DNA of 63,662 bases from Rhodospirillales bacterium. GTDB taxonomy: Bacteria; Pseudomonadota; Alphaproteobacteria; Dongiales; Dongiaceae. The notes under the pieces are model-generated. The model was not told the DNA's origin and searched no databases. It saw only the letters and a program-made list of their open reading frames with translations. Position numbers and translations under genes: made by a program. The stretch covers positions 1-63,662 of the forward strand of contig VFKA01000032.1 of NCBI GenBank assembly GCA_009885795.1. Direction: 5' to 3'. Shown here one piece after another: positions 1 through 63,662 of the stretch. Positions within the stretch are counted from its first letter, which is position 1. Every line of letters starts with the position of its first letter.

Positions 1-813
1 GAGGACGTGGAGAACATCATCCTTAAGCTGCTGCAGGCCGCGGACTATAATGTCGAGCGCGCGCAGCGTGGCATCGTCTATATCGACGAGGTCGACAAGA
101 TCACCCGCAAATCCGACAATCCCTCGATCACCCGCGATGTGTCGGGCGAGGGCGTGCAGCAGGCCCTGCTGAAGATCATGGAGGGCACCGTGGCCTCCGT
201 GCCCCCGCAGGGTGGCCGCAAGCATCCGCAGCAGGAGTTCCTGCAGGTCGATACGACCAACATTCTGTTCATCTGCGGCGGCGCCTTCTCGGGGCTGGAG
301 AAACTCATCGCGGCCCGCGGCCGGGGCTCGTCCATCGGCTTTGGCGCCGACGTGCGTTCGCCCGACGAACGGCGGCCGGGCGAGGTCTTACGCGAAGTCG
401 AGCCCGAGGATCTGCTCCGCTTCGGCCTCATTCCGGAGTTCGTCGGCCGGCTTCCGGTCGTGGCGACCCTGGACGATCTGGATGATCAGGCGCTCGTCGA
501 TATCCTGACCAAGCCGAAGAATGCCTTGGTCAAGCAGTACCAGCGCCTGTTTGAGATGGAAGATATCCGGCTGGAGTTTACCGAGGACGCCCTCAAGGCC
601 ATTGCGGTCAAAGCCGTGCTACGCAAGACCGGCGCCCGGGGCTTGCGTTCGATCATGGAGGCGATCCTTCTCCACCCGATGTTCGAGTTGCCGAGCATGG
701 AGGGCGTGGAGTCCATTGCCGTCAGCCGGGAAGTGGTGGAGGGCCGCGTCAGCCCACTCTATATCTACACCGACCGGCGCGAAGCAGCGGTACCCGAGGC
801 GGGTCGGGGTTGA
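1..813 (+). CDS. clpX: ATP-dependent Clp protease ATP-binding subunit ClpX (5' end missing)
   Basis: AAA+ unfoldase that selects substrates and threads them into ClpP in the cytoplasm. The reading frame is open to the left edge, so about 270 C-terminal residues are present; the N-terminal zinc-binding domain and Walker A (about 150 residues of a usual ~420) lie outside the window. Visible in the fragment: Walker [10 protein letters not shown] at about residues 25-33, a sensor 1 stretch [12 protein letters not shown], the [14 protein letters not shown] stretch typical of ClpX, and a sensor 2 region [14 protein letters not shown]. It is followed by lon on the same strand, the usual alphaproteobacterial order (clpP-clpX-lon). 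Identification is secure; only the start is unknown. Confidence 0.97.
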
Positions 814-850
814 ATCTCTCCCGATCTTAACCAATCTATGTGCTGAATGA

Positions 851-867
851 GCCGATAGGGTATCGGC
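851..867 (+). terminator. small hairpin between clpX and lon
   Basis: GCCGATA-GGG-TATCGGC is a perfect 7 bp inverted repeat with a 3-base loop, 37 bases after the clpX stop. No T-run follows, so it could be a weak terminator, an mRNA-stabilising hairpin or chance. Confidence 0.3.
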
Positions 868-932
868 GCGCCAGGGCCAAATCGGGCTTGGCGACCGACC
901 CTTGAACAGCGGCGGAATAGGACCGAGGCAAC

Positions 933-3335
933 ATGACCGAAGCCGTGCCCGCTTTTCTCTATCCCGTGCTGCCGCTGCGGGACATCGTGGTCTTCCCGCA
1001 TATGATCGTGCCGCTCTTCGTCGGGCGCGAACGCTCGGTGCGGGCGCTGGAAGACGTGATGAAGGACGACAAGCAAATCCTTCTCGTCACCCAGAAGAAC
1101 GCGACCCAGGACGATCCCACCACCGCCGACATCTATAGCGTCGGCACGGTCGGCACGGTGCTACAGCTCTTGAAGCTTCCCGACGGTACCGTGAAGGTCC
1201 TGGTCGAAGGCGTCCGCCGGGCCAGGATCACCCAGTACGCGGAGAACCCGACCTTCTTCCAGGCCCATGCGGAAGCCATCCCGGAAGCGGTCGGCGAAGA
1301 TCGCGAAATCGAGGCCCTGGCCCGCACGGTGGTCTCGCAGTTCGAACAGTACATCAAGCTCAACAAGAAGATTCCGCCCGAAGTCCTGGTCTCGATCAAT
1401 CAGATCGAGGAACCCAGCAAGCTCGCCGATACGGTCGCCTCGCACCTGTCGTTGAAGATCGCCGAGAAGCAGGAGCTTCTGGAAATTGCCTCCGTGGGGC
1501 AGCGTCTGGAGCGCGTCTACGCGTATATGGAGAGCGAGATCGGGGTGCTGCAGGTCGAGAAGCGCATCCGCGGCCGGGTCAAGCGCCAGATGGAGAAGAC
1601 CCAGCGCGAGTATTATCTGAACGAACAGATGAAGGCGATCCAAAAGGAACTTGGCGAAGGCGAGGAAGGCCGAGACGAGCTGGCCGAGATCGACGAGCGC
1701 ATCAAGAAGACCAAGTTCAGCAAGGAAGCGCGCGAGAAGGCCCAGGGCGAGATCAAGAAGCTGCGCTCCATGAGCCCGATGTCGGCGGAAGCGACGGTCG
1801 TGCGCAACTACCTGGATTGGCTCTTGAACATTCCGTGGAGGAAGCCGACCAAGATCAAGCGCGACATCAAGCTGGCCCAGAAGGTCTTGAACACGGACCA
1901 TTACGGTCTCGACAAGGTCAAGGAACGCATCCTCGAATACCTCGCGGTCCAGCAGCGCGTGAAGAAGGTGAAGGGGCCGATCCTGTGTCTCGTCGGTCCC
2001 CCCGGCGTCGGCAAGACGTCGCTCGGCAAGTCGATCGCGCGGGCGACGGGCCGCAATTTCGTGCGCATGTCGCTGGGCGGCGTGCGCGACGAGGCCGAAA
2101 TTCGGGGTCACCGGCGCACCTATATCGGCTCCATGCCAGGGAAGGTGCTGCAGGGCATGCGCAAGGCGAAGTCGTCCAACCCGCTGTTCCTTTTGGACGA
2201 GGTCGACAAGCTCGGCGCGGATTGGCGCGGCGATCCGTCCTCGGCGCTCTTGGAGGTGCTGGACCCGGAGCAGAATTCCACCTTCAGCGACCACTATCTC
2301 GAGGTCGATTACGATCTCTCCGACGTGCTGTTCGTGACCACGGCCAATACGCTGCGCATGCCCCAGCCCTTGCTCGACCGCATGGAGGTCATTCGCATCC
2401 CCGGTTACACCGAGGACGAGAAGGTGCAGATCGCCGTTCGCCACCTGATCCCGAAGCAGATCAAGGAGCACGGGCTGAAGAAAGGCGAATGGAAGATTTC
2501 CGAGGACGCGCTGCGCGAGATCATCCGCTATCACACGCGCGAGGCAGGCGTTCGCAACCTCGAACGCGAGATCGCCAACCTGGCCCGGAAGTCCATCAAG
2601 GACATCCTGATGAAGGGCCTGCAAAAGGTGAGCGTCACCCGCCGCACGGTCGGTAAATATGCCGGCGTGCGCCGTTTCCGCTACGGCGAGGCCGAGCTCG
2701 AGGATCTGGTGGGTGTCACCAATGGCCTCGCCTGGACCGAGGTCGGCGGCGAAATCCTCACCATCGAGGCGGTGACGGTTCCCGGCAAGGGCAAGGTGAC
2801 CGCGACCGGCAAGCTCGGCGACGTCATGCGCGAATCCGTGCAGGCGGCCGAGAGCTACGTGAAATCGCGCTCGACCGAGTTCGGCATCGTTCCGACGATC
2901 TTCGAGAAGAAGGACATCCACGTGCACGTCCCGGAAGGGGCGACGCCCAAGGATGGACCCTCGGCGGGCGTCGCCATGGTGACGTCGATCGTCTCGGCGC
3001 TGACGGGCATTCGCATCCGCCGCAAGGTGGCGATGACCGGCGAGATAACGCTGCGCGGGCGCGTGCTGCCGATCGGCGGGCTGAAGGAAAAACTGTTGGC
3101 GGCCTTGCGCGCGGGAATCGTGACGGTCATCATCCCGAGCGAGAACGAGAAGGATCTGGCCGAGATTCCCGACAACGTGAAGCGCGGGATGAAGATCATA
3201 CCGGTGGCGACCGTCGATGCCGTACTGAGGGAAGCACTGGTTTCGATGCCCGAACCCATCGAGTGGGTGGAGCCGGCGCCGGTGGAGAAGGTCGCGGGCA
3301 TCGAGGAGGATCGCGGGGGCATCGTCACTCACTGA
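933..3335 (+). CDS. lon: ATP-dependent serine protease Lon
   Basis: Cytoplasmic AAA+ protease that degrades misfolded and short-lived regulatory proteins. The 800-residue product has the full LonA layout: N-terminal substrate-binding domain (FLYPVLPLRDIVVFPHM near the start) with a coiled-coil stretch, Walker A GPPGVGKT at 355-362, Walker B FLLDEVDKL, then the protease domain. The catalytic dyad is Ser677 in PKDGPSAG and Lys720 in GGLKEK, spaced as in E. coli Lon (S679/K722). The ATG start gives the normal length. It lies between clpX and hupB, a conserved order. A heat-shock promoter is expected from the family, but I could not define one convincingly in 814-932. Confidence 0.98.
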   Translation: MTEAVPAFLYPVLPLRDIVVFPHMIVPLFVGRERSVRALEDVMKDDKQILLVTQKNATQDDPTTADIYSVGTVGTVLQLLKLPDGTVKVLVEGVRRARITQYAENPTFFQAHAEAIPEAVGEDREIEALARTVVSQFEQYIKLNKKIPPEVLVSINQIEEPSKLADTVASHLSLKIAEKQELLEIASVGQRLERVYAYMESEIGVLQVEKRIRGRVKRQMEKTQREYYLNEQMKAIQKELGEGEEGRDELAEIDERIKKTKFSKEAREKAQGEIKKLRSMSPMSAEATVVRNYLDWLLNIPWRKPTKIKRDIKLAQKVLNTDHYGLDKVKERILEYLAVQQRVKKVKGPILCLVGPPGVGKTSLGKSIARATGRNFVRMSLGGVRDEAEIRGHRRTYIGSMPGKVLQGMRKAKSSNPLFLLDEVDKLGADWRGDPSSALLEVLDPEQNSTFSDHYLEVDYDLSDVLFVTTANTLRMPQPLLDRMEVIRIPGYTEDEKVQIAVRHLIPKQIKEHGLKKGEWKISEDALREIIRYHTREAGVRNLEREIANLARKSIKDILMKGLQKVSVTRRTVGKYAGVRRFRYGEAELEDLVGVTNGLAWTEVGGEILTIEAVTVPGKGKVTATGKLGDVMRESVQAAESYVKSRSTEFGIVPTIFEKKDIHVHVPEGATPKDGPSAGVAMVTSIVSALTGIRIRRKVAMTGEITLRGRVLPIGGLKEKLLAALRAGIVTVIIPSENEKDLAEIPDNVKRGMKIIPVATVDAVLREALVSMPEPIEWVEPAPVEKVAGIEEDRGGIVTH

Positions 3336-3349
3336 AAAGGGGATCAACG

Positions 3350-3625
3350 ATGAACAAGAACGATCTGATCGACACCGTCGCCGACAAGGCGGCCCTTTCG
3401 AAAAGCGATGCGGCCAAGGTCGTGGACGCGGTCTTGAGCGCCATTACCGATACGCTCAAAGGCGGCGGCGAGGTGCGGCTTTCGGGATTCGGCAGCTACC
3501 ACGTTCATAACCGCGCCGCGTCCACCGGCCGCAACCCGCTCACCGGCGCGGCAATCCAGATCGCGGCCTCCCGCCAGATCAAGTTCAAGGCGAGCAAGAC
3601 CCTCAAGGACGATTTGAACCGGTAG
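3350..3625 (+). CDS. hupB: DNA-binding protein HU
   Basis: Small nucleoid protein that bends DNA as a dimer. The ATG at 3350 gives 91 residues, the normal HU size, and is preceded by AAGGGG at a good distance; longer in-frame extensions would run back into lon. It begins MNKNDLIDTVADKAALSKSDA and carries the beta-arm signature GFGSYHV..RNPLTG, with the DNA-intercalating proline in RNP, ending in the usual basic KASKTLKDDL helix. It starts 14 bases after the lon stop, so co-transcription with lon is likely; lon-hupB is a common pair in Proteobacteria. Confidence 0.96.
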   Translation: MNKNDLIDTVADKAALSKSDAAKVVDAVLSAITDTLKGGGEVRLSGFGSYHVHNRAASTGRNPLTGAAIQIAASRQIKFKASKTLKDDLNR

Positions 3626-3653
3626 TTGAAACTGGCGCCGGTCGTTTCACCCT

Positions 3654-3733
3654 CATTGTCATCGCCGGGCTAGACCCGGCGATCCATGGCGCAACGACGA
3701 GATGGATGCCCGCGTCAAGCGCGGGCATCACAA
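3654..3733. repeat. intergenic palindromic repeat pair (family A)
   Basis: Two adjacent palindromes lie between hupB and tRNA-Val: ATCGCCGGG-ctaga-CCCGGCGAT followed by CCATGG, and GATGGATGCCCGCG-tcaa-GCGCGGGCATC. The first motif recurs twice, in opposite orientation, at 26098-26224. These look like the dispersed REP-like elements common in alphaproteobacterial intergenic DNA. They are non-coding as far as I can see. Confidence 0.7.
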
Positions 3734-3768
3734 TAGTGGGAGGCAAGCGTCGGACCCGATCCACGAGC

Positions 3769-3844
3769 GGGCGATTAGCTCAGTTGGTAGAGCGCCTGTT
3801 TTACACGCAGGATGTCGGCGGTTCGAGTCCGTCATCGCCCACCA
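3769..3844 (+). tRNA. tRNA-Val (anticodon TAC)
   Basis: Complete 76-base cloverleaf. The acceptor GGGCGAT pairs with ATCGCCC; the D arm is GCTCAGTTGGTAGAGC; the anticodon stem CCTGT/GCAGG holds the loop TTTACAC, anticodon TAC; the T arm is GGCGG-TTCGAGT-CCGTC. Discriminator A and CCA are encoded. The CCA end overlaps the first base of a strong hairpin that starts at 3844. Confidence 0.97.
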
Positions 3845-3926
3845 GCCTTCGCTGCGCAGCAGCGGAGGCTGCCGCGTCGTAGCGCGCCAGCGCGAAGACG
3901 GGCTGAGTCTCGGCTCGCGCAGCTAC
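3844..3926. repeat. nested palindromic element directly after tRNA-Val
   Basis: AGCCTTCGCTGC (3844-3855), GCA, GCAGCGGAGGCT (3859-3870) forms a 12 bp stem with one T.G wobble, starting on the terminal A of the tRNA CCA. A second, interrupted inverted pair follows: GTAGCGCGC (3879-3887) and GCGCAGCTAC (ending 3926). It could act as the tRNA terminator. Its position between the tRNA end and a small GIY-YIG gene suggests a tRNA-associated mobile intergenic element. Confidence 0.55.
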
Positions 3927-3952
3927 GGCTCGGCAAGCCGGGAGATACTCGC

Positions 3953-4192
3953 ATGACCTATGTGTACATTCTCCGAAGCTTGGAACAGCTGGAACGGTAC
4001 TATGTCGGGATCACGGCCAATCTCCGCGCGCGGTTGCAAAAACACAATGCGCGCGAGGTGTCTCATACCTCTAAGTATGCGCCGTGGGAGATCCAGACCT
4101 ATGTCGCGTTCTCAGACGAGAAGCAGGCACTTGCATTTGAAAAGTATCTAAAATCACCATCCGGCAGAGCGTTTGCCAAGAAGAGGCTTTGA
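3953..4192 (+). CDS. small GIY-YIG domain endonuclease
   Basis: The 79-residue product is a single GIY-YIG nuclease domain. YVYILRS at about 3-9 and YYVGIT at about 16-21 supply the GIY...YIG half-motifs, followed by NLRARLQKHN with the expected arginine and a downstream glutamate in FEKYLKSPSGRAFAKKRL. Proteins of this YhbQ-like type have no settled role; the fold cuts DNA one strand at a time. The ATG at 3953 was chosen because it begins exactly at the conserved domain; upstream in-frame sequence is the palindromic element. It sits between two tRNA genes that in relatives are usually separated only by spacer, so it is probably an insertion. Confidence 0.85.
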   Translation: MTYVYILRSLEQLERYYVGITANLRARLQKHNAREVSHTSKYAPWEIQTYVAFSDEKQALAFEKYLKSPSGRAFAKKRL

Positions 4193-4244
4193 CGATGACG
4201 TTTTGACAAGACTGGCACCGTGAGTGTCTAGCTGAGGTGAGAGG

Positions 4245-4673
4245 ATGGAGGCGCCTACCTACGTGCATCTGCTTCCTGGTGAAGTACCGCCGAGACTCGA
4301 GCGTCCCGGTCCCTTCAAAGCCATAGTCGTTGTTGAAGACGCCGTAACGCCAGAGTGGCAAGCCACGGTGAGTGATTGGCTGGTGCGCAGCGGCTGTCGC
4401 TACATGATGGCGTGGGGTCGTAGGTGCTGTGAGTGGGACGATAGTGTCGACTATGCAAGTCTTCGTTGCTTCGGGTGTGGGGAAATACCCGACGACGAAT
4501 TCGTGATGACAACTTGGCACGAACAAGACTCGTTAGAGGATACATTTTGGTTCGCGACCCACGCGGCCATGCATCCCTCTTTGGAGTTTGACGAAACCTA
4601 CATCCTTCATATCGCGCCAAGCGCGCAACCGCAGAAAATGCTGCAGCGCTTTCATGAGGCTCAAGACAAGTAG
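4245..4673 (+). CDS. conserved hypothetical protein, 142 aa (possibly DUF7684-like)
   Basis: ATG at 4245 follows a GGTGAGAGG purine run. The product is acidic and rich in Trp and Cys, with no signal peptide or membrane segment. Recognisable blocks are FKAIVVVEDAVTPEWQ, VSDWLVRSGCRYMMAWG and DDEFVMTTWHEQDSLEDTFWF. From memory these resemble a family I know as DUF7684; I could not check this and no function is known to me. Base composition is less GC-biased than in neighbouring core genes, consistent with acquisition. It lies in the tRNA-Val/tRNA-Asp interval with the GIY-YIG gene. Confidence 0.7.
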   Translation: MEAPTYVHLLPGEVPPRLERPGPFKAIVVVEDAVTPEWQATVSDWLVRSGCRYMMAWGRRCCEWDDSVDYASLRCFGCGEIPDDEFVMTTWHEQDSLEDTFWFATHAAMHPSLEFDETYILHIAPSAQPQKMLQRFHEAQDK

Positions 4674-4774
4674 GCTACTTTACGATCGGGCAAGCCTCAG
4701 TGCTTTTCCGGCAACGGATGCAGATCACCCAGCGCCCACTTTGTCCCCGTCGGCCCAGCCCCCGGCACGATTCC

Positions 4775-4803
4775 TTGACACCCTGGGGCCCCTGACCTAG
4801 ACA
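4775..4803 (+). promoter_or_regulatory. sigma-70-type promoter of tRNA-Asp
   Basis: TTGACA (4775-4780), a 17-base spacer and TAGACA (4798-4803), followed by a GC-rich discriminator, about 30 bases before the mature tRNA-Asp 5' end. A perfect -35 box with a GC-rich discriminator is typical of stable-RNA promoters under stringent control. Confidence 0.6.
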
Positions 4804-4834
4804 GGCGCTTCCCCGCCTGGGAACGTACCAAAAC

Positions 4835-4911
<77 letters not shown>

Positions 4912-4977
4912 TTCGCCGCCTGGCCGAACGATCGATTTCGGCGATATTTGGTGCTTTTCCGCCTCACTGACCCGCCC

Positions 4978-4983
4978 TATAGT
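4978..4983 (+). promoter_or_regulatory. candidate -10 box of the nuo operon
   Basis: TATAGT lies 51 bases before the nuoA start, in the 123-base gap after tRNA-Asp. I see no convincing -35 at the right spacing, so the assignment is tentative. Confidence 0.35.
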
Positions 4984-5034
4984 GTCGCGGCTTCGCGCCC
5001 CGCCGGGCGATTCGAGCAGCCAAGTCAGAGGCCC

Positions 5035-5400
5035 ATGGACGCGCTACTGCGGGAGTATCTGCCGATCTTGATGTTCCTCGGGATCGCCGCCGGGATCGCG
5101 GCGGCGGCTGTGGGCGCCTCGCTCGTGCTTGCCCGCCAGCGCCCCGACCCGGAGAAACTGTCGCCTTACGAATGCGGGTTCGAGGCTTTCGACGACGCGA
5201 GGCGCAAATTCGACGTGCGCTTCTACCTGGTGGCGATCATCTTCATCATCTTCGACCTCGAGATCGCGTTTCTGTTCCCGTGGGCGATCACCTTGAAGGA
5301 GACCGGGGTGCTCGGGTTCTGGTCCATGGTGCTGTTCCTGGGCGTGCTCACGGTGGGCTTCGTCTACGAGTGGAAGAAGGGGGCGCTGGATTGGGAGTGA
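5035..5400 (+). CDS. nuoA: NADH-quinone oxidoreductase subunit A
   Basis: Membrane subunit of complex I (ND3 type) at the junction of the peripheral and membrane arms. The ATG at 5035 gives 121 residues, the usual size. Three membrane segments are visible: [24 protein letters not shown], a middle one around [19 protein letters not shown], and [19 protein letters not shown]. The family-defining loop [22 protein letters not shown] carries the conserved Cys. First gene of the nuo operon; its TGA overlaps the nuoB GTG start. Confidence 0.96.
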
Positions 5401-5921
5401 CCCGAGCTTCGACACCCTTGCCGGCCGAGGATCCGATGGTCCGCCTCGTCGGCGCCGAGCTCGCCGACAAGGGCTTCGTCGTCACGCAAGCCGACAAGCT
5501 CGTGAACTGGGCGCGCACCGGATCGCTGTGGCCGATGACCTTCGGGCTCGCCTGCTGCGCGGTCGAGATGATGCACGCCTACATGGCGCGCTACGACCTC
5601 GACCGCTTCGGCGTCGTGCCGCGCGGCAGCCCGCGCCAGTCCGACGTGATGATCGTGGCCGGGACGCTCACCAACAAAATGGCGCCGGCGCTGCGCAAGG
5701 TCTACGACCAGATGGCCGAGCCGCGCTGGGTCATCTCGATGGGCTCCTGCGCCAATGGCGGCGGCTACTATCATTACTCCTACGCGGTGGTCCGCGGCTG
5801 CGACCGGATCGTGCCGGTCGATATATACGTGCCGGGCTGTCCGCCGACGGCCGAGGCGCTGGTCTACGGCATCCTGCAACTGCAAAAGAAGATCAAGCGC
5901 ACCGGCACGATCGCCCGGTGA
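5397..5921 (+). CDS. nuoB: NADH-quinone oxidoreductase subunit B
   Basis: Peripheral-arm subunit holding the terminal [4Fe-4S] cluster N2 that passes electrons to quinone. Starting at the GTG at 5397, which overlaps the nuoA stop (GTGA), it has 174 residues. The four cluster ligands are present: the tandem pair Cys53-Cys54 in GLACCAVEM, Cys118 in MGSCANGG and Cys148 in VPGCPPT. Translational coupling to nuoA is likely. Confidence 0.97.
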
Positions 5922-5949
5922 CGCAATAGTCGCGAACGAGCAAGCTAGA

Positions 5950-6576
5950 GTGGCAGCCCCGATCACCCATCAAGACGTGCGCGAGCTCGGCGACTATGTC
6001 GCGGGCGCGATGGCCGGCGACGTCGTGGAACATCGCGTCGCGTTGGGCGAGCTCACGCTCCGGACCAAGCCGCCTTCGATCCCGAAGGTGCTGCGCTTCC
6101 TGCGCGACGACAGCAATTGCCTGTTCAAAATCCTGATCGACATCTGCGGCGTCGACTATCCCGATCGCCAGCCCCGCTTCGAGGTCGTCTATCACCTGTT
6201 GAGCCTGCGCCACAATCACAGGGTCCGCGTCAAGGTCGAGATCGGCGAGGACGAGGCCGTGCCATCGGCGACCGGCCTCTTCAACGCGGCCGGCTGGTTC
6301 GAGCGCGAGGCCTGGGACCTTTACGGCATTTTCTTTTCCGATCATCCGGATCTGCGGCGCCTTCTTACCGACTACGGCTTCGAAGGCCATCCGATGCGCA
6401 AGGACTTTCCTCTCACCGGTTACGTCGAGGTGCGCTACGACGACGAGCAGAAGCGCGTGGTCTACGAGCCGGTGAAGCTGGTGCAGGAGTTCCGCAGCTT
6501 CGATTTCCTCAGCCCGTGGGAGGGCATGGCGCGGTCGTTGCCGGGCGACGAGAAGGCCGGCAAGGAACGGTCATGA
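5950..6576 (+). CDS. nuoC: NADH-quinone oxidoreductase subunit C
   Basis: The 30 kDa peripheral-arm subunit that packs against NuoD. A GTG start at 5950 gives 208 residues ([17 protein letters not shown]...), close to the family norm; the ribosome-binding site is weak, so a nearby start is possible. Diagnostic stretch: [42 protein letters not shown], given here as positions near residues 115-155, containing the complex I 30 kDa signature ERE.WD..G. Separate from nuoD (not fused as in E. coli); its stop overlaps the nuoD start (ATGA). Confidence 0.95.
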
Positions 6577-7751
6577 CCGAAGTCCAGATCAAGCCGGTCA
6601 CCATGAATTTCGGGCCGCAGCACCCGGCGGCGCATGGCGTGCTGCGCCTGGTCATGGAGCTTGACGGCGAGGTGGTCCAGCGCATCGACCCGCATATCGG
6701 CCTGCTGCACCGCGGCACCGAGAAGCTGATCGAGCACAAGACCTATATCCAGGCGATCCCCTATTTCGACCGGCTCGATTACGTCTCGCCGATGTGCCAG
6801 GAGCACGCCTTCGTGATCGCCGTCGAAAGGCTGCTCGGCCTCGAAGTTCCCTTGCGCGGCCAGTACATCCGCGTGCTGTTCGACGAGCTGACGCGGATCC
6901 TCAATCACCTGCTCAACATCCCGGCCTATGCCATGGACGTGGGCGCGATGACGCCGTTCCTGTGGTGCTTCGAGCAGCGCGAGATGCTGATGGAGTTCTA
7001 CGAGCGCGTGAGCGGGGCGCGCATGCATGCGTCCTACTACCGCCCGGGCGGCGTGCACCAGGATCTGCCGGCCGGCCTCTTGGACGATATCGGCGCCTGG
7101 GCCGGAAAGTTCCCGAAGGTCATCGCCGACATCGACGGGCTGCTGACCGAAAACCGTATCTTCAAGCAGCGCCTGGTGGACATCGGAATCGTGTCGGCCG
7201 AGGATGCCGCCGATTGGGGCTTCACCGGGCCGATGTTGCGCGCTTCGGGCGTGCCGTGGGATCTGCGAAAAAGCCAGCCCTACATGGTCTACGACCGCAT
7301 GAAGTTCGACATACCCACCGGGCGGCACGGCGATTGCTACGACCGGTATCTCGTGCGCATGGAGGAGATGCGCCAGTCGCTGCGCATCGTCAACCAGTGC
7401 ATCGCCGAAATGCCGGGCGGGCCCGCGACCTCGGACGACCGCAAGATCACGCCGCCCAGGCGCGAGGACATGAAGCATTCGATGGAGGCGCTCATCCATC
7501 ACTTCAAGCTCTACACCGAGGGTTTTCACGTGCCGGCGGGCGAGGTCTACGCGGCCGTGGAGGCGCCGAAGGGCGAGTTCGGCGTCTACCTCGTCTCCGA
7601 CGGCGGCAATCGCCCCTATCGCTGCAAGATCAGGGCGCCGGGCTTTGCCCATCTCCAGGCCATGGAATTTTGCAGCCGCGGCCACATGCTGGCCGACACG
7701 GTGGCGATCCTTGGCTCCATGGACATCGTCTTCGGCGAGGTCGACCGATGA
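6573..7751 (+). CDS. nuoD: NADH-quinone oxidoreductase subunit D
   Basis: The 49 kDa subunit that lines the quinone pocket with NuoB. 392 residues, standard length. It starts [22 protein letters not shown], carrying the GPQHPAAHG motif with the quinone-site histidine, then [14 protein letters not shown] and, near the middle, [12 protein letters not shown]. It shares ancestry with NiFe-hydrogenase large subunits but lacks the Ni-binding cysteines, as expected. ATGA overlaps join it to nuoC and nuoE. Confidence 0.98.
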
Positions 7752-8350
7752 GCGTCGACCGGGGTTTCGAACAACCGGCGAGCTTCGCCTTCACGCCCGA
7801 GATTCGGGCCAAGGCCGATGCCGCCATCGCCAAGTTCCCGAAGGGCCGCCAGGCCAGCGCCATTCTGGCCTTGCTCGACCTCGCCCAACGGCAGTCGGGT
7901 GGCTGGCTGCCCCGCGCCGCCATGGAGCATGTCGCGGAAATCCTCGGCATGGCGCCGATCCGCGTCTACGAGGTGGCGACGTTCTACACCATGTTTAACC
8001 TGCGGCCGGTCGGCCGGTATCACGTTCAGCTCTGCCGCACGACGCCCTGCTGGCTGCGCGGATCGGAAGACTTGGCAACCCTGTGCAAGCGGAAGTTGGG
8101 TATCGAGCCGGGCGGGCGCTCCGCCGACGGCCTCTTCTCGCTGGTCGAGGTCGAATGTCTTGGCGCATGCGTGAACGCGCCGGTGGTCCAGATCAACGAC
8201 GATTTCTACGAGGATCTGGATCCGGCGCGGTTGGAAGCGGTGCTGGACGGTCTTGCCAAGGGCGAGCGGCCGCGGGCCGGCTCGCAAGTAGGTCGCCAGG
8301 GCTCCGCGCCGCAAGGTGCCGCCTCGACCCCATCGGCGCCGGGAGAATAG
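7748..8350 (+). CDS. nuoE: NADH-quinone oxidoreductase subunit E
   Basis: The 24 kDa subunit with the [2Fe-2S] cluster N1a, in the NADH-oxidising module. ATG at 7748 overlaps the nuoD stop; 200 residues. The thioredoxin-like domain shows the four ligands Cys96 and Cys101 (CRTTPC) and Cys137 and Cys141 (CLGAC). The tail after about residue 175 is Gly/Ser/Ala/Pro-rich and probably disordered. Confidence 0.97.
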
Positions 8351-8352
8351 AG

Positions 8353-9642
8353 ATGCTGCGCGTCGAGGATCGGGTCTTCGGAAATCTTTATGGCGAGCAC
8401 GATTGGCGCCTCGCCGGCGCGCGCAGCCGCGGCGCCTGGGACGGCACCAAGGCGATGCTGGCCCTGGGGCGTGACGGCATCATCGACGAGATCAAGAAAT
8501 CCGATTTGCGCGGCCGCGGCGGGGCCGGCTTTCCGACCGGCCTCAAATGGTCGTTCATGCCCAAGCAGCCGGGCGAGCGGCCGTCCTACCTGGTGGTGAA
8601 CGCCGACGAGTCCGAGCCCGGCACGTGCAAGGATCGCGATATTCTCCGTTTCGACCCGCATCTTCTGGTCGAAGGCTGCCTCGTCTCCGGCTTCGCGATG
8701 GGCGCGCATGTGGGATACATCTACATCCGCGGCGAATTCTACAACGAGGCCGCGAATCTCCAGGTCGCGATCGACGAGGCCTATGCGGCCGGGCTGCTCG
8801 GGCGCGACGCGTGCGGCTCCGGGTGGGATTTCGACCTCTATGTGCACCGGGGCGCCGGCGCCTATATCTGCGGCGAGGAAACGGCGCTGCTGGAAAGCCT
8901 CGAGGGCAAGAAGGGCATGCCGCGCCTGAAGCCGCCCTTCCCGGCGGCGGTGGGGCTCTATGGCTGTCCGACGACGGTCAACAATGTCGAGACCATTGCC
9001 GTCGCGCCGACGATCCTGCGCCGAGGCGCCTCCTGGTGGTCGGCGATCGGCCGGCCCAAGAACACCGGCACCAAGATATTCTGCATCTCCGGCCACGTGA
9101 ACCGGCCGTGCAACGTGGAAGAGGAGATGGGTATTCCGCTGAAGGAGCTGATCGAGCGCCACGCCGGTGGCGTGCGCGGAGGGTGGGACAATCTTCTGGC
9201 GGTCATTCCCGGCGGCTCTTCGGTGCCGCTCCTCCCGCGCCCGATCTGCGACACGGTGCTGATGGATTTCGACAGCTTGCGCGAGGTGAAATCGGGGCTC
9301 GGGACCGCGGCCGTCATCGTCATGGACAAATCGACCGACATCGTCGATGCCATCGCCCGCCTTTCGCACTTCTACATGCATGAGAGTTGCGGCCAGTGCA
9401 CGCCATGCCGGGAAGGAGCGGGCTGGATGTATCGGGTGATGAAGCGCCTGGTGCTGGGACACGCCCGTCTGGGCGAGATCGACGATCTCTGCGAGGTGTC
9501 GCGCGAGATCGAGGGCCACACGATCTGTGCGCTGGGCGACGCCGCCGCCTGGCCGATCCAAGGCCTGATCCGCCATTTCCGCCCCGAGCTCGAGCGGCGC
9601 ATCGCGGCCCACGAATCCTCGCGGCCGAGAGCGGCGGAGTAG
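8353..9642 (+). CDS. nuoF: NADH-quinone oxidoreductase subunit F
   Basis: The 51 kDa flavoprotein that binds NADH and FMN and takes the hydride. 429 residues from ATG at 8353, two bases after the nuoE stop. Seen: the nucleotide/FMN glycine-rich stretch [14 protein letters not shown], a second glycine-rich stretch [16 protein letters not shown], and the [4Fe-4S] N3 ligands Cys346, Cys349 and Cys352 in [12 protein letters not shown], with a fourth Cys in [10 protein letters not shown]. Confidence 0.97.
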
Positions 9643-9646
9643 GACG

Positions 9647-11704
9647 ATGCCGAAGCTCACCATCGACGGAACGGCGATCGAGGTCGAAGCCGGTCTTACC
9701 GTCCTCCAGGCCTGCGAGTTGGCGGGGGCGGAGATTCCGCGATTCTGCTACCACGAGCGCCTCTCGATCGCCAGCAATTGCCGCATGTGCCTGGTCGAGA
9801 TGGAGAAGTCGCCAAAGCCGATCGCGTCCTGCGCGATGCCGGCGGCCGATGGCATGGTGATCCACACCGACACCGCCACCGTACGCAAGGCGCGAAAAGG
9901 GGTGATGGAGTTCCTGCTGATCAATCATCCGCTCGACTGCCCGATCTGCGATCAAGGCGGGGAATGCGACCTGCAAGACCAGGCCATGGCCTATGGCTTC
10001 GACCGCAGCCGGTTCAACGAGAACAAGCGGGCGGTGGCCGACAAGGAATTCGGGCCTCTGATCAAGACGGTGATGACGCGCTGCATCCACTGCACGCGCT
10101 GCATCCGGTTTGCAACCGAGGTTGCCGGAGTCGAAGAGCTCGGTGCGATTGGCCGCGGCGAGCACATGGAAGTCGTCACTTATGTCGACAAGATGGTCAC
10201 CTCGGAGCTGTCGGGCAACATTATCGATCTTTGCCCGGTGGGCGCGCTGACCTCGAAGCCCTATGCGTTCGCCGCCCGACCCTGGGAATTGCGGGAAACG
10301 GAATCGATCGACGTATCCGACGCGGTGGGCTGTCACATCCGCATCGACGCGCGCGGGCGCGAGGTGATGCGCGTCTTGCCGCGGCTGTGCGAGGAGATCA
10401 ACGAAGAGTGGATCTCGGACAAGACCCGCTTCGCCGTCGATGGGCTTCGCCGCCAACGCCTCGATCGTCCCTACTTGCGCAAAGAGGGCAAGCTGACGCC
10501 GGTCGGCTGGCCCGAGGCGCTTGCCGCGGTCGGAGCGCGCCTGACCGGGTCGGCGCCGCAACGGATCGCGGCCATTGCCGGCGATCTCGCCGACGTCGAG
10601 GCCATGATGGCGTTGAAGGATCTGATGCAGGCGCTTGGCTCGCCGCACCTCGATTGCCGGCAGGACGACGCGCCGTTCGACCCGGCCGCGCGGGCGAGTT
10701 GGCTGTTCAACACCACGATCGCCGGCATCGAGCAGGCGGATGCCTGCCTGATCATCGGCTCCAATCCGCGCTGGGAAGCGCCGATCGTGAACGCGCGCCT
10801 GAGGAAGCGGTTCTTGCGCGGCGGCTTCAAGGTCGCGGCTCTCGGTCCGAAGGTCGATCTCACCTATGGCGTCGAATGGTTGGGCGCCAGCCCTGGCACG
10901 CTGAAGGACTTGGCGGACGGCCAGGGCTTCGCCGAGGTGTTGAAGGCGGCAAGCCACCCCATGCTGATCCTTGGCGCCGGCGCGGTGGCGCGGCCCGACG
11001 GGGCGGCGGTCCTCGGTCTCGCGCGCGAAATCGCCGAGCGTTGCGGTATGGTGCGCGAGGGCTGGAACGGCTTCAATCTGCTCCATACCGCGGCGGCGCG
11101 CGTTGGCGGGCTCGAGATCGGATTCACGCCAGGCGCCGGCGGTCGTGACTTGCAGCGCATCCTCGCCGCGGCTGGAGCCGGCGAAATGGAGGTCGTCTAT
11201 CTGTTGGGGGCCGACGAGATCGACATGACGCGTCTCGGCCGCGCCTTCGTGGTCTATCAAGGCCATCATGGCGATGCCGGCGCGCACCGGGCCGACGCCA
11301 TCCTGCCGGGCGCGGCCTATACCGAGAAGGACGCCACCTACGTCAACATGGAAGGCCGGCCGCAGCAGACGCGGCTTGCCGCGTATCCGCCGGGCGAGGC
11401 GCGGGAGGACTGGACCATTATTAGGGCGCTCTCCGACGCGGTCGGCCGGCGGCTCCCTTACGACAATCTGGTGCAGCTTCGCCGGCGCATCCATGAGGCC
11501 TATCCGCGCTTGGGGCGCCTGCGCGCCATCGAACCGGCGGCGTGGCAAACCTTTGGCGCGGAGACGGCGGCGGTGACGGGCGAACCCTTCCGCTCGCCGA
11601 TCGAGAATTTCTACATGACCGATCCGATCGGCCGCGCCTCCGAAACCATGGCGGCGTGCACCGAGCGGTTGCTGGGCCGCCGCGGGACCGGCACGCATGG
11701 CTAG
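9647..11704 (+). CDS. nuoG: NADH-quinone oxidoreductase subunit G
   Basis: The 75 kDa iron-sulfur subunit of the electron-input module. 685 residues. N-terminal 2Fe-2S ferredoxin domain (CYHERLSIASNCRMC), the His-Cys segment HPLDCPICDQGGECDLQDQ, then CIHCTRCIRF for a further 4Fe-4S cluster, and a C-terminal molybdopterin-oxidoreductase-like domain that in this family binds no molybdenum. ATG four bases after the nuoF stop. A 70 bp palindromic repeat follows it before nuoH. Confidence 0.97.
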   Translation: MPKLTIDGTAIEVEAGLTVLQACELAGAEIPRFCYHERLSIASNCRMCLVEMEKSPKPIASCAMPAADGMVIHTDTATVRKARKGVMEFLLINHPLDCPICDQGGECDLQDQAMAYGFDRSRFNENKRAVADKEFGPLIKTVMTRCIHCTRCIRFATEVAGVEELGAIGRGEHMEVVTYVDKMVTSELSGNIIDLCPVGALTSKPYAFAARPWELRETESIDVSDAVGCHIRIDARGREVMRVLPRLCEEINEEWISDKTRFAVDGLRRQRLDRPYLRKEGKLTPVGWPEALAAVGARLTGSAPQRIAAIAGDLADVEAMMALKDLMQALGSPHLDCRQDDAPFDPAARASWLFNTTIAGIEQADACLIIGSNPRWEAPIVNARLRKRFLRGGFKVAALGPKVDLTYGVEWLGASPGTLKDLADGQGFAEVLKAASHPMLILGAGAVARPDGAAVLGLAREIAERCGMVREGWNGFNLLHTAAARVGGLEIGFTPGAGGRDLQRILAAAGAGEMEVVYLLGADEIDMTRLGRAFVVYQGHHGDAGAHRADAILPGAAYTEKDATYVNMEGRPQQTRLAAYPPGEAREDWTIIRALSDAVGRRLPYDNLVQLRRRIHEAYPRLGRLRAIEPAAWQTFGAETAAVTGEPFRSPIENFYMTDPIGRASETMAACTERLLGRRGTGTHG

Positions 11705-11720
11705 GGATCTTCCTTCAAGC

Positions 11721-11790
11721 TGTCATTCCGGCGCAAGCCGGAATCCATCGAGCCGCGTTACCGTGGGCCCCGGCTTGCGCCGGGGCGACA
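11721..11790. repeat. 70 bp intergenic palindromic repeat (family B), copy 1
   Basis: Two palindromes in tandem: TTCCGGCG-caa-GCCGGAA and CCCCGGC-ttgc-GCCGGGG, bounded by TGTCATTCC and GGGGCGACA. A second copy with five mismatches by hand count (65/70) is at 54731-54800. It separates nuoG from nuoH within the operon. Confidence 0.75.
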
Positions 11791-11815
11791 GGGTTTCTGC
11801 TAGGGCGCAATCTCG

Positions 11816-12832
11816 ATGACATTCGGCGATCCCTTTCTCGACGGTTACGTGATCCCGGCGGCGATCATCGTCGCCCAGATCGTCGCGATCGTCGTGCCGC
11901 TGCTCTTGGCGGTGGCCTATCTGACGTATGCCGAGCGCAAGGTCATCGCCGCCATGCAGATGCGCCGGGGACCCAACGTCGTCGGTCCCTTCGGCCTGCT
12001 CCAGCCGATCGCCGACGGCCTCAAGCTGCTGTTCAAGGAAACCATCATCCCGAGCGGCGCCAACCGCGTGGTGTTCCTGGTGGCGCCGATGCTGACCTTC
12101 GCCTTGAGCCTCGTCGCCTGGGCGGTGATTCCCTTCGGCGACGGCATCGTGCTCGCCGACGTGAATGTCGGCATCCTCTACCTCTTCGCCATCTCGTCGC
12201 TGGGCGTCTACGGCATCATCATGGCCGGGTGGGCGAGCAACTCGAAATATCCCTTTCTCGGCGCGCTGCGCTCGGCGGCGCAGATGGTGTCGTACGAAGT
12301 CTCCATCGGCTTCGTCATGATCACGGTGCTGCTCTGCGTCGGCTCGCTCAATCTGAGCGACATCGTGCGGGCGCAGGAGCGCATCTGGTTCGCCGTGCCG
12401 TTGCTGCCGATGTTCGCGATCTTCTTCGTCTCGGCGCTGGCCGAAACCAACCGCACGCCCTTCGATTTGCCCGAGGCGGAATCGGAACTGGTGGCGGGCT
12501 ATTTTACCGAGTACTCGGCGATGACGTTCGCGCTCTTCTTTCTCGGCGAATACGCGAACATGATTCTGATGAGCGCGTCCACGACCGTGCTGTTCCTCGG
12601 CGGGTGGCTGCCGCCCTTCGGCGTCTGGCCCTTCACCTTGGTCCCGGGGCCGGTCTGGTTCGCGTTGAAGGTCGCCTGCGTGCTGTTCCTGTTCTTGTGG
12701 GTGCGGGCGACGTTCCCGCGCTATCGCTATGACCAGCTCATGCGCCTGGGCTGGAAGGTGTTCTTGCCGATCTCCATGGCCTGGGTCGTGGTGACGGCGG
12801 GCGTCCTGTTGGCGTTCGGCTGGTTGCCGTGA
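11816..12832 (+). CDS. nuoH: NADH-quinone oxidoreductase subunit H
   Basis: Membrane subunit (ND1 type) that forms the quinone channel at the junction with the peripheral arm. 338 residues, about eight hydrophobic segments. Family signatures: [20 protein letters not shown] near residues 39-58 and the acidic loop [19 protein letters not shown]. Starts after the family B repeat rather than overlapping nuoG, so coupling is interrupted here. Confidence 0.97.
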
Positions 12833-12843
12833 GGAGGTAGGCC

Positions 12844-13332
12844 ATGGGAATGCTCGATCGAAGCGTGCGCAGCCTGCTGTTCGTCGAGCTGCTGTCGGGA
12901 CTGAGGCTCACCTTGGGCTACATGTTCAGGCCGAAGGTGACGGTGAACTACCCGTACGAGAAGGGACCCCTTAGCCCGCGCTTCCGCGGCGAACATGCGT
13001 TGCGCCGCTATGCCAACGGCGAGGAGCGCTGTATCGCCTGCAAGCTCTGCGAGGCGGTCTGCCCGGCCCAGGCCATTACCATCGAGGCCGAGCCGCGCGA
13101 GGACGGCAGCCGGCGCACCACGCGCTACGACATCGACATGACGAAATGCATCTATTGCGGCCTGTGCCAGGAGGCCTGCCCGGTCGATGCCATCGTCGAG
13201 GGTCCCAATTTCGAATTCGCCGCCGAGACGCGCGAGGAGCTGCTCTACGACAAGGACAAGCTGCTCGCCAATGGCGACCGCTGGGAGGCCGAGATCGCGG
13301 CCAATCTGGCGGCCGACGCGCCATATCGGTGA
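12844..13332 (+). CDS. nuoI: NADH-quinone oxidoreductase subunit I
   Basis: Ferredoxin-like subunit carrying clusters N6a and N6b on the path to N2. 162 residues. Two complete CxxCxxCxxxCP motifs are visible: Cys63, 66, 69, 73 and Cys102, 105, 108, 112. The N-terminal ~30 residues are amphipathic and sit against the membrane in this family. AGGAGGTA-type purine run before the ATG (GAGGAGGTAGGCC). Confidence 0.97.
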
Positions 13333-13354
13333 TGGCTCGAAAATCGGTGCAAGC

Positions 13355-13969
13355 GTGATCGTTCAAACCCTCGCCTTCTACCTGTTCGCCGTGGTGGCCG
13401 TGGCGTCCGGAATCATGGTCGTGGGCGCGCGCAACCCCGTGCACTCGGTCTTGTTCCTGATCCTTGCCTTCTTCAATTCCGCCGGGCTGTTCATCCTGTT
13501 GGGAGCCGAGCTGCTGGCGATGATCCTGATCATCGTCTATGTCGGCGCCGTGGCGGTGCTGTTCCTGTTCGTCGTCATGATGCTCGACGTGAACTTCGTG
13601 GCTTTGCGCGAAGGGTTCGCGCGCTACCTTCCGGTGGGCGCGCTGGTCGGCGCGGTGCTGCTGCTGGAATTGCTGCTGGTGCTGGGCGCCTGGGTGGTGG
13701 CGCCGGGCGCGCTGGAACGCGCGGGCGTGCCGATCGCGCCGGCCGGCGAGGTCACCAACGCCGCGGCGCTGGGCGCGGTACTCTACACGAAATACATCTA
13801 TCTCTTCCAGGCCGCCGGGCTCGTGCTTCTGGTGGCGATGATCGGCGCCATCGTGCTGACGTTGCGCGAGCGCACCGGGGTCCGGCGTCAATCCGCCGCC
13901 CGCCAGCTGGCCCGCCGGAGCGAGGATACGCTCGACATCAGGGACGTGACGACGGGGAGCGGGGTATGA
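13355..13969 (+). CDS. nuoJ: NADH-quinone oxidoreductase subunit J
   Basis: Membrane subunit (ND6 type). A GTG start at 13355 gives 204 residues beginning [19 protein letters not shown]; longer versions would run into nuoI. Five hydrophobic segments, including [21 protein letters not shown] with the pi-bulge-helix signature of ND6. ATGA overlap with nuoK. Confidence 0.94.
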
Positions 13970-14280
13970 GCGGCGCTGTCGGCCTCGAACACTACCTGGC
14001 GGTGGCGGCGATCCTGTTCGCGGTCGGCATCTTCGGCATCTTCCTCAATCGCAAGAACGTCATCATCATCCTGATGTCGATCGAACTCATGCTGCTCGCG
14101 GTCAACATCAACCTGGTCGCGTTTTCGGCTCATCTGGGGGATCTGGTCGGCCAGGTCTTCGCCATGTTCGTCCTCACCGTCGCGGCCGCCGAGGCCGCGG
14201 TCGGGCTCGCGATCCTGGTCGTCTATTTCCGTAACCGCGGGACGATCGAGGTCGAGGACATCAATCTGATGAAAGGCTAG
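13966..14280 (+). CDS. nuoK: NADH-quinone oxidoreductase subunit K
   Basis: Small membrane subunit (ND4L type), 104 residues with three membrane helices. The conserved glutamates of the proton path are in [13 protein letters not shown] and [13 protein letters not shown]. The start overlaps the nuoJ stop. Confidence 0.96.
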
Positions 14281-14309
14281 TACTTGGAATCGGAAATGCC
14301 TGACACTGG

Positions 14310-14370
14310 CCTCGTCCTTCGACAGGCTCGGGACGAGGCCCTCATGCTGAGCTTGTCGAAGCATGAGGAC
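14310..14370. repeat. RPE-like palindromic repeat between nuoK and nuoL (family C)
   Basis: CCTCGTCC-ttcgacaggctc-GGGACGAGG is followed by CCTCATGCTgagcttgtcgaAGCATGAGG, two hairpins sharing a CTTCGACA/TGTCGAAG-type core. The motif is common between genes in high-GC alphaproteobacteria. A partial relative is at 38164-38198. Confidence 0.65.
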
Positions 14371-14411
14371 CGCGGGCGCGTATCGTCAATTAGTGAAGGC
14401 GGGTACTAGCC

Positions 14412-16355
14412 ATGGACGCGGTCATCGTCTTCCTGCCGCTGGCGGCCGCGTTGATCGCGGGCCTGTTCGGCCGCCAGATCGGCGATCGCGGGGCGCAAGT
14501 CGTGACCTGCGGCGCCATGCTGCTCGCCGCCGCGCTCTCGGTGGCGGTGTTCGCCGACGTGGCCCTCGGCGGAAACACGCGTACGACCGAGCTTTTCACC
14601 TGGATCGATTCCGGTACGTTCGAGGCGGCGTGGTCCTTGCGCGTCGATCAATTGACCGCGGTCATGCTGCTGACGGTGAACGTCGTCTCGGCCATGATTC
14701 ACGTCTATTCCGTGGGCTACATGAGCCATGACAAGTCGATCCCGCGCTTCATGGCCTATTTGAGCCTGTTCACCTTTTTCATGTTGACGTTGGTGACGGC
14801 CGACAACTTCATGCAGTTGTTCTTCGGCTGGGAAGGGGTGGGCGTATGCTCTTACCTGCTGATCGGCTTCTGGTATGACCGGCCCGCGGCTAACGCCGCC
14901 GCCATCAAGGCGTTCATCGTCAATCGGGTCGGCGATTTCGGCTTCGCGCTCGGAATCATGGGCGTGTTCCTTGCCGCCGGCAGCGTCGATTTCGACACCG
15001 TCTTCGCCGCCGCGCCCGGTCTGGCCGAGACTTCGGTGCCGTTTCTTGGGTTAACCCTGCCGACTCTCGAGCTGCTATGCCTCTTGCTGTTCATCGGCGC
15101 CATGGGCAAGTCGGCGCAGCTCGGCCTCCATACCTGGCTGCCCGACGCCATGGAAGGCCCGACGCCGGTCTCCGCTCTCATCCACGCCGCGACCATGGTG
15201 ACGGCGGGCGTGTTCATGGTCGCGCGCCTGTCGCCGATGTTCGAGTATGCGCCGACCGCGCTCGGCGTCGTCGCCGTGGTGGGGGCGCTGACGGCCTTCT
15301 TCGCCGGTACCGTCGCGCTCTGCCAGAACGACATCAAGCGCGTGATCGCCTATTCGACGTGCAGCCAGCTCGGCTACATGTTCTTTGCCGCCGGCGTGTC
15401 GGCCTATGGGGCGGCGATCTTCCATCTCTTCACCCACGCCTTCTTCAAGGCGCTGCTGTTCCTGGCCTCGGGGTCGGTGATTCACGCGCTCGCCGGCGAA
15501 CAGGACATGCGCAAGATGGGCGGCCTGTGGCGGAAGATCTGGCTCACCTACGCGCTCATGTGGATCGGCAGCCTGGCGCTCGCCGGCATTGGGCTGCCGG
15601 GCGTATTCGGTTTCGCCGGATTCTATTCGAAGGACATCGTTCTGGAGGCCGCCTATGCCGCCGGCACCGCGACCGGCGATTTCGCGTTCTGGGTCGGCAT
15701 CGGCGCCGCCGTGATGACGGGGTTCTATTCCTGGCGCCTGATCTTCATGACGTTTCATGGCAAGTCGCGGGCCGACAAGCACACGATGGAGCATGTGCAC
15801 GAATCGCCGCCGGTGATGATGGCGCCGCTGATCGTGCTGGCTCTGGGAGCGCTGGTCGCCGGCTTCATCGGCTATCCTTACTTCGTCGGCGACGAGATGA
15901 GCGCATTTTGGGGCGCCTCGATTTTTGTGCTGGAGGGGCACGCCTCGATCGAGGCGGCACACCACGCGCCGCACTGGGTCGCATTTCTAGCGCTGGGCGT
16001 TGGGTTGTTCGGCATAGCGGTGGCGGCGCTCTTCTATCTCGCCACGCCTTCGCTCCCAGGGCGGCTGGCCGGGGCTTTGCGCGGCCCGTACTTGTTCCTG
16101 CTCAACAAATGGTACGTGGACGAGCTCTATGATTTTCTCTTCGTCCGCACCGCCAGGCGCCTCGGTTACAATTTGTGGAAAACGGGCGATGGCGTCATCA
16201 TCGATGGCATCGGGCCGGACGGCATCGCCGCGCACACCATCGAACTGGCCCGCCGCGCCGGCCGGCTGCAAAGCGGCTACGTCTATCATTATGCGTTCGC
16301 CATGCTGATCGGCGTCGTCGCGCTGGTGAGCTGGTACCTGATCGGCCGGCTGTGA
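14412..16355 (+). CDS. nuoL: NADH-quinone oxidoreductase subunit L
   Basis: Distal antiporter-like membrane subunit (ND5 type) with the long lateral helix. 647 residues and about 16 hydrophobic segments. Signature [18 protein letters not shown] and the proton-path segment [25 protein letters not shown] are both present; Lys/His residues of the channel follow in [23 protein letters not shown]. Separated from nuoK by 131 bases holding a family C repeat, so it may rely on its own ribosome-binding site. Confidence 0.97.
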
Positions 16356-16359
16356 GGAC

Positions 16360-17922
16360 ATGATGAACGGGTTGCCGGTCCTCTCCCTGATCGCCTTCCT
16401 GCCGATCGTCGGCGCCGCGATGATCCTCATCATCCGCGGAGAGCCGGCGGTGGTGGCGCGCAACGCACGCAACGTCGCGTTGTGGACGTCGGTGGTGACC
16501 TTCCTGTTGTCCCTGACGCTGTGGTTCGGGTTCGACCGGGGTTCCGCCGACTTCCAATTCGTCGAACGCGCCCAATGGTTGCCGGCGTTCGGCATCGAGT
16601 ATCACATGGGGGTGGACGGCATTTCGGTGCTGTTCGTGCTGCTGTCGACGCTGCTGACGCCGATCTGCATCGTTGCCAGCTGGCGGTCGATCCAGACCAG
16701 CGTCAAGGAATACATGATCGCCTTCCTGGTACTCGAGACGTTGATGGTGGGAACGTTCTGCGCGCTGGACTTCGTGGTCTTCTACATGTTCTTCGAGGGC
16801 GTTCTCATCCCGATGTTCCTGATCATCGGCGTCTGGGGCGGCGCCCGGCGCGTCTATTCCGCGTTCAAGTTCTTCCTCTACACGCTGCTTGGCTCGGTGC
16901 TGATGCTGCTGGCGTTGCTGGCCGTCTATTTCGAGGCCGGGACCACGGACATCCCGGCGCTGCTCGACTACCGCTTCCCGGCCGAGATGCAGGTTTGGCT
17001 TTGGCTCGCGTTTTTCGCGTCGTTCGCGGTGAAGGTGCCGATGTGGCCGGTTCACACCTGGCTGCCCGACGCGCATGTCGAGGCGCCGACGGCGGGCTCG
17101 GTCATCCTGGCGGGGGTCTTGCTAAAGCTTGGCGCCTACGGGTTCATTCGTTTCTCGATCCCGATGCTGCCCGAGGCCACGGTCTTTTTTACCCCCCTGG
17201 TCTTCGGCTTGAGCGCGGTCGCGGTCGTCTACACCTCGCTCGTGGCCTTGGCCCAGGACGACATGAAAAAGCTCATCGCCTATTCCTCGGTGGCGCATAT
17301 GGGCTTCGTGACCGCCGGCATGTTCACGCTGACCCAGCAGGGCATCGAGGGTTCGTTGTTCCAGATGCTGTCGCACGGGATCGTGTCGGCGGCGCTGTTC
17401 CTCGCCGTCGGCGTGGTCTATGACCGTTTGCACAGCCGCGAGATCGCCCGCTATGGCGGCCTGGTTCACCGCATGCCGAATTATGCCGCGGTGTTCATGG
17501 TTTTCATGCTGGCCTCGGTCGGCCTGCCCGGCACCAGCGGCTTCGTCGGCGAGTTCCTGAGCCTCGTCGGGGCCTATCAGGTGAACACCTGGCTCGCGGT
17601 GCTGATGACGACCGGTATCATCTTGGGCGCGGCCTACATGCTTTCTCTCTATGCGCGCGTCATTTTCGGCAAGCTGACCAAGCCCGACCTCATGCACATG
17701 CCGGATTTGAGCCTGCGCGAGATCGCGGTGTTCGCGCCGCTTGTCGTGCTTGTGTTCTGGATGGGATTCTACCCGAAGGCCTTCCTCGACGTCGTGGCGC
17801 CATCGGTGGAGAATCTGATCCGCCGGCACACGGCCGCGATGGAACAAGCCACGATGTTGGATTGGGACGTCTTGTGGCGGACGGCGAGCCGGAGCCTCGG
17901 CCAACTCGTGGCGGCGTTGTAG
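16360..17922 (+). CDS. nuoM: NADH-quinone oxidoreductase subunit M
   Basis: Antiporter-like membrane subunit (ND4 type), 520 residues with about 14 membrane segments. Typical stretches: [34 protein letters not shown] and [29 protein letters not shown]. The first of two adjacent ATGs (16360, 16363) is given; GAGGA sits just upstream of both. Four bases after nuoL. Confidence 0.97.
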
Positions 17923-17932
17923 AGCAGGATCG

Positions 17933-19363
17933 ATGAACTACACCCTCGCATTGCCGGAACTGTTCCTCGCCGCATCGGGCATGGCGATGCTGATCTATGG
18001 CGCCTTCCGGCGCGGCAATCCTACCCGTGAGGTCGGCTGGGGCGTGATCGCGGTTCTGGTCGTGGCCCTTTTCATAACGGGGTCGCAGACGCCCGGGAAC
18101 GGAGCGCTGTTCGGCGGCATGTTCATCGTCGATGGTTTCGCCGTGTTCCTGAAGATATTGATCTTGGCGGCCTCGGCGCTGGCGGTGCTGATGTCGCAAA
18201 GCTATATCGAGCGCGAGCAGATGGCGCGCTACGAATTTCCGCTGCTGCTGCTGTTCGCCACGCTCGGCATGTTGATGATGGTTTCGGCTAACGACCTCAT
18301 CTCGCTTTACATCGGCCTCGAACTGCAAAGCCTTGCGCTCTACGTCGTCGCTGCGTTCCGCCGGGATTCCGCGCGCTCGACCGAGGCCGGGCTGAAATAC
18401 TTTGTCCTGGGGGCGCTGTCCTCCGGGATGCTGCTCTACGGCAGCTCGCTCATTTATGGCTTCGCCGGCACGACGCAGTTCGCCGGCATTGCCGCGTCGT
18501 TGACCGCCGAAAGCGCCTCGATCGGGCTGCTGGTCGGAATGGTGTTTCTCGTGGCGGGTCTGGCCTTCAAGATTTCGGCGGTGCCGTTTCATATGTGGAC
18601 TCCGGACGTCTATGAAGGCGCGCCGACGCCGGTGACCGCGTTCCTTGCCGCCGCGCCCAAGCTCGCCGCCATCGGCCTCTTCGCCCGGGTCCTGGTCGGA
18701 CCGTTCGGCGATCTCGTGGCCGAATGGCGGCAGATCGTCCTGGTCATTTCCATAGCCTCGATGGTGCTGGGCGCCTACGCCGCGATCAACCAGACCAACA
18801 TCAAGCGCCTGATGGCCTACAGCTCCATCGGCAGTGTCGGTTATGCCTTGGTCGGGCTTGCCGCCGGGACCGAGGAAGGGTTGCGCGGCATGCTCGTCTA
18901 CATGATGATCTATATCGTCATCAACATTGGCACCTTCGCCTGCATCCTTTGCATGCGGGTCAAGGGACGGATGGTCGAGGGCATCGAGGATCTGGCGGGG
19001 TTGTCGCGCACCCAGCCCTTGCTGGCGGCGGCGCTGGCGGTTTTCATGTTCTCGCTCGCCGGCATACCGCCGCTCGCCGGGTTCTTCGGCAAGCTCTATG
19101 TGTTCCTGGCCGCCATCAACGCCCAGCTTTATGTGCTCGCCGTCATCGGCGTGCTGGCCAGCGTCGTTGCCGCGTTTTACTATGTGCGCATCGTGAAGGT
19201 CATGTATTTCGACGAGCCGGGCGATGCCTTCGACCGGCCGATCGGCTGGGAGATGGCGGCGATCGTGGGCGTGACCGCGTTGGCGGCCTTGCTGTTCTTC
19301 GTGCTACCGGAACCCTTCATTGGCGAGGCGGCGGCGGCGGCGGCGGCCTTGTTCGCCGGATGA
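17933..19363 (+). CDS. nuoN: NADH-quinone oxidoreductase subunit N
   Basis: Antiporter-like membrane subunit (ND2 type), 476 residues. Diagnostic: [42 protein letters not shown] and the Lys-bearing [18 protein letters not shown]. It completes the full nuoA-N set. The stop overlaps the birA ATG (ATGA), so the operon probably continues. Confidence 0.97.
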
Positions 19364-20112
19364 ACGTGGCTGCCCTGCCGCCCTTCTTTCGGCTGATCGC
19401 TCTGGCCAGCGTCGACAGCACGAACCGCGAGCTTCGCGAGTTGGCGTTGGCCGGCGCGCCCGAGGGAACGGCGGTGACGGCGCTGGAGCAGACCGCCGGC
19501 CGCGGGCGGCGCGGGCGGGACTGGCAATCGCCGCCGGGCAATCTCTATCTCTCGGTGCTGCTGCGGCCGACCGGTTCGCCGGCGCAAGCCGGGCAGGCGG
19601 GTTTCGTGGCCGCGGTGGCGCTGGCCGAGGCCGTCGAGAAGCTGGTGCCGGAGCGCGCCGCCGTCACGCTGAAATGGCCGAACGATCTTCTGGTCAATGG
19701 CCGTAAGGCCGCGGGGCTGCTGTTGGAAGCGTCGGGGAAGGGCGCGGGGCTCGACTGGCTCGTCCTGGGACTTGGCGTCAATGTCACCAGCTTCCCGGCC
19801 GATACGGCGTTTCCGGCGACGTGCCTGGAGGCGGAAGGCGTATCCGTCGGCGTGAATGACCTTCTCGCCGCTTTCGCCTGGCGCCTGGACGCATGGCTCG
19901 GGCGTTGGCGAACCGAAGGGTTCGCCCCGGTGCGCCAGGCCTGGCTGGAGCGCGCCCATGGTCTGGGCCAGCCGATCACCGTGCGGCTCGAGCGCGAGAC
20001 GCTCGAAGGCCGGTTCGAGGCGCTGGACGAAAGCGGGGCGCTGATGCTCCATCTGCCCGATGACGCCCGGAGGAATATTTCCGCCGGCGACGTGTTCTAT
20101 CCGGGACTTTAG
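19360..20112 (+). CDS. birA: biotin--[acetyl-CoA-carboxylase] ligase
   Basis: Activates biotin with ATP and attaches it to carboxylase carrier proteins. 250 residues from the ATG overlapping nuoN. Motifs: [20 protein letters not shown] (biotinyl-AMP glycine-rich loop) and [19 protein letters not shown] with the catalytic lysine region. There is no N-terminal winged helix, so it is the ligase-only form and not a repressor. nuoN-birA-coaX-rnj is a conserved alphaproteobacterial order. Confidence 0.95.
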
Positions 20113-20113
20113 A

Positions 20114-20887
20114 ATGCTGCTCGCCATCGATTGCGGCAACACCAACGTCGTCTTCGCCGTCTTCGACGGCGAAACCATCAAGGGCACGTGGCGGGCGTCG
20201 AGCGATACGCGCCGCACGGCCGATGAGTATGCCGTGTGGCTGACCCAGCTTATGGACCTCGCCGGCATCGAGCGCGCCGCGGTAACCCGCGCCATCATCG
20301 CCACCGTGGTGCCCGAGGCACTGTTCGAGCTCTCCACGCTCGCCAAGCGCTATTTCGGCTGCAAGCTGCTGGTGGTCGGCGAGGAGGGGGTCGAGCTCGG
20401 CATCGAGGCGGCGATCGACCGCCCCGATGAAGTCGGCGCCGATCGGCTGGTGGACGCCGTTGCCGCGCGAAAACTCTATGGCGCGCCCTTGATCGTGATC
20501 GATTTCGGCACCGCCACGACTTTCAATGTCGTCGACAACGACGGCAACTATGGCGGTGGCGCCATCGCGCCCGGCATCAAACTGTCGCTGGAGGCGTTGC
20601 GGATGGCCACAGCCAAGTTGCCGGGTGTCGCCATCCGGCGTCCGGCGCGGGTGATCGGCAAGAGCACCGTCTCCGCCATGCAGTCGGGTATCTTCTGGGG
20701 CTACATCGGCTTGATCGAAGGGATGGTGCAGCGCATCCGCGCCGAGTTCGGGGCGCCGATGCGCGTGGTGGCGACCGGCGGCCTGGCGCCGCTCTTCCAG
20801 GGCGCCACGGCCGTGATCGATCATGTGGACGGAGAACTTACCCTGCGCGGTCTTGCCATCGTTGCCGCGCTCAATTCCCGCGCATGA
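20114..20887 (+). CDS. coaX: type III pantothenate kinase
   Basis: First step of CoA synthesis: ATP-dependent phosphorylation of pantothenate. 257 residues. The ASKHA-fold phosphate loop DCGNTNVVFAVFDG is at the N terminus; GADRLVDAVAARKLYG and VIDFGTATTFNVVD carry the catalytic Asp and the second phosphate loop, as in CoaX. The start is two bases after the birA stop, and the stop overlaps the rnj start (ATGA). Confidence 0.95.
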   Translation: MLLAIDCGNTNVVFAVFDGETIKGTWRASSDTRRTADEYAVWLTQLMDLAGIERAAVTRAIIATVVPEALFELSTLAKRYFGCKLLVVGEEGVELGIEAAIDRPDEVGADRLVDAVAARKLYGAPLIVIDFGTATTFNVVDNDGNYGGGAIAPGIKLSLEALRMATAKLPGVAIRRPARVIGKSTVSAMQSGIFWGYIGLIEGMVQRIRAEFGAPMRVVATGGLAPLFQGATAVIDHVDGELTLRGLAIVAALNSRA

Positions 20888-22542
20888 TCGGACGCCCGGG
20901 GGCCGACGAACTGCTGTTCCTGCCCCTTGGAGGCGCCGGCGAAATCGGCATGAACCTCTCGCTCTACGGCCATGCCGGGAAGTGGCTGATGATCGATCTC
21001 GGCGTCATGTTCGGCGACGAGCGCACGCCCGGCATCGAACTCATCGTTCCCGATCCGGCTTTTATCACCGAGCGCCGGGACGACCTCGCCGGGCTCGTGA
21101 TCACGCACGCGCACGAAGACCATCTGGGCGCGGTGCCGCATCTGTGGCCGCGCTTGCGCTGTCCGATCTACGCGACGCCGTTCGCGGCCTCGGTCTTACG
21201 CCGAAAGCTGCGCGAGGCCGGATTGCAGGACGAGGCGCCCATCACCGAGATCGCGCTCTCGGGGCGCTTTTCCGTCGGGCCGTTCGATCTGGAACTGATC
21301 ACGCTCACCCATTCGATCCCGGAGCCGAACGCCATCGCCATTCGGACCTCGGCCGGCACTGTGCTTCACACCGGCGACTGGAAGCTCGACCCGGAACCGC
21401 TGGAAGGGCCGGTGAGCGACGAGGCCGCGTTGCGCCGCCTCGGCCGGGAAGGGGTCCTGGCGATGGTGTGCGATTCCACCAACGCGCTGGTCGCCGGGTC
21501 GAGCGGCTCGGAGGCGGCCCTGCGCGAAAGCCTGATACGCCTCGTCGGTACCAAGCGCCGGCGCGTCGTCGTCACGTGCTTTGCCAGCAATGTGGCGCGT
21601 ATGCGCACCATGTCGGATATCGCCGGCGCCAACGGCCGCCACGCCGCCCTGGTCGGCCGCTCGCTGTGGCGCATCGAGCAGGCGGCGCGCGAGACCGGCT
21701 ATCTGCAAGGCGTTCCCGATTTCATCACCGAACACGATGTCGGCTATCTCGACCGGGACCGGGCCCTGATCGTGTGCACCGGCAGCCAGGGCGAGCCGCG
21801 TTCGGCGCTGGCCCGCATCGCCCGGCGCGACCATCCGAACGTCGAGCTGGAGGCGGGCGACACGGTCATCTTCTCCTCGCGGGTCATTCCCGGCAACGAG
21901 GACGTCATCTACGCCATGCAGAACGAGCTGGTGCGCCAGGGCGTCGAGGTCGTGAGCGAACCGGACGCCTTCGTCCACGTGTCCGGCCATCCGGCGCGCG
22001 ACGAGCTTGCCACCATGTACCAATGGGTACGCCCGCGCATCGCCGTGCCGGTGCATGGCGAGCTTCGCCACCTGACGGCCCATGCCGCCCTCGCCAAGGA
22101 ATGTCAGGTGCCGGAGGCGCTGGTGCCGCTGAACGGTCAATTGATCCGGCTCGCTCCCGGACCGGCGGCGGTCGTGGAGGAGGTGACGTCGGGGCGCCTC
22201 GGCGTCGACGGCAATGCCCTGGTGTCGCTCAACGGCGCCCGGTTGAAGAACCGCCACCGCCTCGCCTTCAGCGGCGCGGCGCTGGTGACGATCGCGGTCG
22301 ATCGTTCCGGCGAATTGGCGGCCGATCCGCAGCTGGACCTGCCGGGCCTGGTCGATGAAATCGATGACGCCTTGACCGGGGAGGCGCTGACGGCAATCCG
22401 CGATGCGCTCAAGAGCCTGCCGGCCTCGCGGCGTGGGGATGACGCGGCGGTCAAGGAAACAGTCCGGCGCGCGGTCCGGCGCGCGGTTCGCCAACGGACG
22501 GGCAAGAAACCGGTGACCCTCGTCCATCTCGTCCGCGTGTAA
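20884..22542 (+). CDS. rnj: ribonuclease J
   Basis: Metallo-beta-lactamase/beta-CASP RNase with endo- and 5'-3' exonuclease activity in mRNA decay and rRNA maturation. 552 residues. The zinc motif HAHEDH is at 75-80; further metal ligands are in VLHTGDWKLD and HVSGHPARDEL; VCTGSQGEPRSAL is a typical beta-CASP stretch. The C-terminal domain is present (RAVRRAVRQRTGKKPVTLVHLVRV). Translationally coupled to coaX. Confidence 0.95.
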   Translation: MIGRPGADELLFLPLGGAGEIGMNLSLYGHAGKWLMIDLGVMFGDERTPGIELIVPDPAFITERRDDLAGLVITHAHEDHLGAVPHLWPRLRCPIYATPFAASVLRRKLREAGLQDEAPITEIALSGRFSVGPFDLELITLTHSIPEPNAIAIRTSAGTVLHTGDWKLDPEPLEGPVSDEAALRRLGREGVLAMVCDSTNALVAGSSGSEAALRESLIRLVGTKRRRVVVTCFASNVARMRTMSDIAGANGRHAALVGRSLWRIEQAARETGYLQGVPDFITEHDVGYLDRDRALIVCTGSQGEPRSALARIARRDHPNVELEAGDTVIFSSRVIPGNEDVIYAMQNELVRQGVEVVSEPDAFVHVSGHPARDELATMYQWVRPRIAVPVHGELRHLTAHAALAKECQVPEALVPLNGQLIRLAPGPAAVVEEVTSGRLGVDGNALVSLNGARLKNRHRLAFSGAALVTIAVDRSGELAADPQLDLPGLVDEIDDALTGEALTAIRDALKSLPASRRGDDAAVKETVRRAVRRAVRQRTGKKPVTLVHLVRV

Positions 22543-22562
22543 GAGGCCGGCCCGGCGTGCTA

Positions 22563-22760
22563 TACCAACGGTCGCAAATGTTGACTCATACGATGCGCCG
22601 ACGCGCTCCCCCTCACCCCGACCCTCTCCCCCGAAGACGGGGGCGAGGGAGAAGAACCGGCTTACCCTCGCCCGCTTCGCGGGAGAGGGAGGGCCCCATC
22701 GCCGAAGGCGATGGGAGGGTGAGGGGGACGCTCGCAAGTTGCGATCGGGGTCCGTTGGTA
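22563..22760. repeat. nested inverted-repeat element, about 200 bp (MITE-like)
   Basis: Outer arms TACCAACGG-TCGCAA (22563-22577) and TTGCGA...CCGTTGGTA (22739-22760) enclose further nested arms: GCGCTCCCCCTCACCC against GGGTGAGGGGGACGC, CCCTCTCCCCCG/CGGGGGCGAGGG, CCCTCGCCCGC/GCGGGAGAGGG and CCCATCGCC/GGCGATGGG. There is no coding capacity. It lies between rnj and mce and ends 11 bases before the mce start. It looks like a non-autonomous mobile element or a composite REP cluster. Confidence 0.65.
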
Positions 22761-22771
22761 AAAGCTGGACC

Positions 22772-23176
22772 ATGATCGGGCGTCTCAATCACATCGCCAT
22801 CGCCGTGCCGAACCTGGCAGCGGCATCGAGTCTCTATCGCGACACGCTCGGCGCCAAGGTATCGGCGCCGCTGGACCAACCGGAGCACGGCGTTACCGTG
22901 GTCTTCGTCGATCTCCCGAATACCAAGATCGAGCTGCTTCATCCCTTGGGCGATAACTCCCCAATCGCCGGTTTCCTCGAACGCAACCCTTCGGGCGGCG
23001 TTCACCACGTCTGCTATGAGGTCGCCGACATCCAGGCCGCTCGGGATCGGTTGAAGGCTGCCGGCGCGCGGGTGCTGGGCGGCGGCGAACCCAAGATCGG
23101 CGCGCATGGCAAGCCGGTCCTCTTTCTGCACCCCAAGGATTTCTGCGGCACCCTCATCGAGATCGAGCAGGCATAA
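22772..23176 (+). CDS. mce: methylmalonyl-CoA epimerase
   Basis: Interconverts (R)- and (S)-methylmalonyl-CoA in propionyl-CoA metabolism. 134 residues from the ATG at 22772. VOC fold with both beta-alpha modules: RLNHIAIAVPNL (metal His), VFVDLPNTKIELLHPLG, GGVHHVCYEVADI (second His) and KDFCGTLIEIEQ (metal Glu). Position after rnj and before a DUF1467-like gene matches many alphaproteobacteria. The palindromic element just upstream may separate it from the rnj transcript. Confidence 0.92.
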   Translation: MIGRLNHIAIAVPNLAAASSLYRDTLGAKVSAPLDQPEHGVTVVFVDLPNTKIELLHPLGDNSPIAGFLERNPSGGVHHVCYEVADIQAARDRLKAAGARVLGGGEPKIGAHGKPVLFLHPKDFCGTLIEIEQA

Positions 23177-23180
23177 AGCG

Positions 23181-23417
23181 ATGAGCTGGCTCGCCGGCAT
23201 CTTCGTCTACTTTCTCATCTGGTGGGTGGTGCTGTTCGCGGTTCTGCCCTGGGGCGTGCGCGTGCCCGACAACCCCGAGCCGGGTCACGCGACGAGCGCG
23301 CCCGCGAACCCGAACCTCTGGCGCAAGGCCGGGGCAACCACCGTCATTTCGTTCCTGATCTGGCTCGTGATCTATTGGATCGCCGCCAGCGGCCTCGTGT
23401 CGTTCCGCCAGCCATGA
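23181..23417 (+). CDS. DUF1467-like small membrane protein
   Basis: 78 residues with two membrane helices (about residues 5-27 and 53-74) joined by a Pro/Asn/Ala-rich loop with WGVRVPDNPEPGHA, the recognisable core of the DUF1467 family. Function is unknown. It is usually found between mce and proS, as here. Starts four bases after mce; the stop overlaps the tag start. Confidence 0.85.
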   Translation: MSWLAGIFVYFLIWWVVLFAVLPWGVRVPDNPEPGHATSAPANPNLWRKAGATTVISFLIWLVIYWIAASGLVSFRQP

Positions 23418-23962
23418 ACGCCGCCACGACCTATTGCGACGTGGCGCCGGGCCATCCCTGGCATGGGCCCTACCATGACCGCGAATACGGTTTTCCCATC
23501 GACGACGAATCGGCGCTGTTCGAGCGTCTGATTCTGGAGATCAACCAGGCGGGCCTGAGCTGGCTCACCATCCTCAAGAAACGCGAGGGGTTCCGGGCAG
23601 CGTATCACGGCTTCGAGGTGGATCGGGTGGCGCGCTACGGCGAGCGCGACCGTGCCCGGCTCCTCGGCGATGCCGGCATCATCAGGAATCGCCTCAAGGT
23701 CAACGCCGCCATCGAGAACGCCCGCCGGGTCAAGCTCCTGCGCCGCGAGCATGGCTCCTTCGCCGCCTGGATCGCCGCCCACCACCCCCGCGACAAGGCC
23801 GAATGGGTCAAGGTCTTCAAGAAGACCTTCCTCTTCACCGGCGGCGAGATCGTGGGCGAGTTCCTAATGAGCATCGGCTATCTGCCCGGCGCCCACCGCG
23901 AGGATTGCCCGGTCTATCCCCGCATCGCCCGCCGCCGGCCGCCTTGGTTGACCGAGAAATAG
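23414..23962 (+). CDS. tag: DNA-3-methyladenine glycosylase I
   Basis: Removes 3-methyladenine from alkylated DNA (base excision repair). 182 residues. Matches Tag: the early Cys/His segment YCDVAPGHPWHGPYHDREYGFP, LFERLILEINQAGLSWLTILKKREGFR with the recognition Glu, and the C-terminal zinc pair in YLPGAHREDCPVY. The ATGA overlap with the DUF1467-like gene suggests co-transcription. Its place between mce and proS is not a fixed feature of relatives, as far as I recall. Confidence 0.93.
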   Translation: MNAATTYCDVAPGHPWHGPYHDREYGFPIDDESALFERLILEINQAGLSWLTILKKREGFRAAYHGFEVDRVARYGERDRARLLGDAGIIRNRLKVNAAIENARRVKLLRREHGSFAAWIAAHHPRDKAEWVKVFKKTFLFTGGEIVGEFLMSIGYLPGAHREDCPVYPRIARRRPPWLTEK

Positions 23963-24268
23963 TGTTCCTTAACAATTAATTATGATGGTTCTCTAAAGCA
24001 CAAAGGCAGGACCCGGCGGGGGCCTGCCTCTGCTTTGGCGCCTTTTCCAGATTTGACCCTCGGCTTCCGTCCCTGGCCGCCGCGATCGATCTGTGTTCGT
24101 CCCTGAACTTGGGCCGCGCATCGGTTACCCGATGTCGCTTTTTTGTCGCCAAGACAAACCTATCCCCATTTTTCCTAAGAGTCACCTGAAACCGTAGCAA
24201 CGCCTATTAACCCAGCTGCCCGGACGGGGTCCACCCGATCTTAACCGGAAGGGGCTAGACTTTCCGCC
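23963..24268. other. 306-base intergenic region with AT-rich start and hairpins
   Basis: Begins with an AT-rich stretch (TTAACAATTAATTATGATGG, 23969-23988), contains the strong hairpin listed separately at 23995-24048, and a smaller one TTTGTC-gccaa-GACAAA at 24142-24158. No coding frame is evident. It likely ends the upstream operon and holds the promoter of the exported-protein gene at 24269. Confidence 0.5.
23995..24048 (+). terminator. candidate intrinsic terminator after tag
   Basis: AAAGCA-caa-AGGCAGG, a 12-base loop, then CCTGCCT-c-TGCTTT (24023-24036): 13 paired positions with a small internal bulge, followed by GGCGCCTTTT. The T-run is short and offset by a few bases, so termination may be partial. 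Confidence 0.5.
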
Positions 24269-24682
24269 ATGAAGCCGACCATCGGCGCCTTCACTTTCTT
24301 GATCTTGGCCAGCCTCGCCTCGGCCGCGACGGCGCAAGAGACGGTCCGTGTCTCGCGCGAGGATTGCTCGCGCCTGGTCGAGCACCGCGCGCAAGCGGGC
24401 GTCGCCTACCAGCCGGGCGTCGACGCCTATGGCCGGCCGGTTGTCCCCGCCGACCTCGAGGAAAGCCGCATCGTGCTGCCGGAGACCATCGCCATCGTCA
24501 TCACCGTCGAGATCCAGGACCGGTTCGGCATTCCGGCGAACTCGGTCCTGTTCGATCCGGAGGCGCATATCGGCGTCGCCGAGTTCGACTTCGCCGATCG
24601 AAGCGTGAGCTTCAACGGCGCACCCCTCACCGATCCCGAACAAGCCGCGCTCGCCGCTGCTTGCTCCGATCCCACCCGGTAG
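24269..24682 (+). CDS. exported hypothetical protein, 137 aa
   Basis: A clear signal peptide (MKPTIGAFTFLILASLASAATAQ, cleavage after ATAQ about residue 23) precedes a roughly 115-residue mature domain with two cysteines (in SREDCSRLVEH and the C-terminal AAACSDPTR) that could form a disulfide. Stretches such as YQPGVDAYGRPVVPADL and LPETIAIVITVEIQDRFGIP look like a compact conserved periplasmic protein. I do not recognise a named family. It stands alone before proS. Confidence 0.75.
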   Translation: MKPTIGAFTFLILASLASAATAQETVRVSREDCSRLVEHRAQAGVAYQPGVDAYGRPVVPADLEESRIVLPETIAIVITVEIQDRFGIPANSVLFDPEAHIGVAEFDFADRSVSFNGAPLTDPEQAALAAACSDPTR

Positions 24683-24744
24683 ACAGCCCGCCGCGCATTG
24701 CCTAAGGTCCGCGCCGCCAGTTCGCCTGGCACGAGGATGGGGCC

Positions 24745-26052
24745 ATGCGTCTTTCCAGCTTCTTCATGCCGACATTGAAGGAAGTGCCGTCCGAGGCGCA
24801 GATCGTCTCGCACCGGCTGATGCTGCGCGCCGGCATGATCCGCCAGGCCAGCGCCGGCATCTATTCGTGGCTGCCGCTGGGCTTCCGTGTCTTGAAGAAG
24901 ATCGAACAAATCGTCCGCGAGGAGCAGGACCGCGCCGGAGCCCAAGAGCTTCTCATGCCGACCATCCAGTCGGCCGATCTGTGGAAGCAATCGGGCCGGT
25001 ACGAGGATTACGGCAAGGAGATGCTGCGCATCCAGGACCGTCACGAGCGCGAGATGCTCTATGGTCCGACCAACGAGGAGCTGATCACCGACATCTTCCG
25101 CTCCGCCTGCAGAAGTTACCGCGACCTCCCGAAGCTGCTCTATCACATCCAATGGAAATTCCGCGACGAAGTGCGGCCGCGTTTCGGGGTCATGCGCGGG
25201 CGCGAGTTCCTCATGAAGGACAGCTACTCCTTCGACCTCGATTACGCCGGCGCCAAGCGCGCCTACAACAAGATGTTCGTCGCCTATTTGCGCACCTTCG
25301 CGCGCCTCGGCCTGAAGGCCATTCCGATGGAAGCCGAGGCCGGGCCGATCGGCGGCGATCTCAGCCATGAATTCATCATCCTGGCCGAGACGGGCGAGAG
25401 CGCCGTCTTCTGCCACCGCGACCTGCCGGCCTTCGACGTCCTCGAAAGCGAGCCCGATTTCGCCGCCGACCTGGAGCCCATGGTCCGGCGCTGGACGTCG
25501 CTCTATGCCGCCACCGATCAAAAGCACGATCCGGGCAAATGCCCCAAGGACCAACTGATCGAGGCGCGCGGCATCGAGGTGGGACACATCTTCTACTTCG
25601 GCACCAAGTATTCCGAGCCGCTGGGCGCCGCCGTCTCGACCCAGGACGGAAAGCCGGTGCCCGTGCACATGGGCTCCTACGGCATCGGCGTGTCGCGGCT
25701 GGTCGGCGCCATCATCGAAGCAAGCCACGACGACAACGGCATCGTCTGGCCGGACGCCGTGGCGCCCTTCGCCGTAGGCCTCGTCAATTTGAAGGCAGGC
25801 GATCCGCGCACGACCGGAACCTGCGACGACATCTACGCCAAGCTGCGCGCGCAAGGGATCGAAGTCCTCTATGACGATCGCGACGAGCGTCCGGGAGCCA
25901 AGTTCGCCGACATGGACCTCATCGGGCTGCCCTGGCAGCTCGTTGTCGGCCCGCGCGGCCTGGAGCGCGGCCAGATCGAACTGAAGCGCCGCCGCACCGG
26001 CGAGAAGCAGGAGCTTGGCCTCGAAGCCGCGCTCTCGCGGCTCGCCGGATAG
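24745..26052 (+). CDS. proS: prolyl-tRNA synthetase (short form)
   Basis: Class II synthetase that charges tRNA-Pro. 435 residues: the short alphaproteobacterial type lacking the ~180-residue editing insertion of E. coli ProS. Motif 1 around [24 protein letters not shown], motif 2 around [23 protein letters not shown], motif 3 around [17 protein letters not shown]-terminal anticodon-binding domain from about residue 345. Lack of the editing domain implies reliance on a separate trans-editing protein (inference from family knowledge). Confidence 0.96.
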
Positions 26053-26097
26053 GGCCTGTTAGGCAGCAAGCGATGCAGATCGCATTCTTCCCCTTTG

Positions 26098-26224
26098 TCA
26101 TCGCCGGGCGTGACCCGGCGATCCATGGCGCGGCCGGCGCCTTCGCTGGCAGAATCGCGCCGGTCGGGTGCGACGCCGGGCGTGCGATGCCGATGGATCG
26201 CCGGGTCGAGCCCGGCGATGACAG
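26098..26224. repeat. long inverted repeat made of two family A palindromes
   Basis: GTCATCGCCGGGCGTGACCC at the left and GGGTCGAGCCCGGCGATGAC at the right are oppositely oriented family A units about 80 bases apart between proS and lolC; each is itself palindromic around CGCCGGG/CCCGGCG. The inner region is GC-rich and non-coding. Confidence 0.65.
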
Positions 26225-26257
26225 CTTCATCGCGGCGGCTGACGGATAGCCGCGCCC

Positions 26258-27502
26258 ATGTTCTCCGCTTTCGAACGGCTGGTGGCGATGCGCTATCTGC
26301 GGGCGCGCCGCCAGGAAGGGTTCATCTCCGTCATCGCCGGGTTCTCGCTGCTTGGCATCGGACTCGGCGTCGCCACGCTCATCATCGTCATGTCGGTGAT
26401 GAACGGGTTTCGCCACGAGCTCATGGGGCGCATCCTCGGCCTCAACGGCCATCTGACCGTGAGCGCGAACGCCGCGTCGTTCGACGATTTCGACAACATC
26501 GCCGGCCTGGTGAAGGCCGTGGAGGGCGTCGTCTCGGTCACCCCCATTGTCGACGGCCAGGTCATGGTCGCCGCCGGCACCAACGCGGTGGGCGCCCTTG
26601 TGCGGGGACTGCGGCCCGAGGACATTCGCGGGCGCGCGATCATCGCCGGCAATATCCGGTCGGGAAGCCTGGATCGCTTTCAAGGTCCCGACGTCGTCGC
26701 GATCGGCCAGCGCATGGCCGAACGGATGAACCTGCCCATCGGCGGCAAGGTCACGCTGATCTCGCCGCAAGGGACGACGACCGTACTCGGCACGGTGCCG
26801 CGCATGAAGACCTACGAAGTGGTGGCCGTGTTCGAGGTCGGCATGTTCGAATACGACAGCAGTTTCGTCTTCATGCCGCTCGAGGCGGCGCAGCTTTTCT
26901 TCAGGCACAAGAACGCCGTCACCGACATCGAGATCATGGTGGCCGATCCGGGACAGGTGACGCCGGTGGCGCGCGCGATTCAGGAAAGCCTGGGCACGGG
27001 CTTCCGCCTGCTCGACTGGCAGCGCGCCAATTCGAGCTTCTTCACCGCGATTCAGGTGGAACGCAACGTCATGTTCCTGATCCTGACGCTCATCATCCTG
27101 GTCGCGGCGTTCAACATCATCTCCGGCCAGATCATGCTGGTGAAGGACAAGGGCCGCGACATCGCTATCTTGCGCACCATGGGCGCGACGCGCGGCATGA
27201 TTTTGCGCATCTTTCTCCTGAGCGGCGCTTCGATCGGAATCGTCGGAACCGGCGCCGGCGTCCTCATCGGGCTGCTCTTCTGCAACAACATCGAGGGCAT
27301 CCGGCGGTGGCTCGAAGGCCTCACCAACACCAAACTCTTCGCCGAGGAAATCTATTTCCTGTCCAAGCTGCCGGCGATCGTCGATCCGGTCGAGGTGGCA
27401 TCCATCGTCGCCATGGCGCTGGGGCTGTCGCTGCTGGCAACCATCTACCCGTCCTGGCGGGCGGCGCGTCTCGATCCGGTCGAGGCCCTGCGCTATGAGT
27501 GA
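26258..27502 (+). CDS. lolC: lipoprotein-releasing system permease LolC/LolE
   Basis: Inner-membrane permease of the LolCDE ABC exporter that hands lipoproteins to LolA. 414 residues: N-terminal membrane helix (FISVIAGFSLLGIGLGVATLIIVMSVMNGFRHEL), a large periplasmic domain (about 50-270), then three C-terminal helices of the FtsX-like domain. Alphaproteobacteria have one LolC/E-type gene next to lolD, probably acting as a homodimer. Overlaps the lolD start by eight bases. Confidence 0.94.
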   Translation: MFSAFERLVAMRYLRARRQEGFISVIAGFSLLGIGLGVATLIIVMSVMNGFRHELMGRILGLNGHLTVSANAASFDDFDNIAGLVKAVEGVVSVTPIVDGQVMVAAGTNAVGALVRGLRPEDIRGRAIIAGNIRSGSLDRFQGPDVVAIGQRMAERMNLPIGGKVTLISPQGTTTVLGTVPRMKTYEVVAVFEVGMFEYDSSFVFMPLEAAQLFFRHKNAVTDIEIMVADPGQVTPVARAIQESLGTGFRLLDWQRANSSFFTAIQVERNVMFLILTLIILVAAFNIISGQIMLVKDKGRDIAILRTMGATRGMILRIFLLSGASIGIVGTGAGVLIGLLFCNNIEGIRRWLEGLTNTKLFAEEIYFLSKLPAIVDPVEVASIVAMALGLSLLATIYPSWRAARLDPVEALRYE

Positions 27503-28172
27503 GGTGCTGAGGCTCGATCACGTCCGGCGCGGCTTCGCGCAAGGCGGCGCACGGCTCGACGTCCTTGTCGACGCGACGCTGAAACTCATCCCCGGCGAAA
27601 TGGTGGCGCTGGTCGGGCCGTCGGGCTCGGGAAAATCGACGCTTCTACACATCGCCGGCCTCCTGGAGCGCGGCGATGGCGGCGAGATTTTCGTGGCGGG
27701 CGAGGCCACGTCCAAGCTCAACGACGCCCGCCGGACGGCTTTGCGGCGCGGCACCATCGGCTTCGTCTACCAGTACCACCACCTGCTGCCGGAATTCTCC
27801 GCGCTGGAGAACATCGTCATTCCGCAGATGATCGCCGGCAAGCCGCGCCGGAAAGCGGCGGCGCGCGCCGAGCAGCTCCTGGCGGCGGTCGGATTGACGG
27901 ACCGCGCCAGCCACCGGCCGGGGAAGCTCTCCGGCGGCGAGCAGCAGCGCGTCGCCGTTGCCCGCTCGCTCGCCAACGAGCCGAAGCTGCTGTTGGCCGA
28001 CGAGCCCACCGGCAACCTCGACCATCGCAACGCCGACGAGACCTTCGCGCTGCTTCAACGCCTGGTGCGCGAGGGCGGTCTTGCCGCCCTCATCGCCACC
28101 CACAACCTCGACATCGCCCGGCGCATGGACCGGAAGCTCACCATCGACGACGGCGTGGTGAAGCCGGGTTGA
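27495..28172 (+). CDS. lolD: lipoprotein-releasing ABC transporter ATPase LolD
   Basis: ATPase powering lipoprotein release. 225 residues with all motifs: Walker A GPSGSGKST 41-49, Q-loop Gln93 in FVYQYHHLLPEF, signature LSGGEQQ 145-151, Walker B LLLADEP 165-171, switch His203 in ATHN. Its last 60-80 codons plus 20 bases after the stop are repeated, diverged, at 28966-29169 and 29795-30057. In relatives dnaE normally follows directly; here about 3.9 kb intervene. The end of this intact copy differs from both repeats more than they differ from each other near the stop, so the 3' part may have been replaced. Confidence 0.96.
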   Translation: MSEVLRLDHVRRGFAQGGARLDVLVDATLKLIPGEMVALVGPSGSGKSTLLHIAGLLERGDGGEIFVAGEATSKLNDARRTALRRGTIGFVYQYHHLLPEFSALENIVIPQMIAGKPRRKAAARAEQLLAAVGLTDRASHRPGKLSGGEQQRVAVARSLANEPKLLLADEPTGNLDHRNADETFALLQRLVREGGLAALIATHNLDIARRMDRKLTIDDGVVKPG

Positions 28173-28222
28173 TTGGATTCGTCTCGGTTTGAGGTGAAAC
28201 GGGAAGCGGTGAAGCTCCAGGT

Positions 28223-28951
28223 ATGGGAGCGGATGGAGTAAAGAAGTTGACCGCGAAAGTGTTGATATTTGATATAGGCGGCACGGTATTCGATTGGAAC
28301 TCGGCGGTTGTCGAAACCCTCGACCGATTGGTTCCCCCACAAAGTATGCCGAAGCCTGACCGCCAGGCTTTTGCATTCGCCTGCCGTGCCCGGTTCATGG
28401 AATTGAACGGCGCCATCATGCGGGGTGAAAAGTCATGGCTTACCGCCGATCAGATACTTGCAGCAGTCATGGAAGACTTATGGGAACAGACCGGATTGCC
28501 AAGACTTACGATCGAGGCCAAACTCGATCTCGCGCATTCGTGGCGTCGAATGCCTGCTTGGCCTGGAGCGCGTGAAGCAATTGCTTCGCTTAGAGAATCT
28601 TACATCGTCGCGCCGTTGACGATTCTAAGCTGGTCGATGGCTGTTGGCTCGTCGCGGAAAAACAACATCAACTGGGATAGTATTCTGTCCTGCGATATCC
28701 TCGGCATCTACAAACCCGATCCCCGATGCTACTCGCGAGCAGCCGAGATAGTCGATTGTGCCCCCGGGGATATTATGATGGTGGCCTCCCACCCAAGCGA
28801 CCTCCGCGCCAGTATGGCAGCGGGGTACCGTTCGGCCTATGTCATGCCCAGACTTGAGGATCCCGGCGATGACTACACGGATACCGGTTTTGCGAAGGAG
28901 TTCGACGTCGTGGCACAGGACTTTGCAGATCTTGTAAGACGGCTTTCGTAG
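28223..28951 (+). CDS. haloacid dehalogenase type II-like HAD hydrolase
   Basis: 242 residues with the HAD-superfamily core of the (S)-2-haloacid dehalogenase branch: motif I FDIGGTVFD (nucleophile Asp), a cap domain about 30-110, motif II region VAPLTILSWSMAVG where LSN is usual, Lys of motif III in GIYKPDPRCYSRAAE, and motif IV VASHPSDLRAS. Glycine at the third position of motif I (normally Tyr) and Trp-Ser for Asn are odd, so dehalogenase activity is uncertain. No good ribosome-binding site; a start slightly downstream is possible. Codon use is less GC-biased than lolD. It is the cargo between lolD and the first extra lolD end. Confidence 0.8.
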   Translation: MGADGVKKLTAKVLIFDIGGTVFDWNSAVVETLDRLVPPQSMPKPDRQAFAFACRARFMELNGAIMRGEKSWLTADQILAAVMEDLWEQTGLPRLTIEAKLDLAHSWRRMPAWPGAREAIASLRESYIVAPLTILSWSMAVGSSRKNNINWDSILSCDILGIYKPDPRCYSRAAEIVDCAPGDIMMVASHPSDLRASMAAGYRSAYVMPRLEDPGDDYTDTGFAKEFDVVAQDFADLVRRLS

Positions 28952-28965
28952 TTGTTTCCATTGGG

Positions 28966-29149
28966 TCTTCTGGCGGACGAGCCCACCGGCAACCTCGACC
29001 ACCGCAATGCCGACGAGGCCTTCGCGCTGCTACAGCACCTGGTGCGCGAAGGCGGCCTGGCCGCCCTCATCGCCACCCACAATCTCGACATCGCCAGGCG
29101 CATGGACAGGAAGCTCACGATCGACGAGGGCGTGGTGAAGCCGGGCTGA
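28966..29149 (+). pseudogene. extra copy of the lolD 3' end (copy 2)
   Basis: In frame from Walker B to the stop: [30 protein letters not shown] and [12 protein letters not shown], matching LolD from about residue 166. Hand comparison with intact lolD from the GCCGACGAG codons onward gives 16 substitutions, 13 of them synonymous. Identity continues for 20 bases beyond the stop (TTGGAATCGTCTCGGTTTGA, one mismatch) and then ends. It has no start, Walker A or signature and cannot make an ATPase. Confidence 0.92.
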
Positions 29150-29220
29150 TTGGAATCGTCTCGGTTTGATATGACCTGGAAATCGGGTAGCCCGCTGACG
29201 AAGCCGCCTGTTCCTAGATC

Positions 29221-29667
29221 TTAGCCCTTGATCTCCTGGCCGCTCAGCGCGTTTAGCTCTTGACTCCTTTCAAGAGGAAACTCGGGGTGGCGGATCCAAT
29301 CGTCGGCAGTGTCGAACCACGGGATATGCTCCTTGAACCAGACATGCCCAGCCCAAATAGTCGTGACGGGCAAGGTGTTGGGCGCGTCGAACCCGCCCAA
29401 GCACAAACTCGTCTCATGGACCCGATGGAAGCCTATCGAGCTACCGCAAATCGGGCAGAAACTCCGTTCCACGTCCTTGGACGACCGGTATCGCGTTGGC
29501 TCCATGTCGAGCCACGTCACGGTTCCCGCTGGAAATCCAACGTGTGTCGAGACGGGGGCACCACTATGCCGTCGACATTTCTCACAGTGGCAATGGCAGA
29601 TCCACAAAGGCTCGGCATCGGCTCGAAAGCGAACCCGTCCGCACAAACACCCGCCGGTAAGAGCCAT
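29221..29667 (-). CDS. GFA/CENP-V domain zinc protein
   Basis: 148 residues from the ATG at 29667, preceded by GGGAG at a suitable distance; an upstream ATG at 29697 is the alternative. It has the Gfa-type zinc cysteines: Cys7 and Cys9 in GGCLCGRV, the cluster Cys24, 26, 28, 31 in ICHCHCEKC, and Cys71/Cys74 in FCPICGSSIGF. Members are often annotated as glutathione-dependent formaldehyde-activating or glutathione S-(hydroxymethyl) enzymes, but most have no proven activity. Its orientation is opposite to lolD and dnaE. It is the cargo between lolD-end copies 2 and 3. Confidence 0.88.
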   Translation of the reverse strand: MALTGGCLCGRVRFRADAEPLWICHCHCEKCRRHSGAPVSTHVGFPAGTVTWLDMEPTRYRSSKDVERSFCPICGSSIGFHRVHETSLCLGGFDAPNTLPVTTIWAGHVWFKEHIPWFDTADDWIRHPEFPLERSQELNALSGQEIKG

Positions 29668-29794
29668 CCTGGTCGCTCCCGATTTGTCGATCGACATCCT
29701 GATTACGGTACTCACGAATTGCAACTCGTTTCCGCCGGAACGAGGCGGCGTTCAGAAAAATCAGGCTGCCTTGGAACCCCTGGGGTGACTCATT

Positions 29795-30036
29795 GGCGGC
29801 GAGCAGCAGCGCGTCGCCATCGCCCGCTCGCTCGCCAACGAGCCGAAGCTTCTGCTGGCCGACGAGCCCACCGGCAACCTCGACCATCGCAATGCCGACG
29901 AGGTCTTCACCCTGCTTCAGCGCCTGGTGCGCGAGGGCGGCCTCGCCGCGCTCATCGCCACGCATAATCTCGACATCGCCCGGCGCATGGACAGGAGAAG
30001 CTCACCATCGACGAGGGCGTGGTAAAGTCGGGCTGA
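29795..30036 (+). pseudogene. extra copy of the lolD 3' end (copy 3, frameshifted)
   Basis: Starts at the [12 protein letters not shown] signature (LolD residue 147) and reads through Walker B, H-loop and IARRMDR, then carries two extra bases (GACAGGAGAAGC for GACCGGAAGC) that shift the frame before the KLTID..VV end. The nucleotide match still continues through the old stop to about 30057 (TTGG..TGTCTC..GTTTGA). In the last 100 bases it shares several variants with copy 2 that intact lolD lacks. It may be the original, now decayed, chromosomal end of lolD. Confidence 0.9.
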
Positions 30037-30146
30037 TTGGTCCTGTCTCTCGTTTGACTTGAAGCAAAAGTCCGGCCCGATAGACACCTCAACAAGACGC
30101 CGATACAATCCGGCCTTCTACTCAGTTCAATAAGTCGACATGCCAC

Positions 30147-31910
30147 ATGGCCGAAGAACGCACTCAACGCCGCCTTGCTGCGATCCTTGCCGCCGACGTG
30201 GTTGGGTCTAGCCGGCTGATGGAAGCCGACGAAACCGGCACGCTGGCCGCCCTGAAGGCGCGGCGCAAAAGCGTGCTGAACCCGTTGGTCAGCAAGCACC
30301 AGGGCCGGATATTCAAGACCACCGGGGACGGCGTGCTGGTGGAGTTCGGCAGCGCGGTCAACGCCGTGCAATGCGCCGTCGATCTCCAACAAGGCATGTC
30401 CGCCGCCAATAGCGGTCAACCCGAGGATCGCCACATCGTGCTCCGCATCGGCGTCAACCTCGGTGACGTGATCGCCGAAGGTGGCGACCTATACGGCGAC
30501 GGCGTCAACATCGCGGCGCGCCTCGAAGCTTTGGCCCATCCTGGCGGTATTTGCGTGTCTGGCAAGCTGCGCGACGAAATCGGCCGTAAACTCGATCTGG
30601 TTTTTGATGACCTCGGTGAAAAGTCGCTCAAGAACATTGCATCGCCGGTGCGCGTCTATGGGGTACGGCCGGGGAAGGAAGGGGCCATGGCTGGACCAGC
30701 TCTGACATTGCCCGACAAGCCGTCAATCGCGGTCCTTCCTTTCCAGAACATGAGCGGCGATCCCGAGCAGGAATATTTCGCCGATGGCGTCGTGGAGGAG
30801 ATCATCACCGCCTTGTCGCGGTTTCGTGGCCTGTTCGTAATCGCGCGCAATTCGAGCTTCACCTACAAGGGTCGCGCCGTGGACGTGAAGCAGGTCGGCC
30901 GCGAGCTCGGGGTGCGTTATGTGCTTGAAGGCAGCGTCCGCAAAGCCGGCAACAAAGTGCGCATTACGGGTCAGCTCATCGATGCTTCGACAAGCGCGCA
31001 CCTGTGGGCGGATCGTTTCGATGGGAACCTTGAGGACATATTCGACTTGCAGGACCAGATGACGACCAGTGTCGTGGGAGCAATCGCGCCGAAATTGGAG
31101 TTGGCCGAGATCGAAAGAATCAAACACAAACCTACCGACAGTCTGGACGCATACGATCATTACTTGCGTGGCATGTCATGCATTCGCTTATGGACCAGGG
31201 ACGGCATCGACACAGCGCTGTCGCACTTCTATAAGGCCATAGAGATCGATCCGAAGTTCGCCTCGCCATACGGGCTGGCCGCGCGTTGCTATTCGCAGCG
31301 CAAAGCCGGCGGTTGGGTCTTGGACGCTGCGTACGAAACCGCCGAAACCGCACGACTGGCTAGACGAGCCGTCGAACTCGGCAGCGACGACGCCTTGGCA
31401 TTGTGTACAGCCGGATTGGCCCTTGGTTACGTCGTTGGCGACCTTGATGAGGCAAATGAGCTCATCGACATGGCCATTGATCTCAATCCGAACTTGGCGT
31501 GGGCGTGGTACTTCAGTAGTTGGGTGAAGCTTTGGAGAGGCGAATCCGAATTGGCCATTGAGCGCGTTGAGCGTGCGATGCGCTTAAGCCCATACGATCT
31601 TCAAATGCCCGAAATGCAGGATGCCATGGCAATGGCGCTTTTCTGCACCGGCCGTTACGCGGAAGCGCGGCAATGGGCGATGAAATCCCTGCGAGGCTTT
31701 CCGGATTTCCTGCTCCCGCAATGCACGGCGGCGGCGAGTGCCGCGGCCATCGGCCGGCTGGATGAGGCCAAGGAACGCGTGGTTCGCTTGCTGCAATCCA
31801 ATCCTTCGTTGCGAATATCCGATCTCAAAGAAAAACTTCCCGAACTTCGCAAGCCGGAAGACTTCGCCATATTTGCCGACGGCCTGCGCAAGGCAGGGTT
31901 GCCGGAATAA
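30147..31910 (+). CDS. class III adenylate/guanylate cyclase with TolB-like and TPR regions
   Basis: 587 residues. The catalytic domain (about 8-170) has both metal aspartates, Asp17 in LAADVVGSS and Asp61 in FKTTGDGVLVEF, and the RIGVNLGDVI and VNIAARLE stretches of class III cyclases. Next comes a TolB-N-like segment (about 190-320: SIAVLPFQNMSGDPEQEYFADG, LEGSVRKAGNKVRITGQLIDA), then helical TPR-like repeats to the end. It makes a cyclic nucleotide; the regions after the cyclase probably sense or bind proteins. No membrane helix is apparent. Such fusions are abundant in Rhizobiales. It follows copy 3 of the lolD end and belongs to the inserted block before dnaE. Confidence 0.9.
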   Translation: MAEERTQRRLAAILAADVVGSSRLMEADETGTLAALKARRKSVLNPLVSKHQGRIFKTTGDGVLVEFGSAVNAVQCAVDLQQGMSAANSGQPEDRHIVLRIGVNLGDVIAEGGDLYGDGVNIAARLEALAHPGGICVSGKLRDEIGRKLDLVFDDLGEKSLKNIASPVRVYGVRPGKEGAMAGPALTLPDKPSIAVLPFQNMSGDPEQEYFADGVVEEIITALSRFRGLFVIARNSSFTYKGRAVDVKQVGRELGVRYVLEGSVRKAGNKVRITGQLIDASTSAHLWADRFDGNLEDIFDLQDQMTTSVVGAIAPKLELAEIERIKHKPTDSLDAYDHYLRGMSCIRLWTRDGIDTALSHFYKAIEIDPKFASPYGLAARCYSQRKAGGWVLDAAYETAETARLARRAVELGSDDALALCTAGLALGYVVGDLDEANELIDMAIDLNPNLAWAWYFSSWVKLWRGESELAIERVERAMRLSPYDLQMPEMQDAMAMALFCTGRYAEARQWAMKSLRGFPDFLLPQCTAAASAAAIGRLDEAKERVVRLLQSNPSLRISDLKEKLPELRKPEDFAIFADGLRKAGLPE

Positions 31911-31930
31911 GCCACCGCTGATCGGTGGCT
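31910..31930 (+). terminator. hairpin after the cyclase gene
   Basis: AGCCACCG-CTGAT-CGGTGGCT: a perfect 8 bp stem beginning at the last base of the stop codon, with no T-run after it. Possible factor-assisted terminator separating the inserted block from dnaE. Confidence 0.4.
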
Positions 31931-32035
31931 GGGAATTGCCGAGGTTGGCACCAAGCTGCGCTTCCCGCACTGCGACGCCTCCGATTGAATTCAGAGGTAG
32001 CCTAACCAGCCGGACTCGTGGAATGCTCCGGCGCC

Positions 32036-35512
<3,477 letters not shown>

Positions 35513-35586
35513 GGGGAGCGGTTGGATTGTTTACAGTGGGCCGATCCGTCGGTTGGTGTCGGCTGAAAACTCAGGGAGGAAGCACG

Positions 35587-36183
35587 ATGACTATTTCCAG
35601 TGTTGCCCGTCTTGGTGTCGCGGTCGCGATTGCGTTGATCGGCATGGGCTCGGGGATTGGCGCCGCGAAGGCCGATGACGCGCTGAACGCCCAGCTCGAC
35701 TCGATGCGGCAGGCGTTTGCCAAGTACGAAGATCCCTATGTCGCCGTCCGCGATCTCTATCTGTCGACGGTGGGCTGCGTCCACTACGACGGTTCGAAGA
35801 TGGAAGGGCATATGGATTATCCGAAAGGGGCCATGGGCGTTCACTTTGTCAACCTCACCGTGCAAGGGCCGCCCGATCCGATGAAGCCCAATGTGCTGAT
35901 CTATGAGCCGGACGGCGGAAAGCTCCGGCTGGTTGCGGTCGAATGGCTGGTGCCCCTGGTTGCCGGCCAGGAGCGCCCAAGTCTCTTCGGCCAGCCCTTC
36001 CAGGGCCCGATGGAAGGCCACGAACCGCTCATACCCCAAGGGTTTGTCCACTACGATCTCCATGCGTGGCTATTCAAGGACAACCCTCTGGGAATGTTCA
36101 GTCCTACCAATCCCGATGTGACCTGCGACGGCGGAGACTTTTCCTTGTTGGAAATGCCGACCAAGCTGGTGGCGGAGCCCTGA
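35587..36183 (+). CDS. exported hypothetical protein, 198 aa
   Basis: Excellent ribosome-binding site (AGGGAGGAAGC) before the ATG at 35587. A signal peptide (residues 1-29, ending AAKA) precedes DDALNAQLDSMRQAF. The mature part has YEDPYVAVRDLYLSTVGCVHYDG, GAMGVHFVN, KPNVLIYEPDGGKLRLVAVEWLVP and GFVHYDLHAWLFKDNPLGMF. I recall similar exported proteins of unknown function in soil alphaproteobacteria but no family name. The His and Trp richness could mean metal or small-ligand binding (weak inference). It lies alone between dnaE and rpsB. Confidence 0.78.
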   Translation: MTISSVARLGVAVAIALIGMGSGIGAAKADDALNAQLDSMRQAFAKYEDPYVAVRDLYLSTVGCVHYDGSKMEGHMDYPKGAMGVHFVNLTVQGPPDPMKPNVLIYEPDGGKLRLVAVEWLVPLVAGQERPSLFGQPFQGPMEGHEPLIPQGFVHYDLHAWLFKDNPLGMFSPTNPDVTCDGGDFSLLEMPTKLVAEP

Positions 36184-36216
36184 CACTGGAAACGCGCCGT
36201 TTCGTTCTGAAATCCC

Positions 36217-36245
36217 TTGCCATAACCGCCCCAAACCGCTATCCA
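36217..36245 (+). promoter_or_regulatory. candidate promoter of rpsB-tsf
   Basis: TTGCCA (36217-36222), 17 bases, TATCCA (36240-36245), in the 215-base gap before rpsB. Leaves a leader of about 145 bases, long enough for the autoregulation by S2 known in other bacteria, though no structure is evident to me. Confidence 0.4.
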
Positions 36246-36398
36246 GGCGCACTTAACTAATCCACACGCGGGCTTCGCGGTCGGCCGGGGAGACATCCCG
36301 CCTTCCGTTCCGGTGCCAGGGAATCCCGGGCCGTTTCGCCCCGGAATCCCCGGTTCCCCGTCCGCGGCGGTGCAACCGGAAAAGGATGATCACGGGCC

Positions 36399-37208
36399 AT
36401 GGCTCTGCCAACGTTCACCATGCGTCAGCTCTTGGAAGCCGGCGCGCATTTCGGCCATCACACGCGGCGCTGGAACCCCAAGATGGCGCCCTATCTCTTC
36501 GGCGTGCGCAATGGCGTCCACATCATCGACCTCGGCCAGACGGTGCCGGCGCTGCACGGCGCGCTCGAGGCCATTCGCGCCATCGTCGCCGGCGGCGGGC
36601 GGGTTCTCTTCGTTGGCACCAAGCGCCAGGCGAGCGAGAAGATCGCCGAATCCGCCAAGCGCTGCGGCCAGCATTTCGTCAACCATCGCTGGCTCGGCGG
36701 CATGCTCACCAACTGGAAGACGATCTCACATTCGATCAAGAAGCTGCGCGAACTGGATGACCGCTTGGCCGGCGACCAGGGCGGCTTCACGAAGAAGGAA
36801 TTGCTGCAATTGAACCGCCACCGCGACAAGCTCGATCGCGCGCTTGGCGGCATCAAGGAAATGGGCGGGCAGCCGGATCTTCTCTTCGTCATCGACACCA
36901 ACAAGGAAGCCATCGCCATCACCGAGGCGGCGGTGCTCGGCATCCCCGTCGTCGGCGTGGTCGACAGCAATTCCGATCCGAGCCGGATCACCTACCCGGT
37001 CCCGGGCAACGACGACGCGGTCCGCGCCATCGCGCTCTATTGCGATCTGGTCACGGCGGCGGTGCTCGATGGCTTGCAGGTGGAGGCGACCAAGGCCGGC
37101 CGCGACGTGGGCGAGGCGGAGGAGGTGCCGGTCGAGGTGCCGCCGGAAGCCGCGCCCGCCGAGACCCTCTCCGAAATGCCCGCTGGCGCCGATCGGCCCA
37201 TAGCCTAA
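36399..37208 (+). CDS. rpsB: 30S ribosomal protein S2
   Basis: Ribosomal protein of the small-subunit body. 269 residues, slightly long owing to an acidic Pro/Ala-rich tail ([16 protein letters not shown]). Signatures: [19 protein letters not shown] near the N terminus and [20 protein letters not shown]. The order rpsB-tsf-pyrH-frr follows. Confidence 0.97.
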
Positions 37209-37230
37209 CCAGCGGACGGGAGTGACAAGC

Positions 37231-38154
37231 ATGGCCGAAATCACCGCGGCGTTGGTGAAGGAACTGCGCGAGAAATCGGGCGCCGGCATGATGGATTGCA
37301 AGAAGGCGCTGGCCGAGTCCGCGGGCGATCTCGAATCCGCGGTCGATTGGCTGCGCAAGAAGGGGCTCGCGACGGCGGCGAAGAAGGCCGGGCGCGTCGC
37401 CGCCGAAGGCCTCGTCGGCATGGCGGTGGACGGTGCCCGCGGCGCGCTCGTCGAGGTGAATGCCGAGACCGATTTCATTGCCCGCAACGAGAGTTTCCAA
37501 GGTTTTGTGCGCGACGTCGCGAGGCTGGCGCTCGACGGCCCGACGCTCGACGATCTGTCGAAGCGGCCCTATCCCGGCGGCACGACGACGGTCGCCGAAA
37601 AATTGACGCAATTGGTGGCGACGATCGGCGAGAACATGAGCCTGCGGCGCCTGGTCCGGCTGGAAGCCAAGGCGGGCGTCGTCGCCGGCTATGTCCACAA
37701 CGCGGCCGCTGCGGGCATGGGCCGGATCGGTGTTCTCGTGGCGCTGGAGTCGACGGGAAATGCGGACAAACTCGCGTCATTGGCAAAGCAACTGGCGATG
37801 CATGTCGCGGCGGCGCAGCCCGAGGCCGTGGCCGTGGCCGATCTCGATCCGGCGCTGGTCGAGCGCGAGCGCGCCGTGCTGGCCGAACAGGCGCGCGCCT
37901 CGGGCAAGGCCGAGGATATCATCGGCAAGATGGTCGAGGGGCGCTTGCGCAAATATTACGAGGACGTGATTCTGCTCGAACAGACCTTCGTTATCGACGG
38001 CGAGACCCGGGTCAAGGCCGCCATCGAGGCCGTGGCCAAGGATGTCGGCGCCCCGATCGAGGTCGCCGGCTTTGCCCGCATGGTGCTGGGCGAAGGGATC
38101 GAGCGCGAGCAAAAGGATTTCGCGGCCGAGGTGGCGGCGCAGCTTCGCGCTTAG
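37231..38154 (+). CDS. tsf: elongation factor Ts
   Basis: Nucleotide exchange factor for EF-Tu. 307 residues from the ATG at 37231, preceded by ACGGGAG; an in-frame GTG at 37222 is too close to that site. N-terminal UBA-like domain ([16 protein letters not shown]) and the catalytic Thr-Asp-Phe at 80-82 in [13 protein letters not shown]. 22 bases after rpsB. Confidence 0.97.
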
Positions 38155-38163
38155 CGCGCGGCC

Positions 38164-38198
38164 CTCCTCATCCCGAGCCTGTCGAGGGACGAAGGATA
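38164..38198. repeat. single family C half-element between tsf and pyrH
   Basis: CTCCTCATCCCGAGCCTGTC-gagggacgaaggat resembles the first half of the repeat at 14310-14370 in opposite orientation. Short and diverged. Confidence 0.4.
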
Positions 38199-38268
38199 GA
38201 GGCCCGACTCGCGGCCTCGTGTATGATGCCGGCGCCGCGATCTCCGGCGCAAGCGCCAGGTGACGACG

Positions 38269-39039
38269 ATGCCTGAACCCACTTTCGCGAAGGTTGCCCC
38301 GAAACCGGATCCAACCGCCGGGGCCCTGCTGTACCGCCGGGTCTTGCTCAAGATTTCCGGCGAGGCGCTCATGGGATCGGGCGAGTACGGGCTCGACCCC
38401 GCGACCGTCAACCGGCTGGCGCGGGAAGTGAAGGCGGTCCACGAGCTCGGCGTGGAGATCTGCCTGGTCAGCGGCGGCGGCAACATCTTCCGCGGCAACG
38501 CCGCCGCCGAATTCGGCATGCAGCGCGCGTCGGCCGATTACATGGGCATGCTGGCGACGATCATCAATGCGCTTGCCTTGCAAAGTGCCTTGGAACGAAT
38601 CGGCGTCCGGACGCGCGTGCAATCGGCCATCCCGATGCAGACGGTGTGCGAGCCCTATATCCGCCGGCGGGCGCAGCGGCACATGGAAAAGGGCCGCGTG
38701 GTGATCTTCGCCGCCGGCACCGGCAATCCTTTTTTCACGACCGACACGGCGGCCGCGCTCCGCGCCTCGGAAATGGGCTGCGACGCCCTTCTGAAGGGCA
38801 CCAAGGTGGATGGCGTCTACGACTCCGATCCGGTCACGAACCGCCAGGCAAAGCGGTACGATCGCCTGACATATCTCGACGTTCTGTCGCGCGATCTCAA
38901 GGTGATGGACGCCGCGGCCATTTCGCTCGCGCGCGAGAATCAAATCCCCATCATCGTGTTTTCGGTCTATGCCGAGGGCGCCTTCGCCGAGGTCGTCAAG
39001 GGGGCAGGGGTCCATACCATCATTTCCGACAGGAGCTGA
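38269..39039 (+). CDS. pyrH: UMP kinase
   Basis: Phosphorylates UMP to UDP. 256 residues from the ATG at 38269; AGGTGA six bases upstream makes this a better start than the GTG at 38260, which overlaps that site. Signature [41 protein letters not shown] and [15 protein letters not shown]. The roughly 20 residues before [10 protein letters not shown] are an extension common in alphaproteobacteria. Confidence 0.96.
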
Positions 39040-39042
39040 CCC

Positions 39043-39600
39043 GTGGTTGAATTTCAGATCGCCGATGTCAATCGCCGCATGGACGGTGCCCTCGAAGCGC
39101 TGCGCCGGGAATTCACCGGCCTGCGCACGGGCCGCGCCTCGACGCATCTGCTCGATACCATCGTGGTCAAGGCCTATGGCAGCGACATGCCGCTCATTCA
39201 GGTGGCGACCGTGAGCGCGCCCGAGCCTCGCCTCATCACCGTGCAGGTCTGGGACCGCTCGCTCGTCGGCGCGGTGGAGAAATCCATCCGCGACAGCGGG
39301 CTCGGCCTCAACCCGAACAGCGACGGCCAGCTGGTGCGGCTCCCGATCCCGGAACTGAGCCAGGAGCGCCGCGCCGAAATCTCCAAGATCGCGCACAAAT
39401 TCACCGAACAGGCCCGCATCGCCGTGCGCAACGTGCGCCGCGACGGCATGGAACACCTGAAGCGCCTGGAGAAGGACGGCAAGATGTCCGAGGACGAGCA
39501 TCGCCAGAAATCGGACGAGGTGCAGAAGCTGACCGACCTGCACATCAAGAAGGTGGACGATCTGCTGGCGCAAAAGGAAAAGGAGATCATGCAAGTCTGA
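39043..39600 (+). CDS. frr: ribosome recycling factor
   Basis: Splits post-termination ribosomes together with EF-G. 185 residues, GTG start three bases after pyrH. Recognised by [12 protein letters not shown], the [15 protein letters not shown] stretch and [18 protein letters not shown]. It overlaps the uppS start by one base (TGATG). Confidence 0.97.
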
Positions 39601-40337
39601 TGTCGGTGGAAGTGCTTCGACATGCCGGCCCGGCGCCTGCTCCGCCGCGCCATGTCGCCATCATCATGGACGGCAACGGCCGGTGGGCAAAGGCCCGCGG
39701 GCTGCCCCGCGTCGCCGGCCATCGGCGCGGCGCCGAGGCGGTACGGCGCACGGTCGAAGGCGCGGTCGATCTCGGTATCTCGTATCTGACGCTCTACGGC
39801 TTCTCGTCCGAGAATTGGAAGCGGCCCCCGGCGGAGATCGACGATCTCAAGTCGCTGCTGCGGATCTATCTGCGCAAGGAGATCGGATACCTCGACCGCA
39901 ACGGCGTGCGATTGAGGATCATCGGCGATCAGTCGCGCTTCGGCGACGACATCGTCCGCCTCATCGAGGACAGCGAACGGCTCACCGAGCGCAACTCGCG
40001 CCTCACCCTGACGGTGGCGCTCGGTTATGGCGGCCGGGCCGAGATCGTCCAGGCTGCCCGGCGCGCCCTGGAGGCAGTTGCCGCCGGGCGCCTCGACGCC
40101 GGCGACATCGACGAGCGGTCGTTCGCGCGCTTCCTGCTGACCGACGGACTACCGGACCCGGACCTGGTCATCCGCACCAGCGGGGAAAAGCGCGTGAGCA
40201 ACTTCCTTTTGTGGCAATCGGCCTATGCGGAGTTGGTGTTTCTCGATCGGCTTTGGCCTGAATTCACCAAGGACGATCTCGAAGGCGCCATCGCCGAGTT
40301 TCATCGCCGCGACCGGCGCTACGGTGCCGCCGAATAG
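39600..40337 (+). CDS. uppS: undecaprenyl diphosphate synthase (isoprenyl transferase)
   Basis: cis-prenyltransferase making the C55 lipid carrier for peptidoglycan and other envelope polymers. 245 residues. Catalytic Asp24 in IIMDGNGRWAK, then GHRRGAEAVRR, TLYGFSSENWKRP and the C-terminal DLVIRTSGEKRVSNFLLWQSAYAE segment, with the Arg and Ser that bind IPP. The end overlaps the putative GTG start of cdsA. Confidence 0.97.
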   Translation: MSVEVLRHAGPAPAPPRHVAIIMDGNGRWAKARGLPRVAGHRRGAEAVRRTVEGAVDLGISYLTLYGFSSENWKRPPAEIDDLKSLLRIYLRKEIGYLDRNGVRLRIIGDQSRFGDDIVRLIEDSERLTERNSRLTLTVALGYGGRAEIVQAARRALEAVAAGRLDAGDIDERSFARFLLTDGLPDPDLVIRTSGEKRVSNFLLWQSAYAELVFLDRLWPEFTKDDLEGAIAEFHRRDRRYGAAE

Positions 40338-41115
40338 CGCCCGCGCGCTTGTTGTGCGCGTGGCCTCATCCGTCGTTCTCATCGCGGTCGCGCTCGGCGC
40401 CACGGTCGCGGGCGGCGCGCCCTACGCCATCCTCATCGTCCTCTTCGGCATGGCGATGGCTTACGAATGGTCGATCATCTGCAACGAAGGCCGGTTGGGG
40501 CCATCCGGCTTCGCGGCGGTCGCCGCCACCCTGGCCGCCATGGTGCTTGGTGCCCTCGGGTGGTTGGTGATCGGCCTGATCGTGGGAGCGATCGGGGCCG
40601 TGGCTATTGCGGCGGTATGGCGAAGGCCGTGGCCGGCGCTCGGTGTTTTCTATGCAACGCTGCCTTGCCTATCCCTGCTGTGGCTGCGCGCGGAACCCGA
40701 GGGTCTCGTCACTGTTCTATGGGTGTTCGCCCTGGTTTGGGTGGCCGACACCTTCGCCTATGGGTTCGGGCGCGTGCTAGGCGGTCCACGCCTGGCGCCC
40801 AGGGTGAGCCCCAAGAAGACCTGGGCGGGGCTTGGCGGAGCGATTTCCGGGGCTACCGCCGCCGGCGCGGCTTTTTGGGCGCTCGAATTGGCCCCGGGCG
40901 GCTGGGAGGTGATCGCGCTTGGTGGCGGCCTGGCGGTGGTCGAGCAGGCCGGCGACCTCCTGGAATCGGCCTATAAACGGCGCTTTGGCGTCAAGGACAG
41001 CAGCAATCTGATCCCGGGGCATGGCGGGGTTCTCGATCGGGTCGATGGCTTGGTGGCGGTCGTACTCGTGGTTGCCGTCATGCGCCTGGCCGGCCTGGAC
41101 TCCTTCATGCCGTGA
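40324..41115 (+). CDS. cdsA: phosphatidate cytidylyltransferase
   Basis: Makes CDP-diacylglycerol, the precursor of all phospholipids, in the inner membrane. The GTG at 40324 gives 263 residues and a 14-base overlap with uppS; a GTG at 40354 is an alternative. About seven membrane segments and the family signature near the end, GVKDSSNLIPGHGGVLDRVDG, preceded by SPKKTWAGLGGA. The gene after it in most relatives, dxr, is missing: 160 bases of spacer lead to rseP. Confidence 0.94.
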   Translation: MPPNSARALVVRVASSVVLIAVALGATVAGGAPYAILIVLFGMAMAYEWSIICNEGRLGPSGFAAVAATLAAMVLGALGWLVIGLIVGAIGAVAIAAVWRRPWPALGVFYATLPCLSLLWLRAEPEGLVTVLWVFALVWVADTFAYGFGRVLGGPRLAPRVSPKKTWAGLGGAISGATAAGAAFWALELAPGGWEVIALGGGLAVVEQAGDLLESAYKRRFGVKDSSNLIPGHGGVLDRVDGLVAVVLVVAVMRLAGLDSFMP

Positions 41116-41275
41116 AGATTTCAAGAACGCGGACTGGACCGGCGCCAAAGCGCCAGATACACTGCAATTTCAAAAGCTAGGGCGGTTACCCGGGGTCCAT
41201 GCCGGGTGGTTGCCGGAACGGGGTGGCGGGTTCCGCCTCGGGCTTGTTTGAGATTGCCGGGCAGAGGACGTTCCA

Positions 41276-42418
41276 ATGATCGATTTCATCGTCGGGCTGC
41301 CGCAATATCTGCTCAGTTTTGTTGTTATCTTGTCCGTTCTCGTCTTCGTTCACGAGTTCGGCCATTACATAGTCGCGCGGTGGTGCGGCGTGCGCGTCGA
41401 AACGTTCTCCATCGGATTCGGCCCGGAACTCTTCGGCTATACGGATCGATCCGGCACGCGCTGGAAACTGAGCGTCTTGCCGCTCGGCGGTTACGTCAAG
41501 ATGTTCGGCGACACGAATGTCGCCAGCGCCGGGGGTGGCGGCCAGCCGGGAATGTCCGCCGAGGATGAGGCGGTCGCGTTCTATGCCAAGAGCGTCGGCC
41601 GGCGGTCGTTGATCGTGGCCGCGGGCCCGGCCGCCAACTACCTGTTCGCCGCGGTCTTGCTGGCGGGCCTTTACATGGCGGTCGGTCAGCAGGTGACGGC
41701 GCCGATCGTTGGCGAGGTCACGCCGGGCAGCGCCGCCGCCGCCGCGGGACTGGAGGCGGGCGATCGTATCGTCACCTTGAACGGCCAGCCGATCGAGCGC
41801 TTCGAGGATCTGGCCCGCGAAATCCAGCTCGGATTGGGCGCGCCCGTCGTGATCGAAATCGAGCGAAACGGCGTTCTGGAAAGTGTAACGGCGGTACCCG
41901 AGATTGTCGTCGATACCGACATGTTCGGAAACGTTCACCAGGTGGGGCGCCTCGGCGTGCGAAGCAGCGGCTCCACGGCAATTGTCGAATACAGTCCGCT
42001 TGGCGCCGTGGGCGCGGCAATCGAGAACACCTATCGGATGACCGTGGTGACATTGAAGGCGTTGGGCCAGATGGTCTCCGGAGCCCGCTCGCCCGACGAG
42101 ATCGCCGGCGTTCTTCGGATCGCCAAGCTTTCGGGTGACGTGGCCGGCATCGGCATCCTGGCCATGATGGGCTTCGCGGCCGTTCTTTCCGTCAACCTCG
42201 GCCTGATCAACCTGTTTCCGGTGCCGATGCTGGACGGCGGGCACCTGGCCTTCTACCTTGTCGAGGCGATCCGCGGGCGTCCGCTCGGGCGGATGGCCCA
42301 GGAATGGGGTTTTCGCATCGGCTTTGCGTTGGTGATTTTGTTGTTTATCTTCGCCACGAGAAACGATCTGATGTCGTTTCCGGTCGTGGCCGATTTTATC
42401 GATCGGCTCATGACCTGA
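41276..42418 (+). CDS. rseP: RIP metalloprotease RseP
   Basis: Intramembrane site-2 zinc protease that cuts anti-sigma factors and leftover signal peptides. 380 residues. HExxH motif His26-Glu27-x-x-His30 (FVHEFGHY) in the first helix, one PDZ domain (about 130-215: EVTPGSAAAAAGLEAGDRIV), and the third metal ligand region NLFPVPMLDGGHL. One PDZ rather than two is usual in alphaproteobacteria. 16 bases before bamA. Confidence 0.95.
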   Translation: MIDFIVGLPQYLLSFVVILSVLVFVHEFGHYIVARWCGVRVETFSIGFGPELFGYTDRSGTRWKLSVLPLGGYVKMFGDTNVASAGGGGQPGMSAEDEAVAFYAKSVGRRSLIVAAGPAANYLFAAVLLAGLYMAVGQQVTAPIVGEVTPGSAAAAAGLEAGDRIVTLNGQPIERFEDLAREIQLGLGAPVVIEIERNGVLESVTAVPEIVVDTDMFGNVHQVGRLGVRSSGSTAIVEYSPLGAVGAAIENTYRMTVVTLKALGQMVSGARSPDEIAGVLRIAKLSGDVAGIGILAMMGFAAVLSVNLGLINLFPVPMLDGGHLAFYLVEAIRGRPLGRMAQEWGFRIGFALVILLFIFATRNDLMSFPVVADFIDRLMT

Positions 42419-42434
42419 GCGGCGGCAGGGGGGA

Positions 42435-44729
42435 ATGCGGATGAGGGGTTGGAAGGCGTGGTTGGTTCTTGTGGCGGTCGTCGTCCTGTCGTGGTCGGCG
42501 GTCGGCCTCGGCCGCGCCAACGCCCAAGAGATGTTCAATGGCGACCCGATCGCGCAAATTCAAGTCGAAGGCACCCAGCGCGTCGATCCCGAAACGGTAC
42601 GCTCCTACATGCAGATCGGGCCTGGCGACACCTTCACCACGGAAAAGATAAACCTTGCCCTGAAGAATCTCTTCGCCACCGGCTTGTTCGCCGATGTCCT
42701 GTTCGAGCGCGAGGCGGATACGCTGATCGTTCAAGTGGTGGAGAACCCGATCATCAATCGCGTGGCATTCGAAGGCAACGACTCGATCGAGGACGAGGCG
42801 CTCGAGCTTGAAGTGCAATTGCGCCCGCGTGTCGTCTATACCCAGACGCGGGTTCAGAGCGACGTTCGGCGCATCCTCGAGGTCTACCGCCGGAGCGGCC
42901 GCTTCGCGGTTACCGTCGAGCCCAAGGTGATCAAGCTCGAGCAGAACCGCATCGACCTCGTCTTCGAGATCGACGAAGGGCCGGTCACGGGCGTCGCCAG
43001 CATCGATTTCGTCGGCAACACCGTGTTCGGCGACGGCGAATTGCGGGATGAAATCAGCACGCAGGAAACCGCTTGGTATCGGTTCTTGATCGTCAGCGAC
43101 CGCTACGACCCCGATCGCCTGACCGTCGATCGCGAGGCTCTGAGAAATTTCTACCTGGGCGAAGGCTACGCCGATTTCCGTGTCGTGTCGGCGGTGGCGG
43201 AATTGGCGCCGGACCGCAGCGGTTTCTACATCACCTTCACGGTCGAGGAAGGCGAGCGCTACAAGTTCGGCAAGATCGACATCGACGTCACGATCAAGAA
43301 TGTCGACGTCGAGGCCTTGCGCGACGGGATCACCACCGTTGAAGGCGATTGGTATGACGCCGGCATGGTCGAAAAGACGATTGCCAACATCACGCTCGAG
43401 GTCGGAACGCTGGGTTATGCCTTTGTCGAAGTGACGCCCCGCATAACCCGCGATCCGAAAACTCTCACCATCGATATCGTTTACGAAGTGCAGGAGGGCC
43501 CGCGGGTCTATGTCGAACGCATCGACATCGAGAACAACACCCGCACGCTCGACGAAGTCATTCGCCGCGAATTCCGTCTGGTCGAGGGCGATGCCTTTAA
43601 CACGACCAAGGAACGCCGCACGCGCCAGCGGATTCAGAATCTCGGCTTCTTCAGCCGGGTCGATGTCAAGAACGTTCCAGGCAGCGCGCCGGATCGAACC
43701 AAGATCGTCGTCGACGTCGAAGAGCGGGCGACCGGCGAGATCACCTTCGGCGTCGGCTTTTCGACGTCGGAAGGACCGCTCGGCAACATCAGCGTACGGG
43801 AGCGCAACCTGCTCGGCCGCGGCCAGGATTTACGCCTGGACTTTACGTTGTCCGGCGTGAAATCGCAGCTGCTGTTGAGCTTCACCGAGCCGTATTTCCT
43901 CGACAAGAACGTATCGGCCGGCTTCGACGTGTACCGGACGGTCACGAGCCGGGAGGAAAGTTCGTTCGACGAGGAACGCATCGGCGCCGGCGTTCGCACC
44001 GGTTACGACATTTCCGAATTCGTGCGCCATACCGTCAAGTACAATCTGACGCGCTCCGACGTTACCAACGTGTCCGCCGACGCCTCGCCATCCGTTCTCG
44101 AAGAGGAAGGGGTCACCATCCAGTCCGTCATCGGCCACGAGATTCTCTACGACAAGCGCGATTCGAAGTTCAACACCTCCGAAGGGCACTATGTGCGGTT
44201 GCGCCAGGACGCCGCCGGGCTCGGCGGCGACGTTCGCTATTTGAGTACGCGTTTGGGCGCGGGCTACTATCAGCCGATCGCGGAAGAATGGGTGGCGAGT
44301 GTCACCGGCGAGCTCGGATACCTGCACGGGATCGGCGACGATATCCGTATCAACGACAGTTTCTTCATCGGGGGCACCACGTTCAGGGGCTTCATGAGCG
44401 GCGGTATCGGTCCTCGCGATGAACTCTCGGACGACGCATTGGGCGGCAAGCAGTACGCGATTGGGTCGGTCGAATTGGGGTTCCCGTTGCCGTTGCCGGA
44501 GGAGTACCAGATACGCGGCCGTGTCTTTACCGACTTCGGGACGCTCTATGACACGGACGCCAAAGGCCTCGATGTCGTGGACGAGTTGTCGCTACGCGCT
44601 TCGGTCGGTACCGGGCTCAGCTGGGCCTCGCCGTTCGGCCCGCTGCAAGTCGACGTGGCGATCCCGCTCCTCAAGGAAGACTACGACGAAACGGAATTCT
44701 TCCGGTTCAGCGCCGGCACGACATTCTGA
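42435..44729 (+). CDS. bamA: outer membrane protein assembly factor BamA
   Basis: Central subunit of the beta-barrel assembly machine. 764 residues: signal peptide (1-31, ending ANAQ), five POTRA domains (about 35-425) and a 16-strand barrel. RGF motif in FFIGGTTFRGFMSGGIGPRDE and a C-terminal aromatic end (FFRFSAGTTF). rseP-bamA-skp order is conserved; skp follows after 41 bases. Confidence 0.96.
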   Translation: MRMRGWKAWLVLVAVVVLSWSAVGLGRANAQEMFNGDPIAQIQVEGTQRVDPETVRSYMQIGPGDTFTTEKINLALKNLFATGLFADVLFEREADTLIVQVVENPIINRVAFEGNDSIEDEALELEVQLRPRVVYTQTRVQSDVRRILEVYRRSGRFAVTVEPKVIKLEQNRIDLVFEIDEGPVTGVASIDFVGNTVFGDGELRDEISTQETAWYRFLIVSDRYDPDRLTVDREALRNFYLGEGYADFRVVSAVAELAPDRSGFYITFTVEEGERYKFGKIDIDVTIKNVDVEALRDGITTVEGDWYDAGMVEKTIANITLEVGTLGYAFVEVTPRITRDPKTLTIDIVYEVQEGPRVYVERIDIENNTRTLDEVIRREFRLVEGDAFNTTKERRTRQRIQNLGFFSRVDVKNVPGSAPDRTKIVVDVEERATGEITFGVGFSTSEGPLGNISVRERNLLGRGQDLRLDFTLSGVKSQLLLSFTEPYFLDKNVSAGFDVYRTVTSREESSFDEERIGAGVRTGYDISEFVRHTVKYNLTRSDVTNVSADASPSVLEEEGVTIQSVIGHEILYDKRDSKFNTSEGHYVRLRQDAAGLGGDVRYLSTRLGAGYYQPIAEEWVASVTGELGYLHGIGDDIRINDSFFIGGTTFRGFMSGGIGPRDELSDDALGGKQYAIGSVELGFPLPLPEEYQIRGRVFTDFGTLYDTDAKGLDVVDELSLRASVGTGLSWASPFGPLQVDVAIPLLKEDYDETEFFRFSAGTTF

Positions 44730-44770
44730 TATCCCCGCCTTCGTTCTTGTCAGGAGAATCGAGCATCATC

Positions 44771-45319
44771 ATGATCTCATCGATGCGAATCTTGCTCATC
44801 GCCGCGTTTCTTGCGTTGGCGGTCGTGGCGCCGCGGGGAGCCGAGGCTCAAAGCGCGCCGGCCATTGCCGTCCTGGACGCTCCGCGTATCTTTCGCGAAT
44901 CCAAGGCCGCGAAGAGCATTCAAGCGGAGGTCGAGAAAAAGCACGCGGCCTTTCAAGCCGAGATCGCCAAGCAAGAGGAGGGCTTGCGAGCGGCCGATCA
45001 GAAGTTGAAATCGCAGCAGGCGGCGCTGTCGCCGGAGGAATTTCAGAAGAAACGCCAGGAAATCGCGGGCCAAGCCGACAAATTTAGAAAGAACGCGCAG
45101 GCGCGTCGCGATCAGATGGAAAACGCGGTGAGCGCCGGAAACGATCAGATTCGCGACGCCCTGGTAAAGGTGGTCGGCGAAATCGCCAAGGCCAAGGGCA
45201 TAACCCTGGTCTTGAACAAGACGATCGTGGTATGGCCCGGTGCCTCGATGGACATCACCGCCGAGGCACTGAAGAAGTTGGACGCGGCGCTGCCCAAGGT
45301 GACGCTGCCGAAGACATGA
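44771..45319 (+). CDS. skp: periplasmic chaperone Skp/OmpH family
   Basis: Holds unfolded outer-membrane proteins in the periplasm. 182 residues from ATG 44771 (an ATG at 44783 is possible; AGGAG lies at 44751). Signal peptide ending GAEA-Q, a short [17 protein letters not shown] strand, then a long charged coiled-coil (about 50-140) and a return helix ending [15 protein letters not shown]. Next to bamA as usual, but lpxD, which normally follows, is absent: fabZ begins 16 bases later. Confidence 0.9.
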
Positions 45320-45335
45320 TGGTAAGGTCAAGGTC

Positions 45336-45806
45336 ATGAGCGGCGCGGTCGAAAATCGAGCCGCGGCGGTCGAAGCCGACAATGCGCGGCTGCAAGAGCT
45401 TATCCCGCACCGCTACCCTTTTCTCATGATCGACAAGGTCGTCGACATGATCGCCGGGGAAAGCGCGGTTGGCGTCAAGAACGTCACGATCAACGAGCCA
45501 TTCTTTCAGGGCCATTTTCCCGCCCGGGCGGTGATGCCCGGTGTCCTCGTCATCGAGGCGATGGCGCAGACCGCGGCCGCTCTTGTCGTCCATACGCTCG
45601 GCGCCGCCTTCGAAGGCAAGCTGGTCTATTTCATGACCATCGACAACGCGCGCTTCCGTAAACCCGTCGTGCCCGGCGACCAGCTCCGCGTCCATGTGGT
45701 CAAGGATCGCCACCGCGGTCCGGTGTGGCGCTTCCGCGGCGAGGCGAAGGTCGATGGCAAGCTCGTGGCCGAGGCGGTGATTTCCGCCATGATCCGCGAC
45801 GACTGA
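45336..45806 (+). CDS. fabZ: 3-hydroxyacyl-[acyl-carrier-protein] dehydratase FabZ
   Basis: Dehydration step of fatty-acid elongation. 156 residues, hot-dog fold, with the catalytic pair His60 in FFQGHFP and Glu74 in VLVIEAMAQ, and the family opening [13 protein letters not shown]. In related genomes it sits inside lpxD-fabZ-lpxA-lpxI-lpxB; here none of these lpx genes flank it. Confidence 0.96.
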
Positions 45807-45825
45807 GAAGGGTCGGGGAGACCGC

Positions 45826-46212
45826 ATGCGCTTTCTTCACACCATGATCCGCGTACTCGATCTCGAGAAATCGATCGATTTCTACACACGCCTGCTCGGG
45901 ATGACGCTGCTTCGACGCAAGGACTATCCGACGGGCGAATTTACGCTTGTGTTCGTCGGTTATGGCGGCGAAGACGACAATGCCGTCATCGAGCTGACGC
46001 ACAATTGGAAACAGACGGAACCCTATGCGATCGGCACCGGCTTCGGGCACCTTGCGATCGGGGTTGAAGACATCCACGCGACCTGCAATCGCCTCGCGGC
46101 GGATGGCGTCAAGATTCCGCGCCCGCCGGGCCCGATGAAGCACGGCGGCAGCGTCATCGCCTTCATCGAGGATCCCGACGGTTACAAGATCGAATTGATC
46201 CAGCGGGCCTAA
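45826..46212 (+). CDS. gloA: lactoylglutathione lyase (glyoxalase I)
   Basis: Converts the methylglyoxal-glutathione adduct to lactoylglutathione. 128 residues, VOC fold with two modules. FLHTMIRVLDLEKSIDFYTRLLGM carries the first metal His, AVIELTHNW the first Glu, GTGFGHLAIGVEDI the second His, and FIEDPDGYKIELIQ the second Glu. Length and motifs match bacterial GloA. 19 bases after fabZ, where lpxA would normally be. Confidence 0.9.
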   Translation: MRFLHTMIRVLDLEKSIDFYTRLLGMTLLRRKDYPTGEFTLVFVGYGGEDDNAVIELTHNWKQTEPYAIGTGFGHLAIGVEDIHATCNRLAADGVKIPRPPGPMKHGGSVIAFIEDPDGYKIELIQRA

Positions 46213-46243
46213 CCCGTATCTCGGGTGCCCGAGACCCTTGGCC

Positions 46244-46334
46244 CATCCTTCGAGACGCGTTCTTCGAACGCTCCTCAGGATGAGGAATATTACCTCATGC
46301 TGAGGAGCCGCGAAGCGGCGTCTCGAAGCATGGC
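46244..46334. repeat. nested palindromic repeat between gloA and gltA (family D)
   Basis: Outer arms CATCCTTCGAGACGC and GCGTCTCGAAGCATGG, inner arms GCTCCTCAGGATGAGG (46270-46285) and CCTCATGCTGAGGAGC (46293-46308). It lies between two convergent genes and may serve as a two-way terminator. A partial relative is at 56599-56640. Confidence 0.65.
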
Positions 46335-46341
46335 GGCTGGG

Positions 46342-47709
46342 TCAACCCCGCTTGCCCATCGGCACGTAGCGGCGCGGCAGGTGCCCGGTATAGAGTTGGC
46401 GCGGCCGGCCGATGCGCTGGGCCGGATCCTCGATCATCTCGTTCCAGTGCGCGACCCAGCCGACCGTCCGTGCGACGGCGAAGAGCACGGTGAACATGGA
46501 GGTGGGGAACCCGATCGCCTGCAGGATGATGCCGGAATAGAAGTCGACGTTCGGGAACAGCTTCCGCTCCACGAAGTAGTCGTCCTCGAGGGCGATCCGC
46601 TCCAGTTCCATGGCGAGGTCGAGCAGCGGCTCGTGGCGTATGCCGAGCGAATCCAGCACGTCGTGGCACGATTGGCGCAGGACCGATGCGCGCGGATCGT
46701 GATTCTTGTACACGCGGTGGCCGAAGCCCATGAGGCGGAACGAATCGTTCTTGTCCTTGGCGCGCTTGATGAACTCCGGGATTCGCTTCTTGTCGCCGAT
46801 CTCGCGAAGCATGGCGAGCACGGCTTCGTTGGCGCCGCCATGCGCCGGGCCCCAGAGCGAGGCGATGCCGGCGGCGACGCAGGCGAACGGATTGGCGCCG
46901 CTCGACCCGGCGATACGCACCGTCGAGGTGGAAGCGTTCTGCTCGTGATCGGCGTGGAGGATGAAGATGCGGTCGATCGCGCGGGCCACGGCCGGGCTGA
47001 TCTTGTACTCCTCGGCCGGCACGGCGAAGGTCATGCGCAAGAAGTTCTCGGCGTAGCCAAGATCGTTGCGCGGATAGATGAACGGTTGACCGGTCGAGTA
47101 CTTGTACGCCATGGCCGCGATCGTCGGCATCTTGGCGATAAGGCGGTGCGAGGCGACGACGCGCTGATGGGGATCCTGGATATCGGTGCTGTCGTGATAG
47201 AAAGCCGAGAGCGCCCCCACGACGCCGACCATGACGGCCATCGGATGGGCGTCGCGGCGGAACCCGCGGTAGAACGTCGCGATCTGCTCGTGCAGCATCG
47301 TGTGATGGGTGATGTCGTGCCGAAAGACCTCGATCTGGGTCCTGGTCGGCAGCTCGCCTTGCAACAGCAGATAGCAGACCTCGAGGAAGGTGCTGCGCTC
47401 GGCCAATTCCTGAATCGGATAGCCGCGGTGCAGCAGCACGCCGGCCTCGCCGTCGATGAAGGTGATCTTCGATTCGCAACTGCCGGTTGAGGTGAATCCG
47501 GGATCGTAGGTGAAGAAGTCATGGTCGCCATAGAGCTTGCGCACGTCGATGACGCTGGGCCCGATCACCGCGTCGATCACCGGCAAGTCGAAGGACTTGC
47601 CGGTGCGGTTGTCGGTCACGGTCACCGTCGCTCGCGGTTTCTCGGGCTGTACCGGCGCCGCCTTCGCGGGCAGGGGCCGCCGCAAGCTCTTGGCGATTTT
47701 CTTGGCCAT
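46342..47709 (-). CDS. gltA: citrate synthase
   Basis: Condenses acetyl-CoA and oxaloacetate. 455 residues from the ATG at 47709 with AAGGACAAGAG upstream; the first ~40 residues are a basic Lys/Pro/Ala tail not seen in E. coli GltA. Catalytic regions: [27 protein letters not shown] (His) and [13 protein letters not shown] (His, Arg), plus the late [13 protein letters not shown] (Asp just before). Type II, proteobacterial form. In relatives lpxB lies next to it; here a glyoxalase gene does. Confidence 0.96.
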
Positions 47710-47784
47710 GATTCTCTTGTCCTTTCCGATCGCTCCGCGACTGTCTTCATCCAAATCGAAAAATAGGATGGAACGCCTTACGAT

Positions 47785-49215
47785 TCAATTACCAAGGGGC
47801 AGGCCGCGGCCGGGGGCTCCGCTCGCCTCGGCGATCCGGCCCAGCGTCTCATCCCGCCCCAGAACCTCCATGACCTCGAAGATACCGGGCGAAACCGTGC
47901 TGCCGGTCAGCGCGGCGCGCAGCGGCTGGGCGATCTCGCCGAGCTTGGCACCCTCTCGCTCGGCATACGCCCGCAGCGCGGCCTCGATCTCGCCGGCCCG
48001 CCAATCCGTCAATCCCGCGAATGAGTCGCTCAAAGCCCGCAGTCGCCGGCACGCGGCGTCATCCAAGAGCGCCTTTGCCTTGGGCTCGATCGGCAGCGGG
48101 CGCGAGCGGACATAGACGAGCGCGTTGTCGGCAAGCTCCTCGAGGGTCTTGGCCCGCGCCTTGAGGCCGGGCATGCCCAGGCGCAAGCGCTCCAAGGCCG
48201 GCGCCGCCGGCGCGGAGCCGAGGCGCTTGGCGAGCCTGGGGCCGAGCAGCGCCACCAGGCGCCGGTCGTCGGCCTGGCGCAGGTAATGCGCGTTGAGGTT
48301 GTCGAGCTTGCCCTTGTCGAAACGTCCGGGCGAGCGCCCGACGCCGTCGAGGTCGAACCAGGCGATGGCCTGGGCGGTGTCGATGGTCTCGTCGTCGCCA
48401 TGCCCCCAACCGAGGCGGAGCAGATAGTTGCGCATCGCCTCCGGCAGATAGCCCCTATCGCGATAGGCATCGAGGCCGAGCGCCCCGTGGCGCTTGGATA
48501 GTTTCGCGCCGTCTTGGCCGTGAATGAGCGGGATATGCCCGAACGCCGGCTCGCTCCAACCGAGCGCGCGGTAAAGATGGATCTGGCGAAAGGTGTTGGT
48601 CAGGTGATCGACGCCGCGGATGACATGGGTGATGGCCATGTCGTGGTCGTCCACCACCACCGACAGCATGTAGGTGGGCGTGCCGTCGGCGCGCAGCAGC
48701 ACCATGTCGTCGAGCTGCTCGTTGGCGGTCTTCACCTCGCCCTGCACGGCGTCATGCACCGCCGTCTCGCCGCTTCTCGGCGCCTTCAGGCGTATGACCG
48801 GAGCCACGCCCGGCGGCGCCAGCGCGGGGTCGCGATCGCGCCACGTCCCATCGTAGCCGACCGGCCGGCCGGCGGCCTTGGCCGCATCGCGCATCGCCTG
48901 CAATTCCTCGGGCGAGCAGTAGCAGCGATAGGCCTTGCCGGCGGCCAGCAGCTGGTGGGCGGCCGCTTGATGGCGTTCGATGCGCTTCGATTGCAGGACA
49001 GGCTCGCCGTCCCAATCGAGTTCGAGCCACGTCAAGCCGTCGATGATGGCGGCGACCGCCGCCGCGGTCGAACGCTCGCGGTCGGTGTCCTCGATGCGCA
49101 GCAGGAACTTGCCGCCGTGGTGGCGCGCGAACAGCCAGTTGAACAGCGCGGTGCGCGCTCCGCCGATGTGCAGGTAGCCGGTGGGCGAGGGGGCGAATCG
49201 AACGATCACGGTCAT
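47785..49215 (-). CDS. gltX: glutamyl-tRNA synthetase
   Basis: Class I synthetase. 476 residues. HIGH-type motif at the N terminus ([20 protein letters not shown], His16), zinc-like region [10 protein letters not shown] with two visible cysteines, and KMSKS-type motif [10 protein letters not shown]. Alphaproteobacteria often carry two GltX-type enzymes, one charging tRNA-Gln for later amidation; which one this is cannot be decided here. Divergent from comEC. Confidence 0.95.
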
Positions 49216-49303
49216 CGGCGGCCAAGGGATCTATTAGGCGGGTTGCGCGACAGCGACCGACGGGGTTTAACACGACCGCCGGGTCAATGCACGCAGAGGT
49301 CCG

Positions 49304-51430
49304 ATGGCATTCCTGCTTGGACGCGTCGCCGACGCCTTGCTGCAAGAGCGCGAGCGGTGGCCGCTCTGGGTTCCGGTCGCCATCGGCGTTGGCGTCGCCG
49401 TCTATTTCGGCATGCCGGTCGAGCCGCCCTTGTGGGCCGGACCGGCAATGGCGTTTGGGGCGGGGGCGCTGGCATGGTTTGGGCGAAGCCGCATGGCGGT
49501 GCTGTTGCCGGCGATCGCGGCCGCCGCGCTCGCCGCCGGATTTACGGCCGGGCAGGCGCGCACCGCGATCGTGGCGGCGCCGATGCTCGCTTACGAACTC
49601 GACGGCGTCGAGGTCGCCGGGGATATCGTCGCGCTCGAACCGCTTCCCGGCGCGCGGCGCATCGTCCTTGCCTCGCCTTCCATCGCCGGCATCGAGGATC
49701 GATTGCCCGCCAAGCTGCGCCTGCGGGTCGTCGGCGCGGGCTCCGACTTGCGCCTCGGCGATCATGTCCGCGTTCGCGCCAGCCTCGGGCCGCCCTCGCC
49801 GCCGTCGGTTCCGGGCGTCTACGACTTCCAGCGCCACGCCTTCTTCGAGGGCATCGGCGCCGTCGGTTTCGCCTATGGCAAGCCGGTGGTCCTACGGCCG
49901 GCGGCCTCGTCAAGGCTCGGTTCATGGTTCGACGGGCTGAGGCTGGCGATGACGGAGAGGATCCAGGCGCGCCTGCCGGGCGCCACCGGCGCGGTGGCCG
50001 TGGCCTTGATCGCGGGCGCGCAGTCGGCAATCCCAAAGGCCGATCTCCAGGCGATGCGCGATTCGGGCCTCGCCCACCTGCTGTCGATCTCGGGCCTGCA
50101 CATGGCGATCCTCGCCGGTATTTTGTTCGTGGGACTGCGCGCGGGCATGGCGCTGATCCCGCCCTTGGCGCTCAACCACCCGATCAAGAAATGGGCGGCG
50201 GTCGCGGCCCTGTTCGGCACGTTGTTCTATCTGTTGCTGTCGGGCGCGCCGGTGCCGGCGCAGCGCGCCTTCATCATGACCGGACTGGTGCTGGTCGCCG
50301 TTCTCGTCGACCGCAGCGCCATCTCGATGCGCCTCGTCGCCTGGGCGGCGCTCGTGCTCCTGCTGCTGCGGCCCGAGGCCCTGATCGGCCCCAGCTTCCA
50401 GATGTCGTTCGCGGCGGTCGTCGCCCTCATCGCCGCGTTCGAGGCGGCGCGCGAATGGCGCCGCCGGCGCATGGTCGATGCCGGATGGACGCTGCGGGTC
50501 GGGTACTACCTGCTCGACCTTTCGTTCACCAGCCTCATCGCCATGCTGGCGACGGCGCCTTACGCCGTCTTTCATTTCAACCGCTTCGCCGACTATGCCT
50601 TGCTCGCCAATCTGCTGGCGGTGCCGCTCACCGGAATTTGGATCATGCCCTGGGCGGTCATCGCTTCCGTGCTGATGCCCTTCGGGCTCGAAGCGCTGGC
50701 GCTCGCGCCCATGGGCTGGGGCATCGACCTCATGCTGGCGATCGCCCATGGCATCGCCGGCCTGCCCGGCGCGGTCGCCGTCATCCCGTCCCTGCCGATG
50801 GCGGGGCTCGTCGCCGTCACGCTGGGCGGGCTGTGGCTGTGCCTGTGGGAGCGGCGCTGGCGGCTCTTGGGCGTGGCCGGGATCGCCATCGGCTTTGCCA
50901 CGATCCCGCTTCAAGACCACCCCGATATTCTGGTGTCTGGCGACGGACGGTTGATGGCGGTGCGCGGCGAGGATGGCAGGCTGCTGCTGTCCTCCGCCCG
51001 CGCGGCGCGCTTCGACGCCGATCTCTGGCTGCGGCGCTCCGGGCAGGATGAGCGCCTGGCCTGGCCGGACCAAGACCTTGCCGCCGCCGCCGGCCTCGCC
51101 TGCGACGAGCTCGGCTGCCTCTACCGCCGGGCCGGACAGGTCGTCGCGCTGGCGTTTCAGAAGGCGGCGCTGGAGGAAGACTGCGCCGTCGCCGACCTTG
51201 TGCTCAGCCTCGATCCCGTGTCCGGGGATTGCGCCGCGCCGCTGGTCGTCGATCGCTTCGACCTGTGGCGCAAGGGCGGCCACGCCGTGTGGCTGAGCGA
51301 GGGGCGCATCGAGATCCTGGCGGTGAGCGATACCCGTGGGGTAAGGCCCTGGGTCGTGGAGCCGCGACCGCGGCCCAAGCGGCTGGTCAATAGCGCCGCA
51401 ACAGCCCCACCAGCCGCCCCTGCACCTTGA
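49304..51430 (+). CDS. comEC: ComEC/Rec2-family DNA uptake protein
   Basis: Polytopic membrane protein; the family forms the channel for single-stranded DNA in natural transformation. 708 residues: N-terminal helices and OB-like DUF4131 region (about 1-190), then the competence domain with [35 protein letters not shown] (positions about 230-265) and many helices to about 520. The C-terminal ~170 residues show no HxHxDH, so the metallo-beta-lactamase-like domain of longer ComEC proteins is absent or degenerate. The 3' end overlaps lexA on the other strand by 44 bases. No other competence genes are here, so uptake function is uncertain. Confidence 0.88.
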
Positions 51431-52088
51431 TCCGGTCGGGGCCGAAGATCCGCGTCTCGTAGGCCGGGTTCGCCGGTTCGAGCGCGATCGAATCGCCCTT
51501 GCGGCGCAGGCGCTTCAACGTCACCTCGGCGCCGTCGATGAGGGCCACGACGATGGCGCCGTTGTCGGCCGTGTCGCAGCGCTGGATGATGATCGTGTCG
51601 TTGTCCTGGATGCCGGCGCCGATCATCGAATCGCCTTCGACTTCGAGCGCGTAATGCTCGCCCTTTCCGACCAGGCTGCCCGGCACGCCGATGGTGGCGG
51701 AGCCGTCGCGCAGAGCCTCGATGGGCGTGCCGGCGGCGATCCGGCCATAGAGCGGCAGTTCGGCGGTTCCGGCCTTGTCGACGGTCGCGCCGGCGAGCGT
51801 GCCGGTGAAGTCGCCGCGGATGACATTGGGGGTGAACCCGCCTTCCATCTGGCGCGAGGTTCCGAACGCGGCCTCGTCGGCCAGGCGCAGGACTTCGAGC
51901 GCGCGCGCCCGGTGCGCCAGGCGCTTGATGAACCCGCGCTCCTCCAGCCCTGTGATCAGCCGGTGAATCCCGGATTTCGACTTCAGGCCCAGCGCATCCT
52001 TCATCTCGTCGAAAGAGGGCGAGATGCCCGATTCCGCCAGCCGCCGGTTGATGAAGGTGAGAAGTTCGTGCTGCTTCTTGGTCAACAT
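51387..52088 (-). CDS. lexA: LexA repressor
   Basis: SOS repressor, self-cleaving on contact with RecA filaments. 233 residues: N-terminal winged helix ([29 protein letters not shown]), a longer linker typical of alphaproteobacteria, cleavage site Ala119-Gly120 in GRIAAGTP, catalytic Ser154 in EGDSM and Lys192 in VTLKRL. Its own promoter carries an SOS box (52154-52168), so it is autoregulated. lexA-moeA-moaC-trpC is a conserved order. Confidence 0.96.
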
Positions 52089-52153
52089 GCCCGCTTTTCC
52101 TTCCGGGGGCCGCCGCCCCTCAAATCATGGAACAAAACTGCAACTCGGCACAT

Positions 52154-52182
52154 GTTCTAGTTTGGTTCCCTGGCAAGGTCAA
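52154..52182 (-). promoter_or_regulatory. lexA promoter with embedded SOS box
   Basis: On the minus strand: -35 TTGACC, 17-base spacer, -10 TAGAAC, with the SOS box GAAC-N7-GAAC (GTTC-TAGTTTG-GTTC on plus, 52154-52168) overlapping the -10. This is the alphaproteobacterial LexA operator form. A second, imperfect box GAAC-N7-CAAC is at 52130-52144, just downstream of the first, possibly giving cooperative binding. Confidence 0.8.
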
Positions 52183-52201
52183 GAGGCCAATCCAAAAAAA
52201 A

Positions 52202-53416
52202 TCACTGGCTGATGGCGCCCCCGGAGAGCGGCACGATCGGGACCGGTGTTCCCTTGTCGGCCGGCGGGGCGTGGGGCGGGCGCACGACCAGGCAATCGGC
52301 CAGCGCCAGGCGCGACAGCATCGAGCTGTCCTGCACCGGAAATGGCGTCGCCACGGCGCGGCCCTCGGCATCGAAATCGAGCGTCGCGCGCAGGTAGTCC
52401 TCGCGGCTGTCATTCTCCTCGAGATCGCGGCCGAGCAGCGCGGTCGGCGACGGATAGGCCGGTTCCTCGACGCCCAGCATCCGCTCCATCGCCGGGCGCA
52501 GGAAGATCGTGGCGCAGACCAGCGCCGACACCGGATTGCCGGGCACGCCCAGCACCGGGGTATCGCCCAGCCTTCCGAAGAGAAGCGGCTTGCCCGGCCG
52601 CATGGCGATGCGCCAGAAATCGAGTTCCATCCCGCGCTCGCCGAGCGCGGCGCGCACCAGGTCGCGGTCGCCGACCGAGGCACCGCCGGAGGTGAGCAGC
52701 AGGTCCGCGCCCTTGGCGGCCGAAGCCATGGCCTGCAGTGCCGCGCTGTCGTCCGGGGCGATGCCGAGGTGGTTCGCCTCGCCGCCCCAGGCGGCCACGA
52801 ATGCCGCCAGCGCCAGACCGTTGGAGGCGTAGATCTGGCCCGGCCCCGCCAGCTCGCCCGGCATGACGATCTCGTCGCCGGTGGAGAGGATGGCGATGCG
52901 CGGGCGCCGGCGCACGTTGAGCCAGGGGCGGTTCATCGCCGCGGCAAGGCCGATGTCCCGCGCGGTCAGCCGCCGGCCGTGCCTCAGCCCGATCTCGCCG
53001 GCCTTGAAGTCGAGCCCTTGCGCCCGGACATGGCGCCCCGCCGGCGCGGTCGCGTTCACGACCACCCGGTCGCCCTCGCGCCTGGTGTTCTCCTGGATGA
53101 CCACGGTATCGGCGCCGGGCGGGATCGGCGCGCCGGTGAAGATCCGCACCGCCTCGCCGCTCCTGACCGCGCCCTTGTGCTCGCGCCCCGCCGGCGCCTC
53201 GCCGACAACCTGAAGGCGCGAAGGGATCGTCGCCACGTCGGCGGCGCGCACGGCGTAGCCATCCATGGCGGAGACCGCGACCGGCGGCTGGGTTACGCGC
53301 GCCGCCACGTCTTCGGCCAGCACCCGTCCTAGCGCATCCGCCACCGCGACCTGCTCGGCGCCCAGCGGCTGGAACGCGGCCAGGATGCGCTCTCTTGCTT
53401 CCGCCACGGACAGCAT
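52202..53416 (-). CDS. moeA: molybdopterin molybdenumtransferase MoeA
   Basis: Inserts molybdate into adenylylated molybdopterin. 404 residues in the typical four-domain layout: VSAMDGYAVRAADV near the N terminus, IFTGAPIPPGADTVV, the MogA-like core with STGDEIV and LLLTSGGASVGDRD, and PGKPLLFG..GVPGNPVSALV. Its ATG overlaps the moaC stop (TGATG). A run of eight T follows the stop on the coding strand (52193-52200), possibly part of a terminator. Confidence 0.95.
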   Translation of the reverse strand: MLSVAEARERILAAFQPLGAEQVAVADALGRVLAEDVAARVTQPPVAVSAMDGYAVRAADVATIPSRLQVVGEAPAGREHKGAVRSGEAVRIFTGAPIPPGADTVVIQENTRREGDRVVVNATAPAGRHVRAQGLDFKAGEIGLRHGRRLTARDIGLAAAMNRPWLNVRRRPRIAILSTGDEIVMPGELAGPGQIYASNGLALAAFVAAWGGEANHLGIAPDDSAALQAMASAAKGADLLLTSGGASVGDRDLVRAALGERGMELDFWRIAMRPGKPLLFGRLGDTPVLGVPGNPVSALVCATIFLRPAMERMLGVEEPAYPSPTALLGRDLEENDSREDYLRATLDFDAEGRAVATPFPVQDSSMLSRLALADCLVVRPPHAPPADKGTPVPIVPLSGGAISQ

Positions 53417-53892
53417 CAATCGGCCTCGAAGGTGCCCGACCTGCCGCCGCTCTTGTGGACGAGGCGGATGTCGGTGATGCGCATGGCGCGGTCGACGGCC
53501 TTGCACATGTCGTAGATCGTGAGCGCCGCCACGGCGACGGCGGTCAGCGCCTCCATCTCGACGCCGGTGGGGCCATTCACCTTGCAGGTGGCGGTGATGA
53601 TGACGGCCTTCCTCTTCCGGTCGATGGCGAGATCGACGGCGACCGAGGTCAGCGCCAGGGGATGGCAAAGAGGTATCAATTCCGCCGTGCGCTTGGCCGC
53701 CATGATGCCGGCGAGCCGCGCGGTCCCCAGCACCTCGCCCTTGGCGATACCGCCCTTGGCGATGAGCGCCAGCGTCGCCGGCGCCATGACGACCGCGCCC
53801 TTGGCCACCGCTTGCCTCGCGGTCGGGGGCTTCGCCGACACGTCCACCATGCGCGCGCGCCCCGCCTTGTCGATATGGCTGAGCCGCGTCAT
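53416..53892 (-). CDS. moaC: cyclic pyranopterin monophosphate synthase MoaC
   Basis: Second step of molybdenum cofactor synthesis. 158 residues. Family stretches: [52 protein letters not shown] with the conserved Glu-Met-Glu and Asp, and [15 protein letters not shown]. It directly abuts trpC with no spacer, and moeA follows. Confidence 0.96.
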
Positions 53893-54702
53893 TCAGGCGC
53901 TCTTGCGCGACGGCGGCTTTGCGAGAATCGCCCGCGTCGCCGCCGCCACGTCCGCCTGGCGCATCAGCGCTTCGCCGATGAGGAAGAGGCTCGCCCCGGC
54001 AAGGGCCATGCGCGCCAAATCGTCCGGCGTCGCAAGCCCGCTTTCGGCCACCGCGAGACGGCCGGACGGCACCATCGGCGCCAACCGCTCCGCCGTCTTG
54101 AGATCGACCTTGAGGGTCTTTAGGTCGCGATTGTTGATGCCGATGAGCCGCGCCTTCAACCGCAGGGCGCGTTCGAGCTCGGCCTCGTCATGGATTTCGA
54201 CCAGCACGTCCATGCCATGCTCGGCCGCAATCCGTTCCAGCTCGCCCGCCTCGCCGTCGCTCAAGGCCGCCATGATCAGTAGCACGGCGTCGGCGCCGAT
54301 CGCGCGCGCCTCGACGACCTGGTAAGGGTCCAGAATAAAATCCTTGCGCAGCACCGGCAGGCTAACGGCCGTCCGCGCCTGGATCAGGTCCTCGTCGCGT
54401 CCCTGAAAATAGGGCTCGTCGGTCAACACCGACAGGCACGTGGCGCCGCCCGCCGCATAGGCGCGCGCCAGCGCCGCCGGGTCGAAATCGGCCCGGATCA
54501 GCCCCTTGCTCGGGCTCGCCTTCTTGATCTCGGCGATGAGGCCATGGCGCCCGGCGGCCGCGGCCGCGGCGAGCGCGTCGGCGAATCCGCGAGGGCGGCC
54601 CGCGCCCCGCGCCGCATCCTCCAGCGCCGCCAGCGGGCGCCGGCGCCTACGCTCGGCGACAAAAAGCCGCTTCGCCGCGCAAATCTCATCGAGTACGCTC
54701 AT
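53893..54702 (-). CDS. trpC: indole-3-glycerol phosphate synthase
   Basis: TIM-barrel enzyme of tryptophan synthesis. 269 residues, monofunctional (no TrpF fusion). Catalytic regions: [15 protein letters not shown] (Lys, Ser), [13 protein letters not shown] (Lys, Asp), [12 protein letters not shown] (Glu), [11 protein letters not shown] and [11 protein letters not shown]. Separated from trpD by 150 bases holding a family B repeat. Confidence 0.97.
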
Positions 54703-54730
54703 GAAGGCGGCGCGTCATGGAGAGATAGGC

Positions 54731-54800
54731 TGTCATTCCGGCGAAAGCCGGAATCCATCGAGCCGCGTCGCGATGGGCCCCGGCTTGCGCCGGGGCGACA
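54731..54800. repeat. 70 bp intergenic palindromic repeat (family B), copy 2
   Basis: Same length and structure as 11721-11790: TTCCGGCG-aaa-GCCGGAA and CCCCGGC-ttgc-GCCGGGG between TGTCATTCC and GGGGCGACA, five mismatches by hand count. It lies between trpD and trpC. Confidence 0.75.
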
Positions 54801-54852
54801 GGGCTGTCGATTCATCGATAGCGGCGACGCCTTCGTCAGTGAGGGGGGTGTG

Positions 54853-55896
54853 TCAGGCATTGGTGGCTCCCGATGGCTCGTTGGTGATCGCGACCATGCG
54901 CGCCAGCACGGCCTTGGCCCGGCCGCTGTCGATGGCCTTGGCCGCGAGGCCGGCGCCGGCCTTCAAATCCGCCGCCTTGCCGGCGACGACCAGCGCCGCG
55001 CCCGCGTTCATCAGCACGATGTCCCGATAGGCGCCCTTGTCGCCGTCGAGCAATTGGGTCAAGGCCCGCGCGTTGGTCCCGGCGTCGGCGCCCTTAAGCG
55101 CTTCCGGCGCGGCGCGGGGCAGGCCGGCGTCCTCGGGTGTCACCTCGAACGTACGCACCTTGCCTTGGGCCAGTTCGGCCACGTAGGTGGCCCCCGTCGT
55201 CGTCACCTCGTCCAATCCGTCCGAGCCATGCACCACCCAGGCACGCTCGGCGCCGAGCCGCCCCAGCACGGCGGCCAGAGGTTCGATCCAGGCCCGCGAG
55301 AACACGCCGACAAGCTGGCGCCTGGCGCCCGCCGGGTTGGAAAGCGGTCCCATCAGGTTGAAGACGGTGCGGGTGCCCAGTTCGACGCGCACCGGGCCGA
55401 CATGGCGCATGGCGGCGTGATGGCGCGGCGCCAGCATGAAGCCCATGCCGGCCTCGGCCATGCAGCGCTCGATCGCGGCCATATCGGCGTCGAGATTGAC
55501 GCCGAGCGCCGCCAGCACGTCCGCCGCCCCGGCCTTCGACGACATGGCGCGGTTGCCGTGCTTGGCGACCGCCACGCCGCAGCCGGCCACCGCCAGCGAC
55601 GCCGCGGTCGAGATGTTGAGCGTGCCGGCGCCGTCGCCGCCGGTGCCGCAGGTATCGATGGCGTCCGGCGGGGCCTTGAGGCGCGTCATCCTGGCGCGCA
55701 TGGCCCGCACCGCGCCGGCGATCTCGTCCACCGTCTCGCCGCGCACGCGCAGCGCCATCAAGAGGCCGCCGATTTGCGCCGGCGTGGCGTGGCCCGACAT
55801 CATGATCTCGAACGCCTGCTCGGCCTCGGATTCTGAAAGCGAACGCCCGGCCGCGGCCGCGATCAGCGGCTTCAAGTCGGATGGAGGCGCGTTCAT
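54853..55896 (-). CDS. trpD: anthranilate phosphoribosyltransferase
   Basis: Adds phosphoribosyl to anthranilate. 347 residues. Signatures: [18 protein letters not shown] (PRPP/Mg site), [22 protein letters not shown] and [14 protein letters not shown] with the second metal site. ATGA overlap with trpG upstream indicates translational coupling. Confidence 0.97.
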
Positions 55897-56504
55897 GCGA
55901 CAGCGGGGATGGGAATCGGCATGGGATTGAAGCCGGTTAGACGTAGGAAATTCGACAGCAAAGCGTGGCCATGCTCCGAGGCGATGCTTTCGGGATGGAA
56001 CTGCACGCCAAAGAGCGGCAGCTTGCGGTGGGCGAGGCCCATGACGATGCCGTCGTCGTTCTCGGCGGTGATTTCGAGCGCGGAAGGGAAGGTGGCGCGC
56101 TCGACCACCAGTGAGTGATAGCGCGTCGCCGTGAACGGGCTGGGGATGCCCTCGAAGATGCCCCGGCCGGTGTGCTTGACGCGGCTCAGCTTGCCGTGCA
56201 TCGGCGCCGCGCGCGCGATGCGCCCGCCGAACGCCTGGCCGATCGCCTGATGCCCGAGGCAGACCCCGAGCAGCGGAACCGGAACGCGCGCCCCGGCGGC
56301 CGCCTTAATGAGGTCGAGGCAGATGCCGGCCCGGTCGGGATCGCACGGGCCCGGCGAGAGCACGATGCCCTGCGGCTTCAAGGCGAGCGCGTCCGCCGCC
56401 GACAACGCGTCGTTCCGCCGCACCACCAACTCCGCGCCAAGCTGGCCGAGGTAGTGATAGAGGTTGTAGGTGAAGCTGTCGTAGTTATCGATCAGGAGAA
56501 ACAT
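55893..56504 (-). CDS. trpG: anthranilate synthase glutamine amidotransferase component
   Basis: Supplies ammonia to TrpE. 203 residues, class I amidotransferase with the triad Cys82 in [11 protein letters not shown], His170 and Glu172 in QFHPESI. Starts [17 protein letters not shown]. Upstream, instead of trpE, lie about 3.4 kb of unrelated genes. Confidence 0.96.
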
Positions 56505-56598
56505 GGCAGCCTCTTTCGATCTTCCCCCACGCGCGCTCGTTCATCCTATAACAGATCGCCGGAGCCGGCGGAAGAAAGCGGCGGGCGCCCCGGAATAA

Positions 56599-56700
56599 CC
56601 TCATGGTGAGGAGCGCCCATAGGGCGCGTCTCGAACCATGAGCAGGAAAAGGGGTCGGGAGTCGTTCTTTGTCTGTCGCCCCGACGAAAGTCGGGCCCCA
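56599..56700. repeat. partial family D and B repeat units upstream of trpG
   Basis: CCTCATGGTGAGGAGC and GCGTCTCGAACCATG match the inner right arm and outer right arm of the element at 46244-46334. TGTCGCCCCGACG-aaag-TCGGGCCCCA (56674-56700) resembles the right half of family B in reverse orientation. They mark the left border of the accessory block. Confidence 0.55.
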
Positions 56701-56743
56701 TGTTAGAGTTAAAACTACCTGCTGAAGTCATTGCCTCAGGATT

Positions 56744-57112
56744 ATGAGACCCGCCATGGCAAATCGAAGCGCCGAGACGACGAAGGCAGCCGAGGACGCT
56801 ATCACGCGCGGCACGGGCAACGTGTTCGCGGACCTCGGCTATGCCGACGCCGACGAGCGGCAGACGAAGCTGCGCCTCGCCCATGCCATCAACGGCGTGA
56901 TCGCGCGCCGGCGCCTGGCCCAGGCCGCCGCGGCGGAGAAGCTCGGGGTCAACCAGCCGAAGATCTCGGCGCTGGCCAACTACAAGCTCGGCGGCTTCTC
57001 GGTCGAGCGCCTGATGACCTTCCTGACCGCGCTCGACCAGGACGTGGAGATCGTGGTCCGCGGGAAACCGCGGTCGCGAGCCGCGGCGCGCATTTCGGTC
57101 ATCGCGGCGTGA
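56744..57112 (+). CDS. XRE-family antitoxin-like protein (HTH_37 type), no toxin partner
   Basis: 122 residues (ATG 56744; an ATG at 56756 is equally possible). FADLGYADADERQTKLRLAHAINGVI leads into a helix-turn-helix, LAQAAAAEKLGVNQPKISALANYKLGGFSVERLMTFLTALDQDVEIVVR, the form seen in HigA-type antitoxins paired with RelE/Gp49-like toxins. No toxin gene lies on either side: upstream is repeat DNA and downstream a convergent gene. Either an orphan regulator or a remnant of a toxin-antitoxin pair. Confidence 0.85.
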   Translation: MRPAMANRSAETTKAAEDAITRGTGNVFADLGYADADERQTKLRLAHAINGVIARRRLAQAAAAEKLGVNQPKISALANYKLGGFSVERLMTFLTALDQDVEIVVRGKPRSRAAARISVIAA

Positions 57113-57155
57113 CGAACTGGGGACCGTCCTCCTCGCGCCGGGGAATCGCACTCGC

Positions 57156-57770
57156 CTACGGCGCGGGATCGTAATTGGGACAGACGCTGGAAACCTGAGC
57201 CCATATCCTGTCCAGTTCCGCCTTGGATCGCGTCGTCTCGATCTCACGGGCGGATGTGTTGTCGAGGACCAGAATCTCCCTGCGCATCACCGTGAAATCT
57301 CCACCCGACGGAGGTTGATACACAACGATGTAACCGCAGTTGCGATCCGCGTTTTCATACTTGCCGATGAGGTCGATCGCCACGTAAGGCCCCGGAAGCC
57401 GGGTACCGGTGGAACTCTTGGCCCAGGTGATTTTTGTGACTTTCCAGTGGCTCGAAGGACCCGATCTCTCGGTCGTCTTGGTTTGGATCTGGGTGAAAGT
57501 CTCCAAGGTCTGGCCGCGCTTGAAGTCCTCTTCAAGAAGCCCATGGGCCACATCGTAGCGGCCGCCGTCGATGGCGTTTAGAAACGCCTCGGTGATGGCG
57601 ATCGCCTGCCGCAGTTGATCCTCCGTTGGCAACCAACCTGGGGTCGAACCCGATACGATATTGATCTCATTCAAGACCGCCGAAGATACCTCAAGGGTAT
57701 CGGAGGCCGCGTGACGCGGCAACGCCCCAACCGCCAAAGCCAGGGCGCCGATGAAAAACACCGACCTCAT
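57156..57770 (-). CDS. exported DUF4019-like protein
   Basis: 204 residues from the ATG at 57770, which begins the signal peptide (MRSVFFIGALALAVGALPRHAAS); an in-frame ATG at 57827 would bury it. AIAITEAFLNAIDGGRYDVAHGLLEEDFKR, FTQIQTKTTERSGPSSHWKVTKI and the late YIVVYQP..FTVMRREILVL resemble DUF4019 domains as I remember them. Role unknown. Its start lies about 50 bases after the next minus-strand gene upstream, so the two may be co-transcribed. Confidence 0.75.
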   Translation of the reverse strand: MRSVFFIGALALAVGALPRHAASDTLEVSSAVLNEINIVSGSTPGWLPTEDQLRQAIAITEAFLNAIDGGRYDVAHGLLEEDFKRGQTLETFTQIQTKTTERSGPSSHWKVTKITWAKSSTGTRLPGPYVAIDLIGKYENADRNCGYIVVYQPPSGGDFTVMRREILVLDNTSAREIETTRSKAELDRIWAQVSSVCPNYDPAP

Positions 57771-57823
57771 CGCGGCTCCTGTTGCTGGCTGGAAAGGGAA
57801 CGGCGCCTTTTCCCGATAGCTTC

Positions 57824-59113
57824 TCATTGCTCCACCGGCTTGTAGTAGCCGCCCAGTTTCTCCGCCCAGGCAAGATTGCGCGCGATGGTCGCGGTCGCGA
57901 CCGCGCGTAGCCCGTCCTGCGGCATCTCGCGAACGGACGCAATCGCCTCGGCGAAATCGCGCGCTGCTGCCTGCGCCACCGCGACCTTGTATAGGGCTTC
58001 TTTACGTACCCAAGGAACATCGATCGTCGCGGCTATTTCATGCGCCTTGGCGGTGTCGCCACGGCTCGCCAAGGCGTCGACAATTCGCGCCAACACCCAG
58101 ACATGGGGCGGGTCATCGTCGGTAATCCCATCCACGTCGCCCTCGTACATGAATCCCTCTTCCAATGGGAGTGTCGGGTGGCTATAGAGCAATGTGCCTT
58201 TGATCATCGACGCGGTGGCCAGGGCACCTGCTGTGTCGCCGCCTAGCGCCTGTCCCGTGGCCATTACGAGAAGGACCGCGTCCCGAACGTACGAGTCATC
58301 GATCGTCGCGACCTTCTCGATCAGTCTTGGATCGACACCACCCTCCGAAACCTGCGCTGCCACGAAGTCCCTGAACTCCGGCAGGTCGTAATTTCCGCGC
58401 TCCAGTGCCGTTTTGAAGTCGAACGTCTCGACTTGATCGAACGCGTTTTCATCAATCGATTCTTGCGGCTCGACGGGCGCAAAGTACGTCTCGATGAATG
58501 AGCAGCGAGACATGTTTTCCAGGAAAGCGAACCCCGCCTGCTGCACCGTTCTGGATGCCGAAGCCTCATCCCCTTTCCTGCACTGCTCCCACGCGATTCG
58601 CCTGAGGGCGCGAATACGGGCCTTCTGGTTCGTCATTGTTGCCACGATTCCCAGGGCACGATCGAAGTCACCTTGGTTTGCAAGGGCCTTTGCCGTGTCT
58701 TCGAGCGCATAATCAGGATCCGTGGTCGGCGGTCTTTCCATCATCTCGATGGTCTCCATGGCGTCCTCGACGAATCCGGCCTTGGTTTGGAGGCCCGCGA
58801 TGGTAGACAATCCAGCTTGCCAATTCTCGTCGCCCGCGCTTGCTTGGCTTGCCGACTGGCGCAGGATGATCCGGGCCGTGTCCCGTTCGCCGGCGTCCGC
58901 CAGCATTGCGCCAATATGAGCCGCCGCTGCTGGACCCAAATTGCTGGACGCGAGCGCATCCGCGAACAGGCATCTCGAAGTCGGCGCCTTGAAGCATTCC
59001 TCGGTGGCCGGCGCCGGGGCGATGATCGGCGTGTCCCTTGATACAGGCGCGTCCTCCGCCGCGGCCGAGGATGCCAGGCAGGCCAGCAGTAGGAATGGAG
59101 ACAGACGGCGCAT
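57824..59113 (-). CDS. exported alpha-helical repeat protein, 429 aa, unknown function
   Basis: The ATG at 59113 begins a signal peptide (MRRLSPFLLLACLASSAAA-ED). The mature protein consists of repeated helical hairpins of about 30-35 residues with the pattern 'A..G....A..I...I': AGERDTARIILRQSA, AGFVEDAMETIEMME, QGDFDRALGIVATM, RGDTAKAHEIAATI, ARDFAEAIASVREM. This looks like a TPR/SEL-like solenoid for protein binding in the periplasm. No enzyme motif. The acidic middle (EPQESIDENAFDQVETFDF) is less repetitive. Family not recognised. Confidence 0.75.
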   Translation of the reverse strand: MRRLSPFLLLACLASSAAAEDAPVSRDTPIIAPAPATEECFKAPTSRCLFADALASSNLGPAAAAHIGAMLADAGERDTARIILRQSASQASAGDENWQAGLSTIAGLQTKAGFVEDAMETIEMMERPPTTDPDYALEDTAKALANQGDFDRALGIVATMTNQKARIRALRRIAWEQCRKGDEASASRTVQQAGFAFLENMSRCSFIETYFAPVEPQESIDENAFDQVETFDFKTALERGNYDLPEFRDFVAAQVSEGGVDPRLIEKVATIDDSYVRDAVLLVMATGQALGGDTAGALATASMIKGTLLYSHPTLPLEEGFMYEGDVDGITDDDPPHVWVLARIVDALASRGDTAKAHEIAATIDVPWVRKEALYKVAVAQAAARDFAEAIASVREMPQDGLRAVATATIARNLAWAEKLGGYYKPVEQ

Positions 59114-59175
59114 GAGACAATATTCCGCGACAGTACATAGCTTTTCGAACACCTCGCCTCGATCGCCCGCCGCCG

Positions 59176-59496
59176 TCAAACAATCGCCTGCAATCCCTTG
59201 CGGCTGACGATGGACAGCAACCGCAGCGCCGGTCCGCCGGGGCGCTTGGCACCGCGTTCCCAATCGGAGACAAGGTTCCTGGACACGTTGAGATAGCGCG
59301 CGAACACCGGTTGCGAGACTCGCTCGTTTTCACGGATCGCCTTGATATCCTCGGGCTTGAGGACAGGGGCCGGCGTCAAGCAGCCTTCATCGAGTTCGCG
59401 CATGGTCCGCTTGTCGATGGCACCGGCTTCATGGAGGCCCTCCACCATCTCATGGACTGCCGCCATGGCGCCGCTCTTATAGGTTTTTGCTCCCAC
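59176..59496 (-). CDS. HigA-like XRE antitoxin, no visible toxin
   Basis: A GTG start at 59496 with a GGAGG six bases upstream gives 106 residues, VGAKTYKSGAMAAVHEMVEGLHEAGAIDKRTMREL at the N terminus, then a helix-turn-helix KAIRENERVSQPVFARYLNVSRNLVSDWERGAKRPGGPALRLL. This is the HigA2/NadS-like layout that normally follows a RelE-family toxin gene. The 200 bases upstream contain no toxin ORF that I can recognise, so it is an orphan or the toxin has been lost. Confidence 0.85.
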   Translation of the reverse strand: MGAKTYKSGAMAAVHEMVEGLHEAGAIDKRTMRELDEGCLTPAPVLKPEDIKAIRENERVSQPVFARYLNVSRNLVSDWERGAKRPGGPALRLLSIVSRKGLQAIV

Positions 59497-59569
59497 GGTT
59501 CGCCTCCATGATCCTTCCGGCGTCGACCTCGACATCGATCCTAGCTTGCGAAATGGACGCAAAAAAGTA

Positions 59570-59602
59570 TTGACTTCGAGCGAGCGTGTTCCTATTGTGT
59601 TC
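59570..59602 (+). promoter_or_regulatory. LexA-type promoter: SOS box inside a sigma-70 promoter
   Basis: Plus strand: -35 TTGACT (59570-59575), 17-base spacer, -10 TATTGT (59593-59598), with SOS box GTTC-CTATTGT-GTTC (59588-59602) covering the -10. Architecture matches the lexA promoter in this window. No recognisable gene lies downstream before the trpE 3' end at 59869. On the minus strand the box is 92 bases upstream of the HigA-like gene. Confidence 0.65.
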
Positions 59603-59868
59603 CTTGCTCCCGTCTCGGCGGGACAGACGTAGTTCTTGGACATCGTGAATACGGCCTCTGGGAAACGGCGCCCTCGCGGACGAGTGGCCGCCGAACCGGC
59701 CCAACAGGCTTATAAGTTGCTGTTTTCTTGGCGGTTTCCGGGGAAAAAAGTCTTCATGGGGTTGTTCCTCCGGAAATTAGAATCGCGCGCGGGCGGTGTA
59801 GGCCATAAATCCCATGTCGGACAACGGCTTAGCTCGAAATTGCCACCGCAATGCCTTAATTCAACAGG
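59603..59868. other. region without a recognised gene downstream of the SOS promoter
   Basis: About 266 bases. A plus-strand frame from GTG 59645 (VNTASGKRRPRGRVAAEP...) is open but runs about 210 bases into the opposite-strand trpE gene and has no family resemblance I can see. The stretch may encode a small peptide, a short RNA or the remains of a lost SOS gene. A T/A-rich patch (GGGGAAAAAAGTCTTC) lies near 59740-59755. Confidence 0.4.
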
Positions 59869-61386
59869 CTACCCCTCCCGCCCGCCCCCGGCGGCGAAGG
59901 CGAGGGCCTCCTGCGCGGCGCGGATGAGCGCGCGCGCCTTGTTGCGGCTCTCCTGGTACTCTGCCTCCGGGTCGCTGTCGGCGACGATGCCGGCGCCGGC
60001 CTGCACGTACATCGTGCCGTCCTTCACCAGCGCGGTCCGGAGCGCGATGCAGGTATCCATCGTCCCGTTGGCGGCGAAATAGCCGACCGACCCGGCATAG
60101 AGGTTGCGGTGCGTCGGCTCCAACTCGTCGATGATCTCCATCGCCCGCACCTTGGGCGCGCCCGAGACCGTGCCGGCGGGGAACCCGGCGATGAGCGCGT
60201 CGAGCGCGTCATGCTCCGGCAGAATCGCGCCCTCGACGTTGGAGACGATGTGCATGACGTGCGAGTAGTACTCGATCCGCATCAGGTCGCTGACCTTCAC
60301 CGTGCCGATGCGGGCGACCCGGCCCACGTCGTTGCGCCCGAGGTCGAGCAGCATCAGATGCTCGGCCCGTTCCTTCGGGTCGGCCAGCAGCTCGGCGGCG
60401 AGCGCCCGGTCTTGCGCCGGCGTCGCCCCTCTCGGCCGCGTGCCGGCGAGCGGGCGGATGGTGACGATGCCGTCGCGCAAACGCACCAGGATCTCCGGGC
60501 TCGAGCCCACCACGGCATACGCGCCGAAATCGAAGAAAAACAGGAACGGCGACGGGTTCAACCGCCGGAGCGACCGATAGAGCGCGAAGGGCGGCAGCGG
60601 GAACGGGAGCGCGAAGCGTTGGGCGAGGACCACCTGGAAGATGTCGCCGGCCAGAATGTATTCCTTGGCCTTGCGGACCATGGCGTGGAAGTCCTCTCGG
60701 CTCATATTGGCCGCGGGCTCGGGCAGCGTCAGGCGCTCGTCCACCGCCTGCCGGCTCACCGCCAGGGGCTTGTTGAAATCGGCGACGGTTTCGGCCAAGC
60801 GCGCCCGCGCCGCCGCGAAAGCCTGCTCGGCCGTGACACCCTTCGCGGGCCTCACCGGCGTCACGATCGTCAACCGGTCCTGTACGTTGTCGAAGATGGC
60901 GCCCACCGTCGGGCGCAGCAGCACGCCGTCGGGAACGCCCAGCGTATTCTCCTTCGCCCCCGGCAGGCGCTCCATCAGGCGCACGGTCTCATAACCGAGA
61001 TAGCCGAAGAGCCCGGCCGCCATCGGCGGCAGTTCGACAGGCGTATCGATGCGCGACTCCGCGATGAGGTCGCGCAGCGATTGGAGCGCCGAGCCCGCGC
61101 AAGGCCCGAACCGGTGCCGGTCCGCCAACGCCTGGCGGTTCACCTCGGCCTTGTCGCCGAAGCAGCGCCAGATGAGATCCGGCTTCAGGCCGATGAAGGA
61201 ATAGCGTCCTCGCGTGGCGCCGCCCTCGACGGATTCGAGCAGCAGGCTGTCCGGCCGCCCGCCGGCGAGCTTCAGCATCGCCGACACCGGGGTATCGAGA
61301 TCGGCGGCGAGCGCCGTCCACACCACGGACGCCCGCCCGGCCTCATAGGCTTGCCGGAAGAGAGCGAAGTCCGGCTCGGTCTTCAC
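59869..61386 (-). CDS. trpE: anthranilate synthase component I
   Basis: Converts chorismate to anthranilate with ammonia from TrpG. 505 residues; GTG start overlapping the ppiD stop (GTGA). Feedback-binding LLLES at 48-52 (DSLLLESVEGG), chorismate-binding core with ILAGDIFQVVLAQRF, IRPLAGTRPRG, LLDLGRNDVGRVA, FPAGTVSGAPKVRAMEII and GAGIVADSDPEAEY. Cut off from trpG by the block 56505-59868, so stoichiometric co-expression with trpG cannot come from direct coupling. Confidence 0.97.
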   Translation of the reverse strand: MKTEPDFALFRQAYEAGRASVVWTALAADLDTPVSAMLKLAGGRPDSLLLESVEGGATRGRYSFIGLKPDLIWRCFGDKAEVNRQALADRHRFGPCAGSALQSLRDLIAESRIDTPVELPPMAAGLFGYLGYETVRLMERLPGAKENTLGVPDGVLLRPTVGAIFDNVQDRLTIVTPVRPAKGVTAEQAFAAARARLAETVADFNKPLAVSRQAVDERLTLPEPAANMSREDFHAMVRKAKEYILAGDIFQVVLAQRFALPFPLPPFALYRSLRRLNPSPFLFFFDFGAYAVVGSSPEILVRLRDGIVTIRPLAGTRPRGATPAQDRALAAELLADPKERAEHLMLLDLGRNDVGRVARIGTVKVSDLMRIEYYSHVMHIVSNVEGAILPEHDALDALIAGFPAGTVSGAPKVRAMEIIDELEPTHRNLYAGSVGYFAANGTMDTCIALRTALVKDGTMYVQAGAGIVADSDPEAEYQESRNKARALIRAAQEALAFAAGGGREG

Positions 61387-63257
61387 AACAGGCTTTCGAT
61401 CTTCTCGCGGTCGATCGTCACCCCGATCTCCTGGCGCAGCGCGCCGATGAACTGGTCGAGCAAATTGTCGGCCATTTTCTCGGTGAGCGCCGCCTGCAAC
61501 GTCGCGGTGCCTTCGGCATCGGCCGCGGCGGGCATCACCTCGCGCAACACCGCCACGGTATGATTACCTATGCCGGGCGCGGTCGTCGCCTCGCCGGGCT
61601 TGAGCTTGAACACCTTGCGCGCCAGCTCCAGCGACACATCGGCGGTGTCGTCGCCGCCGTCGCGGGCGAAGGCCGCGGAGGTCATGACCACCAGACCTTC
61701 CTCGGCGGCGATGGCTTCAAGGGCGACACCGGCCTTGATGCGCTCCACCAACGCCGCCGCCTTGGCCGCCGTCATCTTGTCGCGCTCGGCCGCTTCCCAG
61801 TCGCCGGCCACTCGGTCGCGGACCTCGTCGAAGGGGCGGTCGCCGGCCGGCGTCACCTTGTCGACCCGCAAGACCAGATAGCCGCCATCCGTGGTCTCGG
61901 TCAGCGGCGTCGTCTCGCCTTGCTCGGTCGAGCCGATGAGGGTGAGCATCGCGGCGTTGCCGGTGACACCGGGGATATCGGCGCCGTCGGGCGTCTTGCC
62001 GGCGGCATCGGCGGCGGGGACCGCCTCGACCGTCAGGCCCAGTTTCCCCGCCGTGTCCTCGATGCCGGCGCCGGCGGCGACCTCGTCGTCGAACTGTTGG
62101 GCGATGGCGATCATGCTGTCGACCGCCTGCTGCTGTTTCAGCTCATAGGCGATCTTCTCGCGCACCTCGGCTTCGCTCGCCTGCGCGCCGGGTTCGATCG
62201 CCACCACCTTGACGATGTGCCAGCCGAACGCGGTCGGCGTCGGCTCGGTATAGTCTCCGGCGGCCGGCGCGAACGCGGCCTCGGCGAGATCGGCAACCGG
62301 GAGGCCGTCTTTCTCGACGGTGCCGAGCGCAACCGGATCGGCGCCCGTGCTCTCCTTGGCGACGGCGGCGAAATCGCCCCCCGCCTTCAGTTTGTCATAG
62401 GCGGCGCGGGCCGCGGCCTCGTCGGGCAGCACGATCTGCTCCAGCGTCCGGCGCTCCGGCGTATCGAACTCCGCGCGGCGCGCCGCGACCTCGGCTTGCA
62501 GCACGTCCTCGGCCACCGTCATCTCGTCCACCAGGTCATCGGGCATCAACCGGACATAGGTGACGGCGCGCAGCTCGGGCGATTGATAGCGGTCGATGTT
62601 GTCCTTGTGGAAGGCCGTCAGCGCCGCCTCGTCCGCGGTCGGGATCCCTTGCGCGCCGTCATTGGCAAGGGTCAGCGTCTCGGCCACGCGCCGCTCCTGG
62701 CGATAGGCATGGAGGCGATCGACCAGCGCCGGCGGCGCCGCGGCGCCGGCCGCCACCGCCTTCAGGATGTGCTGGCGCAGGATGTCGCCGCGCAGCAGCG
62801 CCACGTAACCGGCCTCGGAGATGCCGCTCTGGCGCAACACGCCGGCGAAGCGGTTGCGGTCGAAGGCGCCGGTCTCGCCCTGGAACAGCTTGTCGGCCTC
62901 GATCGCCTTCCTGACCACGATGTCGGAGACGCTCATGCCGAACGCGACGCCGGCTTGATCGACCAGGCTCTGCGTGATCATGCGCTCGATCACCCTCTCC
63001 GGCAGGCCGATCTGGCGAGCGACCTCCTTGTCGAGCGTGCCGCCGAACGAGGCGCTCACCCGCTGAAACTCCCGCCGGTACTCGTCTTGGAAGACGGGGC
63101 CATCGATGCCGACATCGCCGACCATGGCCACCTCGTTGCCGCCGCTGCCCGAGCGGATGACATCGCCGATGCCCCACAGGGCGAAGGCCGCGATCAGCAG
63201 CACCAGCAGGAGTCGTATGGCGACAGCGGCAACCTTGCTGCGGATCTTCATCAGCAT
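61383..63257 (-). CDS. ppiD: peptidylprolyl isomerase PpiD/SurA-type periplasmic chaperone
   Basis: Inner-membrane-anchored folding factor for secreted and outer-membrane proteins. 624 residues from the ATG at 63257 (ATG 63251 also possible). One N-terminal membrane anchor (AAVAIRLLLVLLIAAFALWGIG), a SurA_N-like helical domain (about 35-250), a parvulin domain (about 265-360: RRTLEQIVLPDEAAARAAYDKLKAGGDFAAVAKEST..FGWHIVKV) and a C-terminal domain. ppiD-trpE is a conserved alphaproteobacterial pair; they overlap by four bases. Confidence 0.93.
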   Translation of the reverse strand: MLMKIRSKVAAVAIRLLLVLLIAAFALWGIGDVIRSGSGGNEVAMVGDVGIDGPVFQDEYRREFQRVSASFGGTLDKEVARQIGLPERVIERMITQSLVDQAGVAFGMSVSDIVVRKAIEADKLFQGETGAFDRNRFAGVLRQSGISEAGYVALLRGDILRQHILKAVAAGAAAPPALVDRLHAYRQERRVAETLTLANDGAQGIPTADEAALTAFHKDNIDRYQSPELRAVTYVRLMPDDLVDEMTVAEDVLQAEVAARRAEFDTPERRTLEQIVLPDEAAARAAYDKLKAGGDFAAVAKESTGADPVALGTVEKDGLPVADLAEAAFAPAAGDYTEPTPTAFGWHIVKVVAIEPGAQASEAEVREKIAYELKQQQAVDSMIAIAQQFDDEVAAGAGIEDTAGKLGLTVEAVPAADAAGKTPDGADIPGVTGNAAMLTLIGSTEQGETTPLTETTDGGYLVLRVDKVTPAGDRPFDEVRDRVAGDWEAAERDKMTAAKAAALVERIKAGVALEAIAAEEGLVVMTSAAFARDGGDDTADVSLELARKVFKLKPGEATTAPGIGNHTVAVLREVMPAAADAEGTATLQAALTEKMADNLLDQFIGALRQEIGVTIDREKIESLL

Positions 63258-63629
63258 GAGCGGGCTCTGACTTTCGGGTGGACCAGGGTTGGCGAACGCC
63301 AGGGCATCATAGGAACGGGGCGCGCTCACGGCAACAGGTTGTCGCAGGCCATCACCCCGCGCTATGCCGTCTCATCGTCCCCGGCCTCGACCTCGGCGCA
63401 TGGGACAACGCCGCGCTTCAATTGAGATGCGCCCGCCAGCGAGCCGGGGTCAATGGCCCGAGGGGCGGCATGACGATCGAGGGCAGGATCCGAGGCCGAT
63501 GGTGGTGGGAGGGGGCGGCTCGCGACCGCCGCCTCGCGCGGGAGTACAGGTGGCTAAGCAGACCTGTAATGATTGGCCAACGGGAGAAATGCGTGATTCA
63601 ATCTCTGGGATTGATTCGGAGGTCTGATC
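63258..63629. other. gene-poor region upstream of ppiD
   Basis: About 370 bases, GC-rich to about 63540 and then more AT-rich. It must hold the ppiD promoter on minus and any promoter for the right-edge gene on plus. Open frames here lack coding character. The tpiA gene often found near ppiD in relatives is not seen before the window ends. Confidence 0.4.
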
Positions 63630-63662
63630 ATGGTGGGCAAGACTCCTTTGAAGGTCACGCAA
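63630..63662 (+). CDS. start of an unidentified gene running off the right edge
   Basis: GGAGG at 63618-63622, seven bases before ATG 63630, opens a frame MVGKTPLKVTQ to the window end. The strong ribosome-binding site and the AT-richer upstream DNA suggest a real start. Eleven codons are too few to name a product. Confidence 0.4.
   Translation, partial: MVGKTPLKVTQ

Follow-up and report, generated by a model that had tools for sequence, protein, structure and literature searches.

The operator GTTC-N7-GTTC lies over promoters of the Caulobacter SOS regulon, that of higBA included. In the passages of PMC13384398 that treat this operon, a perfect LexA site is placed upstream of higB, the operon is repressed by both LexA and HigA, and Caulobacter LexA binds (T/A)TGTTC(N6)TGTTC; a passage of PMC12700426 gives the motif for the same protein as GTTCN7GTTC, with the box GTTCttgttatGTTC. 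In enterobacteria, the tisB/istR and symE/symR systems make short transcripts that LexA controls and that do not belong to the classical repair genes. In boxA-led rRNA operons and CRISPR arrays, a promoter is followed by boxA and then by an untranslated RNA. Finally, pneumococcal BOX and the Sinorhizobium repeats are intergenic, present in many copies and confined to few genomes. Some small interspersed repeats are transcribed, according to sections of PMC3049150 and PMC2873474, and for Sinorhizobium the latter cites "Rhizobium-specific intergenic mosaic elements."

The locus examined here shares the operator with the Caulobacter promoters, but unlike that of higBA its promoter drives no recognised gene and points away from a HigA-like gene, and unlike Caulobacter SOS promoters it is one of about twenty like promoters in a repeat family. 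Its predicted order of promoter, boxA and untranslated RNA is that of rRNA operons and CRISPR arrays, whereas the product is not rRNA, three copies contain no repeat-spacer array, and there are more than 30 dispersed short copies. In contrast to BOX and the Sinorhizobium repeats, it combines a conserved sigma70 promoter with an rRNA-type boxA and, in most copies, with an operator of the LexA type; we found this combination in no single repeat in the literature searched. The likeness to tisB/istR and symE/symR lies in the putative LexA-controlled short transcript, and no toxin peptide or antisense partner was found here.

We consider it fairly probable (roughly 60%) that the site is the 5′ end of a copy (∼59570-59863) of a multi-copy, genome-specific intergenic element that makes a LexA-repressible, boxA-antiterminated untranslated RNA. 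LexA control, transcription and antitermination are what we infer from the sequence. LexA on the GTTC-N7-GTTC over the −10 would block the promoter; DNA damage would remove LexA from the box, and RNA polymerase would then make an untranslated RNA starting near 59605. The boxA would recruit NusB-S10 antitermination factors, so that Rho would not stop the untranslated transcript. In the window (the whole stretch of DNA that was analysed, 63,662 nucleotides), this RNA would head toward, and possibly into, the 3′ end of trpE. The features are collected in Table 1.

Table 1. Features of the element and its surroundings, in window positions
Feature	Position	Strand	Basis
sigma70-type promoter TTGACT-N17-TATTGT	59570..59598	+	consensus scan and recurrence in copies
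GTTC-N7-GTTC, LexA-type operator across the −10	59588..59602	+	pattern match; half-sites perfect in 20/32 copies
5′ hairpin of predicted transcript, stem 59608-59613 with 59618-59623	59608..59623	+	covariation, 22 copies
boxA-type antitermination motif GTTCTTGGACATCGTGAA	59632..59649	+	1 mismatch to family form GTTCTTTGACATCGTGAA
core motif C, CTTCATGGGGTTGTTCCTC	59752..59770	+	16 exact and 2 one-mismatch sites in genome
3′ part of type-A element, tail common to nine aligned copies	59771..59863	+	homology to other copies up to ∼59860
HigA-like HTH antitoxin gene, 5′ neighbour of element	59176..59496	-	Pfam HTH_3
trpE, convergent core-gene 3′ neighbour	59869..61386	-	Pfam Chorismate_bind and Anth_synt_I_N
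accessory stretch between trpG and trpE: HTH_37 gene, DUF4019-like, TPR-like, HigA-like, element	56505..59868		Pfam

In a consensus scan of both strands of 59100-60000, the −35 TTGACT (59570-59575) and the −10 TATTGT (59593-59598), separated by a spacer of 17, formed the sole sigma70-like site (shuffles, mean of 0.1). The box across the −10 (59588-59602) reads GTTCCTATTGTGTTC and also matches the Caulobacter consensus in the cited passage of PMC13384398 at its core, TGTTC(N6)TGTTC. The sequence-only reading of this DNA had proposed exactly this promoter with a perfect GTTC-N7-GTTC over its −10, and we confirmed it at 59570-59602. Its claim that no recognised gene lies downstream was likewise borne out by the ORFs tested: none of four around or downstream of the promoter had a Pfam match at E ≤ 0.1, the fifth ORF in that test being the HigA-like frame itself. 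The same reading saw here the design of the lexA promoter, which is correct in part. The lexA box (52154-52168; GTTCTAGTTTGGTTC, identical in the window's genome and in a genome of a second genus, G014) has half-sites and spacing equal to those of the element's box and, by eye, overlaps the apparent lexA −10, but its spacer letters differ and along transcription it reads GAAC-N7-GAAC, the opposite orientation.

Too much significance had been given to the box. Perfect GTTC-N7-GTTC sites number 4 in the window against 1.63 expected (at least 4 in 9 of 100 shuffles), and one of the four (40714) is inside what reads by eye as a cdsA-like coding gene. The genome from which the window comes (G000; 103 contigs with a total of 3.46 Mb, no 16S found in the assembly) has 98, against 122 for the reversed pattern, and thus no excess. 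Taken alone, GTTC-N7-GTTC is at chance level; what exceeds chance is its register with the promoter, which recurs in 20 of 32 homologous copies. Since there is no genome-wide excess of boxes, the argument for LexA function rests on the retention of the box among related copies. A chance promoter or box was ruled out by this recurrence, though the box alone is at chance level.

What the sequence-only reading had missed, while describing the promoter and box correctly, is that the site belongs to a dispersed repeat family. When positions 59570-59880 were compared with G000, 38 places matched at E ≤ 1; many of these matches begin at the box, and several stop near 59860. The boxA motif GTTCTTTGACATCGTGAA was found at 36 sites with at most two mismatches (control, 0), and the 32 of these with at most one mismatch are the "32 copies" of this report; within the window the boxA-type motif is unique. 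The core motif CTTCATGGGGTTGTTCCTC is near-invariant and present in about half of the copies (18 sites), and a third module, CATGGGGTNNATCG, has 24 sites, 20 of them within 400 bases downstream of a boxA site on the same strand. The copies are modular, with promoter, hairpin and boxA followed by varying combinations of 3′ modules. Two boxA copies on one contig (L154; C101, ∼48035 and ∼49325) are 1.3 kb apart and have similar flanks, which suggests a local duplication.

With many intergenic copies, exchangeable modules and a presence in few genomes, the family has the makeup of an intergenic modular repeat of the BOX kind. Three copies were examined for other signatures. They have no shared terminal inverted repeat of the kind found in MITEs, and they have no regular direct repeats of 20 to 40 nt with spacers, so that a CRISPR-like array was ruled out; one of them (L053) holds a single pair of 23-nt repeats with 74% identity. 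Plasmids and viral contigs gave no match to the element, and a genome-contig collection gave 5 exact core matches in unrelated taxa, by estimate about the number expected by chance.

A sigma70 promoter precedes boxA in 29 of the 32 copies by a lenient −35/−10 test (including two, L051 and L057, that are doubtful by eye) and in 26 by a strict one. The lenient and strict tests passed 3.3% and 0.4% of shuffled sequences, and 3/91 and 0/91 real upstream stretches, respectively. By such sequence standards the window promoter is real. Both GTTC half-sites are perfect in 20 copies, and 12 are without a perfect box. The half-sites are linked: of 22 copies with the first, 20 also have the second, against 0 of 10 without the first (Fisher P = 1e-6, in a sample of related and so not independent copies). 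In the ten spacer columns between −35 and box, the commonest base is kept at 0.56 on average (29 copies). Had the boxes drifted as this spacer has, 0.28 perfect ones would be expected among the lenient-pass copies (29 of 32; L047, L048 and L067 fail the lenient test and were dropped), and 19 were observed.

The promoter might instead be real but constitutive, with GTTC-N7-GTTC as mere −10 surroundings or as an operator to which a regulator different from LexA binds, which we hold to be possible but on the unlikely side. This would fit the lack of a genome-wide box excess, and it would fit the copies without a GTTC box, all the more as these retain the promoter and the box is therefore not needed for promoter form. 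It would also fit the family of G014, where 4 of 14 promoters have GATC-N7-GATC at the same spacing. Against it, the half-sites are linked while the spacer between them varies, and their geometry exactly matches the lexA box of the same genome. As in LexA-regulated promoters of the Alphaproteobacteria, GTTC-N7-GTTC stands in register with the promoter, and the same operator is at this genome's lexA. Probably, the window promoter is LexA repressible and starts an untranslated, boxA-led RNA that belongs to a repeat family specific to this genome.

Between promoter and boxA, a hairpin has changes on both sides in 6 of 7 pairs, with 82.5% of cells paired, in the 22 of 32 copies where promoter and boxA are 43 to 44 apart (the other 10 have shorter or different spacing). 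Its covariation score was 0.384, compared with 0.284 for shuffled alignments (0/500 as high) and at most 0.202 for slid ones. The identification of boxA is based on two alphaproteobacterial genomes, in which TTTGACATTGTGAA lies ∼177 nt (G026) and ∼104 nt (G153) before 16S; five stretches were checked, and the other three had no rRNA match. The motif is thus like the boxA before 16S in this class, and the window copy has one mismatch.

Other RNA features were not found. The predicted RNA was not more stable overall than its shuffles (z, +0.59), and a global fold was rejected as a feature; a hairpin in the core motif had no covariation. The long-range pairing of boxA with core C proposed by RNAalifold was rejected because it involves nearly invariant columns and differs in a second alignment. 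Rfam gave no match over the gathering cutoff in 20 copies, none at E ≤ 5 in 59100-60000 and none at E ≤ 0.5 in nine loci of G014, and a known RNA family was ruled out on these grounds. An anti-Shine-Dalgarno role for CCTC/CCTCC in the modules was supported by nothing past the letters.

The copies differ widely outside their motifs. Among 15 aligned copies, the mean pairwise identity outside the motifs is 0.625 (0.65 to 0.88 to the nearest copy), compared with 0.964 in boxA and 0.988 in a 23-nt stretch made up of core C and 4 bases 5′ of it. Relative to its nearest copy, each has 26 to 74 differences in ∼200 columns outside the motifs (12 to 35%) and 0 to 3 in the 41 columns of boxA and core. 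This looks like selection at the level of the single copy. Because there are no young pairs, constraint on individual copies is favoured over recent spread from one master, although this is not proof.

This bears on whether the element is a small interspersed repeat that lives as a parasite in the manner of BOX, its promoter incidental, its motifs serving its own spread and no role left for the host, a reading that we find rather doubtful. The family is modular and intergenic, and of 16 other genomes of the order 15 lack its boxA string (at most one mismatch); similar families carry different 3′ repeats. A portion of PMC3049150 describes pneumococcal BOX as forming ORFs or RNA structures, with several copies expressed, and judges it likely parasitic. 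In a parasite, however, decay should be even, whereas the 15 aligned copies include no young pairs and keep boxA and core nearly unchanged; the missing terminal inverted repeat in three copies also counts against it.

The product is most likely an RNA rather than a peptide, judging from the reading frames. Frames from the ATG in the core run from 26 to more than 50 codons in 19 copies, and frames from a GTG inside boxA run from 16 to 135 codons in 26 copies, with no conserved length. A small peptide is therefore very improbable, whether begun at the plus-strand core ATG (MGLFL...) or encoded on the minus strand (GGAGG, then ATGAAGAC). The ATG is indeed in the core of 19/19 core copies examined, and four of the frames end after 27 codons, but the remaining plus-strand frames vary over the range given, those of the minus strand have 6 to 63 codons, three of them staying open past the stretch, and the first core codons are almost without synonymous change in the 15 aligned copies, which indicates constraint on nucleotides. 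A lost or hidden protein gene was rejected as well, there being no Pfam match and no frame of conserved length among the subset of frames tested. Of the products proposed by the sequence-only reading, the small SOS RNA gains support from the recurring promoter, hairpin and boxA, and the small peptide loses it for want of a conserved-length frame. The suggestion that the promoter was left from a lost damage-inducible gene was not supported, as other copies share the layout and the frames tested are of no constant length.

We surveyed the neighbours of 35 of the 36 boxA sites (C29 was left out), calling genes with a simple and crude codon model and scanning the nearest ones against Pfam. On the 5′ side, one site (L134) had no called gene and 30 of 34 genes were scanned, those left out being L148 and L152, which resemble the HlyC genes by DNA, and the ORFs of less than 65 amino acids at L162 and L164. 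On the 3′ side, 30 of 35 were scanned, without L136, L144, L145, L159 and one of the two in L154; the calls at L136, L144 and L145 look like antisense calls. The nearest called 5′ gene belonged to a toxin-antitoxin system in 9 cases and to another defence or mobile class in 5 (14/30 scanned), compared with 0/30 for the nearest called 3′ gene (Fisher P = 1.7e-5, with classes set after the matches had been viewed). The toxin-antitoxin genes were the HigA-like gene of the window, a HigA with a HigB-like ORF, DarG, PemK, an HI0074-type gene, a CopG antitoxin, a HicB-like gene, Phd and a PIN gene. The others were a Y1 transposase, a DNA methylase, an nSTAND gene, an HTH/HipB-like gene and an Mrr-like gene. 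The HicB-like and Mrr-like calls (L156, L157) are below the Pfam curated cutoff, the HipB-like label (L153) comes from an HTH match and an NCBIfam label below cutoff, and some nearest called genes are 1.1 to 1.7 kb from the copy.

The elements could be the end or landing site of mobile toxin-antitoxin or defence cassettes, with the RNA acting in the insertion or upkeep of the cargo, and the one-sided distribution of these classes in G000 speaks for this, as does the position of the window element at the expected place of an antitoxin's toxin partner. We nevertheless regard it as improbable: the classes were set after viewing, three of them (L156, L157 and L153) depend on sub-cutoff scores or labels, several nearest genes are more than 1 kb away, neither a second conserved end nor, in an unsystematic look, a duplicated target site turned up, and no cargo bias was visible by eye in 17 stretches of G014.

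Of the 35 nearest called 3′ genes, 24 face the element and 11 run in the same direction, three of these calls looking like antisense errors. Antisense transcription across the trpE 3′ end, which the sequence-only reading had raised, may occur in the window, where no terminator was found 3′ of the promoter, but it is incidental to this copy.

Among the other 5′ neighbours were HlyC-like acyltransferase genes, two of them scanned and three more recognised by DNA similarity. The upstream HlyC-like genes or remnants of L049, L050, L053, L061 and L065 share stretches of 142 to 221 bp that are 88 to 91% identical and are less similar in the other stretches that match, a pattern as after gene conversion. 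In L138 (C25 of G000), a DarG antitoxin (NCBIfam NF048014, E = 5.5e-131) neighbours a boxA copy whose promoter is degenerate, and the ORF adjoining DarG reads by eye like DarT.

In the window, the gene order by Pfam is ppiD-like, trpE, element, HigA-like, TPR-like, DUF4019-like, HTH_37, trpG, trpD, trpC, moaC and moeA, followed by lexA (named by sequence); the TPR-like and DUF4019-like matches are below the Pfam cutoff. No toxin partner was recognised upstream of the HigA-like gene. Its homologues in G026, G005 and G027 are directly preceded by an ORF that looks HigB/RelE-like by eye, so that the element holds the place where the toxin partner would sit. A HigA autoregulatory operator as the general reason for the box was ruled out, the same box being found beside quite different genes. 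The box is thus not specific to HigA, though LexA may also influence the HigA-like gene, as the sequence-only reading had supposed. Seven of 10 relatives had trpG in the fetched stretch; their trpE-trpG gap measures 1.4 to 8.4 kb, holds other genes and has no boxA-like motif. Because this gap varies among relatives, trpE-trpG is a variable place and not a clean empty site, and a clean insertion is not supported by the empty-site test.

Of the 16 other genomes of the order, the 15 without the boxA 18-mer leave G014, with 2 sites at that threshold. This genome has a repeat of its own, GTTTACAGAACGNAGAATCG, at 21 sites, absent from G000 and from the other 15; a boxA variant lies upstream of it in 14 of 17 loci read, with a promoter-like −10 by eye. 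In 385 alphaproteobacterial genomes (a sample that did not include G014), the 14-mer TTTGACATCGTGAA with at most one mismatch was most frequent in G000 (33 occurrences) and next in G143 (9), no other genome having more than 6. Of the nine G143 sites, eight resemble one another by eye, with boxA followed by iterated repeats or hairpins, and the ninth (L283) looks coding. GTTC-N7-GTTC was found before boxA in 0 of 14 G014 loci and 0 of 9 G143 sites. The design is thus seen to recur in G014 and G143, and since their boxA families are without the GTTC box, LexA-type control is seen only in the G000 family. The neighbours in both genomes were judged by eye only, as the gene caller gave many antisense calls there.

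Tentatively, and as a reading that we would call unlikely rather than likely at this point, these families may form a class of alphaproteobacterial RNAs not described before, multi-copy, untranslated and boxA-antiterminated, with dialects of their own in at least three lineages (G000, G014 and G143). Those of G000 would mostly be placed under LexA, many at borders between toxin-antitoxin or defence genes and core genes, and damage would fire about twenty at once. If LexA does control the family, a single damage signal would fire about twenty untranslated RNAs across a chromosome, many of them next to genes for toxin-antitoxin systems or defence. Such an SOS output is absent from the literature searched, and short dispersed RNAs would join the known users of rRNA-type boxA antitermination. 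Were the elements parasitic, they would still be an example of a repeat equipped with an SOS-type promoter and an antitermination signal of its own. Promoter, boxA and core motif together provide a handle for finding such families in other genomes.

The 3′ repeats of the related families show some regularities by eye. In G143 (L279-L287), boxA is followed either by ATGTCGCG, iterated at intervals of ∼12 nt, or by hairpins of AATAGGTTACC/GGTAACCTATT. In G014 (L198-L214; for example, L202:4593-5100), the modules read CAA-X-ACCC-NN-X-ACAGAA with a directly repeated 5-nt X, which seems to change in step (GGTTT, CTTTT, CGCAG, CCCAG, CCCGG, CGTTG), and in some copies the complement of X lies ∼100 nt downstream. 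Four of the G014 loci (L198, L199, L204 and L208) are near contig ends, with boxA at base 206 in three, and have a common upstream sequence that is apparently the start of a divergent repeated gene.
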